From: Toxorhynchites rutilus septentrionalis
Taxonomy: Eukaryota > Arthropoda > Insecta > Diptera > Culicidae
DNA length: 64,000 nt
NCBI RefSeq assembly: GCF_029784135.1
Contig: NC_073745.1
Location: 48,484,116-48,548,115 of the forward strand
Reading direction: 5' to 3'
Shown here in pieces: positions 1 through 64,000 of the stretch. Position 1 is the first letter of the stretch; each line of letters starts with the position of its first letter. A program made the translations under genes and the position numbers. The notes under the pieces were generated by a model that did no database searches, had not been told where the DNA came from, and was given only the letters and a program-made list of their open reading frames with translations.

Positions 1-65
1 ATCTTACATTACATTGGTGTTTTTTTTTCATTATTTCATCCATACAAAACATAAAAGCCATCTCG

Positions 66-232
66 TCCTAGGGGAGACGATCTGGCATAGTGGTTAACAT
101 CCGTACTTTTCACGCTAAAGGTCACGAGTTCAATTCTCACTCCCAACATTCTTCCAACAGAACAAACCCGTTGATCCAAGTGATGAACCAGCCAAAGGCT
201 GAAAATCACTATGATATAGCAAAAAAAAATCT
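66..232 (+). repeat. tRNA-derived SINE, family S1, old copy
   Basis: Contains a pol III box A-like stretch (ctggcatagtggttaacatc) and a box B-like stretch (ggtcacgagttcaattctc). The tail reads accagccaaaggctgaaaatcactatgatat and ends in an A-run. The same order occurs in cleaner copies at 15187-15341 (minus), 20453-20600 and 43761-43914. This copy has several substitutions and a small insertion before the tail, so it is the oldest of the four. No target-site duplication was found. Confidence 0.75.
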
Positions 233-1946
233 CATCCTGGTCCACAAAGAGGGGTTGTCATCATATCTTATTCCACTTTGGCATTCTCTCTCGTGATATA
301 TGCCATCCTACGATTAATCACCATCATTCTGCCATCATCACTCAATTATAACACTGGTGGAGTGAACAAACAATACCCAACAATCAAACAAAACGGCCCT
401 TTTCAGGGCCACTAAATCATTATCAAAGAGTTCAACGATATAATTTTTCAAACATATCCAAAATCAGCATGCAACAGATAGCCTACCGGAATCCTACGTC
501 AACTATGCGGTCGTGTCTCGTACACAACCCTCCTGCGCCTTTTTCTGTCGATCGAATAATCTCCTACTTCAACCCATTGAGCTCAGAAAACATCGCATTT
601 CATATCTAATCTATTCGCTCATTCTGAGAAAACTTTTATACCGACGGGCATGTGCTCACCATCGGCATATGAGCTTTTTACTTCGCTTCAATTTAGTAGC
701 TTTTCATCTACATACTCATTCCTACAGGCGCATGTTATTTAGATACGAGTAGATGTGGCTCTCACAGCTGTTTTTCCTAATTGTGAGTGTAAGCGGTGCG
801 CGTTGTCTCTGTTCGCGCACGACCGGTTAAAATCCTGCGCGAGTAGTTTGTGTTTTAGTATTGCTGCGCGGCCAGCTTAATGGACGGATGGAATCACATT
901 CTTACCGTTAATTTAAAGGCCGGAAGCGGCTCTTACTACAGGCGGAATACCAGCTCCCATTACCACACGAAGGCCCATTTCAAGTACAGCTTCATTCATT
1001 ATTCACCTTTCCATTCAGTGAGTGACCAGGAAGTTTTTGACGAAACTTCGGAACCTGTATAAAATTTGTAATGTAGGATATTTAGCTATAACATGAAACA
1101 GAAAATGGCAAACGAAAATTTGAGCAAAAATATACGGAAAATCAAAGCAACTGTCTGCGAAACATGCAATGATGTTTTGTGTACTGGCTAAACTTAGCCG
1201 CCGCGTCACATCTGACATTCAATATGATAAGCCGCCTAAAAAAGAGAAAGAAGGGAAGGCGCTCACAGTTCCGTTCATCCAAGACACTTGTACACACCAA
1301 TGAAGAAAAAAGCTCAGGTTCATACTAAAGATACGCAAACCCATCGTACATAGACATTAGACATTTATCCAGGTATGTTGTTAAGACCATTCCTTTAGTA
1401 TTGCTGGATAAGCAGCATCATTGTTTGAGTTTATCGACTTTCAAAAGAAGAGAAAAACGTTCTGCATGGTGGGGTACGAATTCGAATTTTGAATTATTGT
1501 ATCCATCTACAAGGCAGTAGCGTAGTGTGCGGGCATGCAATGATGTTTTGTGTACTGGCTAAGGGGCATTTGCCGGGGGCGCATTTTTTCCTACAATTAT
1601 ATTTCCCAATTATTATATGCCATCATGAGTAGTTGCTTCTGTCCGTTCATTAATAAAACCAATAACCTCTCTGATTTTCGCAAAACTGAAACACCCAACA
1701 CCACATTACATCAATACCCTTTTGATTATTCGCTACGCATACCTGGGCGCCTCTCCATGCAATGCAAAACAGATTCATGGTGCCAATACAGAGGGGCGGA
1801 GGGGCGCCGAAATAGGCCGTGAATAGTCGTGCGATGTTTTACAGTTAAAGCCTGTTTCAGTTAGAATATGGTCGCATAAAGTAGGATATTTCTCAGCATA
1901 GAAATAACGTACAAAAAAGGAAAGGGTGTTATTTTGTAGGTTTATC
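233..1946. other. Intergenic repeat-rich sequence, no gene recognised
   Basis: No ORF here looks coding. A segment near 487-536 reads, on the minus strand, gttgtgtacgagacacgacc followed by gcatagttgacgtaggat. This is the same start sequence as the dispersed repeats at about 18830 and 37190. A tract at 1475-1495 (ggtggggtacgaattcgaat) recurs inverted at about 23455-23480. The rest is AT-rich sequence without recognisable features. Confidence 0.5.
1163..1562. repeat. 29-nt perfect direct repeat, copies 1163-1191 and 1534-1562
   Basis: The two copies, beginning catgcaatgatgttttgtgt and ending actggctaa, are identical over 29 nt and lie 371 bp apart, enclosing about 342 bp. A perfect repeat this long could be an insertion footprint or two pieces of one dispersed repeat. 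The enclosed DNA shows no ORF, terminal repeats or pol III boxes that would settle it. Confidence 0.6.
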
Positions 1947-1955
1947 AACTTTAAG

Positions 1956-2181
1956 TTTTTTTTTTTTTAATTCGTTTATTTTTACAGGCTCAGTTACTTA
2001 AGTTTAAAGGAGCCGAATTCTTAAATATAATTTTAAAACTATATATATAAACAATTTTCTTACATCTATGGTTAGTAAGGTGGAAAACCGATTACTCGCG
2101 GTGTACTCGAGTTTAGGAGGGTGACATATTTTTAGGAGAAGGATGGGATATAAGGAAATTGTAACAATGTTGATGAACACT
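1956..2181 (-). other. Distal 3' UTR and poly(A) tail of the I-clade element
   Basis: Non-coding. On the minus strand it ends gagcctgtaaaaataaac followed by an A-run. It continues the 3' UTR from 9513-9638. The two halves are separated by the LTR element and abut its CACT duplications (2178-2181 and 9513-9516). Confidence 0.7.
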
Positions 2182-2451
2182 AGTTACAAATTTCTTTCCT
2201 GATTAAGGGAAAAAAATATATTTTAGGAGCTATGCTCCTCTTTTATTTCGAGATCACTTAAGACTAAATACAAGTTCGTTCTTATGCTAAGATGAAACCT
2301 CGCTCGCTGGGTGGCTGATGTTTATAAACCGCTATCTTCGCTGAGTGCGCATTCTCGGGATCGGATGGTATTTATGCTGACCGATCGTCCGCTAGCAAAA
2401 TCGTTGTTTATATCGACTCGCATAATTTTATCGCTACGTCTGGTGCTAACT
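2182..2451 (-). repeat. 3' LTR of the errantivirus-like element
   Basis: This 270-bp repeat is identical to 9243-9512 except for g at 2343 versus a at 9404. Its ends form the short inverted repeat AGTTA/TAACT. Confidence 0.95.
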
Positions 2452-2461
2452 CTTCCCCTTT
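2452..2461 (-). promoter_or_regulatory. Polypurine tract
   Basis: On the minus strand this reads AAAGGGGAAG immediately before the 3' LTR start AGTTAGC. That is the expected place for the plus-strand primer of reverse transcription. Confidence 0.8.
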
Positions 2462-2486
2462 CGAATTACTTTGTCCTCGAAGTTTT

Positions 2487-4056
2487 TCAACGTAATGACC
2501 GAAGTTGTGTTGGTGTGTTGAGGAATGTCTCGATCTCTCGTTTCCTTTCCTCTGATAATTCCTCAGGTTGCTTTATTTCTGACAAAATAATTTCATCGCT
2601 GACTTTTTCAGATTTCGTTATACTTAGTTGAACATTGGTGTTTGTTTTTCTGAAATGATAGCAGAAAGCAACAATGGCAATGGCAAACATAATTAACGAT
2701 GTAATTCCAAACGATCCAAAAATATGAAGTTTCCATTTCAAAGAGTTGTTCTGTAGATGAAGAGTTTCTAATTTATCTCGCTGTTCCAGAGTTAAGTTTT
2801 GAAGATATTCCACTGGTGGTTGATCGATGGTACTAATTTCATGGACCAGCAATCCTGTTATAGGTTGGTAAATTTTACCTGGAACTGTGACTTCAAAGTT
2901 GGTGTAGAGCTCTCCATTGATACGAAGGTTACAGCTATCGAATTGTACCAAAAATGATCCATTAAGAAATTGATTCGAATTGCTACAGTTTGAGGAAATT
3001 TCTATTGAAGCGTCATTGATAAAGATAACCTCGTTGTTGATTCGTTGGATGAGTCCTTTTGAATAAACCTTTTCGTATATGCAGGTAGAATGTCTTCCTT
3101 TGATTAGCTGGTCAATGCAGGGTGTAGTAGATTCTAGATTGGTGCTGTCACAAATAAAATATTGTCCTTGTTCCTCACATGGTTGTTTTAATGCATAAAT
3201 ATGTGTAGCATTTCTTAGAATATGGTTCTGTTTGATAGTTATTCGTTTCTGGTTTTTGATAACAGAGTCAACGTAACTGTAATCGAATGTGACTGATGAT
3301 ACATGAGGAACCTTTAAGATATATATAATATGCGTATTGTTGATCGCAACTTGTGACTTTGATTGCGACAAGAGGTGTTCGAAGGAAGAAACATGTATGT
3401 CTTGATGATCCAAAAATGCAGCAATCGAGTTGAAGTCTTGAACTGATAACAGTTTACTACTAGGAATGCCATGCTTTGCTAATAAAACTGCTTCTTCAAT
3501 CGTTTCTATTTGACTTAGGAGCGAATCCAAATTCGAGGGAATAATCAGTTGATTTATCTCCATAGAGTGGTTTTTCAGTCTTTCCGACTCAAGAGTTAGT
3601 ACTTGGTTTGAGATATTCGATATTTCGAGTAAACGATTCCCAATTTTCTCGTTGATTAGAATTTGTTTGTTGTTCTGATGAATGAAGGAATTCAGTGAAG
3701 AGTTTATCAAACGAAGGTCATCAGCATCGGGATTCCCGGCGATCCACTTCCAAATGGTTCCTACGGTATCCCATCTCCGGTGTCTTCTGAGCGGTTTCAG
3801 CTTAAGATACGTTTCTTTTAATTTATAATTTTTTATTTCTATTAATTCATATAATGGGTTTACAAAAGGATTATTCTGTATTTCGTGATTGACTTTTTCA
3901 ATAGTAGTTCCAATTTGATCTATGTTTATAGGATGCATTATTCTCACATAGCCTGTTTTTAATTTAGCCACACCTAATGGTATAATGGCAAGCGGATTAT
4001 TTGTTAAGTCATGAATCTGGAGGTGTGATCGTGCTACTGACACGAACAGGGCCAAT
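2487..4056 (-). CDS. env: Env, insect errantivirus / baculovirus F-like fusion glycoprotein
   Basis: This open frame of about 522 residues has no in-frame ATG at its start. It is preceded by ttccattttcag|att, a good 3' splice site (AG at 4057-4058), which fits the known expression of errantivirus env from a spliced RNA. The N-terminus LALFVSVA is weakly signal-like. A basic furin-type site RRHRR lies at about residues 90-94, followed by a Trp/Gly-containing stretch (WDTVGTIWKWIAG) in the position of the fusion peptide of F-type proteins. There are several N-x-S/T sites and cysteines in the ectodomain. A hydrophobic segment at about 445-465 is followed by a 55-residue charged tail, as in a type I membrane protein. 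Unlike gag and pol, this frame is uninterrupted. Confidence 0.85.
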
Positions 4057-4068
4057 CTGAAAATGGAA

Positions 4069-7000
4069 TTAAAGATTTGGATTGATTCTTAAGTTTGTTT
4101 TATGAATTTTTCTTCCTTGTGTATCAATAACATACTTAGTATGATCTTCTCTGATTGTGATTTTTTTGTATCTACTTTTGCGTTTTGAAATATCATATGT
4201 CTTTTCAAAGGCTGTTGAGTTTGGAGTGTAACTTCTATAATGTTTCTCTGGTATTTTTTCTGCATTATTTTTGTGTATGTTTTGAATCCTTTCCAAATTC
4301 TTTTCTCTTGTTTTAAGGAAATCTTCTCTTGGAAGTGCGTTAACATTAATAGCTTGGTATACATTTCGAGGTGTGTCTTCTATTACTGAATGAACTGAAT
4401 TATTATACCTATGTGCGGTCAGTTGCATTAAATCATTGATTGAAATATCTGTATGTTCATGTCGTATGCATCTTGCAATTTCTCTAATTGTCGAATGGCA
4501 GCGTTCAACCTGACCATTCGTTTCAGACCTGTGGACAGGTGTCTTGAAAATTGTAATTCCGAGATTTTTAATTTGTTGTTCTATTGTATTAGACACAAAC
4601 GCACTTTCGTTGTCAATTACTATATTAGCTGGAACGTCCCAGTCATATATCAATTGCATTAGAACCTCTTTTACATTAACTATAGATTTTGATTTTATAG
4701 GTCTTATTTTGAGGAATTTGGAAAATTTGTCTAATGATGATATAAACAAGAAGTTTTGGTTGTACATAAATATGTCGATATGAACTATTTCAGCGGGATA
4801 TGTTGGTACAGGAGTTTTGACGGGTATAAATTTTTGAGGATTTCTGGCATATTTCTCGGTTTTGCAAATTTCACATGTCGAAACATATTGCCTTATCATT
4901 TTCTTCATTCCAGGGAAATAATATTTTTTTATCATTTGTGATGAATTTTCATTCGCATTCCTATGAGCAAATTCATGAATTTTTATAACTTTTTCTAATT
5001 GATCTTCTTCGTCATTTAAATCTTCAACTTGAATTTGTGAAAATCTAGCTCTAACTAGTTTTGGATTGTAATGTTCTTTATAAATCTCTTGGATAATAGC
5101 CATAACTAGTTCATCTGTCAATATCCCATTGAGAATGCCAGGGATTAAAAATTGTTGTAGTTTCCTAGTTAAAAACTCCTTTGAAAATTGAGGTTCTGTG
5201 AATTTATGTCTTTTGTATTTTTCAAATGGTATAATTAATTCATATGAGGGAGTATTTCCAATTTTGAAAATTAACTGATTCTTAAAAACATTGATTGGAG
5301 CTTCTGTACTCGGAATGTAGGATGAATCATCATCATCAGATGAATGTTGGGTAGGAGTAAGGGAGTAAATTTGAATACGGGAAAGCGCGTCGGCTACAAT
5401 GTTGGATTTGCCAGGCTTGTACAGCATTTCATGATCGTGTTCTTCGATAAAGGCCTTCCAACGTTTCAGCTTAGCGTTGTTATTTTTGGGGGATAGGGTG
5501 AAGGTTAAAGGTAAGTGATCCGTGTAAATTTTTATCTTAGAGCCATAAATGAAGTTGCGCAGGGTACTCAACGCCCATACGACTGCTAAGAGTTCCTTTT
5601 CATTGGTCGCATAATTTTCTTCCGATTTTGATAAAGTACGTGATATGAAAGTAATTGGCTTTTCCCCTTCTGGGAATTGTTGAGAAAGTACTGCACCTAA
5701 CGCTATATTGGATGCGTCAGTTGTAAGAATGAAGGGTTTTTCGAAGTCGGGAAATGCTAAGACATCTTCAGAAGAAAGAACGTCTTTTAAAGTTTGAAAT
5801 GCTTTTATGGCTTCTTCAAACTTTAAATCGAATTTAATTGGGAAATTTTTAGATTGCGTTTTAGGAATCTGGCGATGGCCATCTTCCCCTCTTAAGAATT
5901 TTGTTAAGGGTTTTGCAGTTTTTGCATAATTCTTAACAAAACGTCTGTAATACCCAGAGAGACCTAAGAATGCACGAAGATCTCTCAAATTCTTGGGCTG
6001 TGGATAATTCTGAATGCACTCTACCTTTTTCATATTCGGTTTTAGACCATTCTTTGAAATAATGAATCCTAAAAATTCCACTTCGGTTTTCAGAAATTCA
6101 GATTTATCTGGGTTAATTTTAAAATTAGCATTGCGCAAAACATCCAATATGATTTTCAAATTACCTAAATGCTCTTCAAGAGTTTTTCCAAAGATCTCTC
6201 GTCTCGTCAATGTAAACATAGCAAATTTTGCCAATATGTTCACGTAGAACATCATCCATTACCCTTTGGAAAATGCTGGGAGCATTTTTTAAACCAAATG
6301 GTAAACGAATAAACTCGTATTTCCCATTGTTTATTGAAAATGCAGTTTTTTCAATATCATTCTTTGACATTAGAATCTGGTGGAAACCAGACGCTAGGTC
6401 TAAAGTTGTAAAATAGGCATTGTGACCCAAATTTGCCAAAACAACCGAAGTATCGGGAATAGGATACCTATCGCTAATTGTCTTTGAATTCAGCTTACGG
6501 TAATCTATCACAATTCTATATTTTTTTCACCAGAAGCGTCAAGCTTCTTTGGAACAATCCATACGGGTGAGTTGTATGGAGATTTGGATGGTCTTATAAT
6601 ACCATCTTTAAGTAATTTATCTATTTCTTTGTTAACTTCATTTTTCAATGCTTGTGGGTAAGGGTAGGACTTAGAATAAATAGGGTTTTCGTCAGTTGTT
6701 CTAATTTTCGCTTCAATTTTAGTTGTAAAGGGAAGTTTTTTGTCCGGAGGCTGAAAAATATCCTGATATTTGTTCAACAAGGTCCATAATTTTGATTTTT
6801 GGTCAGTTTCCAAGTGATTATCTCGAACATGAATTTTGTTAACTTGTGTAAATGTATGCTGTAATAACGAAATAGTAAAACCTTTTGGAAAAATTATTTT
6901 TTCTGCGGAGGTATCAATAACAGCTTTAAGTTGTTTCAACGTGTCATGGCCTATAACGGCGTCAAATGTCTTCAATTCTTTCATATGATAAAAACGTACA

Positions 7001-7206
7001 TCAATATTGCTGTAAGGCCAAAAAAATGTACCGCGTGAAAATCTGTCAATTGTGATGTTACCTCCTACTGATGAAACGCTAAATGGTTTTTTCAATTTGT
7101 GAAATTTTTTTGTGTATTTCGGGTGAATATAATTTTTATTCGACCCAGTGTCAACTAATACTTTGATTGGTTTCAGTGGATTGCCGTAGTATGAAAAGTA
7201 CGGCAA
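4069..7206 (-). pseudogene. pol: Pol (protease, RT, RNase H, integrase), frame-broken
   Basis: The order is protease (VDTGSNKNYI near the start), RT (SPYNSPVWIVPKK; RLPFGLKNAPSIFQ; CYVYID), RNase H (LTTDASNIALGAVLSQ, NEKELLAVVWAL, YTDHLPL), then integrase with an HHCC zinc domain (HEFAH...CEICK) and the D, D, E residues in HIDIF, IDNESAF and NGQVERCHS. The RT is shifted to another frame between about 6.51 kb (a run of seven T at 6521-6527) and about 6.2 kb. The second break falls just after YID, so the catalytic YxDD box is not intact as read. The frame opens without an ATG directly after the gag stop (7215-7217), as expected for translation by frameshifting. Both breaks may be mutations or homopolymer/indel errors. 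Confidence 0.88.
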
Positions 7207-7214
7207 TGTAGAAT

Positions 7215-8493
7215 TTAACCTAAAAAATTAAACTCTGCATTGTCTTCATTAAAAGCTGTGTCCTCGTCATTATGTTGGTCATATTCTCTGATGTATCTCT
7301 CGTAAGAAGAATCATTGGATACACCATCCAAAATTTCTTCTTCATATTCTTCGGTGACATCGTCTTGTTTCTCATCTTCGGGTGGAGGATTATGATTAAT
7401 GTTAAACAATCTTGGTCGTTTGACAGCGTGTTGATGAGAGTTTAAGGGCCTGTTGCCATAATTTACCTGCCTTGTTTGAATGGACGGTTCCGGACGGATG
7501 GACAACATCCATCGGTTCCGGTCGATTTTGTTGCTGGAATGGATTTCTTGGTAGAGGTTGTGGATGATTTCTTTCTTGATACGCAGGACCATTGCGAATT
7601 GCTATTGGATTCCTCGGAGGAACTGGTGGCTTCTGATAATATTGGTTCCTAAAATTTTGATTATAGTTATTATATGGTAAATTTTTATTCATCTGTGGAA
7701 GTAAACGGGGGGCCGGTTTGGGTGGTAGACTAGGAATAAGATTCCTTGGTCTATTAGTTGGATCCGGAATTTTGTTACCTGTAATATTCTTTCTGTATTC
7801 AATATTCTGAAATGTAATGCAGTAGGAATAAGCATGAGCCAACGAATCTGGCTCGTAATTTTTTAGAAATCTGCCTACATCACCATCCAAACCACGGATA
7901 AATGCATCAATGGCTTTTCTGTTGTAAGTATAAATCATAGCCTTAGGATGTGAAAATCTTGAATCTGTTCTAATAGAATTTGCAATTAATGAAAGGATTT
8001 TATTAACATGATCATAATAGTTTTCGAGAGATTTTCCGTTTTGGAGACTATTCATTAACTGATAGTCCAAAGTTTCCAAATCACGTTTTTCACCGTAGTA
8101 CGTAATGAGTGTTTTTTTAATCATGTTCCAATTGATGTGAACGTTAGATGCAACAAGAGCATCGTTCGCCTCACCTTTTATTTTACGCCTAATTGATTTA
8201 CACACTACGTGAAACTTGTTTTTTTCGTCAATTGAACTTCTAGCATTCGGAGAGTAGAGCTGCACAATAGCTTCTGCATCTTGAATGAAAAAACCAAGTT
8301 CGTTGGGATCACCAGAAAAATTTGGTAATCCTTTCACCAAGTCAGGTATATCTTCGATGGAATCTGGGCTAACTGCAGATCCATCAGCATTTGTGAGATA
8401 CAGCGGAGGATCAGAAAAATCCTCTGCAACGGGTGTGATTGCTAATTCTAAAGCAGCCACACGGTTGATCAGATGTTGGATCTGTTCAGCCAT
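7215..8493 (-). pseudogene. gag: Gag, frameshifted near its C-terminus
   Basis: ATG at 8491-8493. The first about 330 residues read through in one frame: an N-terminal coiled region, a capsid-like part (LPNFSGDPNELGFFIQDAE, LDYQLMNSLQNGKSL) and a Pro/Asn-rich basic region. A frame change near 7.49-7.51 kb moves the rest into another frame, which ends in an acidic tail (DEKQDDVTEEYEEEILDG) at 7215. There is no CCHC zinc knuckle, which is normal for gypsy/errantivirus Gag. Homology is recognised by architecture and position. Confidence 0.8.
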
Positions 8494-9225
8494 TTTATTT
8501 AATTATTTTCTCACACTCACATTCACAACTTAAAATTAAATCAATCAATGACTCGCACGCACTCTAAAGAATTCTGTCAGAAATCTATCAATCAGATTAT
8601 CATTCAATCACACTTTATAAACCTAAATTCTCGGTTTTTCACACTCCTAATCGCATACAAAGCAACGCAACAAACGTTCAATTAATCTCACGCACTCCAA
8701 AGAAAGAATGTTTGGTTTCATTCACACTGTTTAGCTTTATAGTATAGTACAATTCGTAAATTAAAACTTTTTTACACTTCTTTTTGTGATATTTTGTAGT
8801 GGATTTTTGATACTTATTGATACACTTTATTATTTTTTTATTATTTTATTCACTTTGATTTGTTACTTTTCACTTTGTTAAAACTTGTTGATACGGTATA
8901 CTTACAGAATAAATCTGGACATCATTGGGGAACGCCCAACAATTGCGGGATTACTTCCGTCCGCTCCTTGTGGCTCTAACGCGAAGGATGTCGTCGGCTC
9001 GAGAACGCGTGTCCAGTTGATAAATCCTATTACTTCTCTACCAGCAAAGTGTTTCCAATCGTTCCAGTGTAGTGGTGGATTTCCCTTTTGTCCGGCGCTG
9101 CGGTGACTCGGGCACTCTGCTACACGTCTGCGTTGATGCGGTCGAATTGGGTTTCGGATTGTTTGAAATGTTCACTATACTTTAACGTTGTGAATCACTT
9201 TCAATTTCCTACTTACACTTCACTG
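8494..9225 (-). other. Untranslated leader of the errantivirus-like element
   Basis: Non-coding, strongly AT-rich in its gag-proximal part, between the primer-binding site and the gag ATG. It is expected to hold the packaging signal and the splice donor for env RNA. Neither can be pinpointed by eye. Confidence 0.6.
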
Positions 9226-9243
9226 GTCCCTATTCGGGCGCCA
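9226..9243 (-). promoter_or_regulatory. Primer-binding site, tRNA-Lys (UUU) type
   Basis: On the minus strand this reads TGGCGCCCGAATAGGGAC, 17 of 18 matching the 3' end of tRNA-Lys(UUU), with its first T being the last base of the 5' LTR. The match stops after 18 nt, the normal length. This contrasts with the LTR element at 27353. Confidence 0.88.
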
Positions 9244-9512
9244 GTTACAAATTTCTTTCCTGATTAAGGGAAAAAAATATATTTTAGGAGCTATGCTCCT
9301 CTTTTATTTCGAGATCACTTAAGACTAAATACAAGTTCGTTCTTATGCTAAGATGAAACCTCGCTCGCTGGGTGGCTGATGTTTATAAACCGCTATCTTC
9401 GCTAAGTGCGCATTCTCGGGATCGGATGGTATTTATGCTGACCGATCGTCCGCTAGCAAAATCGTTGTTTATATCGACTCGCATAATTTTATCGCTACGT
9501 CTGGTGCTAACT
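9243..9512 (-). repeat. 5' LTR of the errantivirus-like element
   Basis: Promoter-bearing LTR in element orientation, 270 bp, followed on the right by the CACT duplication (9513-9516) and then the 3' UTR of the host I-clade element. Confidence 0.95.
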
Positions 9513-9638
9513 CACTCAATTTATAAATCTATTCGTATATCTATAGTGTATTTACATTTCAACTTATTCTACTATTTATAGCAAGGGGACGAATTACCCG
9601 CAAAGGAAGGAAAGGAGGGTATAAGGATGTAGGGGCAA
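9513..9638 (-). other. Proximal 3' UTR of the I-clade element
   Basis: Non-coding stretch between the ORF2 stop and the LTR-element insertion point. It resumes at 2181 on the other side of the insertion. Confidence 0.65.
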
Positions 9639-12600
9639 TCACACACGAAGATCTATAGCTTTAAGGAAAACATATATATGGGACATGTAATCAAGGTCTA
9701 ACCGAGCCAACACATCTCTCACCGGCACATTGGGCTGTCTTCCTCGGGCCCGAAGGGAGTTTTTTAAATTCGATCTGGCGACCAGATACACCTCGCACGA
9801 CCAAACAATGTGCTCGATGTCGTGATAACCTTGGCCACAAACGCAGAGATTGCTGCTGGCAAGATTGAAACGGAAGAGTAGTGTATCTAACGAACAGTGA
9901 TTGGACATGAGTCGGGAGAAGGTGCGAATAAAGTCCCGACTCAAGTCCAGACTTTTGAACCACGGTTTGAGGCTAACCTTAGGGATAATCGAGTGAAACC
10001 ACCGGCCCAATTCATCTTCATTCCACTTGCGTTGCCAGTTAGCGATGGTATTTTTGCGGACTAAAGAATAAAATTCATTGAAGGCGATTTGACGCTGATA
10101 AATATCGCCTTCAATTGCACCTACCTTTGCTAATGAGTCAGCCCTCTCATTACCCGGAATGGAGCAATGTGAAGGGACCCAGATAAGGTAATGACATAAC
10201 AGCGTCTGGATAAAGCACTCAAAATTTCTCGTATTCTCTCAAGGAAGTACGGCGAGTGCTTTTCCGGCCTCACTGAACGGATAGCTTCGACAGAGCTAAG
10301 ACTATCCGTTACAATGTAATAGTGTTCAACAGGTCGTGAGGCGACGCTGTCCAGCGCCCAATGAATTGCTGCCAATTCAACAATATACACTGAGCAAGGA
10401 TTCTGAAGACTGTGTGAGGTGCTAAAAAATTCGTTGAACACTCCAAATCCTGTGGACTCGTTTATAGTGGACCCATCAGTAAAGTACATATTATCACAAT
10501 TGATACCCCCATACTTTTCATCGAAGATCGTTGGAGCGATCCTCGATCGTTGGTAATCTGAATATCCATGGATATCTTGCTTCATGGACAGATCAAAATG
10601 CACAGGGAAACAAACACGGTTGGGAATATACGAAGAAGGATCAACCTGCATGGAGATGAATTCATGATATGAACTCATGAATCCGGAGTGAAAATTTAGC
10701 TCGATCAGCTGCTCAAAATTTCCGATCACCAATGGGTTCATGACCTTACACCGGATGAAGAACCGAAGAGATAATAAATTGAAGCGATCTTTTAGTGGGA
10801 GTAGGCCTGCTAAAACCTCGAGACTCATGGTATGCGTTGAGGGCATACATCCCAACGCGATACGGAGACAAAGATACTGAATTCGCTCGAGTTTAATGAG
10901 GTGTGTTTCGGCAGCTGATTGAAAACAGAAACTGCCATACTCCATCACTGAGAGAATAGTTGTTCGATACAACATTATAAGATCTTCGGGATGGGCTCCC
11001 CACCAGGTGCCGGTAATTGTACGGAGAAAGTTTATTCTTTGTTGGCATTTGTTACTCTGATACCTAATATGGGCCCCCCAAGTACATTTGGAGTCGAACC
11101 AGACCCCAAGATACTTGAATGACATAGCATGAGTGATCGGTTTACCCAAAAGTTGAAGCTTTGGTTTTGCTGGTCTATGCTTCCTAGAAAAAACCACCAT
11201 CTCTGTTTTCTCCGTGGAGAATTCGATCCCTAGCCCAATGGCCCAGGTTGAAAAATTGTTCAAAGTATCTTGTAAGGGTCCTTGCAGGTCGGATTCGTTT
11301 GGTCCTACGACAGACACCACTCCATCATCTGCAAGTTGTCTTAGGCTGCAATTTTGTGTAAGGCAATTGTCGATGTCGCTTACATAGAAGTTGTACAAAA
11401 GGGGGCTTAAACATGAGCCCTGGGGGAGGCCCATGTAAGAGACCCGACTTACTGCCGAATCTCCGTGAGAAAAGTTCAAATGTTTCTCACAAAGCAAGTT
11501 TTATAACATATTATTCAATAGAGGTGGCAGACCCCGAGAGTGTAATTTGTCCGACAAAACCTCTATTGAAACAGAATCGAAGGCCCCCTTTATGTCCAAC
11601 AATACTGAAGCCATTTGTTTTTTTTCGGCGTAAGCCATTTGAATTTCTGAAGAAAGCAACGCACGACCATCATTCGTCCCCTTGCCCCTGCGGAACCCAT
11701 ATTGTGTATCTGAGAGTAGGCCATTCGTTTCAACCCATCGATCAAGGCGAAACAAGATCATTTTCTCCAACAATTTCCGTATACAAGACAGCATTGCTAT
11801 TGGGCGGTACGAATTGAAGTCGGACGCGGGTTTTCCGGGTTTTTGAATAGCTATAACTCGTACTTGTCTCCAATCATCTGGAACAATATTATTCTCCAGA
11901 AACCGATTGAATAAATTCAACAAGCGATGTTTCGCCACATCAGGGAGGTTTTTCAGCAAGTTGAACTTAATTCTATCCGATCCCGGAGCAGAATTGTTAC
12001 ATGAGAGCAGAGCAAGAGAGAATTCTACCATCGAAAACTCGGAATCAAGATCGCACCTATCTTGTGGTATATCTCGAACAATTTTTTGCACAGGAGCGGA
12101 ATCAGGACAAACCTTCCGTGCAAAATTAAAAATCCATCGATGTGAATATTCTTCGCTTTCATTCGTTGAAGAGCGATTTCTCATGTTTCGAGCCACTTTC
12201 CATAATTTTTTCATTGACGTTTCTCGTGACAAACCTCCCACGAAATTTCGCCAATAAGCACGCTTTTTCCCTTTGATTAAGTTTTTAAATTGATCTTCAA
12301 GGGCTAAATACGTTTGAAAATTTTCAGGGGTTCCACGTTTCCGAAAAGCTTTAAATGCATTCGATTTTTCTACATAAAGCTTGGAACATTGGCTATCCCA
12401 CCATAGATTGGGAGGCCTTCGACGAATAGTGGAACCTGGGATGGGTTTCGTTTGAGCGCGAACCGCGCTGTCATAGATCAAACGAGAAAGGAAGTTATAC
12501 TCCTCCAATGAAGGTAAACCATCTCTGGAATTGATGGCTAGAGAAATCGCGTCCGCATATTTTTTCCAGTCAATGTGTCTTGTGAGGTCATATGCCATGT

Positions 12601-13303
12601 TTATAGACTCAGAAGAATTCAACCCAATGGTGATGGAAATTTTGATTGGCAAGTGATCACTACCGTTGGGGTTCTGGATTACATTCCACTTGCAATCTAA
12701 CGATAGTGAATTCGAGCAAAGCGAAAGGTCAAGAGCACTTGGGTTAGCAGGAGGTTTAGGTACACGTGTTGTTTCCCCAGTGTTCAAAACGGTCATATTG
12801 AAGCTGTTACAAAGGTCATATATCAACAATGAACGATTGTCGTCGTACTGTTCCCCCCAGGCAGTTCCGTGAGAGTTGACGTCTCCCAAGATCAATCGTG
12901 GCTCAGGAAGGAGTGAGCACATGTCATCAAGTTGTTTGCGGCTAACCGCAGCTCTCGGAGGCCAATACAAGCTGACAATACAGAGGTCTTTGCCTCTGAT
13001 GTTTGCATGACAAGCAACAGCTTCGATCCCTCCAATAGGTGGAAGGTCAATTCTAAAAAATGAGTGGCACTTATTGATCCCCAAAAGCACCCCTCCGTAT
13101 CTATCATCACGGTCCAAGCGTATAATATTAAAATCGTGGAAAGAGATATCATCTCGCGAAGAAAGCCAAGTTTCGGACAGAGCAAAAACATCACAATTGT
13201 AGTTATGAATTAAAATTTTGAATGTATCCAATTTAGGGATAAGACTACGACAATTCCACTGTAAAACAGTGATATCTCCGACCTCTCTATTTGAATTAGA
13301 CAT
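9639..13303 (-). pseudogene. I-clade ORF2: AP endonuclease, reverse transcriptase, RNase H (inactivated)
   Basis: ATG at 13303 overlaps the ORF1 stop by 8 nt (ATGTCTAA), which suggests coupled translation. The N-terminal endonuclease has VLQWNCRSL, SETWL, ILGDVNSHGTAWG and GSDHLPI. RT blocks follow: RPIAMLSCIRKLLEKMI, YGFRRGKGTND, SVLLDIKGAFDSVS, GLPQGSCLSPLLYNF and the catalytic LADDG. RNase H follows (MYFTDGSTINESTGFG, VELAAIHWALD, TDSLSSVEAI), then a terminal CVCGQGYHDIEHIVWSC motif. A TAA at 11498-11500 cuts the RT in the same frame, and a frameshift lies near 10.17-10.2 kb at the end of RNase H. The copy is dead but young enough to read almost throughout. Confidence 0.9.
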
Positions 13304-14595
13304 CAAGAGAGATAATCATTGCAAGGAGGGGCCATGTTTGCATCAATTGTTGCAAAATTGTCTTTAATACTGGAAGCATTGAGATGACAAGGGTTCTGAT
13401 GGAGTCGGAAACATTAAAACACTTGAAGATTTGGTCCAAAAGGTCAGACAACTTTATAAATCCCGATTGGGAAGTTGAACTGGACGGAATAACAGGGACA
13501 GTTGGGGTTTTTGATGTCCCCTCGAGTGCTGGGCCATTCGAAGGTGAATTATTCCCACGGAAACCAGGAGGAACCTGATTTTGCTTGTCCGCTGCACTCG
13601 ATTTTTTAGGCATGCTAACAGGGGCTATCACCGGAGGGGCTTGTCCTTGAACTTTGGGAGTGGTCACATTTTTGCGCCGGGGATTCCCTTGGAAAATGAA
13701 CGGTGTGCCCCCGTTAGCTGTGTCCGCTTCTATTTCGTCAACGAGCAACGTGGCGAAGACATTTTGTGTGTTGATTGGTTGTTGTTGTTGGGCCAGTGGA
13801 GAAGCGCCCTTTAAAATATCCGCAAAAGTGCGTTTCGAGCGTTCTTTCAAAGAGCGCTTCTGTTTCTCCCAGCGACTCTTGTAATTTTCACAAACTGAGA
13901 GCTCGTGTGGGGATCCCCCGCAATATGGACATTTATGCTCAGTCGCACTGCAGGATTTCCCCTCATGTTGCTCTCCGCAAGTGGCACAGCGCTCCTTGTT
14001 GGCACAATAATCCGAAGTGTGACCAACTGACTTGCATTTGTTGCAAGTCATGGGCTTTGGCACGAAGAGTCGCACAGGTAGTCTCAATTTGTCCACCATA
14101 ACGTAGTCAGGGAGGGCGGCACCAGCAAAGGTGACTCGAAACGAGTCGGACGGCGTAAATTTAGTTTGGTCCCCATCATGGGAAAGTTTCCCGAGTTGGT
14201 GACAGTCCAAGATTTTCACTTCCATTGAGGGGAGCTTCTTGAACTTGCCTTTTCCTTCTGCTTTTATTTGTTCGCTCGTCAGACCCGTTTCAGTTATCAC
14301 CCCCTCAATTTCTACGATATGGGAGGGTATAAATGTTCGATATTCGAGAGTGAAATGTTGATCAGCAACAATCTCGTTTGCGTGTTTCCGTTCATTCACG
14401 ACAACTCGCAATTTGTTTGGTCTAACCCTGCGAATTTCAGATACAGAAGTGTATCTGGCCAGATCTTTCATGATCTGAATCACGTTAAGGTTTTTTCCTT
14501 TCGGTTTTGGCCGGAGGAAAACAACCCACGGGCCAGTTCCAGGTGCATCTTCTGGATAAACTCTGACACGTGGAGCGGAGACAACAGAGGGGGAA

Positions 14596-14633
<38 letters not shown>

Positions 14634-14921
14634 TGAGGACGAGGACGAGGATGAGGATGAGGACGAGGACGAGGATTGGGTTGGATCGGAAGCATCAGAA
14701 GGGGGAAGCGAAATCGATGATGGGAGAGGGGGAGTGGAAGTAACAGTGGGTTGAGAAGGGAGGCTTGCAATTTTCTTAGAGGGGGGCTTGGTAGGATGAG
14801 CGGATTCGTCCCCAGAAGAATTATCTTCCTTATGAGGGACTCGTTTATGTTTTTTCCCAGATCTTGTATGAGATTCATTATCGGAGATCTCCATCTGTGG
14901 AGATCCTCCACTATTCTCCAT
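13296..14921 (-). CDS. I-clade ORF1, nucleic-acid-binding Gag-like protein
   Basis: Uninterrupted 541-residue frame with an ATG at 14919-14921. It has a charged Ser/Pro-rich N-terminus, a run of about 25 serines at residues 83-110, a globular RNA-binding-like region (VFLRPKPKGKNLNVIQIM...), then three closely spaced cysteine/histidine knuckles (CNKCKSVGHTSDYC, CATCGEQHEGKSC, CPYCGGSPHELSVC) at about residues 290-345. The C-terminus is Gln/Pro-rich and low-complexity. ORF1 proteins of I elements bind the element RNA. The serine run is encoded by a GAC/GAG-type tandem repeat (14599-14675 on the plus strand), a likely site of length variation. Confidence 0.88.
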
Positions 14922-15607
14922 TTTACAAAAATTTCTGTCTTATTTCTAAATTATTATTGATTTTAACAATAATCTTAAAAAAAAAATAGCAAAAAAAAAA
15001 TTATGATAATAATATCAAACAATGAACAAATGAATTGAATAATAATATTAATAATAAATATGTGTACCTTAATATATAAGTTGTTCCAATAATGCGCTCT
15101 ACTGCCCTAATCAGGGAGAGACAGAGGCTACGCGCTACGGAGACAACACAATAGCGCAAGAATAGCTTACGCAGCCACGTGATGATTTTTTTTTTTTTAT
15201 CTGTATTATAGTGATTTTCAACTCATTTGGCTGGTTCGTCACTTTTTACTTCCATTTTTGGAAGAATGTCGGGAGTGAGAATTGAACTCGTGACCTTTAG
15301 CGTGAGAGGCATGGATGTTACCACTACTCCAGATCGCCTCCCAGCCACGTGATGATGAATCCCGTTTGCGACAGTCACGCGATGGCGATCCCGTTATGCC
15401 GAATCAGTTCAACAGCCGCAATCCGGCTCGCTGCAAGAACGCTGCTTCCTTTGTTCCTTCGTTCCACTTAACAAAAGGTCAGGTCGAAAGCGGACAGCAA
15501 TGACCTTCACTCGTACACGATTCACTCGTACCAATAGCACAATAGCAAAAGTGGCAACGCACAATACCGACACTGAACTTTACTCGTCAAGAGTTGGATA
15601 GCGAATG
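14922..15607 (-). other. 5' UTR of the I-clade element, interrupted by a SINE
   Basis: The ORF1-proximal part (14922-15090) is very AT-rich with TAA-like runs. The outer part is GC-richer. The right edge is set by the aactttaag duplication at 15608. These elements usually have an internal pol II promoter at the 5' end. No defined motif is claimed here. Confidence 0.6.
15187..15341 (-). mobile_element. tRNA-derived SINE, family S1
   Basis: On the minus strand: box A-like ctggagtagtggtaacatcc, box B-like ggtcacgagttcaattctc, the body tail gaaccagccaaatgagttg and an A-rich 3' end. It is flanked by a perfect 15-bp duplication, cagccacgtgatgat, at 15172-15186 and 15342-15356. It inserted into the 5' UTR of the I-clade element. 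Confidence 0.92.
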
Positions 15608-15639
15608 AACTTTAAGTTAAAAAACATGAAAATTATACG

Positions 15640-16163
15640 TCATCTGTTCGGATGAATTTTCGAACTTTTCGTGTGGTACCACTCATCATTTTCTGCACAG
15701 TACTGCTGGTAACTATTTTTGCTATCTTCTTGGAAAAGTGGTGCATTTGAATTATTTTTTCGATGGTTCTGCCACGTTTCTTCAATTTGCCTTTGATATT
15801 GTCCAATATTTCTCGAAAATCCGATCAATTTAGTGGATTGATAGTTTTTTCAATTAAGTTAAGTTTGTTATCAATAATCAATATAACACTCGATGCCATC
15901 CCGGCTGTGATGGCATCTTGTCAAGTCAGGCCAGAACTTCACTGGACCATTGTGTGATAGAATGAATGTGAAAATCCTGTTCTGAAGAAACTCCTCCTTG
16001 TAATTGTTCCCCCAGTGATGACAACCATTGTCTTCGTTCCACAACTACAGATCCCTTGCCAAATCATCAACTTACGGGCAAATTTACAGTCGATTTTGGA
16101 AATTTGAGGAATTTTATAATCTTTTTTCCGAATTTTTGTTCGCCTTTCGCGTTCCATCGTCAA
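15640..16163 (-). pseudogene. Decayed Tc1/mariner-superfamily transposase
   Basis: Minus-strand reading frames in pieces give KLMIWQGICSCGTKTMVV, similar to KKYMVWQAICSCGK of the DD37E elements at 52.2 and 58.9 kb. A C-terminal-like piece follows (IGQYQRQIEETWQNHRKN). Stops and frame changes separate them, and no terminal inverted repeats were identified. It lies directly outside the 5' end of the I-clade element. Confidence 0.6.
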
Positions 16164-16855
16164 TAACTTTTGGGTGTATATTTCTATCTTGACGAATTAT
16201 GTACTACTGGATAAACAAACCACCCGGATCAAAACGCTGTCAATAGTTTCTCGATGTGACAACTAGGGGCGCTGAATTGAATAAAAATAAGCGACCAAAT
16301 TCTAACTGGAACACACTTTATTTCTTAAGCTGCATTGTAACAACGCAAACTTCTAAATAATGCCTGTGTTATTGAACGGCAATTTTTGTGCTGGAATGAA
16401 AGAGTTTGCTAGTCTGGTTTACACTAAAGTAAAAATGGCACAGACCGCGCATCTAGCGAACACAGTTTCAGCAATAGTAAATTTATTGAAAATTATCTGC
16501 GTTCTGAAATGAACCAAGACCGACTCAATGGCTTGGCAATTTTTCGATCAAAAATGAATCGCTAGCAGATCTTGATTCAAATGCAATCGAAGATCGTTTT
16601 GTTTCAGTTAAAGCACGCAAGGCAATGATTTGACTAGCGAATAAGCGAAGCTGGTAATGATATTTTCCTAACCTTCTAAATACGGATAAAGTGATTAAAG
16701 TGAATTATGGTATGAGTGAGCAGCTTTCTCAAAATATCAGAAAATCAAAGTTAGTGAAAACTCGAATATATATATTTTTTTTTGGGCGCCATTTTCATAG
16801 TTTGCCGGGGGCGCTGTCTATAATCACTACGTCGCTGCTACGAAGTCTGTTCAAA
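16164..16855. other. No gene recognised
   Basis: AT-rich non-coding sequence. A short motif, tttgccgggggcgc, at about 16800 is shared with about 1568. Nothing else is supported. Confidence 0.4.
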
Positions 16856-17032
16856 AAGTATCGCGACTTTCGAAATTAACGCGGGTTACGTATATTCGAT
16901 TCTATTTTTATTTTGTGACATTATGTTGGTACTCATGTCTTTTACTTATGCTGACAAGTACGACTATTTTGAATGTTCGGTTAATTTTGACAACTGTTTT
17001 TCTTACACGTGTGTTGGTTCATTTCGATTTGG
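16856..17032 (+). repeat. Dispersed repeat beginning gtctgttcaaaaagtatcgc
   Basis: It matches, in inverse orientation, 39465-39592, including ttatgttggtactca and acaagtacg. The leading gtctgttcaaaaagtatcgcg resembles mariner-type termini, so both copies may be 5' ends of an old mariner-like element. The second terminus was not found. Confidence 0.55.
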
Positions 17033-17799
17033 AACAGTGGACAATTCGAGAAAATACAGTTTGGAGAAATGAAATCGAATGAAACATTCAATTTAAAGCA
17101 ACGATCATCCTTTTCCATCGTAAACTGTGACATGTGACATATAGCCCATTCAAATGATAATAAATTCGAACAGTTTCAATCTTTAAGTGGAAGCATGTGC
17201 TTTCAAATTCAAAGGAAACAACAATAGAAGAGAACGAAATTGAAGAATCGATGTTTCAGTGTGAGTACAGAATACTCACGATCGAAAATGAATCTGACTG
17301 ACAAGAAAAGAAGAACTAAGAAAAATTTCCTCTTCTTGTTTCGAAATTGTCAAGCTCTGACCATAATTAATTTAAAAAAAATTGTTTTTGAGTTAAAACT
17401 GACGTAGGACTACTTCTGTCTGGAACATATGGGTGTGGTATGGTGGCAATGGATGTATGGAAAAAAATTTCATCGAATTTCAAAAACCGACCATGTACAT
17501 TTTGTTTATTAGCGCAAAAAATGTCCTATGCAAAGTTTCAGCTCAATCGGACATGATTTAGACATGATTTGATTCAGGGGTGCACATGATTTAGGGGTGC
17601 CTCAAAGCTCAAAGCGCTCAAAGTTTAGATTTTATGATCCTCGAAAATCTTCCAAGGGCAGTAAAGGAAATATGGGGAACCGATTTTTTTTCGATGCCAA
17701 ATGATTTAAAAATGCCTGAGTGGCAATGAAGGTAATAGGAGTACCGGTAAGGAGTTCGTTTTTTTTTCAAAACTTAATGCTTTATTCTGGAAAAATGGT
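17033..17799. other. Repeat-derived sequence, no gene
   Basis: Contains a degraded palindrome tgacgtaggactacttctg near 17400 and a tract with gatgccaaatgatttaaaa near 17693 that is related to the foldback at 61.2-61.5 kb. No coding frame. Confidence 0.4.
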
Positions 17800-18660
17800 T
17801 ACAGACTTAATATTCAAAGTATTGCTCATCGCTAGTCACAACTTTTTCCCATCCTTCAGGCAATTCACGGATCCCTTTACGGAAATAATCGGCCAACAAA
17901 CCGGCTAACCACGAATCGATCCAGTTTTTGACTTCATCAAAATTGGAGAAGTGCTGGTCAACCAGGTCTTGTTGCATCGATCGAAAAAGGTAGTAATCGG
18001 TCAGAGCAATGTCTGGGGAATACGGCCGGTGGGATAGGACCACCAATTCTCCCATTTCAGCGATTCCAAGTATGTTTTGACCGGTTTCGCGACATGCGGC
18101 CGAGCATTGTCGTGCTGCAAAATAACTTTTTCGTGTCTTTGCTCGTATTGTGGCCGTTTTTCCTTCGGTGCCAGGCTCAAACGTTGCCCGACGTTTAGGA
18201 TTGTCGTAATGGACCCACTTTTCATCGCCAGTAACGATTGGATGAAAAAAACCCTTTCTTTTATACCATTGGAGCAGTTGTTCGCACGTGAAAAAACGGC
18301 GTTCGACGTCTCGTGGCTTCAATTCATACGGCACCCAATGTCCTATCTTCCGGATCATTCCATTGCTTTTAAACGATAGAATATGGTTTGCTGAGCTAAT
18401 CCAAGTGTATCTGCAAGTTCTTGTTGCGTTTGTGACGGATCTTGGTCAAGTAAAGTCTCCAATTCTTCATCTTCAAACTTTTTTGGCGGTCCGGAACGTT
18501 ATTCGTCTTCCAAGTCAAAAATACCACTTTTACCATGCAAACCACGTCTGACACGTTCGCTCAGTTGAAGCATGGTCACCATAAACTTCCACCAAAATGC
18601 GTTTATCGTTTTAAGAAATGTCACATCATGACTTCCACCAAGTGAGGTCGGCTCATCCAT
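17800..18660 (-). pseudogene. Mariner (DD34D-type) transposase pseudogene
   Basis: Minus-strand frames give helix-turn-helix remnants (DPSQTQQELADTLGL), then HWVPYELKP, the first catalytic block VTGDEKWVHYDN, ILQHDNARPHVA in another frame, and YSPDIALTDYYLFRSMQ near the third catalytic position. The C-terminus ends EGWEKVVTSDEQYFEY at about 17807. At least two frame changes and several stops interrupt it, and the part between the first two catalytic blocks is partly missing. It is a dead mariner of a subfamily different from the one at 61880. Confidence 0.8.
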
Positions 18661-18819
18661 TCATCCACATATCGTTTCGGCCGAAAGACGATACTCTGTA
18701 TGGGGTGAAATCAGGGTGGTATGGTGTATCATGATCTACCAAAACCAGGTGAAACGGTGAATACAGATCGCTACTGACAACAAATAATAAATTTAAACTC
18801 CGCACTGATGAAAAAAAAT

Positions 18820-20003
18820 TCGAGGGGTTGTATCCGAGACACGACCGCTTAGGGCGTAGAACTACGCAATCTTTGTTTTTTTTCTTGAAATTTGTTGGTT
18901 TATCATTTCGGATATTATTTGCGAATACGTCGAAATTTTATAAATAACTCTTTAGTAAAAAGTTCCGGGGGCCCTCAAAAGGTTTAATGGCTTGCGTGGT
19001 TTTGTAAAATCATTTCGAGAAGCAACGTTTCTTTCTTGCCTTTACGAGAACAATATACTAAATGGTCATATGTCGCAATTTGTTTCTTTATATCAATGCA
19101 CGCATTGCACTGAGTATTTAACGAAAGCATCTTCCGTGCATCGTCATTCAACAAGCATCAAACATGCGTCTAACAAATGCACACAGTTTCAGCGATAAAA
19201 GTTGAACATCGTGATGATGACCGTTTATGAAAAATCGTTTCTCGCCTCTCGGTCAAAACCGTCAACAAAGCACGAGCGCAAATACGAATGGTAACTCAGA
19301 GTATCGAAGGTGTGCTATTCACATGTACAGGAAGTGAACAAGTTCTAAGTTTCGCGCAATGAAAACAAGCAGCAAATTCAAAGCCAAACACTGATGGCTG
19401 GAAGCGACCTATTATCATTTGCACTCTTCTCTTTTTTCGCCTGCTTTGCCATGGCTCGGATGGTTTTGTTAATTGCAATGCCAGATGCACTTCAAGTAAA
19501 ATATTCGCTAGCGTTCACAGTTCGAGGGAAAACATAAAACACAAAACGAGTAGAATAAGCGACCTGTGTCGTTTCGGGCACAGAAAGATTCTGAGAATTT
19601 TCCTCAGAAGAGATGCAATACTTATACGCTAACGACAGCTCACTTACTAAGCAAGGGTGGAGTTTACTTCGCAAATATTTTCTTTTCGCTATCCCCCTTC
19701 GTTGTTTCTATAATTGCGGCTGCTTAAGTTGTCCGATATTGACAGCTCTGTTCGGGAAAGCACACAAATGGACAGAACATATATATGGGAAAATGGGAAT
19801 GCTTCCAATTTTCATCAATTTAAACCATGGGATTGTTATGTATAGCATATACAACAAATCTTAAAAAAAATTCGATTCGACTTTATGCAAATCGTTAAAA
19901 TCCGTTCGCAGCAAAAATAGTTATTAACGTTAACTTTATTTCATAAAAACGTGACCTGTTTTCTGATTGGGCACCCTTAATGTAACACGTAGTCCTACGT
20001 CAA
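18820..20003 (-). repeat. Long dispersed repeat, copy A
   Basis: Starts with gaggggttgtatccgagaca and ends at the palindrome acgtagtcctacgtc (about 19986-20001). The inner end (19735-20003) is highly similar to 38405-38702 and, inverted, to 44363-44640 and 49250-49520. Shared words are ttattaacgttaactttatt and ataaaaacgtgacctgtttt. Non-coding and class unknown. It is a non-autonomous element or a composite of smaller ones. Confidence 0.6.
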
Positions 20004-20452
20004 AAAAACACAACGGTGCACACCGCCGTGAAGGATGCAATGAAAACCATAATTCGCCAGAGAGATGGACAAAATGTGTAGAATCAAACGGGAATTACCA
20101 CGCATAAAAATATTTGAAAGCTCTCCTGAAAATTGTGTAGTTTGTTCCCAAGTTAAACTTGCACGCCAGGGAAGTTCCTACAACCATATGGAATTGTAAA
20201 AGGTCCTCTTATGTAAGTAGAGTCGGACAATTCAAGGCCAATTACTGTAAATGAAATTTATATATTTCAATATGTATTATTTCTGAGGGTGGAATGCCCT
20301 TCGTCATTTTTTAAATATGAACAGGGATTCCAGATGTGAAGACATGTATTCATTTTGAGAAAAATGCAAATAGTGTCCTTTGTTTGATATACATATTATT
20401 AATCGAGAGTATTTTCTCAGTGGTAAAATCCTAAAATTATACTACTTGTGGA
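20004..20452. other. No gene recognised
   Basis: Non-coding AT-rich sequence between repeat copy A and a SINE. Confidence 0.4.
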
Positions 20453-20600
20453 GGCGATCTGGCGTAGTGGTAACATCCATGCCTCTCACGCTAAAGGTCA
20501 CGAGTTCAATTCTCACTCCCGACATTCTTCCAAAAATGGAAGTAAAAGTGACGAACCAGCCAAATGAGTTGAAAATCACTATAATACAGATAAAAAAAAA
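20453..20600 (+). mobile_element. tRNA-derived SINE, family S1
   Basis: Clean copy with tctggcgtagtggtaacatc (box A region) and ggtcacgagttcaattctc (box B), ending in an A-run that passes into a short (TA)n tract. No convincing target duplication was found. Confidence 0.85.
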
Positions 20601-20974
20601 AATATATATATATATATATATACTAAAATGGTACAGATTTTATATATCTTTTTACATTATCAATATTTTTCTTCTAGAATATGGCTACAATGTTCCTATA
20701 TTGAGGTGTTGCTTCCTGTTATAGTGTAAGAAGTCTTATATCGTGGAAGTTTCGGTTACGTCCCTAATCGATTTTATTTATGTTCTATTGTTTTATTGAG
20801 TATCAAACAAACCCTCAGAAATCAACTAAAAATTATTAGGTATGAAAATTTCTATAAAAATTGTTTGACAAACGAGATTCATTCATTGTTTCTTTGGCAT
20901 TTCAATTACTTTTTAACGCGTGTCGCGATTTCGTTATTGTGGAATAATTCTGGGGAAATATTTATTCACTTCTA
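20601..20974. other. No gene recognised
   Basis: AT-rich non-coding sequence after the SINE tail. Confidence 0.4.
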
Positions 20975-21910
20975 GTTGACCCGGTAAATTTCTTCCCGCC
21001 CCAAAAATTTATTTTTTGTTACCACATCCACGTTTTCCTACTAAGCGTACGTTCATTGGTCCAATCGCAGAACGGTTCATTGATTGATCTTCTAATCTAC
21101 CCTTTAAAACTTGTTTCTACTATAAAATTTCAAACCAAACTCGACATTATAATATCAGATTATTTTCAGACACAATTCTCGTGCAAGATTTTTCATCCAC
21201 TTGCAAATAACATATTTCTCCGTTACATGGAATAAATGTTTGATACAGAAAATATGATAGAATGAAGACAACCCTAAATCGGACAATTCCTTTCTCCAGC
21301 TTTGCCTTATCGACACATTCGGCGATTCATTTTTATTTATATAGATAGAAGACGATATAGGAGTGCGTTTTATCACATTAAAATCCATTTCCACTTTCGA
21401 ACGAAGATCGATTTCGTTACCGCAAACGTCAAATAAACTAACAACGCTTGTCAGTATGTAAATGTAGAACACATGTGAAATTAATTTATCGAATTTTCCT
21501 CTCCTTTCTAGAGGAGGAAAGGGTGTCATACCATCATAGAAACATTTCTCGTACACAAAAATCCTCACATCCTAAATTTGGCTCCATTTGCTTGATTAGT
21601 TCTCGAGTCATGCAGAAATTTGTGTTTCATTTCTATGGCAGTGAGAGTAGTGTTGAACCACCTTAAAAATGTTTCTTGTATCTTTGGTTTCATTTGCTTG
21701 GTTAATTCTCGAGTTATGCATAAATTTGTGTTTCATTTGTATGGCAGTGCACCCCCCCCCCCTTTTGAGAGGGTGGAGGGGTCTCGAACTATCATAAGCA
21801 CCTTCCCCGACCCCAAAAACCCCTACATACCAATTTTCATGTCGATCGGTTCAGTAGTTTCCGAGTCCATAAGAATCAGACAGACAGAAATCCATTTTTA
21901 TATGCATAGA
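20975..21910 (+). repeat. Dispersed repeat block, copy 1
   Basis: Begins gttgacccggtaaatttctt and ends with tgtcgatcggttcagtagtt...aatcagacagacagaaatcc, the same borders as the block at 39748-40710. The part at 20975-21250 recurs inverted at 40860-41190. Two partial units of the 143-bp repeat (atgcagaaatttgtgtttca) lie at about 21608 and 21715. It is non-coding. The class was not assigned. Confidence 0.65.
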
Positions 21911-22028
21911 AAACAACAGTTTATCACGGCAATTCTCATATTTATCTACATCATTCCTATATGTTTTAAGTAGCATGCGTTGATTTAACCCTTCCAAAAA
22001 AAATTGTTACATGTAAAATTGGTTTTAC

Positions 22029-22212
22029 CGCTCGCAGATTACAATTAGTTCAATGTCGCATCGTTGAGATGGAACAGAAACTTTATCTTTTTTTGGCATT
22101 TTGTCCGTTTGTTTTGTTCCGCGAATTGAAAATTGATTATAAAATTCAGCTTGCCGTCTGGTATTTAAACATATGCATGGACATCGAATCGTAGTTGCTC
22201 TCCGTGATTGAC
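22029..22212 (-). CDS. Exon-like cysteine-rich ORF, unassigned (CXC-like cysteine spacing)
   Basis: This is a 184-nt segment bounded by a 3' splice site (ttggttcag|gtcaat) and a 5' splice site (gcgagcg|gtaaaa), open through its length. It encodes SGQSRRATTIRCPCICL, then a basic middle, then VPSQRCDIELIVICER. The RCxCI start and PSxxCDxIExI pattern resemble exon 2 of vertebrate CXC chemokines. However, the spacing to the third cysteine (38 residues) is longer than in that family, and insects are not known to have chemokines. No first or last exon was found. A 36-nt stretch across the acceptor recurs with two differences at 51674-51714. It may be a small secreted-protein exon or a repeat that happens to be open. 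Downstream of protease gene A on the same strand. Confidence 0.35.
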
Positions 22213-22338
22213 CTGAACCAACGAAACGGCCAAAGATCAAGATCACAAAGTAAATTCGGTTGTTAAAATTTGTCAATAATCGTACAAATCATTTTGTAAA
22301 ACAGCCAAGTAATGAGGCAGCTCAACGATTCGTAAACT

Positions 22339-23173
22339 CTACCTCGCAGCTTCCTCCAGTATCCACTTCAAATGTGACGAAACACGGGCGTATACGTCGG
22401 GAAACCCACGAGCGCAAGCCACTCCCCATGAAACGATACCATGCTGGGAGCCACCGTAGCTTAGGGGGCCACCAGAATTGCCTGCACATGTTCCCACACC
22501 TTCTGGGCTCAGCGTACAAATGATGTTGTCATGGACTCGAGCAACGTGAAGAGCATTGTGACGACTACGGCATTCGTCCACTGTGATGATGTCCAGTTGT
22601 ATCCATCGCATGATGTTCGGTATCGGGAGTCCAGGGAGCTGTGCGTTGGAAAATGATTGTACAATATTATTTAAATAAATCTTTTAATCCACTTCTTACC
22701 GAAGCCAATCCCCACCCAGATACTTGAGCGTTTCGAGCGGTGGTAATGAACTCTGTTCCCAATTGAACCGGTTGTACTGATGGAGAGAACATAATTGTCG
22801 TTGTAACTCGGATTAGCGATACATCATTGGCTAGGTTCGTTGCGTTGTACTCCGGATGACGAACGAAACGTTCCGACGAATAACTTTCGCCACCTTGGTT
22901 CAGATATCGCGTTCCGACCCATACAATCGTACTCCTGAGGGATCTCCCAGCGGTACAGTGCGCTGCGGTGAGAATCCAGCGACTGTTCAAAACTGACCCA
23001 CCACAGAAATGACTGTTCTGTTGCGAACGCAGCGATACCTGGTACGGAAACTGATCTTTCTCGGCGTCTGTGCCTCCAAAGATTCGATGTTGTCCCGCGG
23101 AGAACTCATGACGAATTATGGCGGCTCGTGTTGCAAACAAGCCGAAAACGAACAGGATAGTCGTGTGTTGCAT
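22339..23173 (-). CDS. Protease gene A: chymotrypsin-like S1 serine protease, two exons
   Basis: CDS is 22700-23173 joined to 22339-22638 on the minus strand: ATG at 23171-23173, 61-bp GT-AG intron, phase 0, stop TAG, 257 residues. It has a signal peptide (LFVFGLFATRAAI), activation cleavage after Arg30 (HR|IFGG), His72 (LTAAHC), Asp117 (ANDVSLI) and Ser213 (GNSGGPL), so the catalytic triad is present. The residue before the catalytic Ser is Asn212 rather than the nearly invariant Asp194 that salt-bridges the new N-terminus. The pocket has Gly207 (189) and Asp239 (226), the combination known from crab collagenase (brachyurin). It is a secreted protein, probably digestive. Three WGATAR sites lie upstream. 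The intron position is shared with genes B and C. Confidence 0.93.
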
Positions 23174-23227
23174 TGCTGAGGTGATAATGCTCTGTGGGCA
23201 GCATTTGTTACACAGAGAAATTAGTTT

Positions 23228-23292
23228 TTATCTCTTGAAATCGGTATCGAAGCAAATGTTATATGTGATAACGTGGATGGATTAAAAGATAG
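23228..23292 (-). promoter_or_regulatory. Cluster of three GATA-factor sites upstream of protease gene A
   Basis: AGATAA (23228-23233, minus), TGATAA (23266-23271) and AGATAG (23287-23292) occur within 65 bp, 55-120 bp before the ATG. GATA factors are known regulators of insect gut genes. The link here is inference from position, and such sites are common in AT-rich DNA. Confidence 0.3.
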
Positions 23293-23300
23293 CGATTTTA

Positions 23301-24200
23301 TTTTTTATTTTTATCGAAAAGGTATAATAATTACCGGGAAAGCGATTTCTATACGTACGTACGATACGGGGAGTACGTATAGTAGCTCAGTTTCAGGTTC
23401 TTCTCAATCTCATTAATGAAGACCTTCGAAGAATTGCGATATACAGTGACTCAAACTCGAATTCGTACCCCACCATACAGATTTTTTAACTACTTTTGAA
23501 AGTCGTAAACAAGCTTTCGAAACATTCTATTTGGAAAATGTTACATACATCATTTTAAAGCTTAAATCTTCAGTTTTTGGAATATTCTATGAACATATTG
23601 TTATCTTAGTGTGTGTAGATGTAGCGCACAAAAATATCGGGAAAGAATGAAAAAATCGATAAAACTATTTTTTGCCAACTAAGTCAATAGCAAATCCATT
23701 TAACCTTAGCAACCAGCTTTAATTCGATCCCTATAACATTTCTGTCGGAACTTTCAACACAGAGGCATTTTTATTTGAAACTTAACTTTCCCCTTCGTGC
23801 TTGATGATGTTTTTGACACTGTTTTATAATTGAAGCAAAAAATAAAATTAATTTGACGGGTTACATGAAAATGGGGTTTTCGAAAAAAAATCTTGATGCC
23901 AAATGTCTTAAAATTGCATGGAACGTTGAGATCTACTGTCATCTCGGAAATATTTTTTTGTCATAAATCGACACTATGGGACTTCAGTATTTTTTTGGAA
24001 TACGAGGCAAAGCATATGGTGGCAACGAATCCAATTCAGTCAATCGGGCTTCATTTACTATTGTCGCAGACGTGAAGATTTGAGTTTTTTGAAACTGAAA
24101 AATCACGTCATGTTAAACAATCAACCACAGATGCGGTACTGTCGGTAGGAATATATGAGTGGCTATTTGAGTACATCCTTACTCCATCCTAATATCTTAC
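23301..24200. other. No gene; fragments of dispersed repeats
   Basis: Holds an inverted copy of the tract seen at 1475-1495 (aattcgtaccccacc, about 23460-23475) and half of a foldback-type repeat (gatgccaaatgtcttaaaat at 23895-23915) shared with 61.2-61.5 kb. No coding frame. Confidence 0.45.
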
Positions 24201-24502
24201 AGGAATGCTGGAAGTCATGCAAAGACACACTGCGAAGATCCAGAAATCAAAGTTCGTGGAGATGCTAGCAGAACACGTTATCTGTGATAACGAAAGCAAC
24301 ATAATTGCAGCTGTTAAGCAATTGCAATCATATCTGCAAACGATGCACTCTTCGATCGATGATGGAGAAGACGAAGATGCGGACAATCTCTTTACTTGAC
24401 TTTACTTGAAAAAATGTTGGGACGGTGTTTTTCAGATGTGTACTAGAATTCTTCGACAAGCACGGAGCATTCTTCCGTGACCTGGGTTCACAATACCCGT
24501 AG
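24201..24502 (+). pseudogene. Two exon-like pieces of an unrecognised host gene
   Basis: The first piece follows aatatcttacag| and runs 24201-24399. It has balanced, protein-like composition (MLEVMQRHTAKIQKSKFVEM..., ending in an acidic DDGEDEDADN) and then a stop. The second piece follows ggtgtttttcag| at 24437 and reads CVLEFFDKHGAFFRDLGSQY before a stop. They look like the last exons of a conserved protein, but I do not recognise it. There is no GT donor at a suitable place after the first piece, and upstream exons are not visible. A duplicated gene fragment or decayed 3' end is therefore more likely than an intact gene. Confidence 0.35.
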
Positions 24503-24810
24503 TTGGGTATGACTGTCGATTTTGAAACATATTTTTATCCTAAAACTCATGATAACTTTCAGATATTGAAATGCAATGGAAATTTATCCATGAATACCTA
24601 GCAGTATTAGTGGATTCGAGGCTACGAATTTTTGCAATCAATGCAAATTTTACCTAGACTTTTACCTAGTGTGGGTCAAAATTGTAATAAAGCTCCGAAA
24701 AATCAAATGAAACAGGGGCTTTCAGATTGAACGCTCACGCAAAAAATCTTAATAACTTCTACAAAAATGAACCGATTTTTATTTTTAAAAAGTCGAAAAT
24801 AAAGCTTGTT
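24503..24810. other. No gene recognised
   Basis: Non-coding AT-rich sequence. Confidence 0.35.
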
Positions 24811-25056
24811 TTAGGACCCCATTTGACCACCCCTTTTTTCGATAACGCGTTTTAAACGGCGAACAAAATTCTTCATGCACAACTCTAACATTACTACTTC
24901 GATGCTGTTGAAAATCCGAGTTATTTCTTCTTTGAGTTCCTCCAAATTTTTGGGCGTATCAACATAGCAACGGTCCTTCACGTACCCCCAGAGGAAGTAA
25001 TCGACGACGAGAAATTTTTCTTTCTCGATTCTTACCATAAGAGGACAAAGTTTCAT
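24811..25056 (-). pseudogene. C-terminal fragment of a Tc1/mariner-superfamily (DDE_3-like) transposase
   Basis: The minus-strand frame reads VDYFLWGYVKDRCYVD, LEELKEEITRIFNSI and ending MKNFVRRLKRVIEKRGG. Such FLWGYVK...L..LK..I......F.R...CI..GG tails are typical of transposase ends in this superfamily. The catalytic part is missing, and no terminal repeats are visible. Confidence 0.6.
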
Positions 25057-25889
25057 TAAGGCTTCGGTTACTCGAGTAATACGATTTCACTAAAAATACA
25101 CGTTCTTGTAAATAGTGGCGGACAAAAAAAAGCATCATACAGGATCATGATACACGGTCGCCAAGTGGCGGACAAAAAGGGCATCCGTTCCGCCTGAGGG
25201 TTTGGTCATCAGGAATAACATCATGCTCCCTTTGCGTTCCGAACTCGACTGTCCTGCTGTTTATTCAATTCACAAAGTTTTATAAATTCTTACATTTTTG
25301 TTTCCTTATTCTAAGTTAGTAAGAGAAATGAACATAAACATAAACATAGAAGTTTGGTTTGTTTGGCGCGCGCTTGTTATGTTTCATCGAGTATACGCGC
25401 ACGGTCGTAAAGTGGGTCAGTTTATTACGCTCGCTTATGGTCGTAAAGTATGTTTTGCGCGCTGCAATTATGCGTCAGCTTTACTATGATGATTGAAAAA
25501 TAATCAACATGACTCACAGTCATTGATTGTTCCGCCTTAATCAGTATGTCGATTGAAACAGAATAATTTTAGTAAGCACATGACTAGGAAATGAACTGAT
25601 TTCGTTGTATAGTGTTTAAGATTCGTTCCAAAATTATATGGGTGTAAAAGTCCAACAAAGTCATAAAGTCATAAATGATAGTCGGATGATTCATGCGTAT
25701 GCTACAACATTGTACATCTTGACACTAAAAACCATCCGATCAGACTGAACGAGTAGCCGAATATTATCGTCCCGAAGTTGGGAATGCAGTGTTACCATCA
25801 ACGGAGCGAAAAAACTATGGATGGGTTATACCTATAATATAACCGCAAGGTTGATGTAGGACTAACGTTGACTTAGTAATCAATTACAT
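25057..25889. repeat. Dispersed repeat family R2, left part (target of the LOA element)
   Basis: About 25822-25889 is the inverse of 44300-44355, 50840-50895 and 53815-53872 (shared words aaccgcaaggttga, ggttatacctataatataac). Its sequence aatcaattacat (25878-25889) was duplicated by the LOA insertion. 25057-25820 holds no recognisable gene. A short word agtggcggacaaaaa occurs twice near 25115 and 25165. Confidence 0.55.
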
Positions 25890-26231
25890 AACTCCGCCTG
25901 CGAATGACGGATCTCAATAATAGCATGTCCGAATAAGAACCTGAAATTATTGAGAAACCAGAGCAATGGGTCCAAAGCCCCAGAAAAGGAGGATGGTTGT
26001 AATAGCTGTTATCCATGGTTATTATGGAAAGGAAGTAATGGATAAACCCCTAAACCAAGGTGTGAAGCGACCGGTGCCGAGGGATGAATGGTAGGGGGGG
26101 GGTTTTAAACCTTGCCGTTAACGGAGCCTGTGGAGCACCAGGGCTCCCTCCACAGTATCGTCTGCCCTTGCTGCATTAAGCCGGTCACTGATGCAGTGGA
26201 CCTTCTTTACTGCGAGACTCGTGGGACTTCT

Positions 26232-27352
26232 ATGAATAATCCACATCCAAATGAACAAAACGAGCGGTCGAAAATAACGCAGAACACTAAGGTTCTGCAA
26301 ATAAATCTCCATCACGCTAAAGCAGCATCTAGCGTGCTGTCTAGGAGGTTTATTGAAGACGCTATGGATTTAGCTTTAATTCAAGAGCCTTGGGTCCACA
26401 AAGGAAGAATACTTGGTATTCATACTGGTTCATGCAAGCTATTCTACGACGACAAGCATGACTCCCCAAGAACTGCTGTTCTAATAAAAGCAAATATTAA
26501 ATGCTTTCCTATAACAGAGTTCATTCAAAGGGACATCGTCGCGATCAGAGTTGAGATACCAACCGCCAAGGGAAGATCCGACATAATAATTGCGTCGGCT
26601 TATTTCCCTGGTGACGTACCTGAGGCACCTCCCCAAGAGGTTGCGGCGTTCGTAAATTATTGCAGAGAAATCAAAAAAGACTTCATCATCGGCAGTGATG
26701 CCAATGCTCATCACACTTTGTGGGGTAGTACTGACATAAACAGTCGAGGTGACTGTCTTTTAGAATTTCTCTCTTCAAACAACATTGACATTACCAATAT
26801 AGGCAATGAACCAACGTTTATAAACGCTATCAGACAAGAAGTCCTGGACCTAACACTGTGCAGTCCGGTAATTTCTTCGAAAATACACAACTGGCACGTT
26901 TCGGAAGAGGCGTCTTTGTCTGATCACAGACACATTATCTTCGAATGGGATGGTGGCTTGACAGTACAGAGAGAATATCGTGATCCAAGAAAAACCAACT
27001 GGGAACGATATTCACTTGAACTCGAGTCAGAAACTCTTAACACAAGAATAAGGTCGATTCAACAGCTCGAATCAACTTCAAAAGAATTAAATGATACGAT
27101 AGCTTCTGTCTACAACAGTAATTGTCCACTTAAGAGAGTTTCTTCGACAAGAAACGTTCCATGGTGGAACAAAAGGCTCGAGCGGCTACGTAAAACAGCG
27201 CGGAAGCTGTTCAACAGAGCTAAAATTAATTCGGATTGGTCTCAATATAGGAGCGCCCTAACCGAATATAATAGAGAACTAAGACGATCTAAACGAAAAT
27301 CTTGGGTAAATAACTGCGAAAGCATTGAAAGTACCCCAATCGTTGCAAGACT
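26232..27352 (+). pseudogene. LOA element ORF, 5' half: AP-type endonuclease
   Basis: The first in-frame ATG is at 26232 (the open frame extends upstream to 26112 through a cysteine-containing stretch). Endonuclease motifs are VLQINLHHAKAAS, LIQEPWVHKGRI, FIIGSDANAHHTLWGS, LDLTLCSP and SLSDHRHIIFEW. A linker with WWNKRLERLRKTARKLFNRAK leads to the RT. The frame is cut after codon position 2 by the LTR element. The 3' half continues at 33354. Confidence 0.9.
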
Positions 27353-29165
27353 TGTAGCGCTGCACTGATTTTAGTATTGTTGAGCCCCTCGTTTCTATGA
27401 GTATGAACGTCAGTTTCAACACAACTCCCGTGTGTAGAATCTGAGTGTCTTTTCATATGTGTATGTTTCGGATGAACTGCAAAGCGAATGCTTTTCCCCT
27501 TTCCGATTTCACTGCTAGCTATAATTGAGTGCCAGATGTAACTCGACGGCTCAATTTAGCCAAGACACGTCTCAGAAAATGTCTTAGACACTCGTGTGAG
27601 TTTTTTCTAAGAAATTCACGTTTCCTTAACCGGGAGAGTTTTTGGCGGGTTTTCTTGGTATTTGAATTCGGAATCCGGCGAGCGACTCGATTTGAGCTGC
27701 GCTCGGGAGATTAAAGATAATCGCCCGAAAATGTTTGAAAAGTGGACAGATGTAGGCAAGGGGGTTGAGGGTAAGACTACGTATTATTAATATCGTTAAT
27801 AATTGCGTAGTTCCGGTCCTTTTGATCATTGCGCTGATCTGAGGACTTCGAAGAAATATTCTTCCATTTCAACTTGGCCCGTGGAAGAGGCAGCAGTGTG
27901 TAGTTCCGTTTGTGAAATCGCGAGTAGTTCAAAAGGTAGTTGGTACTTTTCACGCCATAGTTAGTGTAGCTCATTTGTGTTTTTTTTCTTTGTTTGTTCT
28001 TTTTCTTTTGTTTTTTAGTGAGCGCAGTTAGCTCAATTTTAAATTTAAAATTTACTCCTCCAGTGCGTAAAAGTTCAAATTCAATTGGAGGTAAGCATTG
28101 GCTTTTTTTTTTGCAAAATGTGGCTTTATGGTAAATGGCTTGTGTGTGCGCTTTTTTATGTGTTGTTTCTAGGTGGCACCACTTCTGACCCCACGGCTAC
28201 GTTGGAATTGGCCCTCTCCGTCAACACGAGGGCCCCAGCAAAATTCTCGCGCCCCCGGCGGCTCGTCATCAGCGGAAGTTCATCGCTCTTCGCCGCCGTA
28301 CCACGTAAATCCATGGTAGTGAGTACCCATTTTTATTTTCCTTTTAACATGCGCATGTAGGGAAATAATACTCAACACGCTAATAATGAGAGGTGCGCTA
28401 TAGAGCTCAAGAACAGAAGCAACACCACACAAAAGTACACACACAATAGCCATTGAATGTGAGTGAATGGAGAAGCCATAGCAGTATGACTAGAAAGTCA
28501 ACCGCCATTACCAAATCTTTTTGAATGTGCCTTTAGTGTAGTGAGCTAATTGCTATGTCTGCAAATCCAATGATTTGATGTTCGAGTCTGGAGTTAGATT
28601 AAATTTTTCTGTTATATTATAAATGAGTTGAATTAGTTTTTTTGTCGTCACGCTGTTGTCCTGTAATAAATGTTGAGTTGTTTTTTTTATAGTCTGAGTT
28701 ATTTACTGGCTAGCGGTGTGGCCTAAGTACCGGCAACTGATTTTTTGTTGTTGTAAAGGTTTTGAGTCTGCAAAGAGACTCCTTTTTGTTGCAGTTAGTT
28801 GAACATCCACTCCTACGCTCCGAAGCGAGCTTCGTTGTGGACAATATTTTCGCTCATTGGTCCAGTGAGGAAAATTTGCTGAAATTTGTGGTCTGGGGAT
28901 CGGCCCACGCACTCTCGGGCTTTAATCTTGTCCTCTGGACAAGCGGTGTTCGGGTTCACTTTACAGCGCAGCTCAAATTGAGAAACAAACCGGGTTTTGG
29001 GGGAAGAAAGAAAAACCCGCCCTGGGAGTTCGATTCTCATTGGCCGGGCAACCAAAAACACGGCGGTTGGCCTCCCTTACGGGAGTGGCGCTTAAGCCAA
29101 CTGCTTGACTGCGCAGAGCCCCGGTTAGGAAGGACTCACACGCCTAGAAGGCGTGTCGGGTTACA
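27353..29165 (+). repeat. 5' LTR of the LARD-like element
   Basis: 1813 bp. ORFs inside it are short and occur identically in both LTRs, so they are not evidence of genes. A possible short intron (ggag|gtaagcattgg to gtttctag|gtggc, about 28091-28172) is present. Near the end is a 7-bp stem hairpin, ACACGCC-tagaa-GGCGTGT (29138-29156). Confidence 0.95.
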
Positions 29166-29167
29166 TT

Positions 29168-29241
29168 TGGCGCCCAACGTGGGGCCCGAACCCACGACCC
29201 TGAGATTAAGAGTCTCATGCTCTACCGACTGAGCTAGCCGG
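29168..29241 (-). promoter_or_regulatory. Extended primer-binding site: near-complete reverse-complement copy of mature tRNA-Lys(CUU)
   Basis: Starting 2 bp after the LTR, 29168-29185 reads TGGCGCCCAACGTGGGGC, a perfect 18-nt site for tRNA-Lys(CUU). The match then continues. On the minus strand the T-arm, anticodon arm (ACTCTTAATCT, anticodon CUU), D-arm and acceptor stem follow back to about tRNA nucleotide 3. TGG corresponds to the CCA end, which is added after transcription in animals, so the source is mature tRNA and not a gene. The only departure from the canonical sequence is 29186, tRNA position 58 (A to G on the tRNA strand). Next to it 29241 onward forms an 11-bp inverted repeat with the D-arm copy. 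Confidence 0.85.
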
Positions 29242-31478
29242 TAGAGCATCAAGCTATGTATCTTTTTTAAAGAGACAAAAAAATAACAAAAAATACCTAC
29301 GGGGAAATTAATATTGAATCCCAACGATTGAGGAATCGTCAATTTTTTAGACGATTGCCTGAAATGCTAGGTTGAGAGCTCGCGATGACTTCAAATTAAG
29401 TAGCGGAGCTCATGAAGAAAATGAATGAATCGGAGCTATGACCTGTACAAAGTAGTGGTCATGTCACCGCGAAGCCTAAAGCGAGCCCCGATGATGACTT
29501 CTTGAACATCAGTAGTGAGCACCGTGAAGAAAAGAGGAAGGGAGCGCCTTAGCACTTAGAGCAGTCTGAAGGAGAAGCGACTAGAGTCCCGTTCGGTTGG
29601 TTGATTCCAGAAAACAAGCTATGAAACCGAAGTGACGAAGAAATCCCAACGAGAAACGAGAAAAGAACGAGTCGAGTTTGACCTTCGGAACCGAGAATGG
29701 GAAAAATCAACTCGGATTGTAGATAAAATTGTAAATATTAGTATTAGATTAGTAGTTAAGTAAATCCTAGTTCCCTATCACTTAGTTTCTAGTATTAGTC
29801 TTAAATATAGTTAGGTTTGTTTTTTAATTAAATAATTTTAATCACTCACGATTTTTCCTTTGTTCATCTTTTAATTTATACTCGATTCCGTTCTTTGTAG
29901 TTGTTGTTTTTTGTAGTGTTGTTGTTTTCGAAGAAATTCGTAGTTTATTAAGTGTTCAACTATTTTGGTAGTCATCTCTAGTTCCTAAAATAATGGTAGA
30001 AATTAGTATTTAGTTATAAATTTTATACTTAATGTTTCATAGTTATCGTTGTGATTCCTCCGTCCGGTTTTGTCAGTAGTCCTCCAGCTCGTATCCTATC
30101 CAGTTCCTTCCCTTGAGATTATTCCGTGTTCTTACTTATGTCCTTCCAGCCATCCTGTCCAATCCGCACAATCCTCGTATTTAGTCAAATATCGTATCCG
30201 CTTCCTGTATTTTTTTTCTTTCCTGTATTGTTTTTCCAGTGTGTCATCAGCAATCATCATGTCCGATTTATTTGTAGTTTCCTTGTTTTTGCTGCGATTA
30301 CTGTTCTATCGGTTGTCCTTCATTCCTGATTCTAGTATTCGTGTTCGTCTAGTGGTTGTCCTCCCGATCCTGCTCCATCTTTGTCAGATTCGAATGGGTT
30401 TTATCCTTTCGTCTGAGTCTGCTTGTTAATTATCATTGTTTATCGCGTTCAGTCGGTGATGCTGCTTGTTGTCGAACCTAACCTGGGGAAGAAACAAAGA
30501 GAAAAACTTCACATCCAATAATTGGAACGATATGTAATTTATACTTTCCTTGTTTTCGGTGATGCGTCCAGTCCTCGCCGCATTCCAAATATCCGTTTTA
30601 CGGAATCATCCGTGGGGAAATTATAAAATAAATACTCACGACACTGCAAAATCAACGCACTGGTTTGTTTACATTTCACATACTGATTAGTTGGCAATGG
30701 AGTGAGTGAATTGTGTGAGTGTATTGAATGAACGAATGAATTTTTGTCGCTTTTATGCAAGGGGTGAGTGAATGTTTAATTGATTGATTGATATATTTGG
30801 TGATTTTTTTAGAATTTTTATTTGTTTTTTTTGTGTCATTTTAGCGTTGGCATGAGCCATCGGTAGAAAATGACCGGGAAAAGAATTTAAGATTTTTCTT
30901 CGACCGGATGCTTGCAATCTTTGGTTATGTCCGAGGTAGCGTCCGTGTGCGAAGAAAAATCGGTTTATTTTAAGGTGATTATTGTTTCATTCCTTAATTT
31001 CTCGGATATAGTTCTGGGGTCGGAATGACGATACTCACCAGGTTACTTTTTCGACGGAGGTCGATAGTCAAGTTATTTGTACATCTTCAGTGTAACTTCT
31101 ACCAATGAGAAGTGGAAGATGTATAGTTTAGTTATAGTTTAGTTAAATCTAAGTATGTTTTTCTTCATTCAGATGTGAATAAGTTTGCCAACTAATAGTA
31201 GTTTTTGAAAGATTAAACGAATTGTATTCTTCGGTTGTTCAGTTCAGTAAATCTCCATAATACCACTTTTTTTCGGTGGGCGTTAGGAGTCTACTTTTGC
31301 TGAATATTCACACAACATTTCGCTGGAGACCGGAGCGGTGAAGCGTTGATGGTCAGTTACAGACAGATCCACAGATCTGATACTGGAAATAGAGGAAGAG
31401 TCAGATTCTGACGATGACAACATATGACCCCGATAATGTTCGTGAACAATTTAGTAGAAGGAAGACTTCAGTTTCGCC
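29242..31478 (+). other. Non-coding internal region of the LARD-like element
   Basis: No frame resembles gag or pol. The longest open frame (about 119 codons near 30070) has Ser/Val/Leu-biased composition and no recognisable motif. The 5' part (29400-29720) is purine-rich with gaagaa-like words. The middle is T-rich. It probably carries packaging and priming signals only. Confidence 0.7.
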
Positions 31479-31518
31479 TTCGAAAATTTGATTGGTTTAG
31501 GCCAATCAAATTTTCGAA
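31479..31518. repeat. Perfect 17-bp inverted repeat before the 3' LTR
   Basis: TTCGAAAATTTGATTGG, 6-nt loop, then its exact complement, ending 17 bp before the 3' LTR. It is placed next to the expected polypurine tract (only a weak gcagggaa is seen). In RNA it would form a strong hairpin. Confidence 0.85.
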
Positions 31519-31535
31519 AATTTAGCAGGGAATGA

Positions 31536-33349
31536 TGTAGCGCTGCACTGATTTTAGTATTGTTGAGCCCCTCGTTTCTATGAGTATGAACGTCAGTTTC
31601 AACACAACTCCCGTGTGTAGAATCTGAGTGTCTTTTCATATGTGTATGTTTCGGATGAACTGCAAAGCGAATGCTTTTCCCCTTTCCGATTTCACTGCTA
31701 GCTATAATTGAGTGCCAGATGTAACTCGACGGCTCAATTTAGCCAAGACACGTCTCAGAAAATGTCTTAGACACTCGTGTGAGTTTTTTCTAAGAAATTC
31801 ACGTTTCCTTAACCGGGAGAGTTTTTGGCGGGTTTTCTTGGTATTTGAATTCGGAATCCGGCGAGCGACTCGATTTGAGCTGCGCTCGGGAGATTAAAGA
31901 TAATCGCCCGAAAATGTTTGAAAAGTGGACAGATGTAGGCAAGGGGGTTGAGGGTAAGACTACGTATTATTAATATCGTTAATAATTGCGTAGTTCCGGT
32001 CCTTTTGATCATTGCGCTGATCTGAGGACTTCGAAGAAATATTCTTCCATTTCAACTTGGCCCGTGGAAGAGGCAGCAGTGTGTAGTTCCGTTTGTGAAA
32101 TCGCGAGTAGTTCAAAAGGTAGTTGGTACTTTTCACGCCATAGTTAGTGTAGCTCATTTGTGTTTTTTTTTTCTTTGTTTGTTCTTTTTCTTTTGTTTTT
32201 TAGTGAGCGCAGTTAGCTCAATTTTAAATTTAAAATTTACTCCTCCAGTGCGTAAAAGTTCAAATTCAATTGGAGGTAAGCATTGGCTTTTTTTTGCAAA
32301 ATGTGGCTTTATGGTAAATGGCTTGTGTGTGCGCTTTTTTATGTGTTGTTTCTAGGTGGCACCACTTCTGACCCCACGGCTACGTTGGAATTGGCCCTCT
32401 CCGTCAACACGAGGGCCCCAGCAAAATTCTCGCGCCCCCGGCGGCTCGTCATCAGCGGAAGTTCATCGCTCTTCGCCGCCGTACCACGTAAATCCATGGT
32501 AGTGAGTACCCATTTTTATTTTCCTTTTAACATGCGCATGTAGGGAAATAATACTTAACACGCTAATAATGAGAGGTGCGCTATAGAGCTCAAGAACAGA
32601 AGCAACACCACACAAAAGTACACACACAATAGCTATTGAATGTGAGTGAATGGAGAAGCCATAGCAGTATGACTAGAAAGTCAACCGCCATTACCAAATC
32701 TTTTTGAATGTGCCTTTAGTGTAGTGAGCTAATTGCTATGTCTGCAAATCCAATGATTTGATGTTCGAGTCTGGAGTTAGATTAAATTTTTCTGTTATAT
32801 TATAAATGAGTTGAATTAGTTTTTTTGTCGTCACGCTGTTGTCCTGTAATAAATGTTGAGTTGTTTTTTTTTATAGTCTGAGTTATTTACTGGCTAGCGG
32901 TGTGGCCTAAGTACCGGCAACTGATTTTTTGTTGTTGTAAAGGTTTTGAGTCTGCAAAGAGACTCCTTTTTGTTGCAGTTAGTTGAACATCCACTCCTAC
33001 GCTCCGAAGCGAGCTTCGTTGTGGACAATATTTTCGCTCATTGGTCCAGTGAGGAAAATTTGCTGAAATTTGTGGTCTGGGGATCGGCCCACGCACTCTC
33101 GGGCTTTAATCTTGTCCTCTGGACAAGCGGTGTTCGGGTTCACTTTACAGCGCAGCTCAAATTGAGAAACAAACCGGGTTTTGGGGGAAGAAAGAAAAAC
33201 CCGCCCTGGGAGTTCGATTCTCATTGGCCGGGCAACCAAAAACACGGCGGTTGGCCTCCCTTACGGGAGTGGCGCTTAAGCCAACTGCTTGACTGCGCAG
33301 AGCCCCGGTTAGGAAGGACTCACACGCCTAGAAGGCGTGTCGGGTTACA
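31536..33349 (+). repeat. 3' LTR of the LARD-like element
   Basis: 1814 bp, nearly identical to 27353-29165, followed by GACT and the resumed LOA reading frame. Confidence 0.95.
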
Positions 33350-33353
33350 GACT

Positions 33354-35958
33354 AAGTAAGACTCTTGCAAAAGGCCACTCGAACGGGCTAGGTTCCCTCA
33401 AAAAGGACGACGGTTCGTTCACAAAATCTCCCTCAGAAGTATTAGACTTACTGATGAAAACTCACTTCCCGGGATCTACATCGGTTCATTCTGATACCAG
33501 TCCTAACTACAACCGCGACATGAAATGCTCTCGAAGGAATTCTCAAAGTGCAAAGGATGTCGCAAAGATAGTTGCTGGAATGGTTTTCACGAGGGCCAGA
33601 GTAGAAAGCGCGGTGAGATCCTTTCAACCGTACAAATCCGCAGGTGCAGATGGAATTTTTCCAGCCCTGATTCAAAAAGGAGAATCTAAGCTGATTCCAT
33701 CTCTAATCGAGATTTTTAAGGCAAGTCTGATACTAGAGCACATTCCTTCCACATGGAGACTCGTTAAAGTGGTCTTCATTCCAAAAGCTGGGAAACGTGA
33801 TAAATCACTCCCAAAATCATTCAGACCAATTAGTTTATCATCAATACTGCTGAAAACTATGGAAAAAGTATTATATGAATACATAAAGTCTGTATTCATG
33901 TCCAAATGCCCTTTATCTAAATACCAGTTTGCCTATCAATCAGGCAAATCCACAGTCACAGCGTTACACACGCTTGTGACTAAAATTGAAAAATCTCTTT
34001 CGTCAAAAGAAACTGCATTATGTGCGTTTCTTGATATCGAAGGGGCTTTCGACAATGCTTCCTATGTATCAATGGCACAGGCTATGAGAAGAAGACATTT
34101 CGATGACTGCATAGTCGAATGGATCAAAGGCATGCTCACAAATAGACAAATCACCTCGGAGCTGGGTGGGTCATCGACATCTGTGATTGCAACGAAAGGT
34201 TGCCCACAAGGAGGGGTTCTATCACCTCTACTTTGGTCACTGGTGGTTGACGACCTTCTGATTAGTTTGGAGGCGAATGGTTTCGAAACCGTGGGTTTTG
34301 CTGATGATTTAGTCATAATGGTACGTGGCAAATTCGACGATGTGGTATCGAGTAGGATGCAGATGGCCTTAAACCTCACACAATCATGGTGTATCAAAGA
34401 AGGTCTGAGCATAAATCCCTCAAAAACAACAATTGTTCCTTTCACCAAAAAGAAGAAACTGCATCTGCAGACTCTAAATCTTGGAGGAGAGGAAATAAAA
34501 TTCAGCGTTTCAGTGAAATATCTAGGCGTAATCCTAGATGCTAAACTAAACTGGAACGCACACTTAGATGCAATTATCAGTAAGGCCAACATTGCCCTAT
34601 GGGCATGTTCTAAAATGATAGGTAGAACATGGGGCCTGAAACCAAAAATGGTTATGTGGGTCTATACAGCAATTGGGCGGCCTAGGATAACATATGCCTC
34701 ATTAGTATGGTGGCCAAAGACTAAGGAGACTGTAACTACAAAAAAGCGAAACAAACTCCAGCGACTGGCATGCGTTGCTGTAACAGGAGCAATGCGAAGC
34801 ACACCCTCAAAGGCATTGGAGGTTATCCTTCACTTGTTACCTTTGGGTCAACATGTTCAGCTGGAGGCTAATAGAAGCGCTCTAAAGCTAAAAAGATATA
34901 AAAAAATATTAGACGGGGACAAAACTGGTCATTTGAGCATCCTGAATCTCTTACCCGTTGGACCAACCTCAGAGATGAACAGCGATTGGATGGAGCCAAG
35001 GACCAATTATGACATTCCATACACAGTGATCGAACTTTCTCGTTCAGTATGGGATGAGGGTGGTCCCGATGTTCGTAATGGTTCAATCCTGTTCTATACC
35101 GATGGGTCGAAAATGGGTAACAGAACAGGTGCTGGAGTGTATGGTCCCAGAATAAAAATTTCTGTAGCTATGGGGAACTGGCCAACAGTTTTCCAGACAG
35201 AAGTAGCTGCAATAATAGAATGTATAAATGTCTGCCTTAAAAGAAATTATAGACATGCTAACATTTGTATCTTCTCAGACAGTCAAGCAGCACTTAAAGC
35301 CCTCAATGCTTTCAAGTGCTATTCAAAAATTGTCTGGGAATGCATTTGCCTTTTACGACAACTGGGTCAGAGAAGCTCGGTACAACTGTACTGGATTCCT
35401 GGCCATTGCGGTATAGAAGGAAATGAACAAGCAGATGAACTCGCAAGACGCGGCTCAAGCTCACCCTTCACTGGTCCAGAACCATTCTGTGGAATTTCTG
35501 AATGTGTGTTGAAGAGTGAGCTGAAGAAATGGGAAGACCGGGAAGTAATGGGCAACTGGATGGCTGTACAACTCAACCAGTCAAAAAAATTTATCACGCC
35601 GAGTATTAAAATTACTCAACAATTGCTGAGTCTTAATAAGAAAGACTTCAGCACATTCACTGGTCTTATAACAGGACACTGTCCGAGTAAATACCATCTC
35701 AAAAACATAGGTTTAGTGCAAGATGATATTTGTCGCTTTTGTAATGCCGAAAGCGAAACCTCGGAACATTTGCTCTGCAAATGCGGAGCACTAACAAGAC
35801 GCAGACTTCAACACCTTGATAAGGCTATTCTGGAGCCCAAGGAAGTTTGGTCTGTGTCGCTGATCAGGACTATAAATTTTATCAAACAGATTATTCCTGA
35901 TTGGCACCTATCTCGCTATAGCTTTCAGTCTACTTCTTCATCAATAAGCAGTAGATAA
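33354..35958 (+). pseudogene. LOA element ORF, 3' half: reverse transcriptase and RNase H
   Basis: Open over about 868 codons. RT blocks: KSAGADGIFPALIQKG, PKSFRPISLSSILLKTMEK, YQFAYQSGKSTVTALH, LCAFLDIEGAFDNASY, KGCPQGGVLSPLLWSLVV and the catalytic GFADDLVIM. RNase H: ILFYTDGSKMGNRTGAGV, FQTEVAAIIE, FSDSQAALKAL and WIPGHCGIEGNEQADELA supply the D, E, D, D residues. A C-terminal CRFCNAESETSEHLLCKC motif follows. All catalytic residues are present. Only the insertion after 27352 separates it from its endonuclease half. Confidence 0.93.
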
Positions 35959-36055
35959 GCTTGAAGCGTAGTACAAAAAATGGGGCATACCACAATAGTT
36001 CAAACTAATGGACGCAGTGGTTCACACCCAACAAGGGAAAAAAAATCAATTACAT

Positions 36056-36299
36056 CTCTTCAATGAGCAGTAATCCCACCTCGAATGTTCCTCATTGGGT
36101 ACGATATCGCAGCAGCGCAGAGCTATCTTTAGTATGTATTGATTAAACTAGTAAATGAATGAAACAATGAAATCCCAATTTAGATCAATTCATGCATTAT
36201 GGTAGTAGTTATCGCAGCAAATAATCATCCAAATTTTGCCTAGTCATTAAACGGTATGCGTAGAAGTTGTACCCGCTTTTGAAGATCGTGTTAGCAAAA
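36056..36299. other. R2-type repeat remainder, no gene
   Basis: The segment at 36131-36175 (tattgattaaactagtaaat...aatgaaacaatg) continues the dispersed repeat interrupted by the LOA element, matching the inverse of 44265-44300. Confidence 0.45.
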
Positions 36300-36890
36300 C
36301 GAATTCTGGAGTGTAAAAATGCATGGGAGTATAAAAGTACTGCCAAGATCTGCAATGCTGATTTTCCTAACTCATTGGTTTCGGAATCTGTGTTCGGAAA
36401 ACACATTCCGATTTGCAAAAATGCAAGCGAGTATAAAAGTACTCGCAGCTTGCATTTCATTTGAATGCCAATTTCCCACGTTCCATGGTTTTGAAATCCG
36501 TGTTAGGGATATAATCTGATTTGCAGAAACGCAAACGAGTTAAAAGTACCCACAACTTGCATCTATTTTGCAATGCCAATTTCCCCAGGCTTAATATGGT
36601 TTTGAAATCTGTGTTAGGGAAACATTCCAATTTGCAAAAACGCAAACGAGTACAAAAGTACTCGTTGATTGCATCTAATTTGCAATGCCAGTTTCCCTAG
36701 GCTCCATGGTTTTGAAGTCTGTGTTAGGGAAGCATTCTGATTTGCAAAAACGCAAACGAGTACAAAAGTACCCGCTGCTTGCATCTATTTTGCAGTGCCG
36801 ATCTCCCCAGGCTCCATGGTTTTGGAATCTGTGTTAGGAAAACATTCCGATTTGAAAAAACGCAAACGAGTACAAAAGCTGCGCAATCAT
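36300..36890. repeat. Tandem array, about 110-bp unit, five to six copies
   Basis: The word atttgcaaaaacgcaaacga recurs at 36411, 36519, 36630, 36740 and 36850 (steps of 108-111 bp), with a weaker unit at about 36310. Units also share catggttttgaaatctgtgt. Short ORFs in it follow the repeat and are not genes. The array lies immediately downstream of the minus-strand core promoter at 36892-36926. Confidence 0.85.
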
Positions 36891-36891
36891 T

Positions 36892-37178
36892 ACTGAGTGG
36901 ATTTCCGAGCGACACTCGCTTTTATACCGATTGGTGTGTTTTCAATACCCTGTTTTGCAAGCAATTTTAAGGCTATTGAAACAAGTTTTTGGATCAAAAA
37001 GTAACAAGTATAGAACGCGTAGACATTTTATCTTTCGAATGAAGTGTTTATCATATCATTTCGTTCAGTTGTTTAGGAGCTATTAACACTCAAAATCTCG
37101 GTCTCCGGCGTAACGCTTTCGTTTTCGAAACTTTGATTTTACACCCCGGTATAGAAATGAAAGACGTAGTCCTACGTC
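36892..37178 (-). promoter_or_regulatory. Repeat-borne pol II core promoter module, copy 1
   Basis: On the minus strand TATAAAAG (36919-36926) is followed about 31 bp later by an arthropod initiator ACTCAGT (36892-36898). Upstream sequence to the palindrome GACGTAGTCCTACGTC (37163-37178) is homologous to 48313-48530. Shared words are ttgatccaaaaac, gtttcaatagc, agataaaatgtcta and tttcatttctata. Initiation would run leftward into the 110-bp array. It resembles promoters of highly expressed small genes. Identity is unknown. Confidence 0.6.
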
Positions 37179-37185
37179 AAAAAAA

Positions 37186-38702
37186 TTATAGGAGGTTGTG
37201 TTCAAGACACGACCGCATTGTTGACGTAGAACTACGCTGTGGTTTAATTCAAGTCGCTTGTTTATAACTGCGGATATTATTTTATAATGCTACGATAATT
37301 TTGAAATAACCATTCTACCAGTTTGGTCGCCCTGAAATGTTTTTTTTATTGTAGACTCATTTGACGATAATTGTTTGATGATTCGTTCTTGTGCTCGCAG
37401 AACAATACATGCTCGATATAAGCGCAGCTGTCATCCTTAGTGGAGGAAGTTTTGCTACTGGCAAGCGAAACCAAATCACATATAAAATTCCAGAATGACA
37501 TTTACTTTCTTGGTGACTAAATAACCGAAATAAACTATCTGTTAATCTCAACAACCTCGAAAAGAGTAATACTGCTTCATTATGATCAAGATTAGCGCAA
37601 ATGCAATCCTAATTGAAAGCAGTTTTGCGACTGGCACGTGAGCCCAAATAAATAACTTTTTAAAATAAGTTTATTATAACTTTTCGAATAACTTGATATT
37701 CCCCAAATAATTTTTTTGGTGCACAATCTTAACACCTGCTTTACCATAGCGTCAGTTCAATGCATTGATGACAGAAAACAAACAATGTTAACTGCTTGGA
37801 AGAAGGCTGAATATTTGCCCCAGCAGAGATTAAATACTAATACCCTATCGTAAATATTTTCCTTCCGCTATCTCCCCTCCTTGTTTATGCAACCTTAATG
37901 CAATGGCGTCAGTTTGATGTAATGACTGCGATGCCAGAGACATCAACGAATGAGTATTTTGGTCGCGTCCACAGCTCAATCCGAAACGAAGACATGTGAT
38001 GACGCAAAACAAAGAAGAACAAGCGATATTCATTGCTTTGAATACAGAACGATACTGAAAGTTTGCCTTCCTTTCTTGCTCGATACTTTAAACTTCTTCA
38101 GTTCATTCGTCTCTAACCTTCGAAAAGGCCCTTGGAAAACTTTACTTTGTCCATCATATTACTTCTCCACTCCCATTGCCTTGAGAAAGGCATTCGATCC
38201 CTCGCCGTCCAGCTCGAATGAAAGTTTGTCTCAGCGAGATCCACTGTTTATACTATTGGCAAATATTCCTCTTCGTTCTTCTTCTTTTCTTTTGTTCACG
38301 GAGACTTAACATCTTACGATTTCTCCTTCTTCTTCTTCTTCTTTTTGGCTTTAAGAGGGTTTAAACTTTTCAGTTCATTCGCCTCTAGACATTTCTCCTT
38401 CGTTACTCGTCGATAAGTTACTCGTTATTGACAGCTGTGTTCGTGAAAGCACACAAATGGATAGAACAAATATATGAGGGAATGGGAATGCTTCCAATTT
38501 TCATTAATTTAAACCATATACAGACTATGGGATTGTAATGTATAGCATATCAAACAAATCTTAGGGAATTTCCAATTCGTTTGGTATGTGAATCGTCAAA
38601 ATCCGTTCACGGCAAAAATAGTTATTAACGTTAACTTTATTTCATAAAAACGTGACCTGTTTTCTGATTTGGCACTCCTAATGTAAGACGTAGTTCTACG
38701 TC
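37186..38702 (-). repeat. Long dispersed repeat, copy B
   Basis: Starts with aggaggttgtgttcaagaca and a palindrome-like gacgtagaactacgct (37223-37238), and ends with the palindrome GACGTAGTTCTACGTC (38687-38702). The whole length is mirrored by parts of 44363-46420 on the other strand: 38405-38702 by 44363-44640, 37850-38090 by 44780-45010, 37690-37800 by 45490-45580, and 37340-37560 by 46240-46420. Non-coding. Confidence 0.65.
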
Positions 38703-39134
38703 TAAAATTATAAGGAGCTATTAAATTTTTTTGCGTGAACGTTTAATCTGAAAGACCCTGTACAACGAAAAATGCTTTGGGGAGAAATTATTTTCATTGT
38801 TTCTTCAAAGCACACTACAACTGTCAAACTTGCATAGTATGATACTGTCATTGATTATGGCAATTTTACAAAAGTTTTTCATTTATATTCTTGATGCTTT
38901 CTAACAATACAAGAGTCTGTTTTACTGCACAGGTGCGTATCATACATATCTCCCTTAACACTAGAACTATCGACAATTCGTTATACATAATAGTTGACAA
39001 AGCAAACGTAATTCCGCAATGAAAATTATTTCTAGTGAATATGTTGGTTGTTTAGTAAAAAATAACTAATGTATTGCATGTACACAGTATGTTCAATAAA
39101 TAAGGGGACTTTCAATTTAAATGATGGAACACTG
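38703..39134. other. No gene recognised
   Basis: AT-rich non-coding DNA. Confidence 0.4.
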
Positions 39135-39320
39135 CCATACAAATGAAATACAAATTTCTTCTATGGTGTTAGACATTCCTATCCCCTCTCTAAAGGAGGG
39201 GGTTGCATAACTCGAGAACTAATCAAGCAAAAGGAGCCAAATTTGGGATGCGAGGATTTTTGGGTACGAGAAATGTTTCTATGATGGTATAACACCCCTC
39301 CCTCCTCTGGAACGGAGAAT
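39135..39320 (-). repeat. Inverted single unit of the 143-bp repeat
   Basis: Contains gccatacaaatgaaatacaa, ataactcgagaactaatcaa and ggtacgagaaatgtttctat, the inverse of the unit at 21500-21650. Confidence 0.6.
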
Positions 39321-39464
39321 GGTTCACTCTATCCCATTCCATTAAGCATTTCCATAGCCATAGTCGATTTTGCTTCAACACTACGAATGGATTTCTCTAG
39401 AGATAGGCAATAGCCAAAAATCGAAGGGGACACAAATCACGTGTAAAAAGAGCAGTTGTCAAAA

Positions 39465-39592
39465 ATTAACTCAACATTCAAAATAGCCGTACTTGTCGAC
39501 ATAAGTGAAAGATGTGAGTACCAACATAATGCCACAAAAAATCTAGAATCGAATATACGTAATCCGCGATACTTTCTGAACAGACCTCTTAT
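39465..39592 (-). repeat. Inverse copy of the 16856-17032 repeat
   Basis: Read on the minus strand it begins gtctgttcagaaagtatcgc and continues through ttatgttggtactcacatct. Confidence 0.55.
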
Positions 39593-39747
39593 ACGATTTT
39601 TAAATAATTATATATTTTTTAATTGTTATCTAATGTCATACAGTTTGTGCAAAATTACCGCACGCACATTGTATATCTTCTTCTTTCTATATAAATAAAA
39701 ATGGATACACATTCGGCGATCAATTTTTATTTATATATATATACTAG

Positions 39748-40710
39748 CTAACCCGGCAAACTTCGTCCCGCCCATTTACTTGATTAATTCTCGAGTAATG
39801 CAGAAATTTGTGTTTTATTTGTATGGCAGCCACCCCTAAGAGAGGGGGGAGGGGTATCTAACCACCATAGAAACATTCATTGTACCCTAAAGTTTCCATA
39901 TGCCTAATTTGGTTTAATTTGCTTGATTAATTCTCGGGTAATGCAAAAATTTGTGTTTCATTTGTACGGCAGCCCCCTCTAAGAGAGGAGGAAGGAGTAT
40001 CTTAACACCATAGAAACATTTATTGCATCCTAAAACCTCCACATGCCAAATTTGGTTTCATTTGCTTGATTAATTCTCGAGTAATGCAGAAATTTGTGTT
40101 TCATTTGTATGGCAGCCCCCCCTTTGAGTGGGGGAAGGACTGTCTAACCATCATAGAAACATTTATTGCACCCTAAAACTTTCACATGCCAACTTTGGTT
40201 TCGTTTGATTGATTAATTTTCGAGAAATGCAAAAAATTGTGTTTCATTTGTATGGCAGCCCCCTCTAAGAGAGGGGGAAGGAGTATCTTATCACCATAGA
40301 AACATTTATTGCATCCTAAAACCTCCAAATGCCAAATTTGGTTCCATTTGCTTGATTAATTCTCGAGTAATGCAGAAATTTGTGTTTCATTTGTATGGCA
40401 GCCCCCCCTTTGAGTGGGAGAAGGACTGTCTAACCATCATAGAAACATTTATTGCACCCTAAAACTTTCACATGTCAACTTTGGTTTCGTTTGCTTGGTT
40501 AATTTCCGAGTAATGCAGAAATTTGTGTTTCATTTGTATGGCAGCCCCCCCTTAGAGAGGGGGGAGGGGTCTCAAAATATCACGAAAACCTTCCCCGGCC
40601 CCAAAAACTCCTACATACCAATTTTCATGTCGATCGGTTCAGTAGTTTCCGAGTCTATAAGAATCAGACAGACAGACAGACATCACTCCATTTTTATATA
40701 TATAGATAGA
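39748..40710 (+). repeat. Dispersed repeat block, copy 2, with six tandem units of about 143 bp
   Basis: Begins ctagctaacccggcaaactt and closes with atgtcgatcggttcagtagt...cagacagacagacatc. In between, aatgcagaaatttgtgtttc recurs about every 143 bp (near 39798, 39941, 40083, 40227, 40369 and 40513). Each unit carries a C-run/G-run pair (gcccccccttt, gagggggga). Confidence 0.8.
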
Positions 40711-40824
<114 letters not shown>

Positions 40825-40859
40825 CTATAAGAGCAAAACTCGAGGAAAGAGTTGTCCAA

Positions 40860-41190
40860 TTTAGGGGTGTCTTTACTTAATCATATTCTCTGTATCAAAC
40901 ATTTATTCCATGTAACGGAGAAACATGTTATTTCAAGTGGTTGAAAAATATTCAACGAGAATTGTGTCTGAAAATAATCTGATATTATAATGACGAGTTT
41001 TGGTAATAGTACTAGGAATTTTATAGTAAAAGGTTATTTCAAAGGGTCGATTGGAAGATCAATCAATGAACAGTTCTGCGATTGGACGCATGAACGTGCG
41101 CTTAGTAAGAATACTTGAATGTTTGGAGGTGTTGATAACAAAAAAAATAAATTTTGGGCGGGGCGAAGTCTGCCGGGTCTGCTAGTATTG
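40860..41190 (-). repeat. Inverse copy of the 20975-21250 repeat
   Basis: Contains ttctctgtatcaaacattta, aacggagaaacatg and, at its end, ttgggcggggcgaagtctgc, the inverse of the start of the block. Confidence 0.65.
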
Positions 41191-42056
41191 AATAAAAATT
41201 CATGATAACTTCTTGTGAACAAATGATACAACCGGTCAATTTGACCGGTAGGTAGTTCTCGTTCTCAAATTCTTGCAAGAAACATTGCGTACAATAATGA
41301 AAATTGTCAAAGCATTCATCCACTAGGTGTCGTTTCTATCGATGTTTCAGAATACAACCTAAAAAGTACCAGCAATTTCAAGATGCGTATATTTTCACCA
41401 TGGCTTGTCCTAGTTATCGATACAAGTAAACAGAAAATATTTGAAATATGCCTTATTCGAGGAGATTCCATCATTTACAGTTGTTTGTCCCTTTCTAAAA
41501 TCCCTCGAGTAGCATTGGACCCCTACCTCTGAGCGGTCACACTATCGGAAACTGTTAATTTCGGGATTTTTTTATGAGTGTCGTTGGATTTTTCGATCAC
41601 TTTCGTACTTCCTGCATCGCAAAACAATTCCTCTTGTTACACTTGTGCAAGTTATATGTTGTATTGGCTATCAAATTTCAATTGGCTAATCAAAGCTAAA
41701 ATCAAAACCAAAATATCCGAAATTTATCCGAAAAACACAAACACAAGTTTTGTGGAGGCAAATCCCATCAATGCATCATCATAATGCAACACTGATAGAT
41801 AAGAATGCAATCATTGTTTTATAATGGAGAGAATTATTGCAAGCTGATCGCCATGCGTTACAAAAAACGATAACCAAAATCGCCGCTATCTTCTATCGCT
41901 GCGGAAACCTAATCACAGTCGAAAATTTACAATGAGAAGGATTAATGTTGACCGGTACCCTAATTTCACCAGATAACAAGTGCACAACGGATTTGTAGCG
42001 CGCTTTTTAAGACCGCCACTTTTGGGGTACGATACCGAAAGCTATCTGCAGTCACA
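41191..42056. other. Upstream region of protease gene B, no other gene
   Basis: Non-coding. An initiator-like tgcagtca lies 8-10 bp before the ATG of gene B and a TATA-like ttttttaaga about 45 bp further up. The spacing is too long for a confident core promoter. Confidence 0.4.
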
Positions 42057-42889
42057 ATGTTGCGTACGGTGTCGATAGTCGTATTCGCCCTCATCGGTTC
42101 TACCCTAGCCGGAGCGCTTCCGAACAGAATCTATCTCGGAAGAGGTCGCATCGTTGGAGGATCCAATGCCATCGAAGGACAATTCCCCTTCCAGGTATCA
42201 CTGCGTTCCTCGGATGGCATCCACTTCTGCGGTGGAACGATCATCGATAATCGATGGATTCTGACAGCTGCGCACTGTACCATTGGAAGAGCACCTACAC
42301 AAATGGTGGTGGTAGCTGGAACGCTCCTTCTCAGCTCTGGTGGAACAACTCATCAGGTTCTTCGGGTTGTTTACCATCCTCATTTTAGTCTCACCAGATG
42401 GGAAAATGACGTTTCACTGGTTGAATTGACTACCCCGATTGTTTTCACCAACAATGTGGGACCCGTTGAGCTGGAGGCGAGTTTCGTGAACGAGGCGTCT
42501 GGCGCTCAAGCAGCAGGATGGGGCCTTACTTCTGTAAGTAGAATTCTTCAATTGGCGCAATAACCCTACTGATGCCATTTCTTGACTCAACACAGAATCC
42601 TGGATCCGCCTCGAACCATTTGCAGTGGATTGAAGCAACTATCATCTCACTGGCCGCATGTCGTGAAGCGTACAGCCCTGACAACGCTGACCACGTTTAT
42701 GACAACACGATCTGCACGTCAAGCCCGGTTGGAATCGGAATATGTTCCGGGGATGCCGGTGGACCGCTGATGCTCGGCGGGCGTCAACAGGGCATTGCGT
42801 CATGGGGTGTTCCATGCGCCGTGGGTTATCCCGATGTGTTCGCTCGGGTGTCCTCACACAGAAGCTGGATTCTGGAGACCGTCGCATGA
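42057..42889 (+). CDS. Protease gene B: S1-family serine protease homologue, Ser195 replaced by Ala
   Basis: CDS is 42057-42533 joined to 42596-42889, with a 62-bp GT-AG intron in phase 0 at the same place as in genes A and C. It encodes 256 residues. Signal peptide IVVFALIGSTLAGA; activation site after Arg31 (GR|IVGG). His73 (LTAAHC) and Asp118 (ENDVSLV) are kept, but the GDSGGP box reads GDAGGP with Ala213 at the nucleophile position. The pocket has Gly207 (189) and Asp239 (226). The fold, disulphide cysteines and processing site are conserved, so it is probably made and secreted but cannot hydrolyse peptides by the normal mechanism. Such homologues often act as cofactors or decoys, but no role is visible here. 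Confidence 0.92.
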
Positions 42890-42919
42890 GCAATGAATTG
42901 TGTGGAGATAGTGACATAA

Positions 42920-42925
42920 AATAAA
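42920..42925 (+). terminator. Poly(A) signal of gene B
   Basis: AATAAA 31 bp after the stop codon. Confidence 0.7.
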
Positions 42926-42949
42926 ACTGAGTCAAAAAACCAGACGATT

Positions 42950-43748
42950 TTTATTGCAAAAAAAAGTTGGATTTAGGCCTAGGGGCACGACCGGATCTTG
43001 ACATAGGACTGTGATTGTGTTTAGTTATTGCATTTGAATTGAAGGAAGGAAGGTATTGAATTAGAGAGACTTTAAACTCTGAGAGTTCATTCGTCTCTTA
43101 ATTTGAATTGAGTTTTTTCATTGTCCAAAATCTCTATTTTTTTCTCCTTTGATACATCAAATGGAAGCCCAGAAACAAACCGTTTCCTGTATGAACTTGT
43201 ATCCTTTACGGGTTGATGAGATAACGTGGTAGAATTCGGAACCACATTCTGTTCAAAAATGTACACAAAAACACCATTGAAGCCATTACTACGTTTTCAT
43301 ATGTTTATTCAATTATGCAGAATAAGATTAGGAGCCGGGTTGTAAAAAATTTATACGTAACTAGGTAATGTATATTGAGTAAGTTCGTGAAGCTGCTATA
43401 GCGATTTGATCTCATTGGATGCTAAGCTCTGCTTAGGTATAGGAAAGAGATAGGAGAATGGGCAAGCGCATTCGAGGAAGTGAAACGGGCTTCTAAGGAA
43501 GACATATATGGGGAACATAAGACCTACACGATAAAGACGTGAATTGATTGAACTTTGAAGATAATAGAGGAAAACCATCTTCCAAGATCTCGCTCCATTG
43601 ATTCTGCCAACTTATAAATGCCTGTTTGTCCGAAAAATGGAGAATAACTCGTGATACTCATCGACGCACATTGTGAGCTAACACCGAATTGCAGACAAAA
43701 AGTTTACTCGTTGGTTCGGGGAGAAAAGCTTGTCAATCGAAAAAAAAC
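42950..43748. other. No gene recognised
   Basis: Non-coding. It carries the dispersed word gttcattcgtctct (about 43086) that also occurs near 38095, 38380 and, inverted, 44776 and 63013. Confidence 0.4.
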
Positions 43749-43760
43749 ATACCCATTCCA

Positions 43761-43914
43761 TAGTGGAGGCGATCTGGCGTAGTGGTAACATCCATACCTC
43801 TCACGCTTAAGGTCACGAGTTAAATTCTCACTCCCGACATTCTTCCAAAAATTGAAGTATAAGTGACAAACCAGCCAAAAGTGTTGAAAGTCACTATAAT
43901 ACAGTTAAAAAAAA
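43761..43914 (+). mobile_element. tRNA-derived SINE, family S1
   Basis: Box A and box B regions are present with a few substitutions, and an A-run ends it. Flanks atacccattcca (43749-43760) and atacccatttca (43915-43926) form a 12-bp target duplication with one mismatch. Confidence 0.88.
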
Positions 43915-43926
43915 ATACCCATTTCA

Positions 43927-44182
43927 ATCATCAAATTGTTTAACTTTTTGACGTGGGGCTACGTCTAACAGGAAATTAAGTGCAGGGAAAAATGAAAGAT
44001 TTGGAATGCTTATAACTCGAACATATCCTCATAGATCGGAGAGATGTTTCTATCTATCACAATTAATAAAATGTTATTTTTCCTGAGATAAGCAATTTAA
44101 TAACTGTAAAATGCCAAGCGCTATCTAAACGCCCCGTTTTGATTGGCCCGATTTACAGTTTCCCCAACACAGTCATCAAAAC
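43927..44182. other. No gene; imperfect palindrome
   Basis: Holds GACGTGGGGCTACGTC (43950-43965), a degenerate member of the palindrome seen at repeat ends. The following 70 bp (aacaggaaattaagtg...tataactcgaacat) resembles 56775-56875. Confidence 0.45.
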
Positions 44183-44362
44183 CAAGGTGCCTTACATTAT
44201 ATGGCGTTTGTTTATTCTTTATTTACAAAGCAAATATGTTGAATTCAATTGAATTCGAAAATTGTTTCATTCAATCAGTAATTTAATCAATACTAGATTA
44301 CTAAGTCACCGTAGTTTCACGTCAACCTTGCGGTTATATTATAGATATAACCCACTCATTTT
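44183..44362 (+). repeat. Dispersed repeat family R2
   Basis: Similar to 50708-50900 over its length: aaggtgccttacatta, gaattcgaaaattg, cacgtcaaccttgcggttat and tagatataacccac. The right end abuts the palindrome at 44363. Confidence 0.7.
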
Positions 44363-46420
44363 GACGTAGAACTACGTCTTTCATTAAGGGACTAATCAGA
44401 AAACAGGTCACGTTTTTATGAAATAAAGTTAACGTTAATAACTATTTTGGCCGCGAGCGGATTTTAGCAATTATCATACCAAACGAATCGGAAATTCCCT
44501 AAGATTTGTTTGTTATACTATATATTACAATTACCTGGTGTGTAAATGGTTTAAATTGATGAAAACTAGAAGCATTTCCATTTTCCCATACATTTGTTTT
44601 GCTCATTTGTGAACTTCCCTATCCATGCCGTCAATAACGAGCTACTGATTGGCGAGCAACGAATGGGAATGATTTAAAGTCTCCATGAACAAAGGAAAGA
44701 AGAAGATTAAGAACGAAGGTGAATAATTGCCTAGCGCATAAATATTGGATCTCGCTGAGGCATACTTTCTGTTAGAGGCGAATGAACTGAAAAGAATGAA
44801 GCCTCTTTAAAACAAAGAATGGAATGGTAGGCAAACTTTCAGTATCGTTCTAGATACGAAGAAATGAACATCGCTTGTTCTTCCTTGTTTTGCGTCATCA
44901 TATGTCTTCGTTTCGGATTGAGCTGTGGACGACAAAATTACTTACTCGCTGATGTCTCTGGCATTGCAATCATTACATCAAGCTGACGCCATTCCATCAA
45001 GGTTCTGAACTACACAATTGTGTGGGGAATCATCAAACTAGGCTATCATCGGCTCACCTAGAGAATAATTGTTCGGGAATTTTGTGTGTCATTTGGTTTC
45101 GCATAACAGTAGCAAAACTGTCTCCATCAAGGATGGAAGCTAAGTTAAACGAGACAGGCAATATTAATAGAAAGGGCTTCGGTTGAGAAAAGTGCAAGAT
45201 AAGTGTGTGTATATTTAGTTGCTTCAAGCCATCGATATTTGGCTTTGCGTACGTGCGTACTTCATAACCCATATGTACAAATAGGGCATCTTCGCTACGT
45301 TTGGTGGTGCAAATTATGCAGCCGCGATAATAAATACTAACAAAGAGGGAAGTCGCGGAAGAGGAATATTTGCGCTTGGATATGAATAATGGATCTCTGT
45401 TGAGGCAAATATTCAGACTTTTTCTTTTTTCAAAGCAGCTAACATCGCTTGTTTGATGTCATCCTGAGAGCTTCGTTGGTACCTTTGACATTGCATCAAT
45501 GCACCGAACTAACGCTATGGCGAAGCAGGCGTTAAGGTTGTGCACCGCATAATTATTTGAGGAATATCAAGCTGAACCATAGGGGGACCCAAATATGGAA
45601 CTCGGTCGTTATTTTGAGTATTACTCAGCTCGCAATTAAGTTGGAAACCCGTCCAAACCCTTGATTTGTAGATAAAAGTCCTCAGTTTGACCCCCCAAAA
45701 ACCACAACCGCCTATCTTTAATAGTTTTCCCAAAAATTTTATTTTTGTAAAAACCTTACTTTCAAAATTTCAAAAAAATGGTCGCCAAATTTGGTTTTTT
45801 TTACTTTAAAATATTATTGAAATACTCAGAAAAAAGATTTATTAAGGAAAGAAACAAGTGATTATTAACAACAAAATTCACACAGAAAAGCCATGTTGTT
45901 TCTGGTCGACGCCCGCACAATCCTTACACATGTAATCTATACAGAGTGGTTTTAGGCACGTTGAAAGTTCTAACAGCTATTTTAAAACCACCATTATCCT
46001 TCTCACATATTTTTAGTGCATTTTCCATGTCACTGTCAGCATAAGTTTTCCGTTTCTTTGCGTTAGAATTACCAGTCATCTCGTTTTCTGCTGTAAACAA
46101 AACAGTTCCATATTAGGCAACTCGGACTTTTTTTAATGACTTTAACATAATTTTAAAATGAGTTGACATCAAATCATCATATAGTATATGTCCTGAAAGT
46201 ACGATACCGAACAACATGAACTTTCGAAACTTTTTCGACCCTATATTTGAGTTATTGAGATTAACAGACAGAATTTATTTCGTTTATTTAATCACCAAGA
46301 ATGTAAATGTCGTTCTAGAATGTTGTATCGGATTGGGTTGCGCTTGCAAGTAGCAAAACTTTCTCCACAAAGGATAACAGCTGCGCTTTTCTCGAGCATG
46401 AGAAAGTAATGCAACTTTTT
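44363..46420 (+). repeat. Long dispersed repeat, copy C
   Basis: Begins with the palindrome GACGTAGAACTACGTC, then tttcattaaggg and the conserved cgtttttatgaaataaagtt. Segments correspond, inverted, to copy B as listed there. An extra stretch (45590-46190) is not shared and has no coding frame. Confidence 0.55.
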
Positions 46421-47370
46421 TCGAGGCTAGTAATATTATCGTTTCTTCTGTTTCGCAAAAGGCGCAAAAGGATGAGAAGTGTTTATATTCTTAGTCGCTT
46501 CAAGCCACCAATGTATGGCTCTGTATGAATGCTATGCTGAACGCTTGTGAGACGCTGGTTGGTTTACGTTGTACGAAGGATGTCTAGAGGTGCAATTCCA
46601 CTGAGACAATCCGAAATAAAATGTAGCATGATATTTGATACTTGCAAGTATTGCCATTGTAATTGTTTCTATGCGGTGCCAAAGAAAGATTGATGTAGTT
46701 ATGAGATGTGGAATAATAGTGCTAGTGCAACAAGCATATAATCGCCTGTAGCCGAGTGTATTATAATTGTTAAAAAGGCCACATGCCACATTGACAAAGT
46801 GCGACATGCGAATCATCAATCAATTATCGTCATTGATTCTACATATGTCGCAATAACGATTATGAATGATATGCGTTTGAAATCTCTTTATGACTCGTTA
46901 CATTTTTCGTAGAGTAACCCCTCTTCAAAGAAATCAAAAACATAGTCCTATGTCAAAAAAGTTGTCAATACCTTGATGAACAATACAATAAAATCAGAAA
47001 TCGGTTTAAATCCAAATTCCGAGCACAAATTTTCAAGCATGGACTGAATGAGTGTGAACGCACCCCACTGTATTATTATCACTTTATAATCTGCAGATTG
47101 CTTTGTACTAGATTCCGATTGATTTGTTTCTATGGTCTTTGATGGTTTGAACTTTGCGACCCACTTTGAAAACCGCCATTCGAAACCACGATAAAAGATT
47201 AATATTTGTTGCCATCTCACGGTCAAACTCCTTCGCTCGGCTATTCATAGCAAACTCTTATCGCACCCCAAAAATAAAATCTGATAATTTAAATTCATCG
47301 ATTGGGATATGTTGTGTTTCCTAACTTACTTTAAAAGCACCACGAGTTTTGCACATTGCGTTAGTTCACA
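46421..47370. other. Upstream region of gene C, no other gene
   Basis: Non-coding. Just before gene C, TTTAAAAG (about 47329-47336) lies about 32 bp upstream of ttagttcac, a plausible TATA-initiator pair 8 bp before the ATG. A degraded palindrome catagtcctatgtc lies at about 46940. Confidence 0.4.
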
Positions 47371-48216
47371 ATGTTACATTCAACCTCGATTGTCGTGCTG
47401 TTTCTGCTCGGTGCTGCTTTTGCATCAGCACTCCCAGGCGGACTCAACCAGCGGATTGTTGGAGGAAAGTATGCCTTCAAAGGCCAGTTTCCGTATCAGG
47501 CGTCATTGCGATGGGCCAACGATGACCTTTTTTGTGGTGCTGTGATCATTAACGAAAAGTGGGTTTTGACGGCTGCATCCTGTGTACCTGGACCACTTAT
47601 TCCTAGTATCCGCGTTGTGGTTGGAGCACTGCAGCTAAGAGGGGATGGAACAACACACCTAATATACGATATAATTCCTCATCCTGGGTTCAACCCGGTA
47701 ACGCACGAAAATGATATTGCACTCATTAAGCTAGTTGAACCAATCAAGTTTTCGGATAGTGTCAGCAGTATCAAGCTGGAGAAAGATTTCTCCAACGAAA
47801 ACAAAGCTGGGGCTCAAGCTTCCGGATGGGGCTATACAACGGTAAACTAATCGATTTGAGCGTTTGTCATCATTCGATGTTTATACTAAGTGCTATATTT
47901 CTTTCCACAGTATGGTGGACCCAAATCAAGCCTTTTACAATGGGTTGAGCTGAACATCCTCACGCTGGAGGAATGTCGCCAAAAACATACCGCGGAGAAC
48001 GCAAGGTTTGTTTTCAACAGCACTATCTGTACTTTGAGTGACGTTGGCACCGGAATGTGCTATGGTGATGCTGGTGGCCCCTTGACACACAACGGAAAAC
48101 TACAGGGAATTGTATCGTGGGCAATACCTTGTGCGAAAGGTTACCCCGACGTGTTCATGCGTGTTTCGTCGTATTATTCATGGATAACGGAAGTAACGGG
48201 TTTAGATTTTGACTAA
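47371..48216 (+). CDS. Protease gene C: S1-family serine protease homologue lacking His57 and Ser195
   Basis: CDS is 47371-47841 joined to 47911-48216, with a 69-bp GT-AG intron in phase 0. It encodes 258 residues. Signal peptide IVVLFLLGAAFASA; activation site after Arg28 (QR|IVGG). The catalytic His is Ser70 (LTAASC), Asp115 is kept (ENDIALI), and the nucleophile is Ala211 (GDAGGP). Gly205 (189) and Asp237 (226) match genes A and B. The conserved WG at 215-216 is WA. Two of three triad residues are gone, yet the reading frame, splice sites and cysteines are intact. This argues for a retained non-enzymatic function rather than decay. Closest relative in the window is gene B, 5 kb upstream on the same strand. 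Confidence 0.92.
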
Positions 48217-48271
48217 ATCGTTGTTTGAGTTGGTGTTTTGGGTTACATTTGTTATAGAATACGTTTGTATG

Positions 48272-48277
48272 AATAAA
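48272..48277 (+). terminator. Poly(A) signal of gene C
   Basis: AATAAA 56 bp after the stop codon. Confidence 0.65.
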
Positions 48278-48312
48278 CGTCTCTCGATCATTTATGATTG
48301 ATTTATGATTTT

Positions 48313-48560
48313 GACGTAGGACTACGTCTTTCATTTCTATACTGTGGTGGAAGTTCGAAATATCGAAAACGATAGCGCTATGCCGGATTTTAAGCGTTAA
48401 TACCTCCTAGCTAACTGAACGAACGATAGCCACTTCATTTGATAGATAAAATGTCTAGTTAATTATTGATCCAAAAACATGTTTCAATAGCTAAAAAATT
48501 GCTTTGAAATCACTCGAATCTGTATATAAACTGGCGACCACTCGGAAATCTATTTAGCCG
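48313..48560 (+). promoter_or_regulatory. Repeat-borne pol II core promoter module, copy 2
   Basis: Palindrome GACGTAGGACTACGTC (48313-48328), then the same upstream sequence as 36927-37162 inverted, then TATATAAA (48523-48530) and an initiator-like tatttagc about 30 bp later. It starts about 100 bp after gene C and points away from it. Confidence 0.55.
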
Positions 48561-48599
48561 TGATTGCGATGTGATGTGCATCATGCTCTTCTCTCCCAA

Positions 48600-48833
48600 T
48601 CACGTTTCTTTTCTGCAGCCGGACTGAACGGAGCATTTACCGAAAACCGTAGTATCGATGATAGTTCCCAATTGTTCGTCTGCCACTCGAGTAAGCCAGA
48701 CGAGGCGAATGCTGCGGATCGGCGTGCAGAGGCTAGTGCATCAAAACAACGGGCCAGCGCACAGTGGGACCGTTTTTTCGTTTTACCTTACATTTTAGAG
48801 GTTAGGTGTCTCCAGAAAAATTCAGAATATTGA
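48600..48833 (+). other. Open frame downstream of promoter module 2, uncertain
   Basis: After cgtttcttttctgcag|, a good 3' splice site (AG at about 48617-48618), an open frame reads GLNGAFTENRSIDDSSQLF and continues with Ala/Arg-rich sequence to a stop at 48833. I do not recognise it. It could be the transcribed part of the promoter module or a decayed gene. Confidence 0.25.
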
Positions 48834-49249
48834 TTTGGATAATTTGACATTTCCATTTAAACTCTTACTAAGTTACAATATAAATTTTAAAAAACTAACT
48901 TTTTATACTCACGAGATAGTTGAGCTATGTCTCTAGCAAAATTGTAGAGCTGTCAATTTCATGAAGCTTTGCTGAAGATACATAATATCTATCTATTAGT
49001 CTTCTTCTGAGAAATGTATCTCAAAACTAGTTTTTCAACTTAAGTTGTATCTAAATAACATTATATCAACTCAACATGTTCCGCAAAGTTTTGGGTGACA
49101 TTAAAATACATAACTTTGCTGAAGACACTATTTATTTATAGCGACACCATTGCGATGTGTAGCAGCTACGAAGCAGAAGTATTGCACTTTTACTTACAAT
49201 ATTATTCAAAAATGTGCACGTTTGTGCATCGATATCCAACGTAATTTTT
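48834..49249. other. No gene recognised
   Basis: AT-rich non-coding sequence with two related tracts (ctttgctgaagatacataat at 48970, ctttgctgaagacactattt at 49115). Confidence 0.4.
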
Positions 49250-49520
49250 GACGTAGAACTACGTCTTTCAGGAAGGGTGCCAAATCAGAAAACATGTCAC
49301 GTTTTTATGAAATAAAGTTAACGTTAATAACTATTTTCACAGCGAACGGAATCTGATGATTTGCATACCAATCGAATTAGAATTCTCTATGATTTGTTTG
49401 ATATGCTATACATTACAATTCCCTAAACCCTAGACGTTTTAAACTAATGAAAACTGGAAGCATTTTCATTTCCCCATACATTTGTTCTGCCGATTTGTGT
49501 GCTTCCCGCACTGAATGTCT
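49250..49520 (+). repeat. Long dispersed repeat, copy D (inner end only)
   Basis: Palindrome GACGTAGAACTACGTC, then the conserved acgtttttatgaaataaagt, taacgttaataactatttt and gctatacattacaattcc, in the same orientation as copy C. Confidence 0.7.
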
Positions 49521-49754
49521 ATCATTGAACAGTCTCGATTGTTATGAAATAATATGTCGTTTTGCGTTTTATTTTATCTATTTCATTTCGAAGAAAAGCA
49601 ACTGAAACCATGTTCAAAATATCACTCCATCACTTTCGACTATATTCCAGAGTATTTTATTCATCTGTGATTGAAATTCAAAATAAGACCAATAAATGAT
49701 CGAATATATTCCATTAAATCAAACATTGAATCATGTTTTGAAATTTGATACACT

Positions 49755-50030
49755 TCTTCTTCTTGAATGGCGTTAACGTTCCCTGTGGAACTTTTGCCGT
49801 CTCAACGTATTCATTAACTAGCGTCGTTCATTAATACTTGGTTGAGATTTCTATGCCGAATAACACGCCTTGAATGTACTCTGGAGTGGCAAGCTCTAGA
49901 ATACGCGTGACCACAGTGCAAGCCGGAAGAATTTTCTTTGACGAAAAATCCCCCAACCAGAACGGGAATCGAACCCGAACACCCGGCATGATAGTGTGGG
50001 ACGCTAACCACTCGGCCACGGGTGCACGAT
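49755..50030 (-). mobile_element. tRNA-derived SINE, family S2
   Basis: On the minus strand it begins ggtgcacccgtggccgagtggttag, as a tRNA does. Box A is TGGCCGAGTGG, box B GGTTCGATTCC, then a 190-bp tRNA-unrelated body ending in (gaa)n. An 11-bp duplication tttgatacact flanks it (49744-49754 and 50031-50041). It is distinct from family S1 in sequence and length. Confidence 0.9.
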
Positions 50031-50041
50031 TTTGATACACT

Positions 50042-50707
50042 ACCAATGCGAATTTTAATTTTTGTTTAAGCACTATAGTCAATACTGAACAAATTTTTGA
50101 CAAATCTTTTGATATTTGTATCATTTCTTAATATTTAGTTTATTTTCCACAACACTTCCCAAGCTATATGTATCTTGAACAATATGCATTATTTATAGCA
50201 TCCTCTTTTATAGCAGTAAAACAGATCCGAACCCCGTATAAATTTTGTTTATGTTTACATCACAACTTGGGCTAATTCCAACTCAACCTGTGAATTGTTG
50301 ACCATTATTCAAAACCGACCCTAACTCAACTATTCCATTCAGTGACTAAGAGTCAAAAATTCACATGGCATTTGACTTGGGCTTTCCCCGACTCAACATG
50401 TCCAAATGTTGGTCTTGGCCTTCCATCGGCTTAATTTTTTTTCACAACGTTGGCCAGTGTCTTATACCGGCTCAATTCCATCATCTCCTTGGCCATGGTC
50501 TTCAACTGGCTCAATATATTTTTTTCTTCTTAGACTTTTAAAAACTCATTTGTTGGCCATGGTCTTTCACTGGCTCAACTATTTTTCTACATTGAAGACA
50601 CATATGTGATGGAACCTACCAGTTACATGTGTCTGGGAGAATCCGTTGTGCAAATACATGCAAGTTGGGGTAATTCTTATTCCCACTGAAGTGTGTTCCG
50701 TCTAAAT
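50042..50707. other. No gene; short internal repeats
   Basis: From 50390 to 50590 the phrase ttggccatggtctt...ctggctcaat recurs three times with variation, a decayed tandem repeat of about 60-70 bp. No coding frame. Confidence 0.45.
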
Positions 50708-50900
50708 CGAGGTGCCTTACATTACATGGCGTTTATTCAAATTCTTTACTTACATAGCAAATAGGTTGAGTTCAACTGAATTCGAAAATTGGGTCATTCA
50801 ATCAATAATTTAATCAATACAAATAAATAATTACTAAGCCAACGATAGTCCCACGTCAACCATGCGGTTATGTCATAGATATAACCCACCAATTTTTTAA
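50708..50900 (+). repeat. Dispersed repeat family R2
   Basis: Homologous to 44183-44362. It ends tagatataacccacc but lacks the palindrome that follows there. Confidence 0.7.
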
Positions 50901-50929
50901 CATCAGATGTTCCTCCCCTTCCAGGGGAT

Positions 50930-51345
50930 AGCATTTTGTCTTTATTCACCGATGACGCTGTCAACATCTATAAGGGTTGAGTGATCCGTGCTCTATCGAG
51001 AAGATTACAGGAGGACCTCGATGTTTTGTCCGGCTATTTCAAATGCGGCTTAAACAAAGGCCATTCTGTTTCCGCACTCTAGACCACCGAAGCTCGTTCC
51101 ACCTAGTGATGTGTATGTCAGCCTCAGCAACAGTCCCATTCAATGGTCAGGAGATGTGGTTTTCCTGGGTCTCACAATCGATATCAATCTACTATTCCGT
51201 TCCAAGAGAGTTTCATATCCACTAATCAACGGGGGATCGTCATTGTGCCCCAGAAACAAGCTTGCTATACGCAAGCAAATAGTCCGTTGATAGAATACGC
51301 TTTGCCGGTCTGGGAGTCATGACCAAAAATCCGTCATGCAAAATT
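50930..51345 (+). pseudogene. Jockey-like reverse transcriptase remnant
   Basis: Frame-broken translation gives SLFTDDAVNIYKG (catalytic DD region), RALSRRLQEDLDVLSGYF, then, after frame changes, GDVVFLGLTIDINLLF and IEYALPVWES. These follow the order of RT palm and thumb segments in jockey-type elements. There are several stops and no flanking ends. Confidence 0.6.
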
Positions 51346-51687
51346 GCAAATTGTAATAGTTGTTATCCATGGTTATTATGCAAAGAAAGAATGGATAAAT
51401 TTCCAATCACATCACTCACCACAGTGAATCCTGATTCTTACCTTTCTCTACTAACAACTATTTCTTCCTTGATAATCGCTAGAGAACCACGCATTGTGGT
51501 GACCCTTCCGGCCTTCGAGTGGCGAATATCATACTAACATTCCTTCCCTCTTCCTGGTGACTGTAAGGACGTGGCCGGCGTCGTTAATGACTATTTGAAG
51601 CTCAATTCACCGAAACTTCCACAATGAGCATGATTTGCTACTACCAGCGTCATTCGGTGTGTTCTATGTGCAATTTCGCTGGTTCAG
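51346..51687. other. No gene; short repeat shared with the LOA 5' region
   Basis: The words tgtaatagttgttatccatg and gaatggataaa (51352-51400) match 25998-26045, inside the LOA 5' UTR. Confidence 0.4.
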
Positions 51688-51945
51688 GTCAATCACGAAG
51701 AGCAACTACGAAGTGTACAGTCTACCCAAGCGCAAGCTCTTCGAGCCCATTCCATTTTTTCCATCGATGCAAAGATTAAGATTATCATTGTTCACCGTTT
51801 CATCCGGTTTTAGAAGCTCATGGTACACCATACCCTGCTGGTCCCATCACACACAGAGCATTGTTTTTCAGCCGAAACGTCCATGGTCCTTCAGATTGAA
51901 ATCACCTCTTCCGAATTTCTGAAATTTATCCAACATGCCAAATGA
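51688..51945 (+). pseudogene. Frame-broken paralogue of the cysteine-rich exon at 22.1 kb
   Basis: Begins at the same acceptor (ctggttcag|gtcaatcacg) and encodes GQSRRATTKC. The frame is then disrupted. A later frame reads a KIKIIIV-like segment and, near the end, EHCFSAETSMVLQIE before a stop at 51943-51945. Similarity to 22029-22212 is clear at the DNA level only over about 36 nt. The rest is by-eye pattern. Confidence 0.3.
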
Positions 51946-52162
51946 TTGTAGCAACCAGACATCATTTTTAAATATTTTTATTAGAGACTAAATTGGCCTC
52001 TGCCATGTAATTTTTTTCTCTGGACCTGGAACATAGGTTCAGTTCATGTTCTAATACGAGTTAGCTCAGAAAATAACTTTACTTGAAGTCAGAAGCCACT
52101 CGAACGCAAGATTGAATTTCAGTATATCAGTAGCTTATCAATATATATGTTGAAAAATAATA
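51946..52162. other. No gene recognised
   Basis: AT-rich spacer up to the TA target of the DD37E element. Confidence 0.4.
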
Positions 52163-53418
52163 AAGGGTGTGTCACATCAAATTGCATCACGGAAAAAACG
52201 CTGTAGAAATTTAATTTTTAGGAATTCTATCTGCAGCTTTCGCTTATAATCAGATAAGAGTGTATAGATCACGTTGGCCATGCTTCACTGTCAATTTTTC
52301 GTAAATTTGGAAAAATGTCGTCGAACGAAAAAGAGCGTCGTGAATTAATCCTGTGCACTCATTTCGAGAATCCGAGTTGTCACATCGGGACATCGGTAAG
52401 ATGCTGGGAATCGTCCAATCCACGGTCAGCAGAGTACTAAAACGATACTTCGAGAACCTAACCATCGACCGGAAGGTGAAGAACGGCAAAAATGGATGCT
52501 CCGTCAGTGAAAAAGATCACAAGCGCGTAGTTAAGCAGTTAAGACGTGATCTGAGAAGTTCGGTCCGGGATGTCGCCAATAAGCTGAATTTGTCAAGTTC
52601 ATTCGTCCAGCGGACCAAGCAGCGGGAGGGCCTGCGTACATACAAGGTTCAGAAGGCTCCTAACCGCGACGAAAGGCAAAACATGGCGGGGAAGACGCGA
52701 GCCCGGAAGCTGTACACCGAAATGCTGACGAAGCCGCATTGCCTGGTAATGGACGACGAAACCTACGTCAAAGCAGACTTTCGTCAGCTGCCGGGCCTGT
52801 TGTTCTTCTCCGCAGAGGACAAATTCAGCGTTCCGGAAGAGATTCGCAAGCAGAAACTATCCAAGTTTGCCAAAAAGTACATGGTGTGGCAAGCGATCTG
52901 CTCTTGCGGAAAGTGGAGCGCCCCCTTCGTGATGACCGGCACGCTTACTACCACTATTGAAGCAGCACGAGGGCCCGACCATCTTCTGGCCGGATCTCGC
53001 TTCGTGTCACTATTCAAAGGACGTGTTGGAGTGGTACGAAGCCAACGGGGTCACCTTCGTGCCAAAGGAAATGAACCCGCCCAACGCGCCGGAGCTTCGC
53101 CCAATAGAGAAATATTGGGCGATTATGAAGCAGGCCCACCGGAAGAACCCAAAAGTTGTCAAATCGGAGGCGGACTTCAAGAGAAAATGGATTTCTGTTC
53201 AAAAAAAACTACAACCTGACGTTGTACAGAACCTTATGGACGGGGTAAAGAGGAAGGTGCGAGCATACGGGCTTGGGCTCGAAGTATGAATAAAAAGAAA
53301 ATGCCAAAAGTTGTTTAATAGTTTTTATTTTACTGTCTAAAATTTTCAAAAGGATCGGTCTACTGGGCGAATTTCTACAGCGTTTTTTCCGTGATGCAAT
53401 TTGATGTGACACACCCTT
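52163..53418 (+). mobile_element. DD37E Tc1/mariner element, copy 1
   Basis: 1256 bp, with terminal inverted repeats of about 49 bp (AAGGGTGTGTCACATCAAAT...) and TA duplications at 52161-52162 and 53419-53420. It differs from copy 2 by a 46-bp internal deletion and two single-base indels. The transposase has 37 residues between its second Asp and its Glu, the signature of the mosquito ITmD37E family. Confidence 0.93.
52315..53289 (+). pseudogene. DD37E transposase, copy 1, frame-broken
   Basis: ATG 52315-52317 (MSSNEKERRELILC). A one-base deletion near 52372 breaks the frame. The helix-turn-helix (HRDIGKMLGIVQSTVSRVL) and a second DNA-binding part follow, then VMDDETYVKADF (first Asp) and KKYMVWQAICSCGK. 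A 46-bp deletion at about 52942 removes sequence before the second Asp and shifts the frame. Beyond it, FWPDLASCHYSKDVLEWY and ELRPIEKYWAIMK carry the second Asp and the Glu. The stop is at 53287-53289. Confidence 0.9.
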
Positions 53419-53420
53419 TA

Positions 53421-53814
53421 GCATACTCCAAAATTATTTACCTGTTATGTAATTTTTTTATTAATGCCATAAATAGATTTATCCCCTCACCGTGGACAAG
53501 CGTGGACATATCAAAGAAACCGAATTGTTTGGTGAAAACAGCACTTCTATCATCGAACTTCCACGAATGCCACAATCGATCGATGAGTCCAACTGTTGGG
53601 AATGAGGATATTATTTACGAGGAGGAATCAATTCCTTCTTTGAGCATTCATAATTCATTTCCGGCTACACGATGGGTATGAAAATCTATCAAATGGACGC
53701 AAGGCTCCTCGGTTTTTTCAGTACAATCAAAAAGTTCAAATGAATTGAATTTCATGAGTATTTACATTCATTCATTCATTGAGAATTTCAGATGCAACTT
53801 CGAACAAATGTTTA
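53421..53814. other. No gene recognised
   Basis: Non-coding AT-rich sequence. Confidence 0.4.
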
Positions 53815-53872
53815 CCGAGCTAGCGGTAGTCCTTCGTCTACCTTGCGGTTGTATCACAGATATAACTCGCTT
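53815..53872 (+). repeat. Dispersed repeat family R2, short copy
   Basis: gcggtagtccttcgtctacc...ttgcggttgtatcacagatataactcgc, a diverged match to 44305-44355. Confidence 0.55.
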
Positions 53873-55800
53873 CTAGTTTTTTTTCCTAAGGATCAATTAT
53901 TTTAGATCTGTAAAGAATTGATTTGACCCTTTTAGGAAAACGAATCAGCATTGCGGTGATACGAACACCTCCACACAAACTCTCATCCGCAACTCTAATC
54001 GACAGACAACCGACAGAAAACGCGATCGCTCCCAGGCGGAAGTTTGTTAATTTTCCATTTGTGGCATTTTCCAGCCGGCGCTAAAATTACATCCCAGTCA
54101 CAAAGTCTTCCGTTCACCAGCGGAGAAGCATATGGAAAATATGTCGCTCCGCTGCATTGAACTCCGAGATGCTGCAACTGCTTCTGCTGCTGCTGATCAA
54201 TAATTTACATGCGGACAAAAACACTGCCCTGGCATGTGCGGTTCTCTTGTGCCCTTCGTTCCGTGAATAATGACCCGGAGGCCGACACATGCCACATTTG
54301 CCACAAGATGAAGAGTTGGCCAGAAGTTGCTCTTCGGACCGAGCTGCTGCCGGAACTCGCCGGTAAACGATAGAGTCTCCGGTTCGATGGTGCATCGGTG
54401 CTGATGCCACAGGAAACCAACTAAAAATAGAAAATTTACTGCAGAATTTGTTTTGAAGTTGATTGACATTCTTCGGCGGTTGAGGCGTTTCGCAAGCGGA
54501 AGTGCAGTGTCCGCCTGCTTTCTATCGAACAGGAAGCCTGGATGAAATATGCACCTACGAAGGCGGAGAAGTTTGCTATTATGTTTTCATTATTTGATTA
54601 GTAAATTATATGGAAATCAGACCATGTGGCAGCAACTGCATACTTGGACATATGCATTTCTCCCTACAAACATTGGTATTAAACAAACTTTCGAATAAAT
54701 CCCTTTACGACAACATTGGCTTTGCTGCAATTATAGTTATTGTGTTTTCCAGAGCCAGATTGCCGCGTCCTGAGAGGGTAAAATATGAAATGCCAGGACC
54801 CACATTTCTCCAAGGAAACCCGCGACTATCTTGGAAAATTAATGGCGCTTAGATTTCACGCTCCGTTCCCATTTTTCTCCGCCAGCCAACCGCCAGAAAG
54901 CCATTGTTCAAAGTTTAAACTCGAGACTGCATCCAATGACTAAGGAGAAAGCGGTGCCGAGCGCGAAAGTTGCAGTTGCAGCAATAATGCAGATGCCGTG
55001 TATCGGGTTGAAGGATAAGTGAGAGATAGCATCTTCTCGTCTTCCTGGAACGGTGCAGCACTTCTTTCGCAACCCTTCGCAGTGGCAAATCGGATTATCC
55101 AGGGAGGGCGGCAACGCAATAATAGCGCAAATGCATTATATTTGCTGTGTGGTTAGCGGTGTTGGCAGCACTGTCATCCCGAAAGGGTGAGCGTATTCAC
55201 CACCATTGCGGTCACGCTTGGCGACCATTATCTGATTATCACCCTGGCTGCAACCAGTCGACCTTCAGCAGCATCTCAGCGGAAGATGAGTGTTCATCGA
55301 AAGTGCAATCCCTATTGCCCCGACTCTCGGGCCACTGGGGTGGCTTCGCTCCGTGCATTCGGCCCACAGATATTTTATCATTTGGCTCGAGTCCCAGCGG
55401 AACCGCTTGACTCACTACCTACATCCTTGTCTGAATAACGCGCAGAAAATCGGCTGGAATAAGTGAATGTGCATGTGTACCTTGCAAAGCCCCGGCATAA
55501 GACGCCGCCGCCGCCCGGTGACGGAAAAGATGGGATAAAATATGCTAATCTGTGCATTATTATCTTTGATAAATTTGAGATTATACAGTCTTTCTGCTCC
55601 ACTTTTGTGCGCTTTCATCGGGGATGATGAGAATCGCTCGAAATCTTCATTATCGAAGCTGTTACTTCCCGTGCATTAAAAGTGTTACTCTTGGCACACA
55701 AGCACACGCTCTGGCGGAAGTGCATTATAACATAATCGCCAGTTCACGTTCAAGTAATTCTGAAGAATTACTTAGTGCATGCAAATGACGACAGTTCGGT
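53873..55800. other. GC-richer single-copy-looking region, no gene assigned
   Basis: In contrast to its surroundings this 1.9 kb shows none of the window's repeats and has higher GC. Minus-strand frames at 54114-54469 and 53995-54177 are open but overlap each other in different frames, without a family motif. Splice-like tctatttttag|ttggtttcctg occurs near 54421. It may be a conserved regulatory or UTR region of a neighbouring gene outside the window. Confidence 0.35.
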
Positions 55801-56399
55801 AAGCGGTTTCGAACAACCGAAATGAATGTTTAATAAGTTGGTTCATATTCTTAAAATCCTTGCATCTTACGGTTGGTTAGAAATGCATAACATCATTCGT
55901 GGTTGTCACTACCCTGTTTAATATTCTATAAGGGCTTTTAGGGCAAGGATTTTTATGTATTAGATTTATTAAAATCTGACGGATTTTGCGCCAACTCATC
56001 TGTGAGGTTGGCAGCACCCTCTCCGGATTCATTCACACTTTGTGGATGTGGAGACATTAGATAATAAGACATCTTTGCATACTATTTTTTCCAAAATTAA
56101 CCTAGTGTGTCCTTAGGAAGAGCGGACTATTTTGATTTACGACTACATCTTTCATTTCTATACCGGGGTGTAAGTTCAAAGTGTCGAAAACAAGAGCGTT
56201 ACATTTGAAGTACAGGTCGGACCCGATTATATATAATCGCAATTTCACTTTCAACGTTAATTTTCGAATCCAATACATAATCGAATCACAAAAAAGCTAT
56301 TTTTCTATTAAGGGTTGACATTCATACATTAATGAAAAAATTGTTTTCTTGAGATTCGATTATGTATAGGATTTGAAAATAATTGTTGAAAAAAAATGG
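55801..56399. other. No gene; partial promoter-module repeat
   Basis: About 56140-56212 (actacatctttcatttctat, accggggtgtaagttc) matches the distal part of the promoter modules at 37.1 and 48.3 kb. At 56215-56425 a foldback has arms around tacaggtcggacccgattat and its inverse cgagtccgacctgtac. Confidence 0.5.
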
Positions 56400-56884
56400 T
56401 CAACAATATATAATCGAGTCCGACCTGTACACGTTTTTATGAAATAAAGTTAACGTTAAAAACAATTTTTGAATAAAACGACTTCTGATGATTTGTAAAT
56501 CAGTCGAATAGGAAATTCACTGCCAAGATTCTCTAATCCGCAAATGGTTTAATTAACGAAAAATGGAAGCATTCTTATTTTTCCATACGTTTGTTCCGCT
56601 CAATTGAGTATTCATCTACTCGTGCTGTCAATAAGGTTTTACATACATCTATATACATCCATTCCACGCCAAACCGATATAGTGGTTCTCAGATTTTCGT
56701 CTAAAGTTGTAATTTTGTTCTTTGTCGCAAAACATTAGACTCGTATTTTTTTTATTTTTTGACGTGAGACTACGTCTAACTGGAGTATATGGGGGTAAAA
56801 TGAAAACCTAAACACAGAACATGCAGGAAAAAATTTAAGATTTCGAATGCCTATAACTCGAACATTTCTTAATAGATCGGAAAG
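56400..56884 (+). repeat. Long dispersed repeat, copy E (diverged)
   Basis: cacgtttttatgaaataaag, ttaacgttaaaaac and a diverged tail as in copies C and D, ending near 56640. A degenerate palindrome GACGTGAGACTACGTC lies at 56761-56776. Confidence 0.6.
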
Positions 56885-58855
56885 ATGTTCAGCTGCACCT
56901 CGGCCGTTTCGGTTGCTTCTAGTCGCGAGAGCACTCCCTCAATCATGGACACTCCCATGACAGAATCATCTACAGAAAGTTCGACAAGCGATTCCGACAG
57001 TGAATCGGTTATTTCCATGGATACTTCAGAAATCCCAAAAGAGAACAAAAGAAAAATGAATAAGGAATCATCTTCAGAATCAGAGCAGAAATCTGAAGAT
57101 TAAACCCAAATTATTAAGGAAAGGAAAAGAACAAAAAATGAATAAAGACCGACACCACCAACGAATAACAACAATACAACCCCTACAAAAAACAACAACA
57201 ACACGCACAACAAACATCTCAAAGACCTCTACACCAAACAAGAACGACACCAATACCTCGAAGAAAGCTTCTCTTTCCAAGGGTAAAGGACCTTCGAACT
57301 AATCCTATGGATAGTTCAAATATACACACAATTAAGACCAAGGAATTAGAGTTAAAAAAAATCTAACACAATCATTACAGAAATTCGGGATACAATGGAA
57401 CAACAGAAGTATCCGACAAAATATTTTAGAATTGAAAATGCTTATTTCAAACTCTAATCCCACAGTCATAGCCCTTCAGGAAACTATGACTCCAAACAGT
57501 TTTGATAAATATTTTATTCCAAAGTACATCACATACTTTAAAGAGGGTCCCAACCCCTCAGCTAACGAAGTTGCAATTGCAATCAAAGATGGCACTCCAC
57601 ATGATCTTCCCCCCACTACCACCGACCTTCCGGTAGTGGTAGTGCCCATTAAACACCCCTTTCCAATCACAGTTGTCAGCATCTACACTACTCATAATTC
57701 TGATCCGGCTACTCTACGCGGCCAGCTGGACCATCTGTTTAGCCAACTTCCCGCCCCAATCATGCTTATGTGTGATTTCAACGCCCACTCTATCTCCCTT
57801 CTCAACAACGGTCAACACACCAGAATCCACCCTCCTTCTGGTACTACTTCGGCCATAGATCTCACTATGGTATCACACAAACTCTCTTCTAAACTTTCCT
57901 GAAACATTCACGACGATACATGCGGCAACGATCATTTTCCAATCCTCATTTTCTTCGGCCTATCTTCTCCAGAGTTTTCGACTAGGCCAAAATCGAAATT
58001 TGAACACGCTGACTGGTCAGGCTATCAATTTGATATTGAAAACCGCCTTTCCGCTAAACGGGATTGGACAGCCGAGGAATTCTCCAACGTTCTCCTTGAA
58101 GTTTCAATGGTGCACATCCCCAGAACCAGTGGTATCCCTGGTAGGAAATGCGTCCCATGGTGGTCGTCTGAGGTGAAGGTAGTGATCAAAGGTCGACATA
58201 AGGTCTACCGCAAATTAAGAAAGGCCCATCCAAACAGCCCACTAAGGGCCCACTCTGCTTACAGAGTTCTAAAGGGCTCGCAACGAAGCTTAGACTGTCA
58301 TTAACACAGCCAAGCACAACAGTTGGGTTTAATTCGTCAGCGAAATTAATCCCAACGCGTCAACAAAGGAGTTATGGAGTAAGATTGGCAGACTTCATGG
58401 CAAGAAAAGAAGCAAAGAATATAATCTTATAATAAACGGTCAATACACCAATGACCGGAAAATCATTGCCGAGGCGTTTGGAGATTTCTTTGCGTCTGCC
58501 TCTTCCGATCAAAGCTACGACCAAACCTTCCAAACCCACAAAACGGAATGCGAAAAAATTCCCATCGATTTCCATACCGATGTGGAATTTGACTTCAACA
58601 AAAAACCTCTCCTTTAAAGAGCTCGATTGGGTACTGAACAAAGTCAAACAAGAATCCACAAGACCCGATGACATCAGCTACCCTATGCTAAAGAATTTAC
58701 CCCATCTCGGGAAAAAAGCACTACTGAAGCTCCTCAACAAAGTCTGGGACAGTGGAACCCTTCCCAGCAGCTGGAAAGAGGGTTTAATGATCTGTATTCC
58801 GAAACCAGACAAGAACAACCATCTTCTCGACAAATTCCATCCCATCACTCTTCTA

Positions 58856-60157
58856 AAGGGTGTGTCACATCAAATTGCATCACGGAAAAAACGCTGTAGA
58901 AATTTAATTTTTAGGAATTATATCTTCAGCTTTCGCTTATAATCAGATAAGAGTGTATAGATCACGTTGGCCATGCTTCACTCTCAATTTTTCGTAAATT
59001 TGGAAAAATGTCGTCGAACGAAAAAGATCGTCGTGAATTAATCCTGTGCACTCATTTCGAGAATCCGGAGTTGTCACATCGGGACATCGGTAAGATGCTG
59101 GGAATCGTCCAATCCACGGTCAGCAGAGTACTAAAACGATACTTCGAGAACCTAACCATCGACCGGAAGGTGAAGAACGGCAAAAATGGATGCTCCGTCA
59201 GTGAAAAAGATCACAAGCGCGTAGTTAAGCAGTTTAGACGTGATCCGAGAAGTTCGGTCCGGGATGTCGCCAATTAGCAGAATTTGTCAAGTTCATTCGT
59301 CCAGCGGACCAAGCAGCGGGAGGGCCTGCGTACATACAAGGTTCAGAAGGCTCCTAACCGCGACGAAAGGCAAAACATGGTGGGGAAGACGCAACCCCGT
59401 AGCTGTACACCGAAATGCTGACGAAGCCGCATTGCCTGGTAATGGACGACGAAACCTACGTCAAAGCGGACTTTCGTCAGCTGCCGGGCCTGTTATTCTT
59501 CTCCGCAGAGGACAAATTCAGCGTTCCGGAGGAGATTCGCAAGCAGAAACTATCCAAGTTTGCCAAAAAGTACATGGTGTGGCAAGCGATCTGCTCTTGC
59601 GGAAAGCGGAGCGCCCCCTTCGTGATGACCGGCACGGGCAGGTAAACGGGCAGGTTTACCTTAACGAGTGCCTACAGAAACGCTTACTACCACTATTGAA
59701 GCAGCACGAGGGCCCGACCATCTTCTGGCCGGATCTCGCTTCGTGCCACTATTCAAAGGACGTGTTGGAGTGGTACGAAGCCAACGGGGTCACCTTCGTG
59801 CCAAAGGAAATGAACCCGCCCAACGCGCCGGAGCTTCGCCCAATAGAGAAATATTGGGCGATTATGAAGCAGGCCCTCCGGAAGAACCCAAAAGTTGTCA
59901 AATCGGAGGCGGACTTCAAGAGAAAATGGATTTCTGTTCAAAAAAAACTACAACCTGACGTTGTACAGAACCTTATGGACGGGGTAAAGAGGAAGGTGCG
60001 AGCATACGGGCTTGGGCTCGAAGTATGAATAAAAAGAAAATGCCAAAAGTTGTTTAATAGTTTTTATTTTACTGTCTAAAATTTTCAAAAGGATCGGTCT
60101 ACTGGGCGAATTTCTACAGCATTTTTTCCGTGATGCAATTTGATGTGACACACCCTT
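58856..60157 (+). mobile_element. DD37E Tc1/mariner element, copy 2
   Basis: 1302 bp with the same terminal repeats as copy 1 and TA at 58854-58855 and 60158-60159. It inserted into the RT region of the decayed non-LTR element, whose HPITLL...VGKVIEKMI reading resumes across it. It retains the 46 bp lost from copy 1. Confidence 0.93.
59008..60028 (+). pseudogene. DD37E transposase, copy 2, with a nonsense codon and frameshifts
   Basis: Open from ATG 59008 to TAG at 59275-59277, where copy 1 has AAG. A one-base loss near 59390 shifts the frame. The catalytic blocks VMDDETYVKADF, WPDLASCHY and RPIEKYWAIMK are all present, with 37 residues between Asp2 and Glu. A short internal duplication (cgggcaggt twice near 59636-59655) introduces a further stop. 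Ends at TGA 60026-60028. Confidence 0.9.
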
Positions 60158-61211
60158 TAAGTTGCGTTGGGAAAGTCATTGAAAAAATGATCAATCGACG
60201 CTTAACGACGCAGAAGATTGCCTCGTAGCAATCGAAAAAATCCTAGACGACGATCCTAGATTACATAAAATAGACATTGTTTCACCTGACCTATCCTTCG
60301 ATCGGGTATGGAGGTACCCAGTGCTGAAAAACCTTTTCAACTGAGGGACTCGTGGGAGGTTAGGCCTCTTCATAAAAAGATTTCTTGAAAACCGGTCTTT
60401 CAAAACCATCATCAACAACCACAGTTTTATCTTTAAAAAACCCAGAAAAAAGTTTCCCCCAAGGCTCAGCACTTTCACCTACCCTTTTCAACATTGCTAT
60501 GCAATACATCTTCGAACTCATTCCCGACCACATAAAAATCATAGTCAAAACCATCCGTCACTTGTCACTTTCCGAAAGTGACTACAATGTGCCACTAATA
60601 CAAAACATGGTTCAAAAATCATACGAACAGTGATCTCCCTGATATATGAACGTTCATCTGCTACGGGAAGAAGTTGGAACGTCAAACCGCCTAACATTAA
60701 CCTCGATCCTCTCAAGGCTGTTCGAGCGGGAGACCCTTCTCCAAAAGTCAAAACTTGCTTTAATAACCTCATTACAACCAATTTCCAAATCAATCACCAG
60801 GTATATACAGATGGTTCAGTCAGTGCCGATGGAGTTGGATGTGAAATTTTTGAGTGTTGATACACAGGTAGCTTTTCTCTTCCACCGCAATGCTCCATCT
60901 ACAGTGCTTTCGCCCATTTAATAGCTACCAGAGAATGTACCCATGAATTCCTTCCTACCACAATATTTCCGACTTGGATAACTGTCTACACGATCTTCTC
61001 AGTGGAAACAGCAAACACCCATGGATTCAACAAACAAAAAAGGCTGCTTCAGATAAAAACATCTCCTTCTGCTGGGTCTATTTTCAAAAAACTCAAACAT
61101 TGACCGCTTTGCGCCACTCTCCCTTAAGTCCGAGTAAGCTAAAAGTCGCAATAGGGTGTTTTTTCGAGATGGTGAGCATTTTTATGGGGTAACTTTTTGA
61201 GTTTTTTTTTA

Positions 61212-61470
61212 AAACCGAAAAATCACCGGAAATCGGGGTTTTAAAAAAAAAATTGATGCCAAATGTCTTAAAATTGCATGACACGTCGATATGTCAAAAA
61301 AAATGTAGTCAAAAATCGACTTTTGAGGCGAAAAAACGACAAAAAAATTTTTTTTCGTCAAAAATAAATTTCGAGATAACTATAAATCACGACGATTAAT
61401 GCAATTTTAAGACATTTGGCATCTATTTTTTTAAAAAAAACCCCGATTTCCGGTGATTTTTCAGTTTTTG
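61212..61470. repeat. Long inverted repeat (foldback / MITE-like)
   Basis: The left arm 61212-61283 (ccgaaaaatcaccggaaatc, gatgccaaatgtcttaaaat) is mirrored by the right arm 61393-61470, with a 110-bp AT-rich centre. Half-copies occur at about 17690 and 23880-23925. Confidence 0.8.
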
Positions 61471-61877
61471 AAAAAATTGAAATTTTAACGATTGTGACAC
61501 CGGTAAATGAAGTCAGATTGAGCTAATATTTTGCTTAGGATATATTATCGTGCAAATAAACATTTCGTAGCAAGTTCCGAATGAAAAATCGAGATAACTA
61601 TTTTTATTGGCACCCAAAACCATACTTTTCGTTTCGTATTCCTTTTTGAAATTCGAGATGACCATTTTCATTGGCACCCTAATATACATGAATATATACA
61701 CGCATCTATTAAAACATATTTTTACATATTCACACAACTATATTCCATTCATTGCATTACATTTTAACTGATCTCCTAATTTTACAGCCACACTCACCAA
61801 TAAGGACAAATTCATCAAATAAACCTATCCATATTTCAGACCTACTATATACCATTAAATTCAAAACCACTATATTT
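61471..61877. other. No gene recognised
   Basis: AT-rich. Two partly similar tracts (attttcattggcacccta and atttttattggcaccca) occur near 61600 and 61665. Confidence 0.4.
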
Positions 61878-61879
61878 TA

Positions 61880-62608
61880 CGAGTATCACTATTTATATTT
61901 TGGGAATTGGCAACACTGATGTCATGTGAGTCCATCCGACGGTTCCATCGTAAAGTTTGACATTTTTGACGATATACGTACTCAGAACATTTTGTCATAC
62001 GGACGCTATTTGTTTATGTTATATTTAGTTGAAAGTTTGGTCTCGGCAAAAAAATGGAACTGAATCGTGAACATTTTCGTGCGATGATTTTTTACGACTT
62101 TCGACGTGGATTATCACAACAAGAGTGCGTCAATCAACTTAATTTGACTTTTGGCGATGAAGCTCCATCAAAAACCACTGTGTATCGCTGGTATAGTGAA
62201 TTTAATCGTGGTCGTAGTTCGCTGTCCGACGAGTTTCGTGAAGGTCGTCCAAAATCGACTGTAGTGCCAGAAAACATCGATGCTGTGCACGAAACAATTA
62301 AGCAAGATCGTCATGTAACCTATTGTGAGATTGAGGCATCCCTAAGCATTAGTTCTACCAGCATATATGCGATTTTACATGAACACTTAGTTGTGCGAAA
62401 ATTATGTTCACGTTGGATCCCACATAATTTGACAATCGCTCAAAAAAAAGGCTCGTGTCGATTGGAATAAATGCTTTGAAAATTGGTTTAAGCGCATGCA
62501 AAAGTGTATCGATCATAGTGGCGAGTACTTTGAAAAACAATAAAAATATATTCGCAGCTTAACTATTTGTTTTTGTTCCTATTCCCGAAGTATAAATAGT
62601 GACCCTCG
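61880..62608 (+). mobile_element. Internally deleted mariner element
   Basis: 729 bp between TA dinucleotides (61878-61879 and 62609-62610), with terminal inverted repeats of about 29 bp (CGAG, TCACTATTTATA, GGGAAT conserved on both sides). Full mariners are about 1.3 kb. The middle, with the catalytic domain, is missing. It is mobilisable in principle by a related transposase. Confidence 0.9.
62054..62470 (+). CDS. Truncated mariner transposase: DNA-binding domain only
   Basis: 138-codon open frame with its own ATG (MELNREHFRAMIFYDF). The first helix-turn-helix (QQECVNQLNLTFGDEAPSKTTVYRWYSEF), a GRPKS-type linker (REGRPKSTVV) and the second helix-turn-helix (TYCEIEASLSISSTSIYAIL) are intact, followed by RKLCSRWIPHNL. 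The frame then shifts near 62450. In another frame the extreme C-terminus (NCFENWFKRMQKCID...) follows directly. All three catalytic Asp positions of the DD34D domain lie in the missing part. The product, if made, could bind the terminal repeats but not cut. Confidence 0.82.
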   Translation: MELNREHFRAMIFYDFRRGLSQQECVNQLNLTFGDEAPSKTTVYRWYSEFNRGRSSLSDEFREGRPKSTVVPENIDAVHETIKQDRHVTYCEIEASLSISSTSIYAILHEHLVVRKLCSRWIPHNLTIAQKKGSCRLE

Positions 62609-62610
62609 TA

Positions 62611-63738
62611 TTATCTATTCAAACTGTATTGCATTTCATTTCACCCTACCCCACCCCCCACTCCTCCCTTCATTCCTTCCTATACCACTCCTCCCCCTCC
62701 CATTCCTTTTAATTCCCGCCCAATCCACTCCACTCCTTTCCATCCCATTCCACTTTTGAGGCGGTTTTTCTTTCGGTTCGGAGTCGGAGACGATTACGCT
62801 TCGTGGCCGCTTTGGTCCCCTGATTAATAAATATAGATATATCCTTTTCTTTACAGCTCATATCAAATATCTTATGCAGTATAGGATCCCATTCTATCTT
62901 CGCCTTGAATCTATAACTGAGCGGACAGGTCTGATGAGTAGTTTTGTTTTCCCAATGCCTTCGTTCCGCCAGCCTCCTCAAGGCTGGTGTTCAATGGCAT
63001 TTCTCAATGCTAGAGGCGAATGAACTGCAAAGAATAAACTCACTCTCACTGCAGCCACGAAGGCAGAAGCGTCGTGCTCAGCGTTGCCAATGTTCCAGTT
63101 TAAACTGGAATCTTCCAGTTTTTTTCTCTCGATCCAGTCAAACAGTTAAATCCCAAAATCTTCCAGTTTTTTCAAATATTATCCAGTTTTTTTCTAGTTT
63201 TTTATATGTGTGCTTCAGTTTTATCCATTTAATGTAAAATAAGTATATCAATATTACCCTTGCCATCCCTTCGACAATTTTGTTTCTTTTAAATTTATCG
63301 TTCGATCAATCTTGGATAGATCTTTTTTTTCTTACAGTGTTATTTTGCTTCTGCTTACACTTCAGAATTCAATTCGGTTAGCGCGCAGTGCGTGTAGTAT
63401 CTACCCAAGCAGTAACGTGCTACACTGTCTTTGAATTTATATAAATATCAGATGTTCTAGTTCTTCCAAATCATTCTAATGTTAAGAAGATCATAGAGTC
63501 AATGTGCTACATTCACTTTAAATGGATATGAATATAAAACCCAAGCAACCTTGCTTCCATTTACATCAATGGGATATTAGGTTCTCATGGTTACTCAAAG
63601 GATTTTTAGTTCTAAAAGCATTAATAGTACGCATAATCTAAGCTTTCTTATTTGACGCATAGTTCGTAATAAAATGAGAAATGCATACTTTGCATAAAAT
63701 GCATAAGCACTATATTGTTTATTTTGCAAATTTATATA
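62611..63738. other. No gene assigned; pyrimidine-rich and short-repeat tracts
   Basis: 62640-62760 is a C/T-rich low-complexity tract (cccac, ctcctccc words). A minus-strand open frame at 62709-62981 is basic and unrecognised. 63100-63210 repeats atcttccagttttt three to four times. The remainder is AT-rich. Confidence 0.45.
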
Positions 63739-64000
63739 AAGGGTGTGTCACATCCAATTGCATCACGGAAAAAACTCTGTAGAAATTCGCCCAGTAGACC
63801 GATCCTTTTGAAAATTTTAGACAGTAAAATAAAAACTATTAAACAACTTTTGGCATTTTCTTTTTATTCATACTTCGAGCCCAAGCCCGTATGCTCGCAC
63901 CTTCCTCTTTACCCCGTCCATAAGGTTCTGTACAACGTCAGGTTGTAGTTTTTATTGAACAGAAATCCATTTTCTCTTGAAGTCCGCCTCCGATTTGACA
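63739..64000 (-). mobile_element. DD37E Tc1/mariner element, copy 3, cut by the window end
   Basis: TA at 63737-63738, then the terminal repeat AAGGGTGTGTCACATCCAAT, then the inverse of the transposase 3' end (stop in cttcgagcccaag region, KVRAYGLGLEV on the minus strand). It continues beyond 64000. Confidence 0.9.

Follow-up and report, generated by a model that had tools for sequence, protein, structure and literature searches.

Why would an LTR retrotransposon carry, directly after its 5' LTR, an antisense copy of its primer tRNA that extends far beyond an 18-nt primer-binding site (PBS)? The question is raised by an element of Toxorhynchites rutilus septentrionalis found in a 64,000-nt stretch of contig C2 (the whole stretch is hereafter called the window). 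Our analysis rests on one assembly; L-numbers are loci and C1 to C3 are contigs of this same assembly, and all genome copy counts are lower bounds. We propose that the locus is probably a fossil of aberrant reverse transcription in an Osvaldo-like, tRNA-Lys-primed LTR retrotransposon. The element occupies positions 27353–33349 of the window and presents the following features:

27349–27352, plus strand: left copy of the TSD GACT (LTR-end comparison)
27353–29165, plus strand: 5' LTR (TGTA...TACA), 1813 bp (repeat search and LTR alignment)
29168–29185, plus strand: 18-nt PBS, complement of tRNA-Lys(CTT) nt 76–59, CCA included
29186, plus strand: C opposite nt 58 (G58 in the tRNA sense; A58 in gene L026)
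29187–29241, plus strand: remaining antisense tRNA copy, from nt 57 to nt 3
29217–29227, plus strand: 5' arm of the putative snap-back inverted repeat (copies tRNA nt 27–17)
29239–29249, plus strand: 3' arm of the inverted repeat, exceeding the tRNA match by 29242–29249, the presumed product of snap-back synthesis
29249–29250, plus strand: junction to the 3' noncoding module (comparison with L019, L020, L021 and L087)
29250–31535, plus strand: 3' noncoding module, up to the 3' LTR (alignment to relatives)
31536–33349, plus strand: 3' LTR, 1814 bp
33350–33353: right copy of the TSD GACT (LTR-end comparison)

Aligned to each other, the two LTRs show 2 substitutions, plus 5 gap columns spread over 3 sites. 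The 5' LTR ends with TTACA, followed by TT and then by the antisense tRNA copy from nt 76. Elements of the Osvaldo lineage have LTRs of 997–2055 bp according to the text of their description (2137 bp for cqgypsy_1 in its table) and TSDs of mostly 4 bp (PMC3286476). The window element shares these traits, with LTRs of 1813 and 1814 bp, a 4-bp TSD and a partner, L087, that carries gag, RT, RNase H and integrase domains; by LTR length, TSD and the domains of its partner it can be regarded as Osvaldo-like. The ORF list contains no ORF longer than 119 aa lying wholly between the LTRs, and the element resembles LARD-like elements in having two LTRs and a PBS without coding capacity (as judged from ORF lengths in this list). 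It sits within a Lian-like non-LTR element, whose endonuclease part (26112–27368) and RT/RNase H part (33337–35958) lie on either side. Just after the Lian-like element, positions 36377–36925 contain five tandem copies of a 110-nt unit (60–88% alike to the reference copy). The window further contains three trypsin-like coding stretches (22667–23173, 42057–42563 and 47371–47850) and a histone 3' UTR stem-loop at 390–435 (Rfam RF00032; 34.6 bits for a cut-off of 34).

An earlier note, made from the letters of the window, had described the match to tRNA-Lys(CTT) as continuing past the 18-nt site to nt 3 and departing from the tRNA at a single base, 29186, which corresponds to nt 58. We checked this match against two references, a general tRNA-Lys(CTT) sequence and the species' intact gene L026 (C2:68589651) with CCA added, and both observations hold: 29168–29241 is identical to nt 76 to 3 at 73 of 74 positions, and A58G is the one difference between the window copy and L026. 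The Rfam tRNA model matches this copy on the minus strand (45.2 bits; E = 2.1e-6 for the whole window), which is its single match in the window and lies outside the LTRs. ARAGORN predicted 0 tRNA genes in the window; the copy lacks nt 1–2, so no complete cloverleaf is formed. A chance origin of the copy is ruled out by this identity and by the CCA being continuous with the copy. The window also harbors an errantivirus-like element on the minus strand (2487–9243), with Gypsy env, pol and gag domains and an 18-nt PBS for tRNA-Lys(TTT). As had been pointed out, this PBS (9226–9243) stops after 18 nt: it reads TGGCGCCCGAATAGGGAC, followed by a C where a tRNA copy is expected to have a T (by eye).

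The bases following the tRNA copy had been described as the exact inverse of its D-arm portion, and this was confirmed. The inverse repeat between 29217–29227 and 29239–29249 is exact over 11 bp, with an 11-nt loop, and is completed by the 8 nt at 29242–29249 together with the preceding CGG. These 8 nt are the part of the 3' arm that lies beyond the tRNA match (4^-8 = 1.5e-5). As another source of this sense piece we considered tRNA-Lys(UUU), for which the match seemed to extend over 13 nt with a general Lys-UUU sequence. This source was dropped because the 18 tRNA-Lys(TTT) sequences of the species that were examined all read GAGCGTT (18/18) and cannot give GAGCAT. The snap-back suggested in the earlier note fits the repeat better than this one tested alternative.

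Is the tRNA copy a general property of the family? We searched the genome for the LTR end and PBS and scored 40 of 312 candidates, among which four reach the PBS: the window element, L057, L058 and L085 (which coincides with L025 and L089). The two ordinary copies seen, L057 and L058, present a PBS of 15 nt (TGGCGCCCAACGTGG) followed by TTTTT, without any tRNA copy. We looked for relatives in IMG/VR and GTDB contigs and found 0 matches to a 30-base pattern in each. One IMG/VR match to the 18-nt PBS was judged to be a coincidence, since its surroundings are GC-rich and the PBS is not followed by any match to the tRNA.

Similar fusions between an LTR end and a CCA-bearing tRNA copy were identified at three other loci, for a total of four with the window element. 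L089 belongs to the LTR family of the window element and contains tRNA nt 76–55 with G58, followed by an inverted LTR start; with LTR family and G58 in common, these two copies may not be independent. L090 (C3:309669000-309672500) is a 454-bp insert with the TSD GTAT, in which an inverted LTR end, an LTR end, the PBS, a complete tRNA (nt 76–1) and again the LTR end follow one another, such that both outer ends are U5 ends (TGTAACCC...GGGTTACA). Its LTR is related to that of the window element (79% identity over ~150 bp), and its tRNA copy retains A58 and differs by G59A and C63A instead. In the corresponding genome search, in which 40 of 241 candidates were scored, 33 of the 45 matches listed are LTR copies whose start is the query base equivalent to tRNA nt 8, at AGCCGGGC. 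Judging from these match extents, the last switch in L090 seems to lie in a stretch common to the tRNA copy and the LTR. Finally, L086 (C1:123994800-124004700) belongs to another LTR family and contains tRNA nt 76–4 with G58, plus A9T and G10T; tRNA nt 9 and 10 can also be modified. The 187 bases upstream of this copy have five other copies of at least 95% identity among 20 matches, with ends 0–2 bases from the base before TGG, and the three examined copies of this LTR have the appearance of 3' LTRs, CAACA being followed by unrelated DNA. Because L057 and L058 lack the tRNA copy and other elements present LTR-end/tRNA fusions, the read-through of a mature, CCA-bearing primer tRNA is well supported.

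We further analyzed nt 58 across the genome. All 33 candidates for tRNA-Lys(CTT) were scored, and nine share 95% identity or more with the query. CCA stands straight after an LTR end in three of these nine copies: the window (G58), L090 (A58) and L086 (G58). Four gene-like loci (L026, L031, L032 and L033) carry A58; with L026 as the reference, L031, L032 and L033 show 2, 3 and 4 further differences. Among them, L033 is changed in its anticodon as well and is called Arg by ARAGORN, and L031 is flanked by tRNA genes for Asn and Pro. Of the 24 weaker matches, 21 have loci, and ARAGORN assigns 20 of these 21 to tRNA-Lys(TTT). A single intact tRNA-Lys(CTT) gene with A58 was thus found in 0.9 Gb, versus 20 Lys(TTT) matches, in a search that may miss copies.

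The two remaining loci, L027 and L028, are otherwise identical to L026 over nt 1–73 and are both called genes by ARAGORN. L027 (C3:325160368 region) is a complete copy of nt 1–73 with G58 and without CCA that adjoins an LTR end from yet another family; 0.9 kb away, this LTR end recurs in inverted orientation with a 14-nt PBS at the same place. Because it adjoins an LTR end whose inverted partner has a PBS at the same place, L027 looks like a product of reverse transcription rather than a gene. L028 (C3:228270833) carries U58, also without CCA. The tRNA and the trailer AGTAAACT are all that L027 and L028 have in common, and they may not be independent. The earlier note had named a G58 gene with the same flanks as the case that would speak against its reading: no such gene was found, as the flanks of L027 are different, and the species' intact gene has A58.

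Overall, nt 58 is changed in three of the four CCA-bearing copies (L089 counted) and in both L027 and L028, and in none of the four gene-like loci. It constitutes the sole difference in three copies of at least 71 nt (window, L027 and L028). The changes are to G (window, L089, L086 and L027) or to T (L028), and nt 59 is G. The normal stop of plus-strand synthesis, m1A58, is reported in retroviral primer tRNAs, and synthesis continues past A58 with unmodified tRNA in vitro or in cells with a mutated m1A58 methylase (PMC13191261). Reverse transcriptases that pass m1A leave misreads, and a G as 3' neighbor is associated with low C, leaving G and T (PMC4787781). The observed changes are consistent with such misreading of m1A, with the qualification that the published data concern other reverse transcriptases, not gypsy-type ones, and that a G58 template would give the same G. 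The earlier claim that reverse transcriptase passed m1A58 with misincorporation is therefore retained in part: the read-through stands, and misincorporation at m1A58 is likely, though unproven.

What the earlier note could not see is the nature of the sequence that the tRNA copy joins. Using a 141-base query, we obtained 17 genome matches, and the whole query matched at the window locus only. The sequence from 29249 on (TCAAGCTATGTATC...) was found in five other places among these matches, and in three of them (L019, L020 and L021) the 3' module directly follows the apparent end of the pol ORF. In L087, which contains L019, the interval from PBS to junction spans ~5.5 kb and contains three ORFs with gag, RT/RNase H and integrase domains. 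The window element lacks these ~5.5 kb (the gag-pol of L087) and has kept the 2.29-kb 3' noncoding module, which is 97.2% identical to that of L087 and 97.9% identical to that of L091 over most of the module. The tRNA copy and its snap-back end appear to go with the loss of gag-pol, because this end joins sequence lying just downstream of pol in autonomous relatives. In two further places (L018/L088 and L022/L093), a sequence change occurs no more than ~5 nt away from this point in the 3' module, with differing upstream sequence; the start of the module could be a hotspot for breakpoints or a boundary between modules.

Several relatives were inspected individually. L093 (C3:19052500-19062400; contains L022) is a rearranged family member in which the first 143 bp of the LTR are followed by an inverted 5' leader, ~50 nt of other sequence and the 3' module, whose homology begins within a few bases of the window-element junction. 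L088 (C3:33043500-33052500; contains L018) is a family copy with a 15-nt PBS and a gag-zinc-knuckle-like stretch (by eye); its 3' module is reduced to roughly the initial 100 bp, a piece with 100% identity to L087 across 103 bp. Inspection by eye of L091, L092 and L093 showed no LTR-PBS where their 5' ends are predicted.

Together, these observations suggest the following course of events. Synthesis of plus-strand strong-stop DNA would have proceeded across U5 and the 18 nt of the tRNA that serve as primer. The enzyme would not have stopped at m1A58; it would have placed a C opposite this base and copied the tRNA to nt 3. The 3' end of the product (...CCGG) would then have folded back on the complementary CCG located 11 nt upstream and been extended by 8 nt. 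Such a 3' end would be unfit for the normal second strand transfer and would have been joined just 3' of pol, deleting gag-pol, and the resulting 6-kb product would have been integrated by the usual integrase. The order of these steps, the presence of m1A at nt 58 of the template and a single event for both the tRNA copy and the deletion are what we infer. An over-extended 3' end might meet several fates: snap-back and joining to the 3' module in the window element, joining to an inverted LTR start in L089, and return into the LTR through common bases in L090. The driver might be a weak stop, caused by a hypomethylated primer or by a PBS of 14–15 nt that leaves the strong-stop end unpaired. 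More speculatively, with the 15-nt PBS seen in L057 and L058, an 18-nt strong-stop DNA would find no partner for its last 3 nt, which might favor such accidents. The locus had been presented as a possible trace of an unusual priming mechanism; it is better understood as plus-strand synthesis and strand transfer gone wrong.

Several points weigh against this course of events. The window element is a single copy, so two events could lie behind the tRNA copy and the gag-pol deletion, and only four CCA-bearing fusions were seen. It is possible that an older deletion of gag-pol at a module boundary was followed by over-extended strong-stop DNA in the deleted lineage. L018/L088 and L022/L093 lend some weight to such a history, since they change near the same point and the place of the junction may have its own reasons. 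However, among the 17 genome matches no locus has the junction but lacks the tRNA copy, and the junction is directly adjacent to the snap-back end; we consider two separate events unlikely.

The change at nt 58 may also have another origin, in which a tRNA-Lys(CTT) variant with an encoded G58, unable to carry m1A58, served as primer and was read through without error. G58 is found in three of the four CCA-bearing copies, L027 and L028 have the sequence of L026 apart from nt 58, and a template without m1A existed if either of them is transcribed. Moreover, copying in vitro goes beyond A58 when the tRNA is unmodified, and HIV-1 is slowed by a tRNA-Lys3 with the A58U mutation (PMC13191261). However, L027 resembles a product of reverse transcription and its 3' flank, as far as examined, lacks a run of four T, L090 reads through with A58, and A58 is present in all four gene-like loci, three of which carry other changes. 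A58 is also part of the pol III B box. A G58 primer is accordingly quite unlikely in our view. The A58 of L090, together with the Culex element cqgypsy_1, described as identical to its tRNAs (PMC3286476), indicates as well that read-through need not mark nt 58.

Alternatively, a tRNA-Lys gene might have been captured as DNA beside the LTR, by recombination or insertion: tRNA-Lys(CTT) loci exist in the genome, and L027 is a CCA-less copy joined to an LTR end. The window copy, however, contains CCA, which is absent from genes, begins exactly at the PBS, lacks the flanks of the census loci and has its difference at the modified base; the arrangement recurs in L090 and L086, and gene flanks were found in none of the four CCA-bearing copies. 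These features make DNA capture extremely improbable. The extended PBS could also be a selected, inherited aid to primer binding or strand transfer, similar to an enlarged version of the short over-extension sequences known in lentiviruses and spumaviruses (PMC13191261). However, the full extension was found once, L057 and L058 present a 15-nt PBS only, the element lacks gag-pol and the other fusions occur in different contexts. Nothing suggests that the extended PBS is functional, and selection for it is very improbable. Accidental read-through of the primer tRNA is thus the reading that we retain.

The closest precedent that we have seen is cqgypsy_1 of Culex quinquefasciatus, whose 149-bp PBS region is described as identical to tRNA-Lys and tRNA-Glu placed head to head, both with CCA (PMC3286476). 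Both elements are Osvaldo-like, with long LTRs, a tRNA-Lys primer and a tRNA-Lys with CCA after the 5' LTR (PMC3286476). The head-to-head arrangement and the PBS suggest that the tRNA-Lys of cqgypsy_1 would be antisense, as in the window element. Its authors suggested that mature tRNAs entered after reverse transcription and likened the structure to Twin SINEs; the sections of their account considered here mention neither m1A58 nor a snap-back, and describe a second tRNA and a 26-nt repeat of the LTR end on both sides, with no change reported at nt 58 (PMC3286476). In contrast, the window element presents one tRNA, an 8-nt snap-back, A58G and the loss of gag-pol, with an 11-nt sense repeat and no LTR end after it. 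L090, like cqgypsy_1, repeats the LTR end after the tRNA. Relative to cqgypsy_1, the new elements are the change at a modified base, the comparison with ordinary relatives, the snap-back, the link with gag-pol loss and the further fusions in the same genome.

Other known systems are more distant. In HIV-1, over-extended strong-stop DNA made on unmodified or hypomethylated tRNA-Lys3 involves the same step of the cycle and the same stop signal, but consists of DNA products from in-vitro reactions or mutant cells, associated with reduced infectivity, whereas the window presents an integrated genomic product (PMC13191261). The primer over-extension sequences of lentiviruses and spumaviruses are likewise tRNA complements beyond the 18-nt PBS, but they are a consensus feature ending near nt 54–55, whereas the extension in the window is of 56 nt and found in one copy (PMC13191261). 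It is not shared across the family, being absent from both ordinary copies. Helenus TRIMs are also non-autonomous LTR elements with tRNA-like sequence, and the animal ones have 4-bp TSDs; however, their tRNA-like sequence is described as lying within the LTRs, without complementarity to the PBS (PMC10886601).

Among the matches listed in the open-access literature, we found no description of genomic copies with a mark of m1A58, which does not prove that none exists. To our knowledge, most of what is known of the m1A58 stop comes from biochemistry and cell lines. Primer-tRNA copies integrated in a genome, several of them changed at the modified base, would show that this stop fails in nature and that the failed products integrate. 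They would allow tRNA modification and strand-transfer errors to be read from genomes, and would point to a mechanism behind the tRNA dimer found in Culex cqgypsy_1. In such genomes, counts of tRNA genes may include reverse-transcribed copies, as with L027, which ARAGORN calls a gene. Finally, these copies would suggest an origin for some of the LTR elements that lack gag-pol and for some of the tiny ones.
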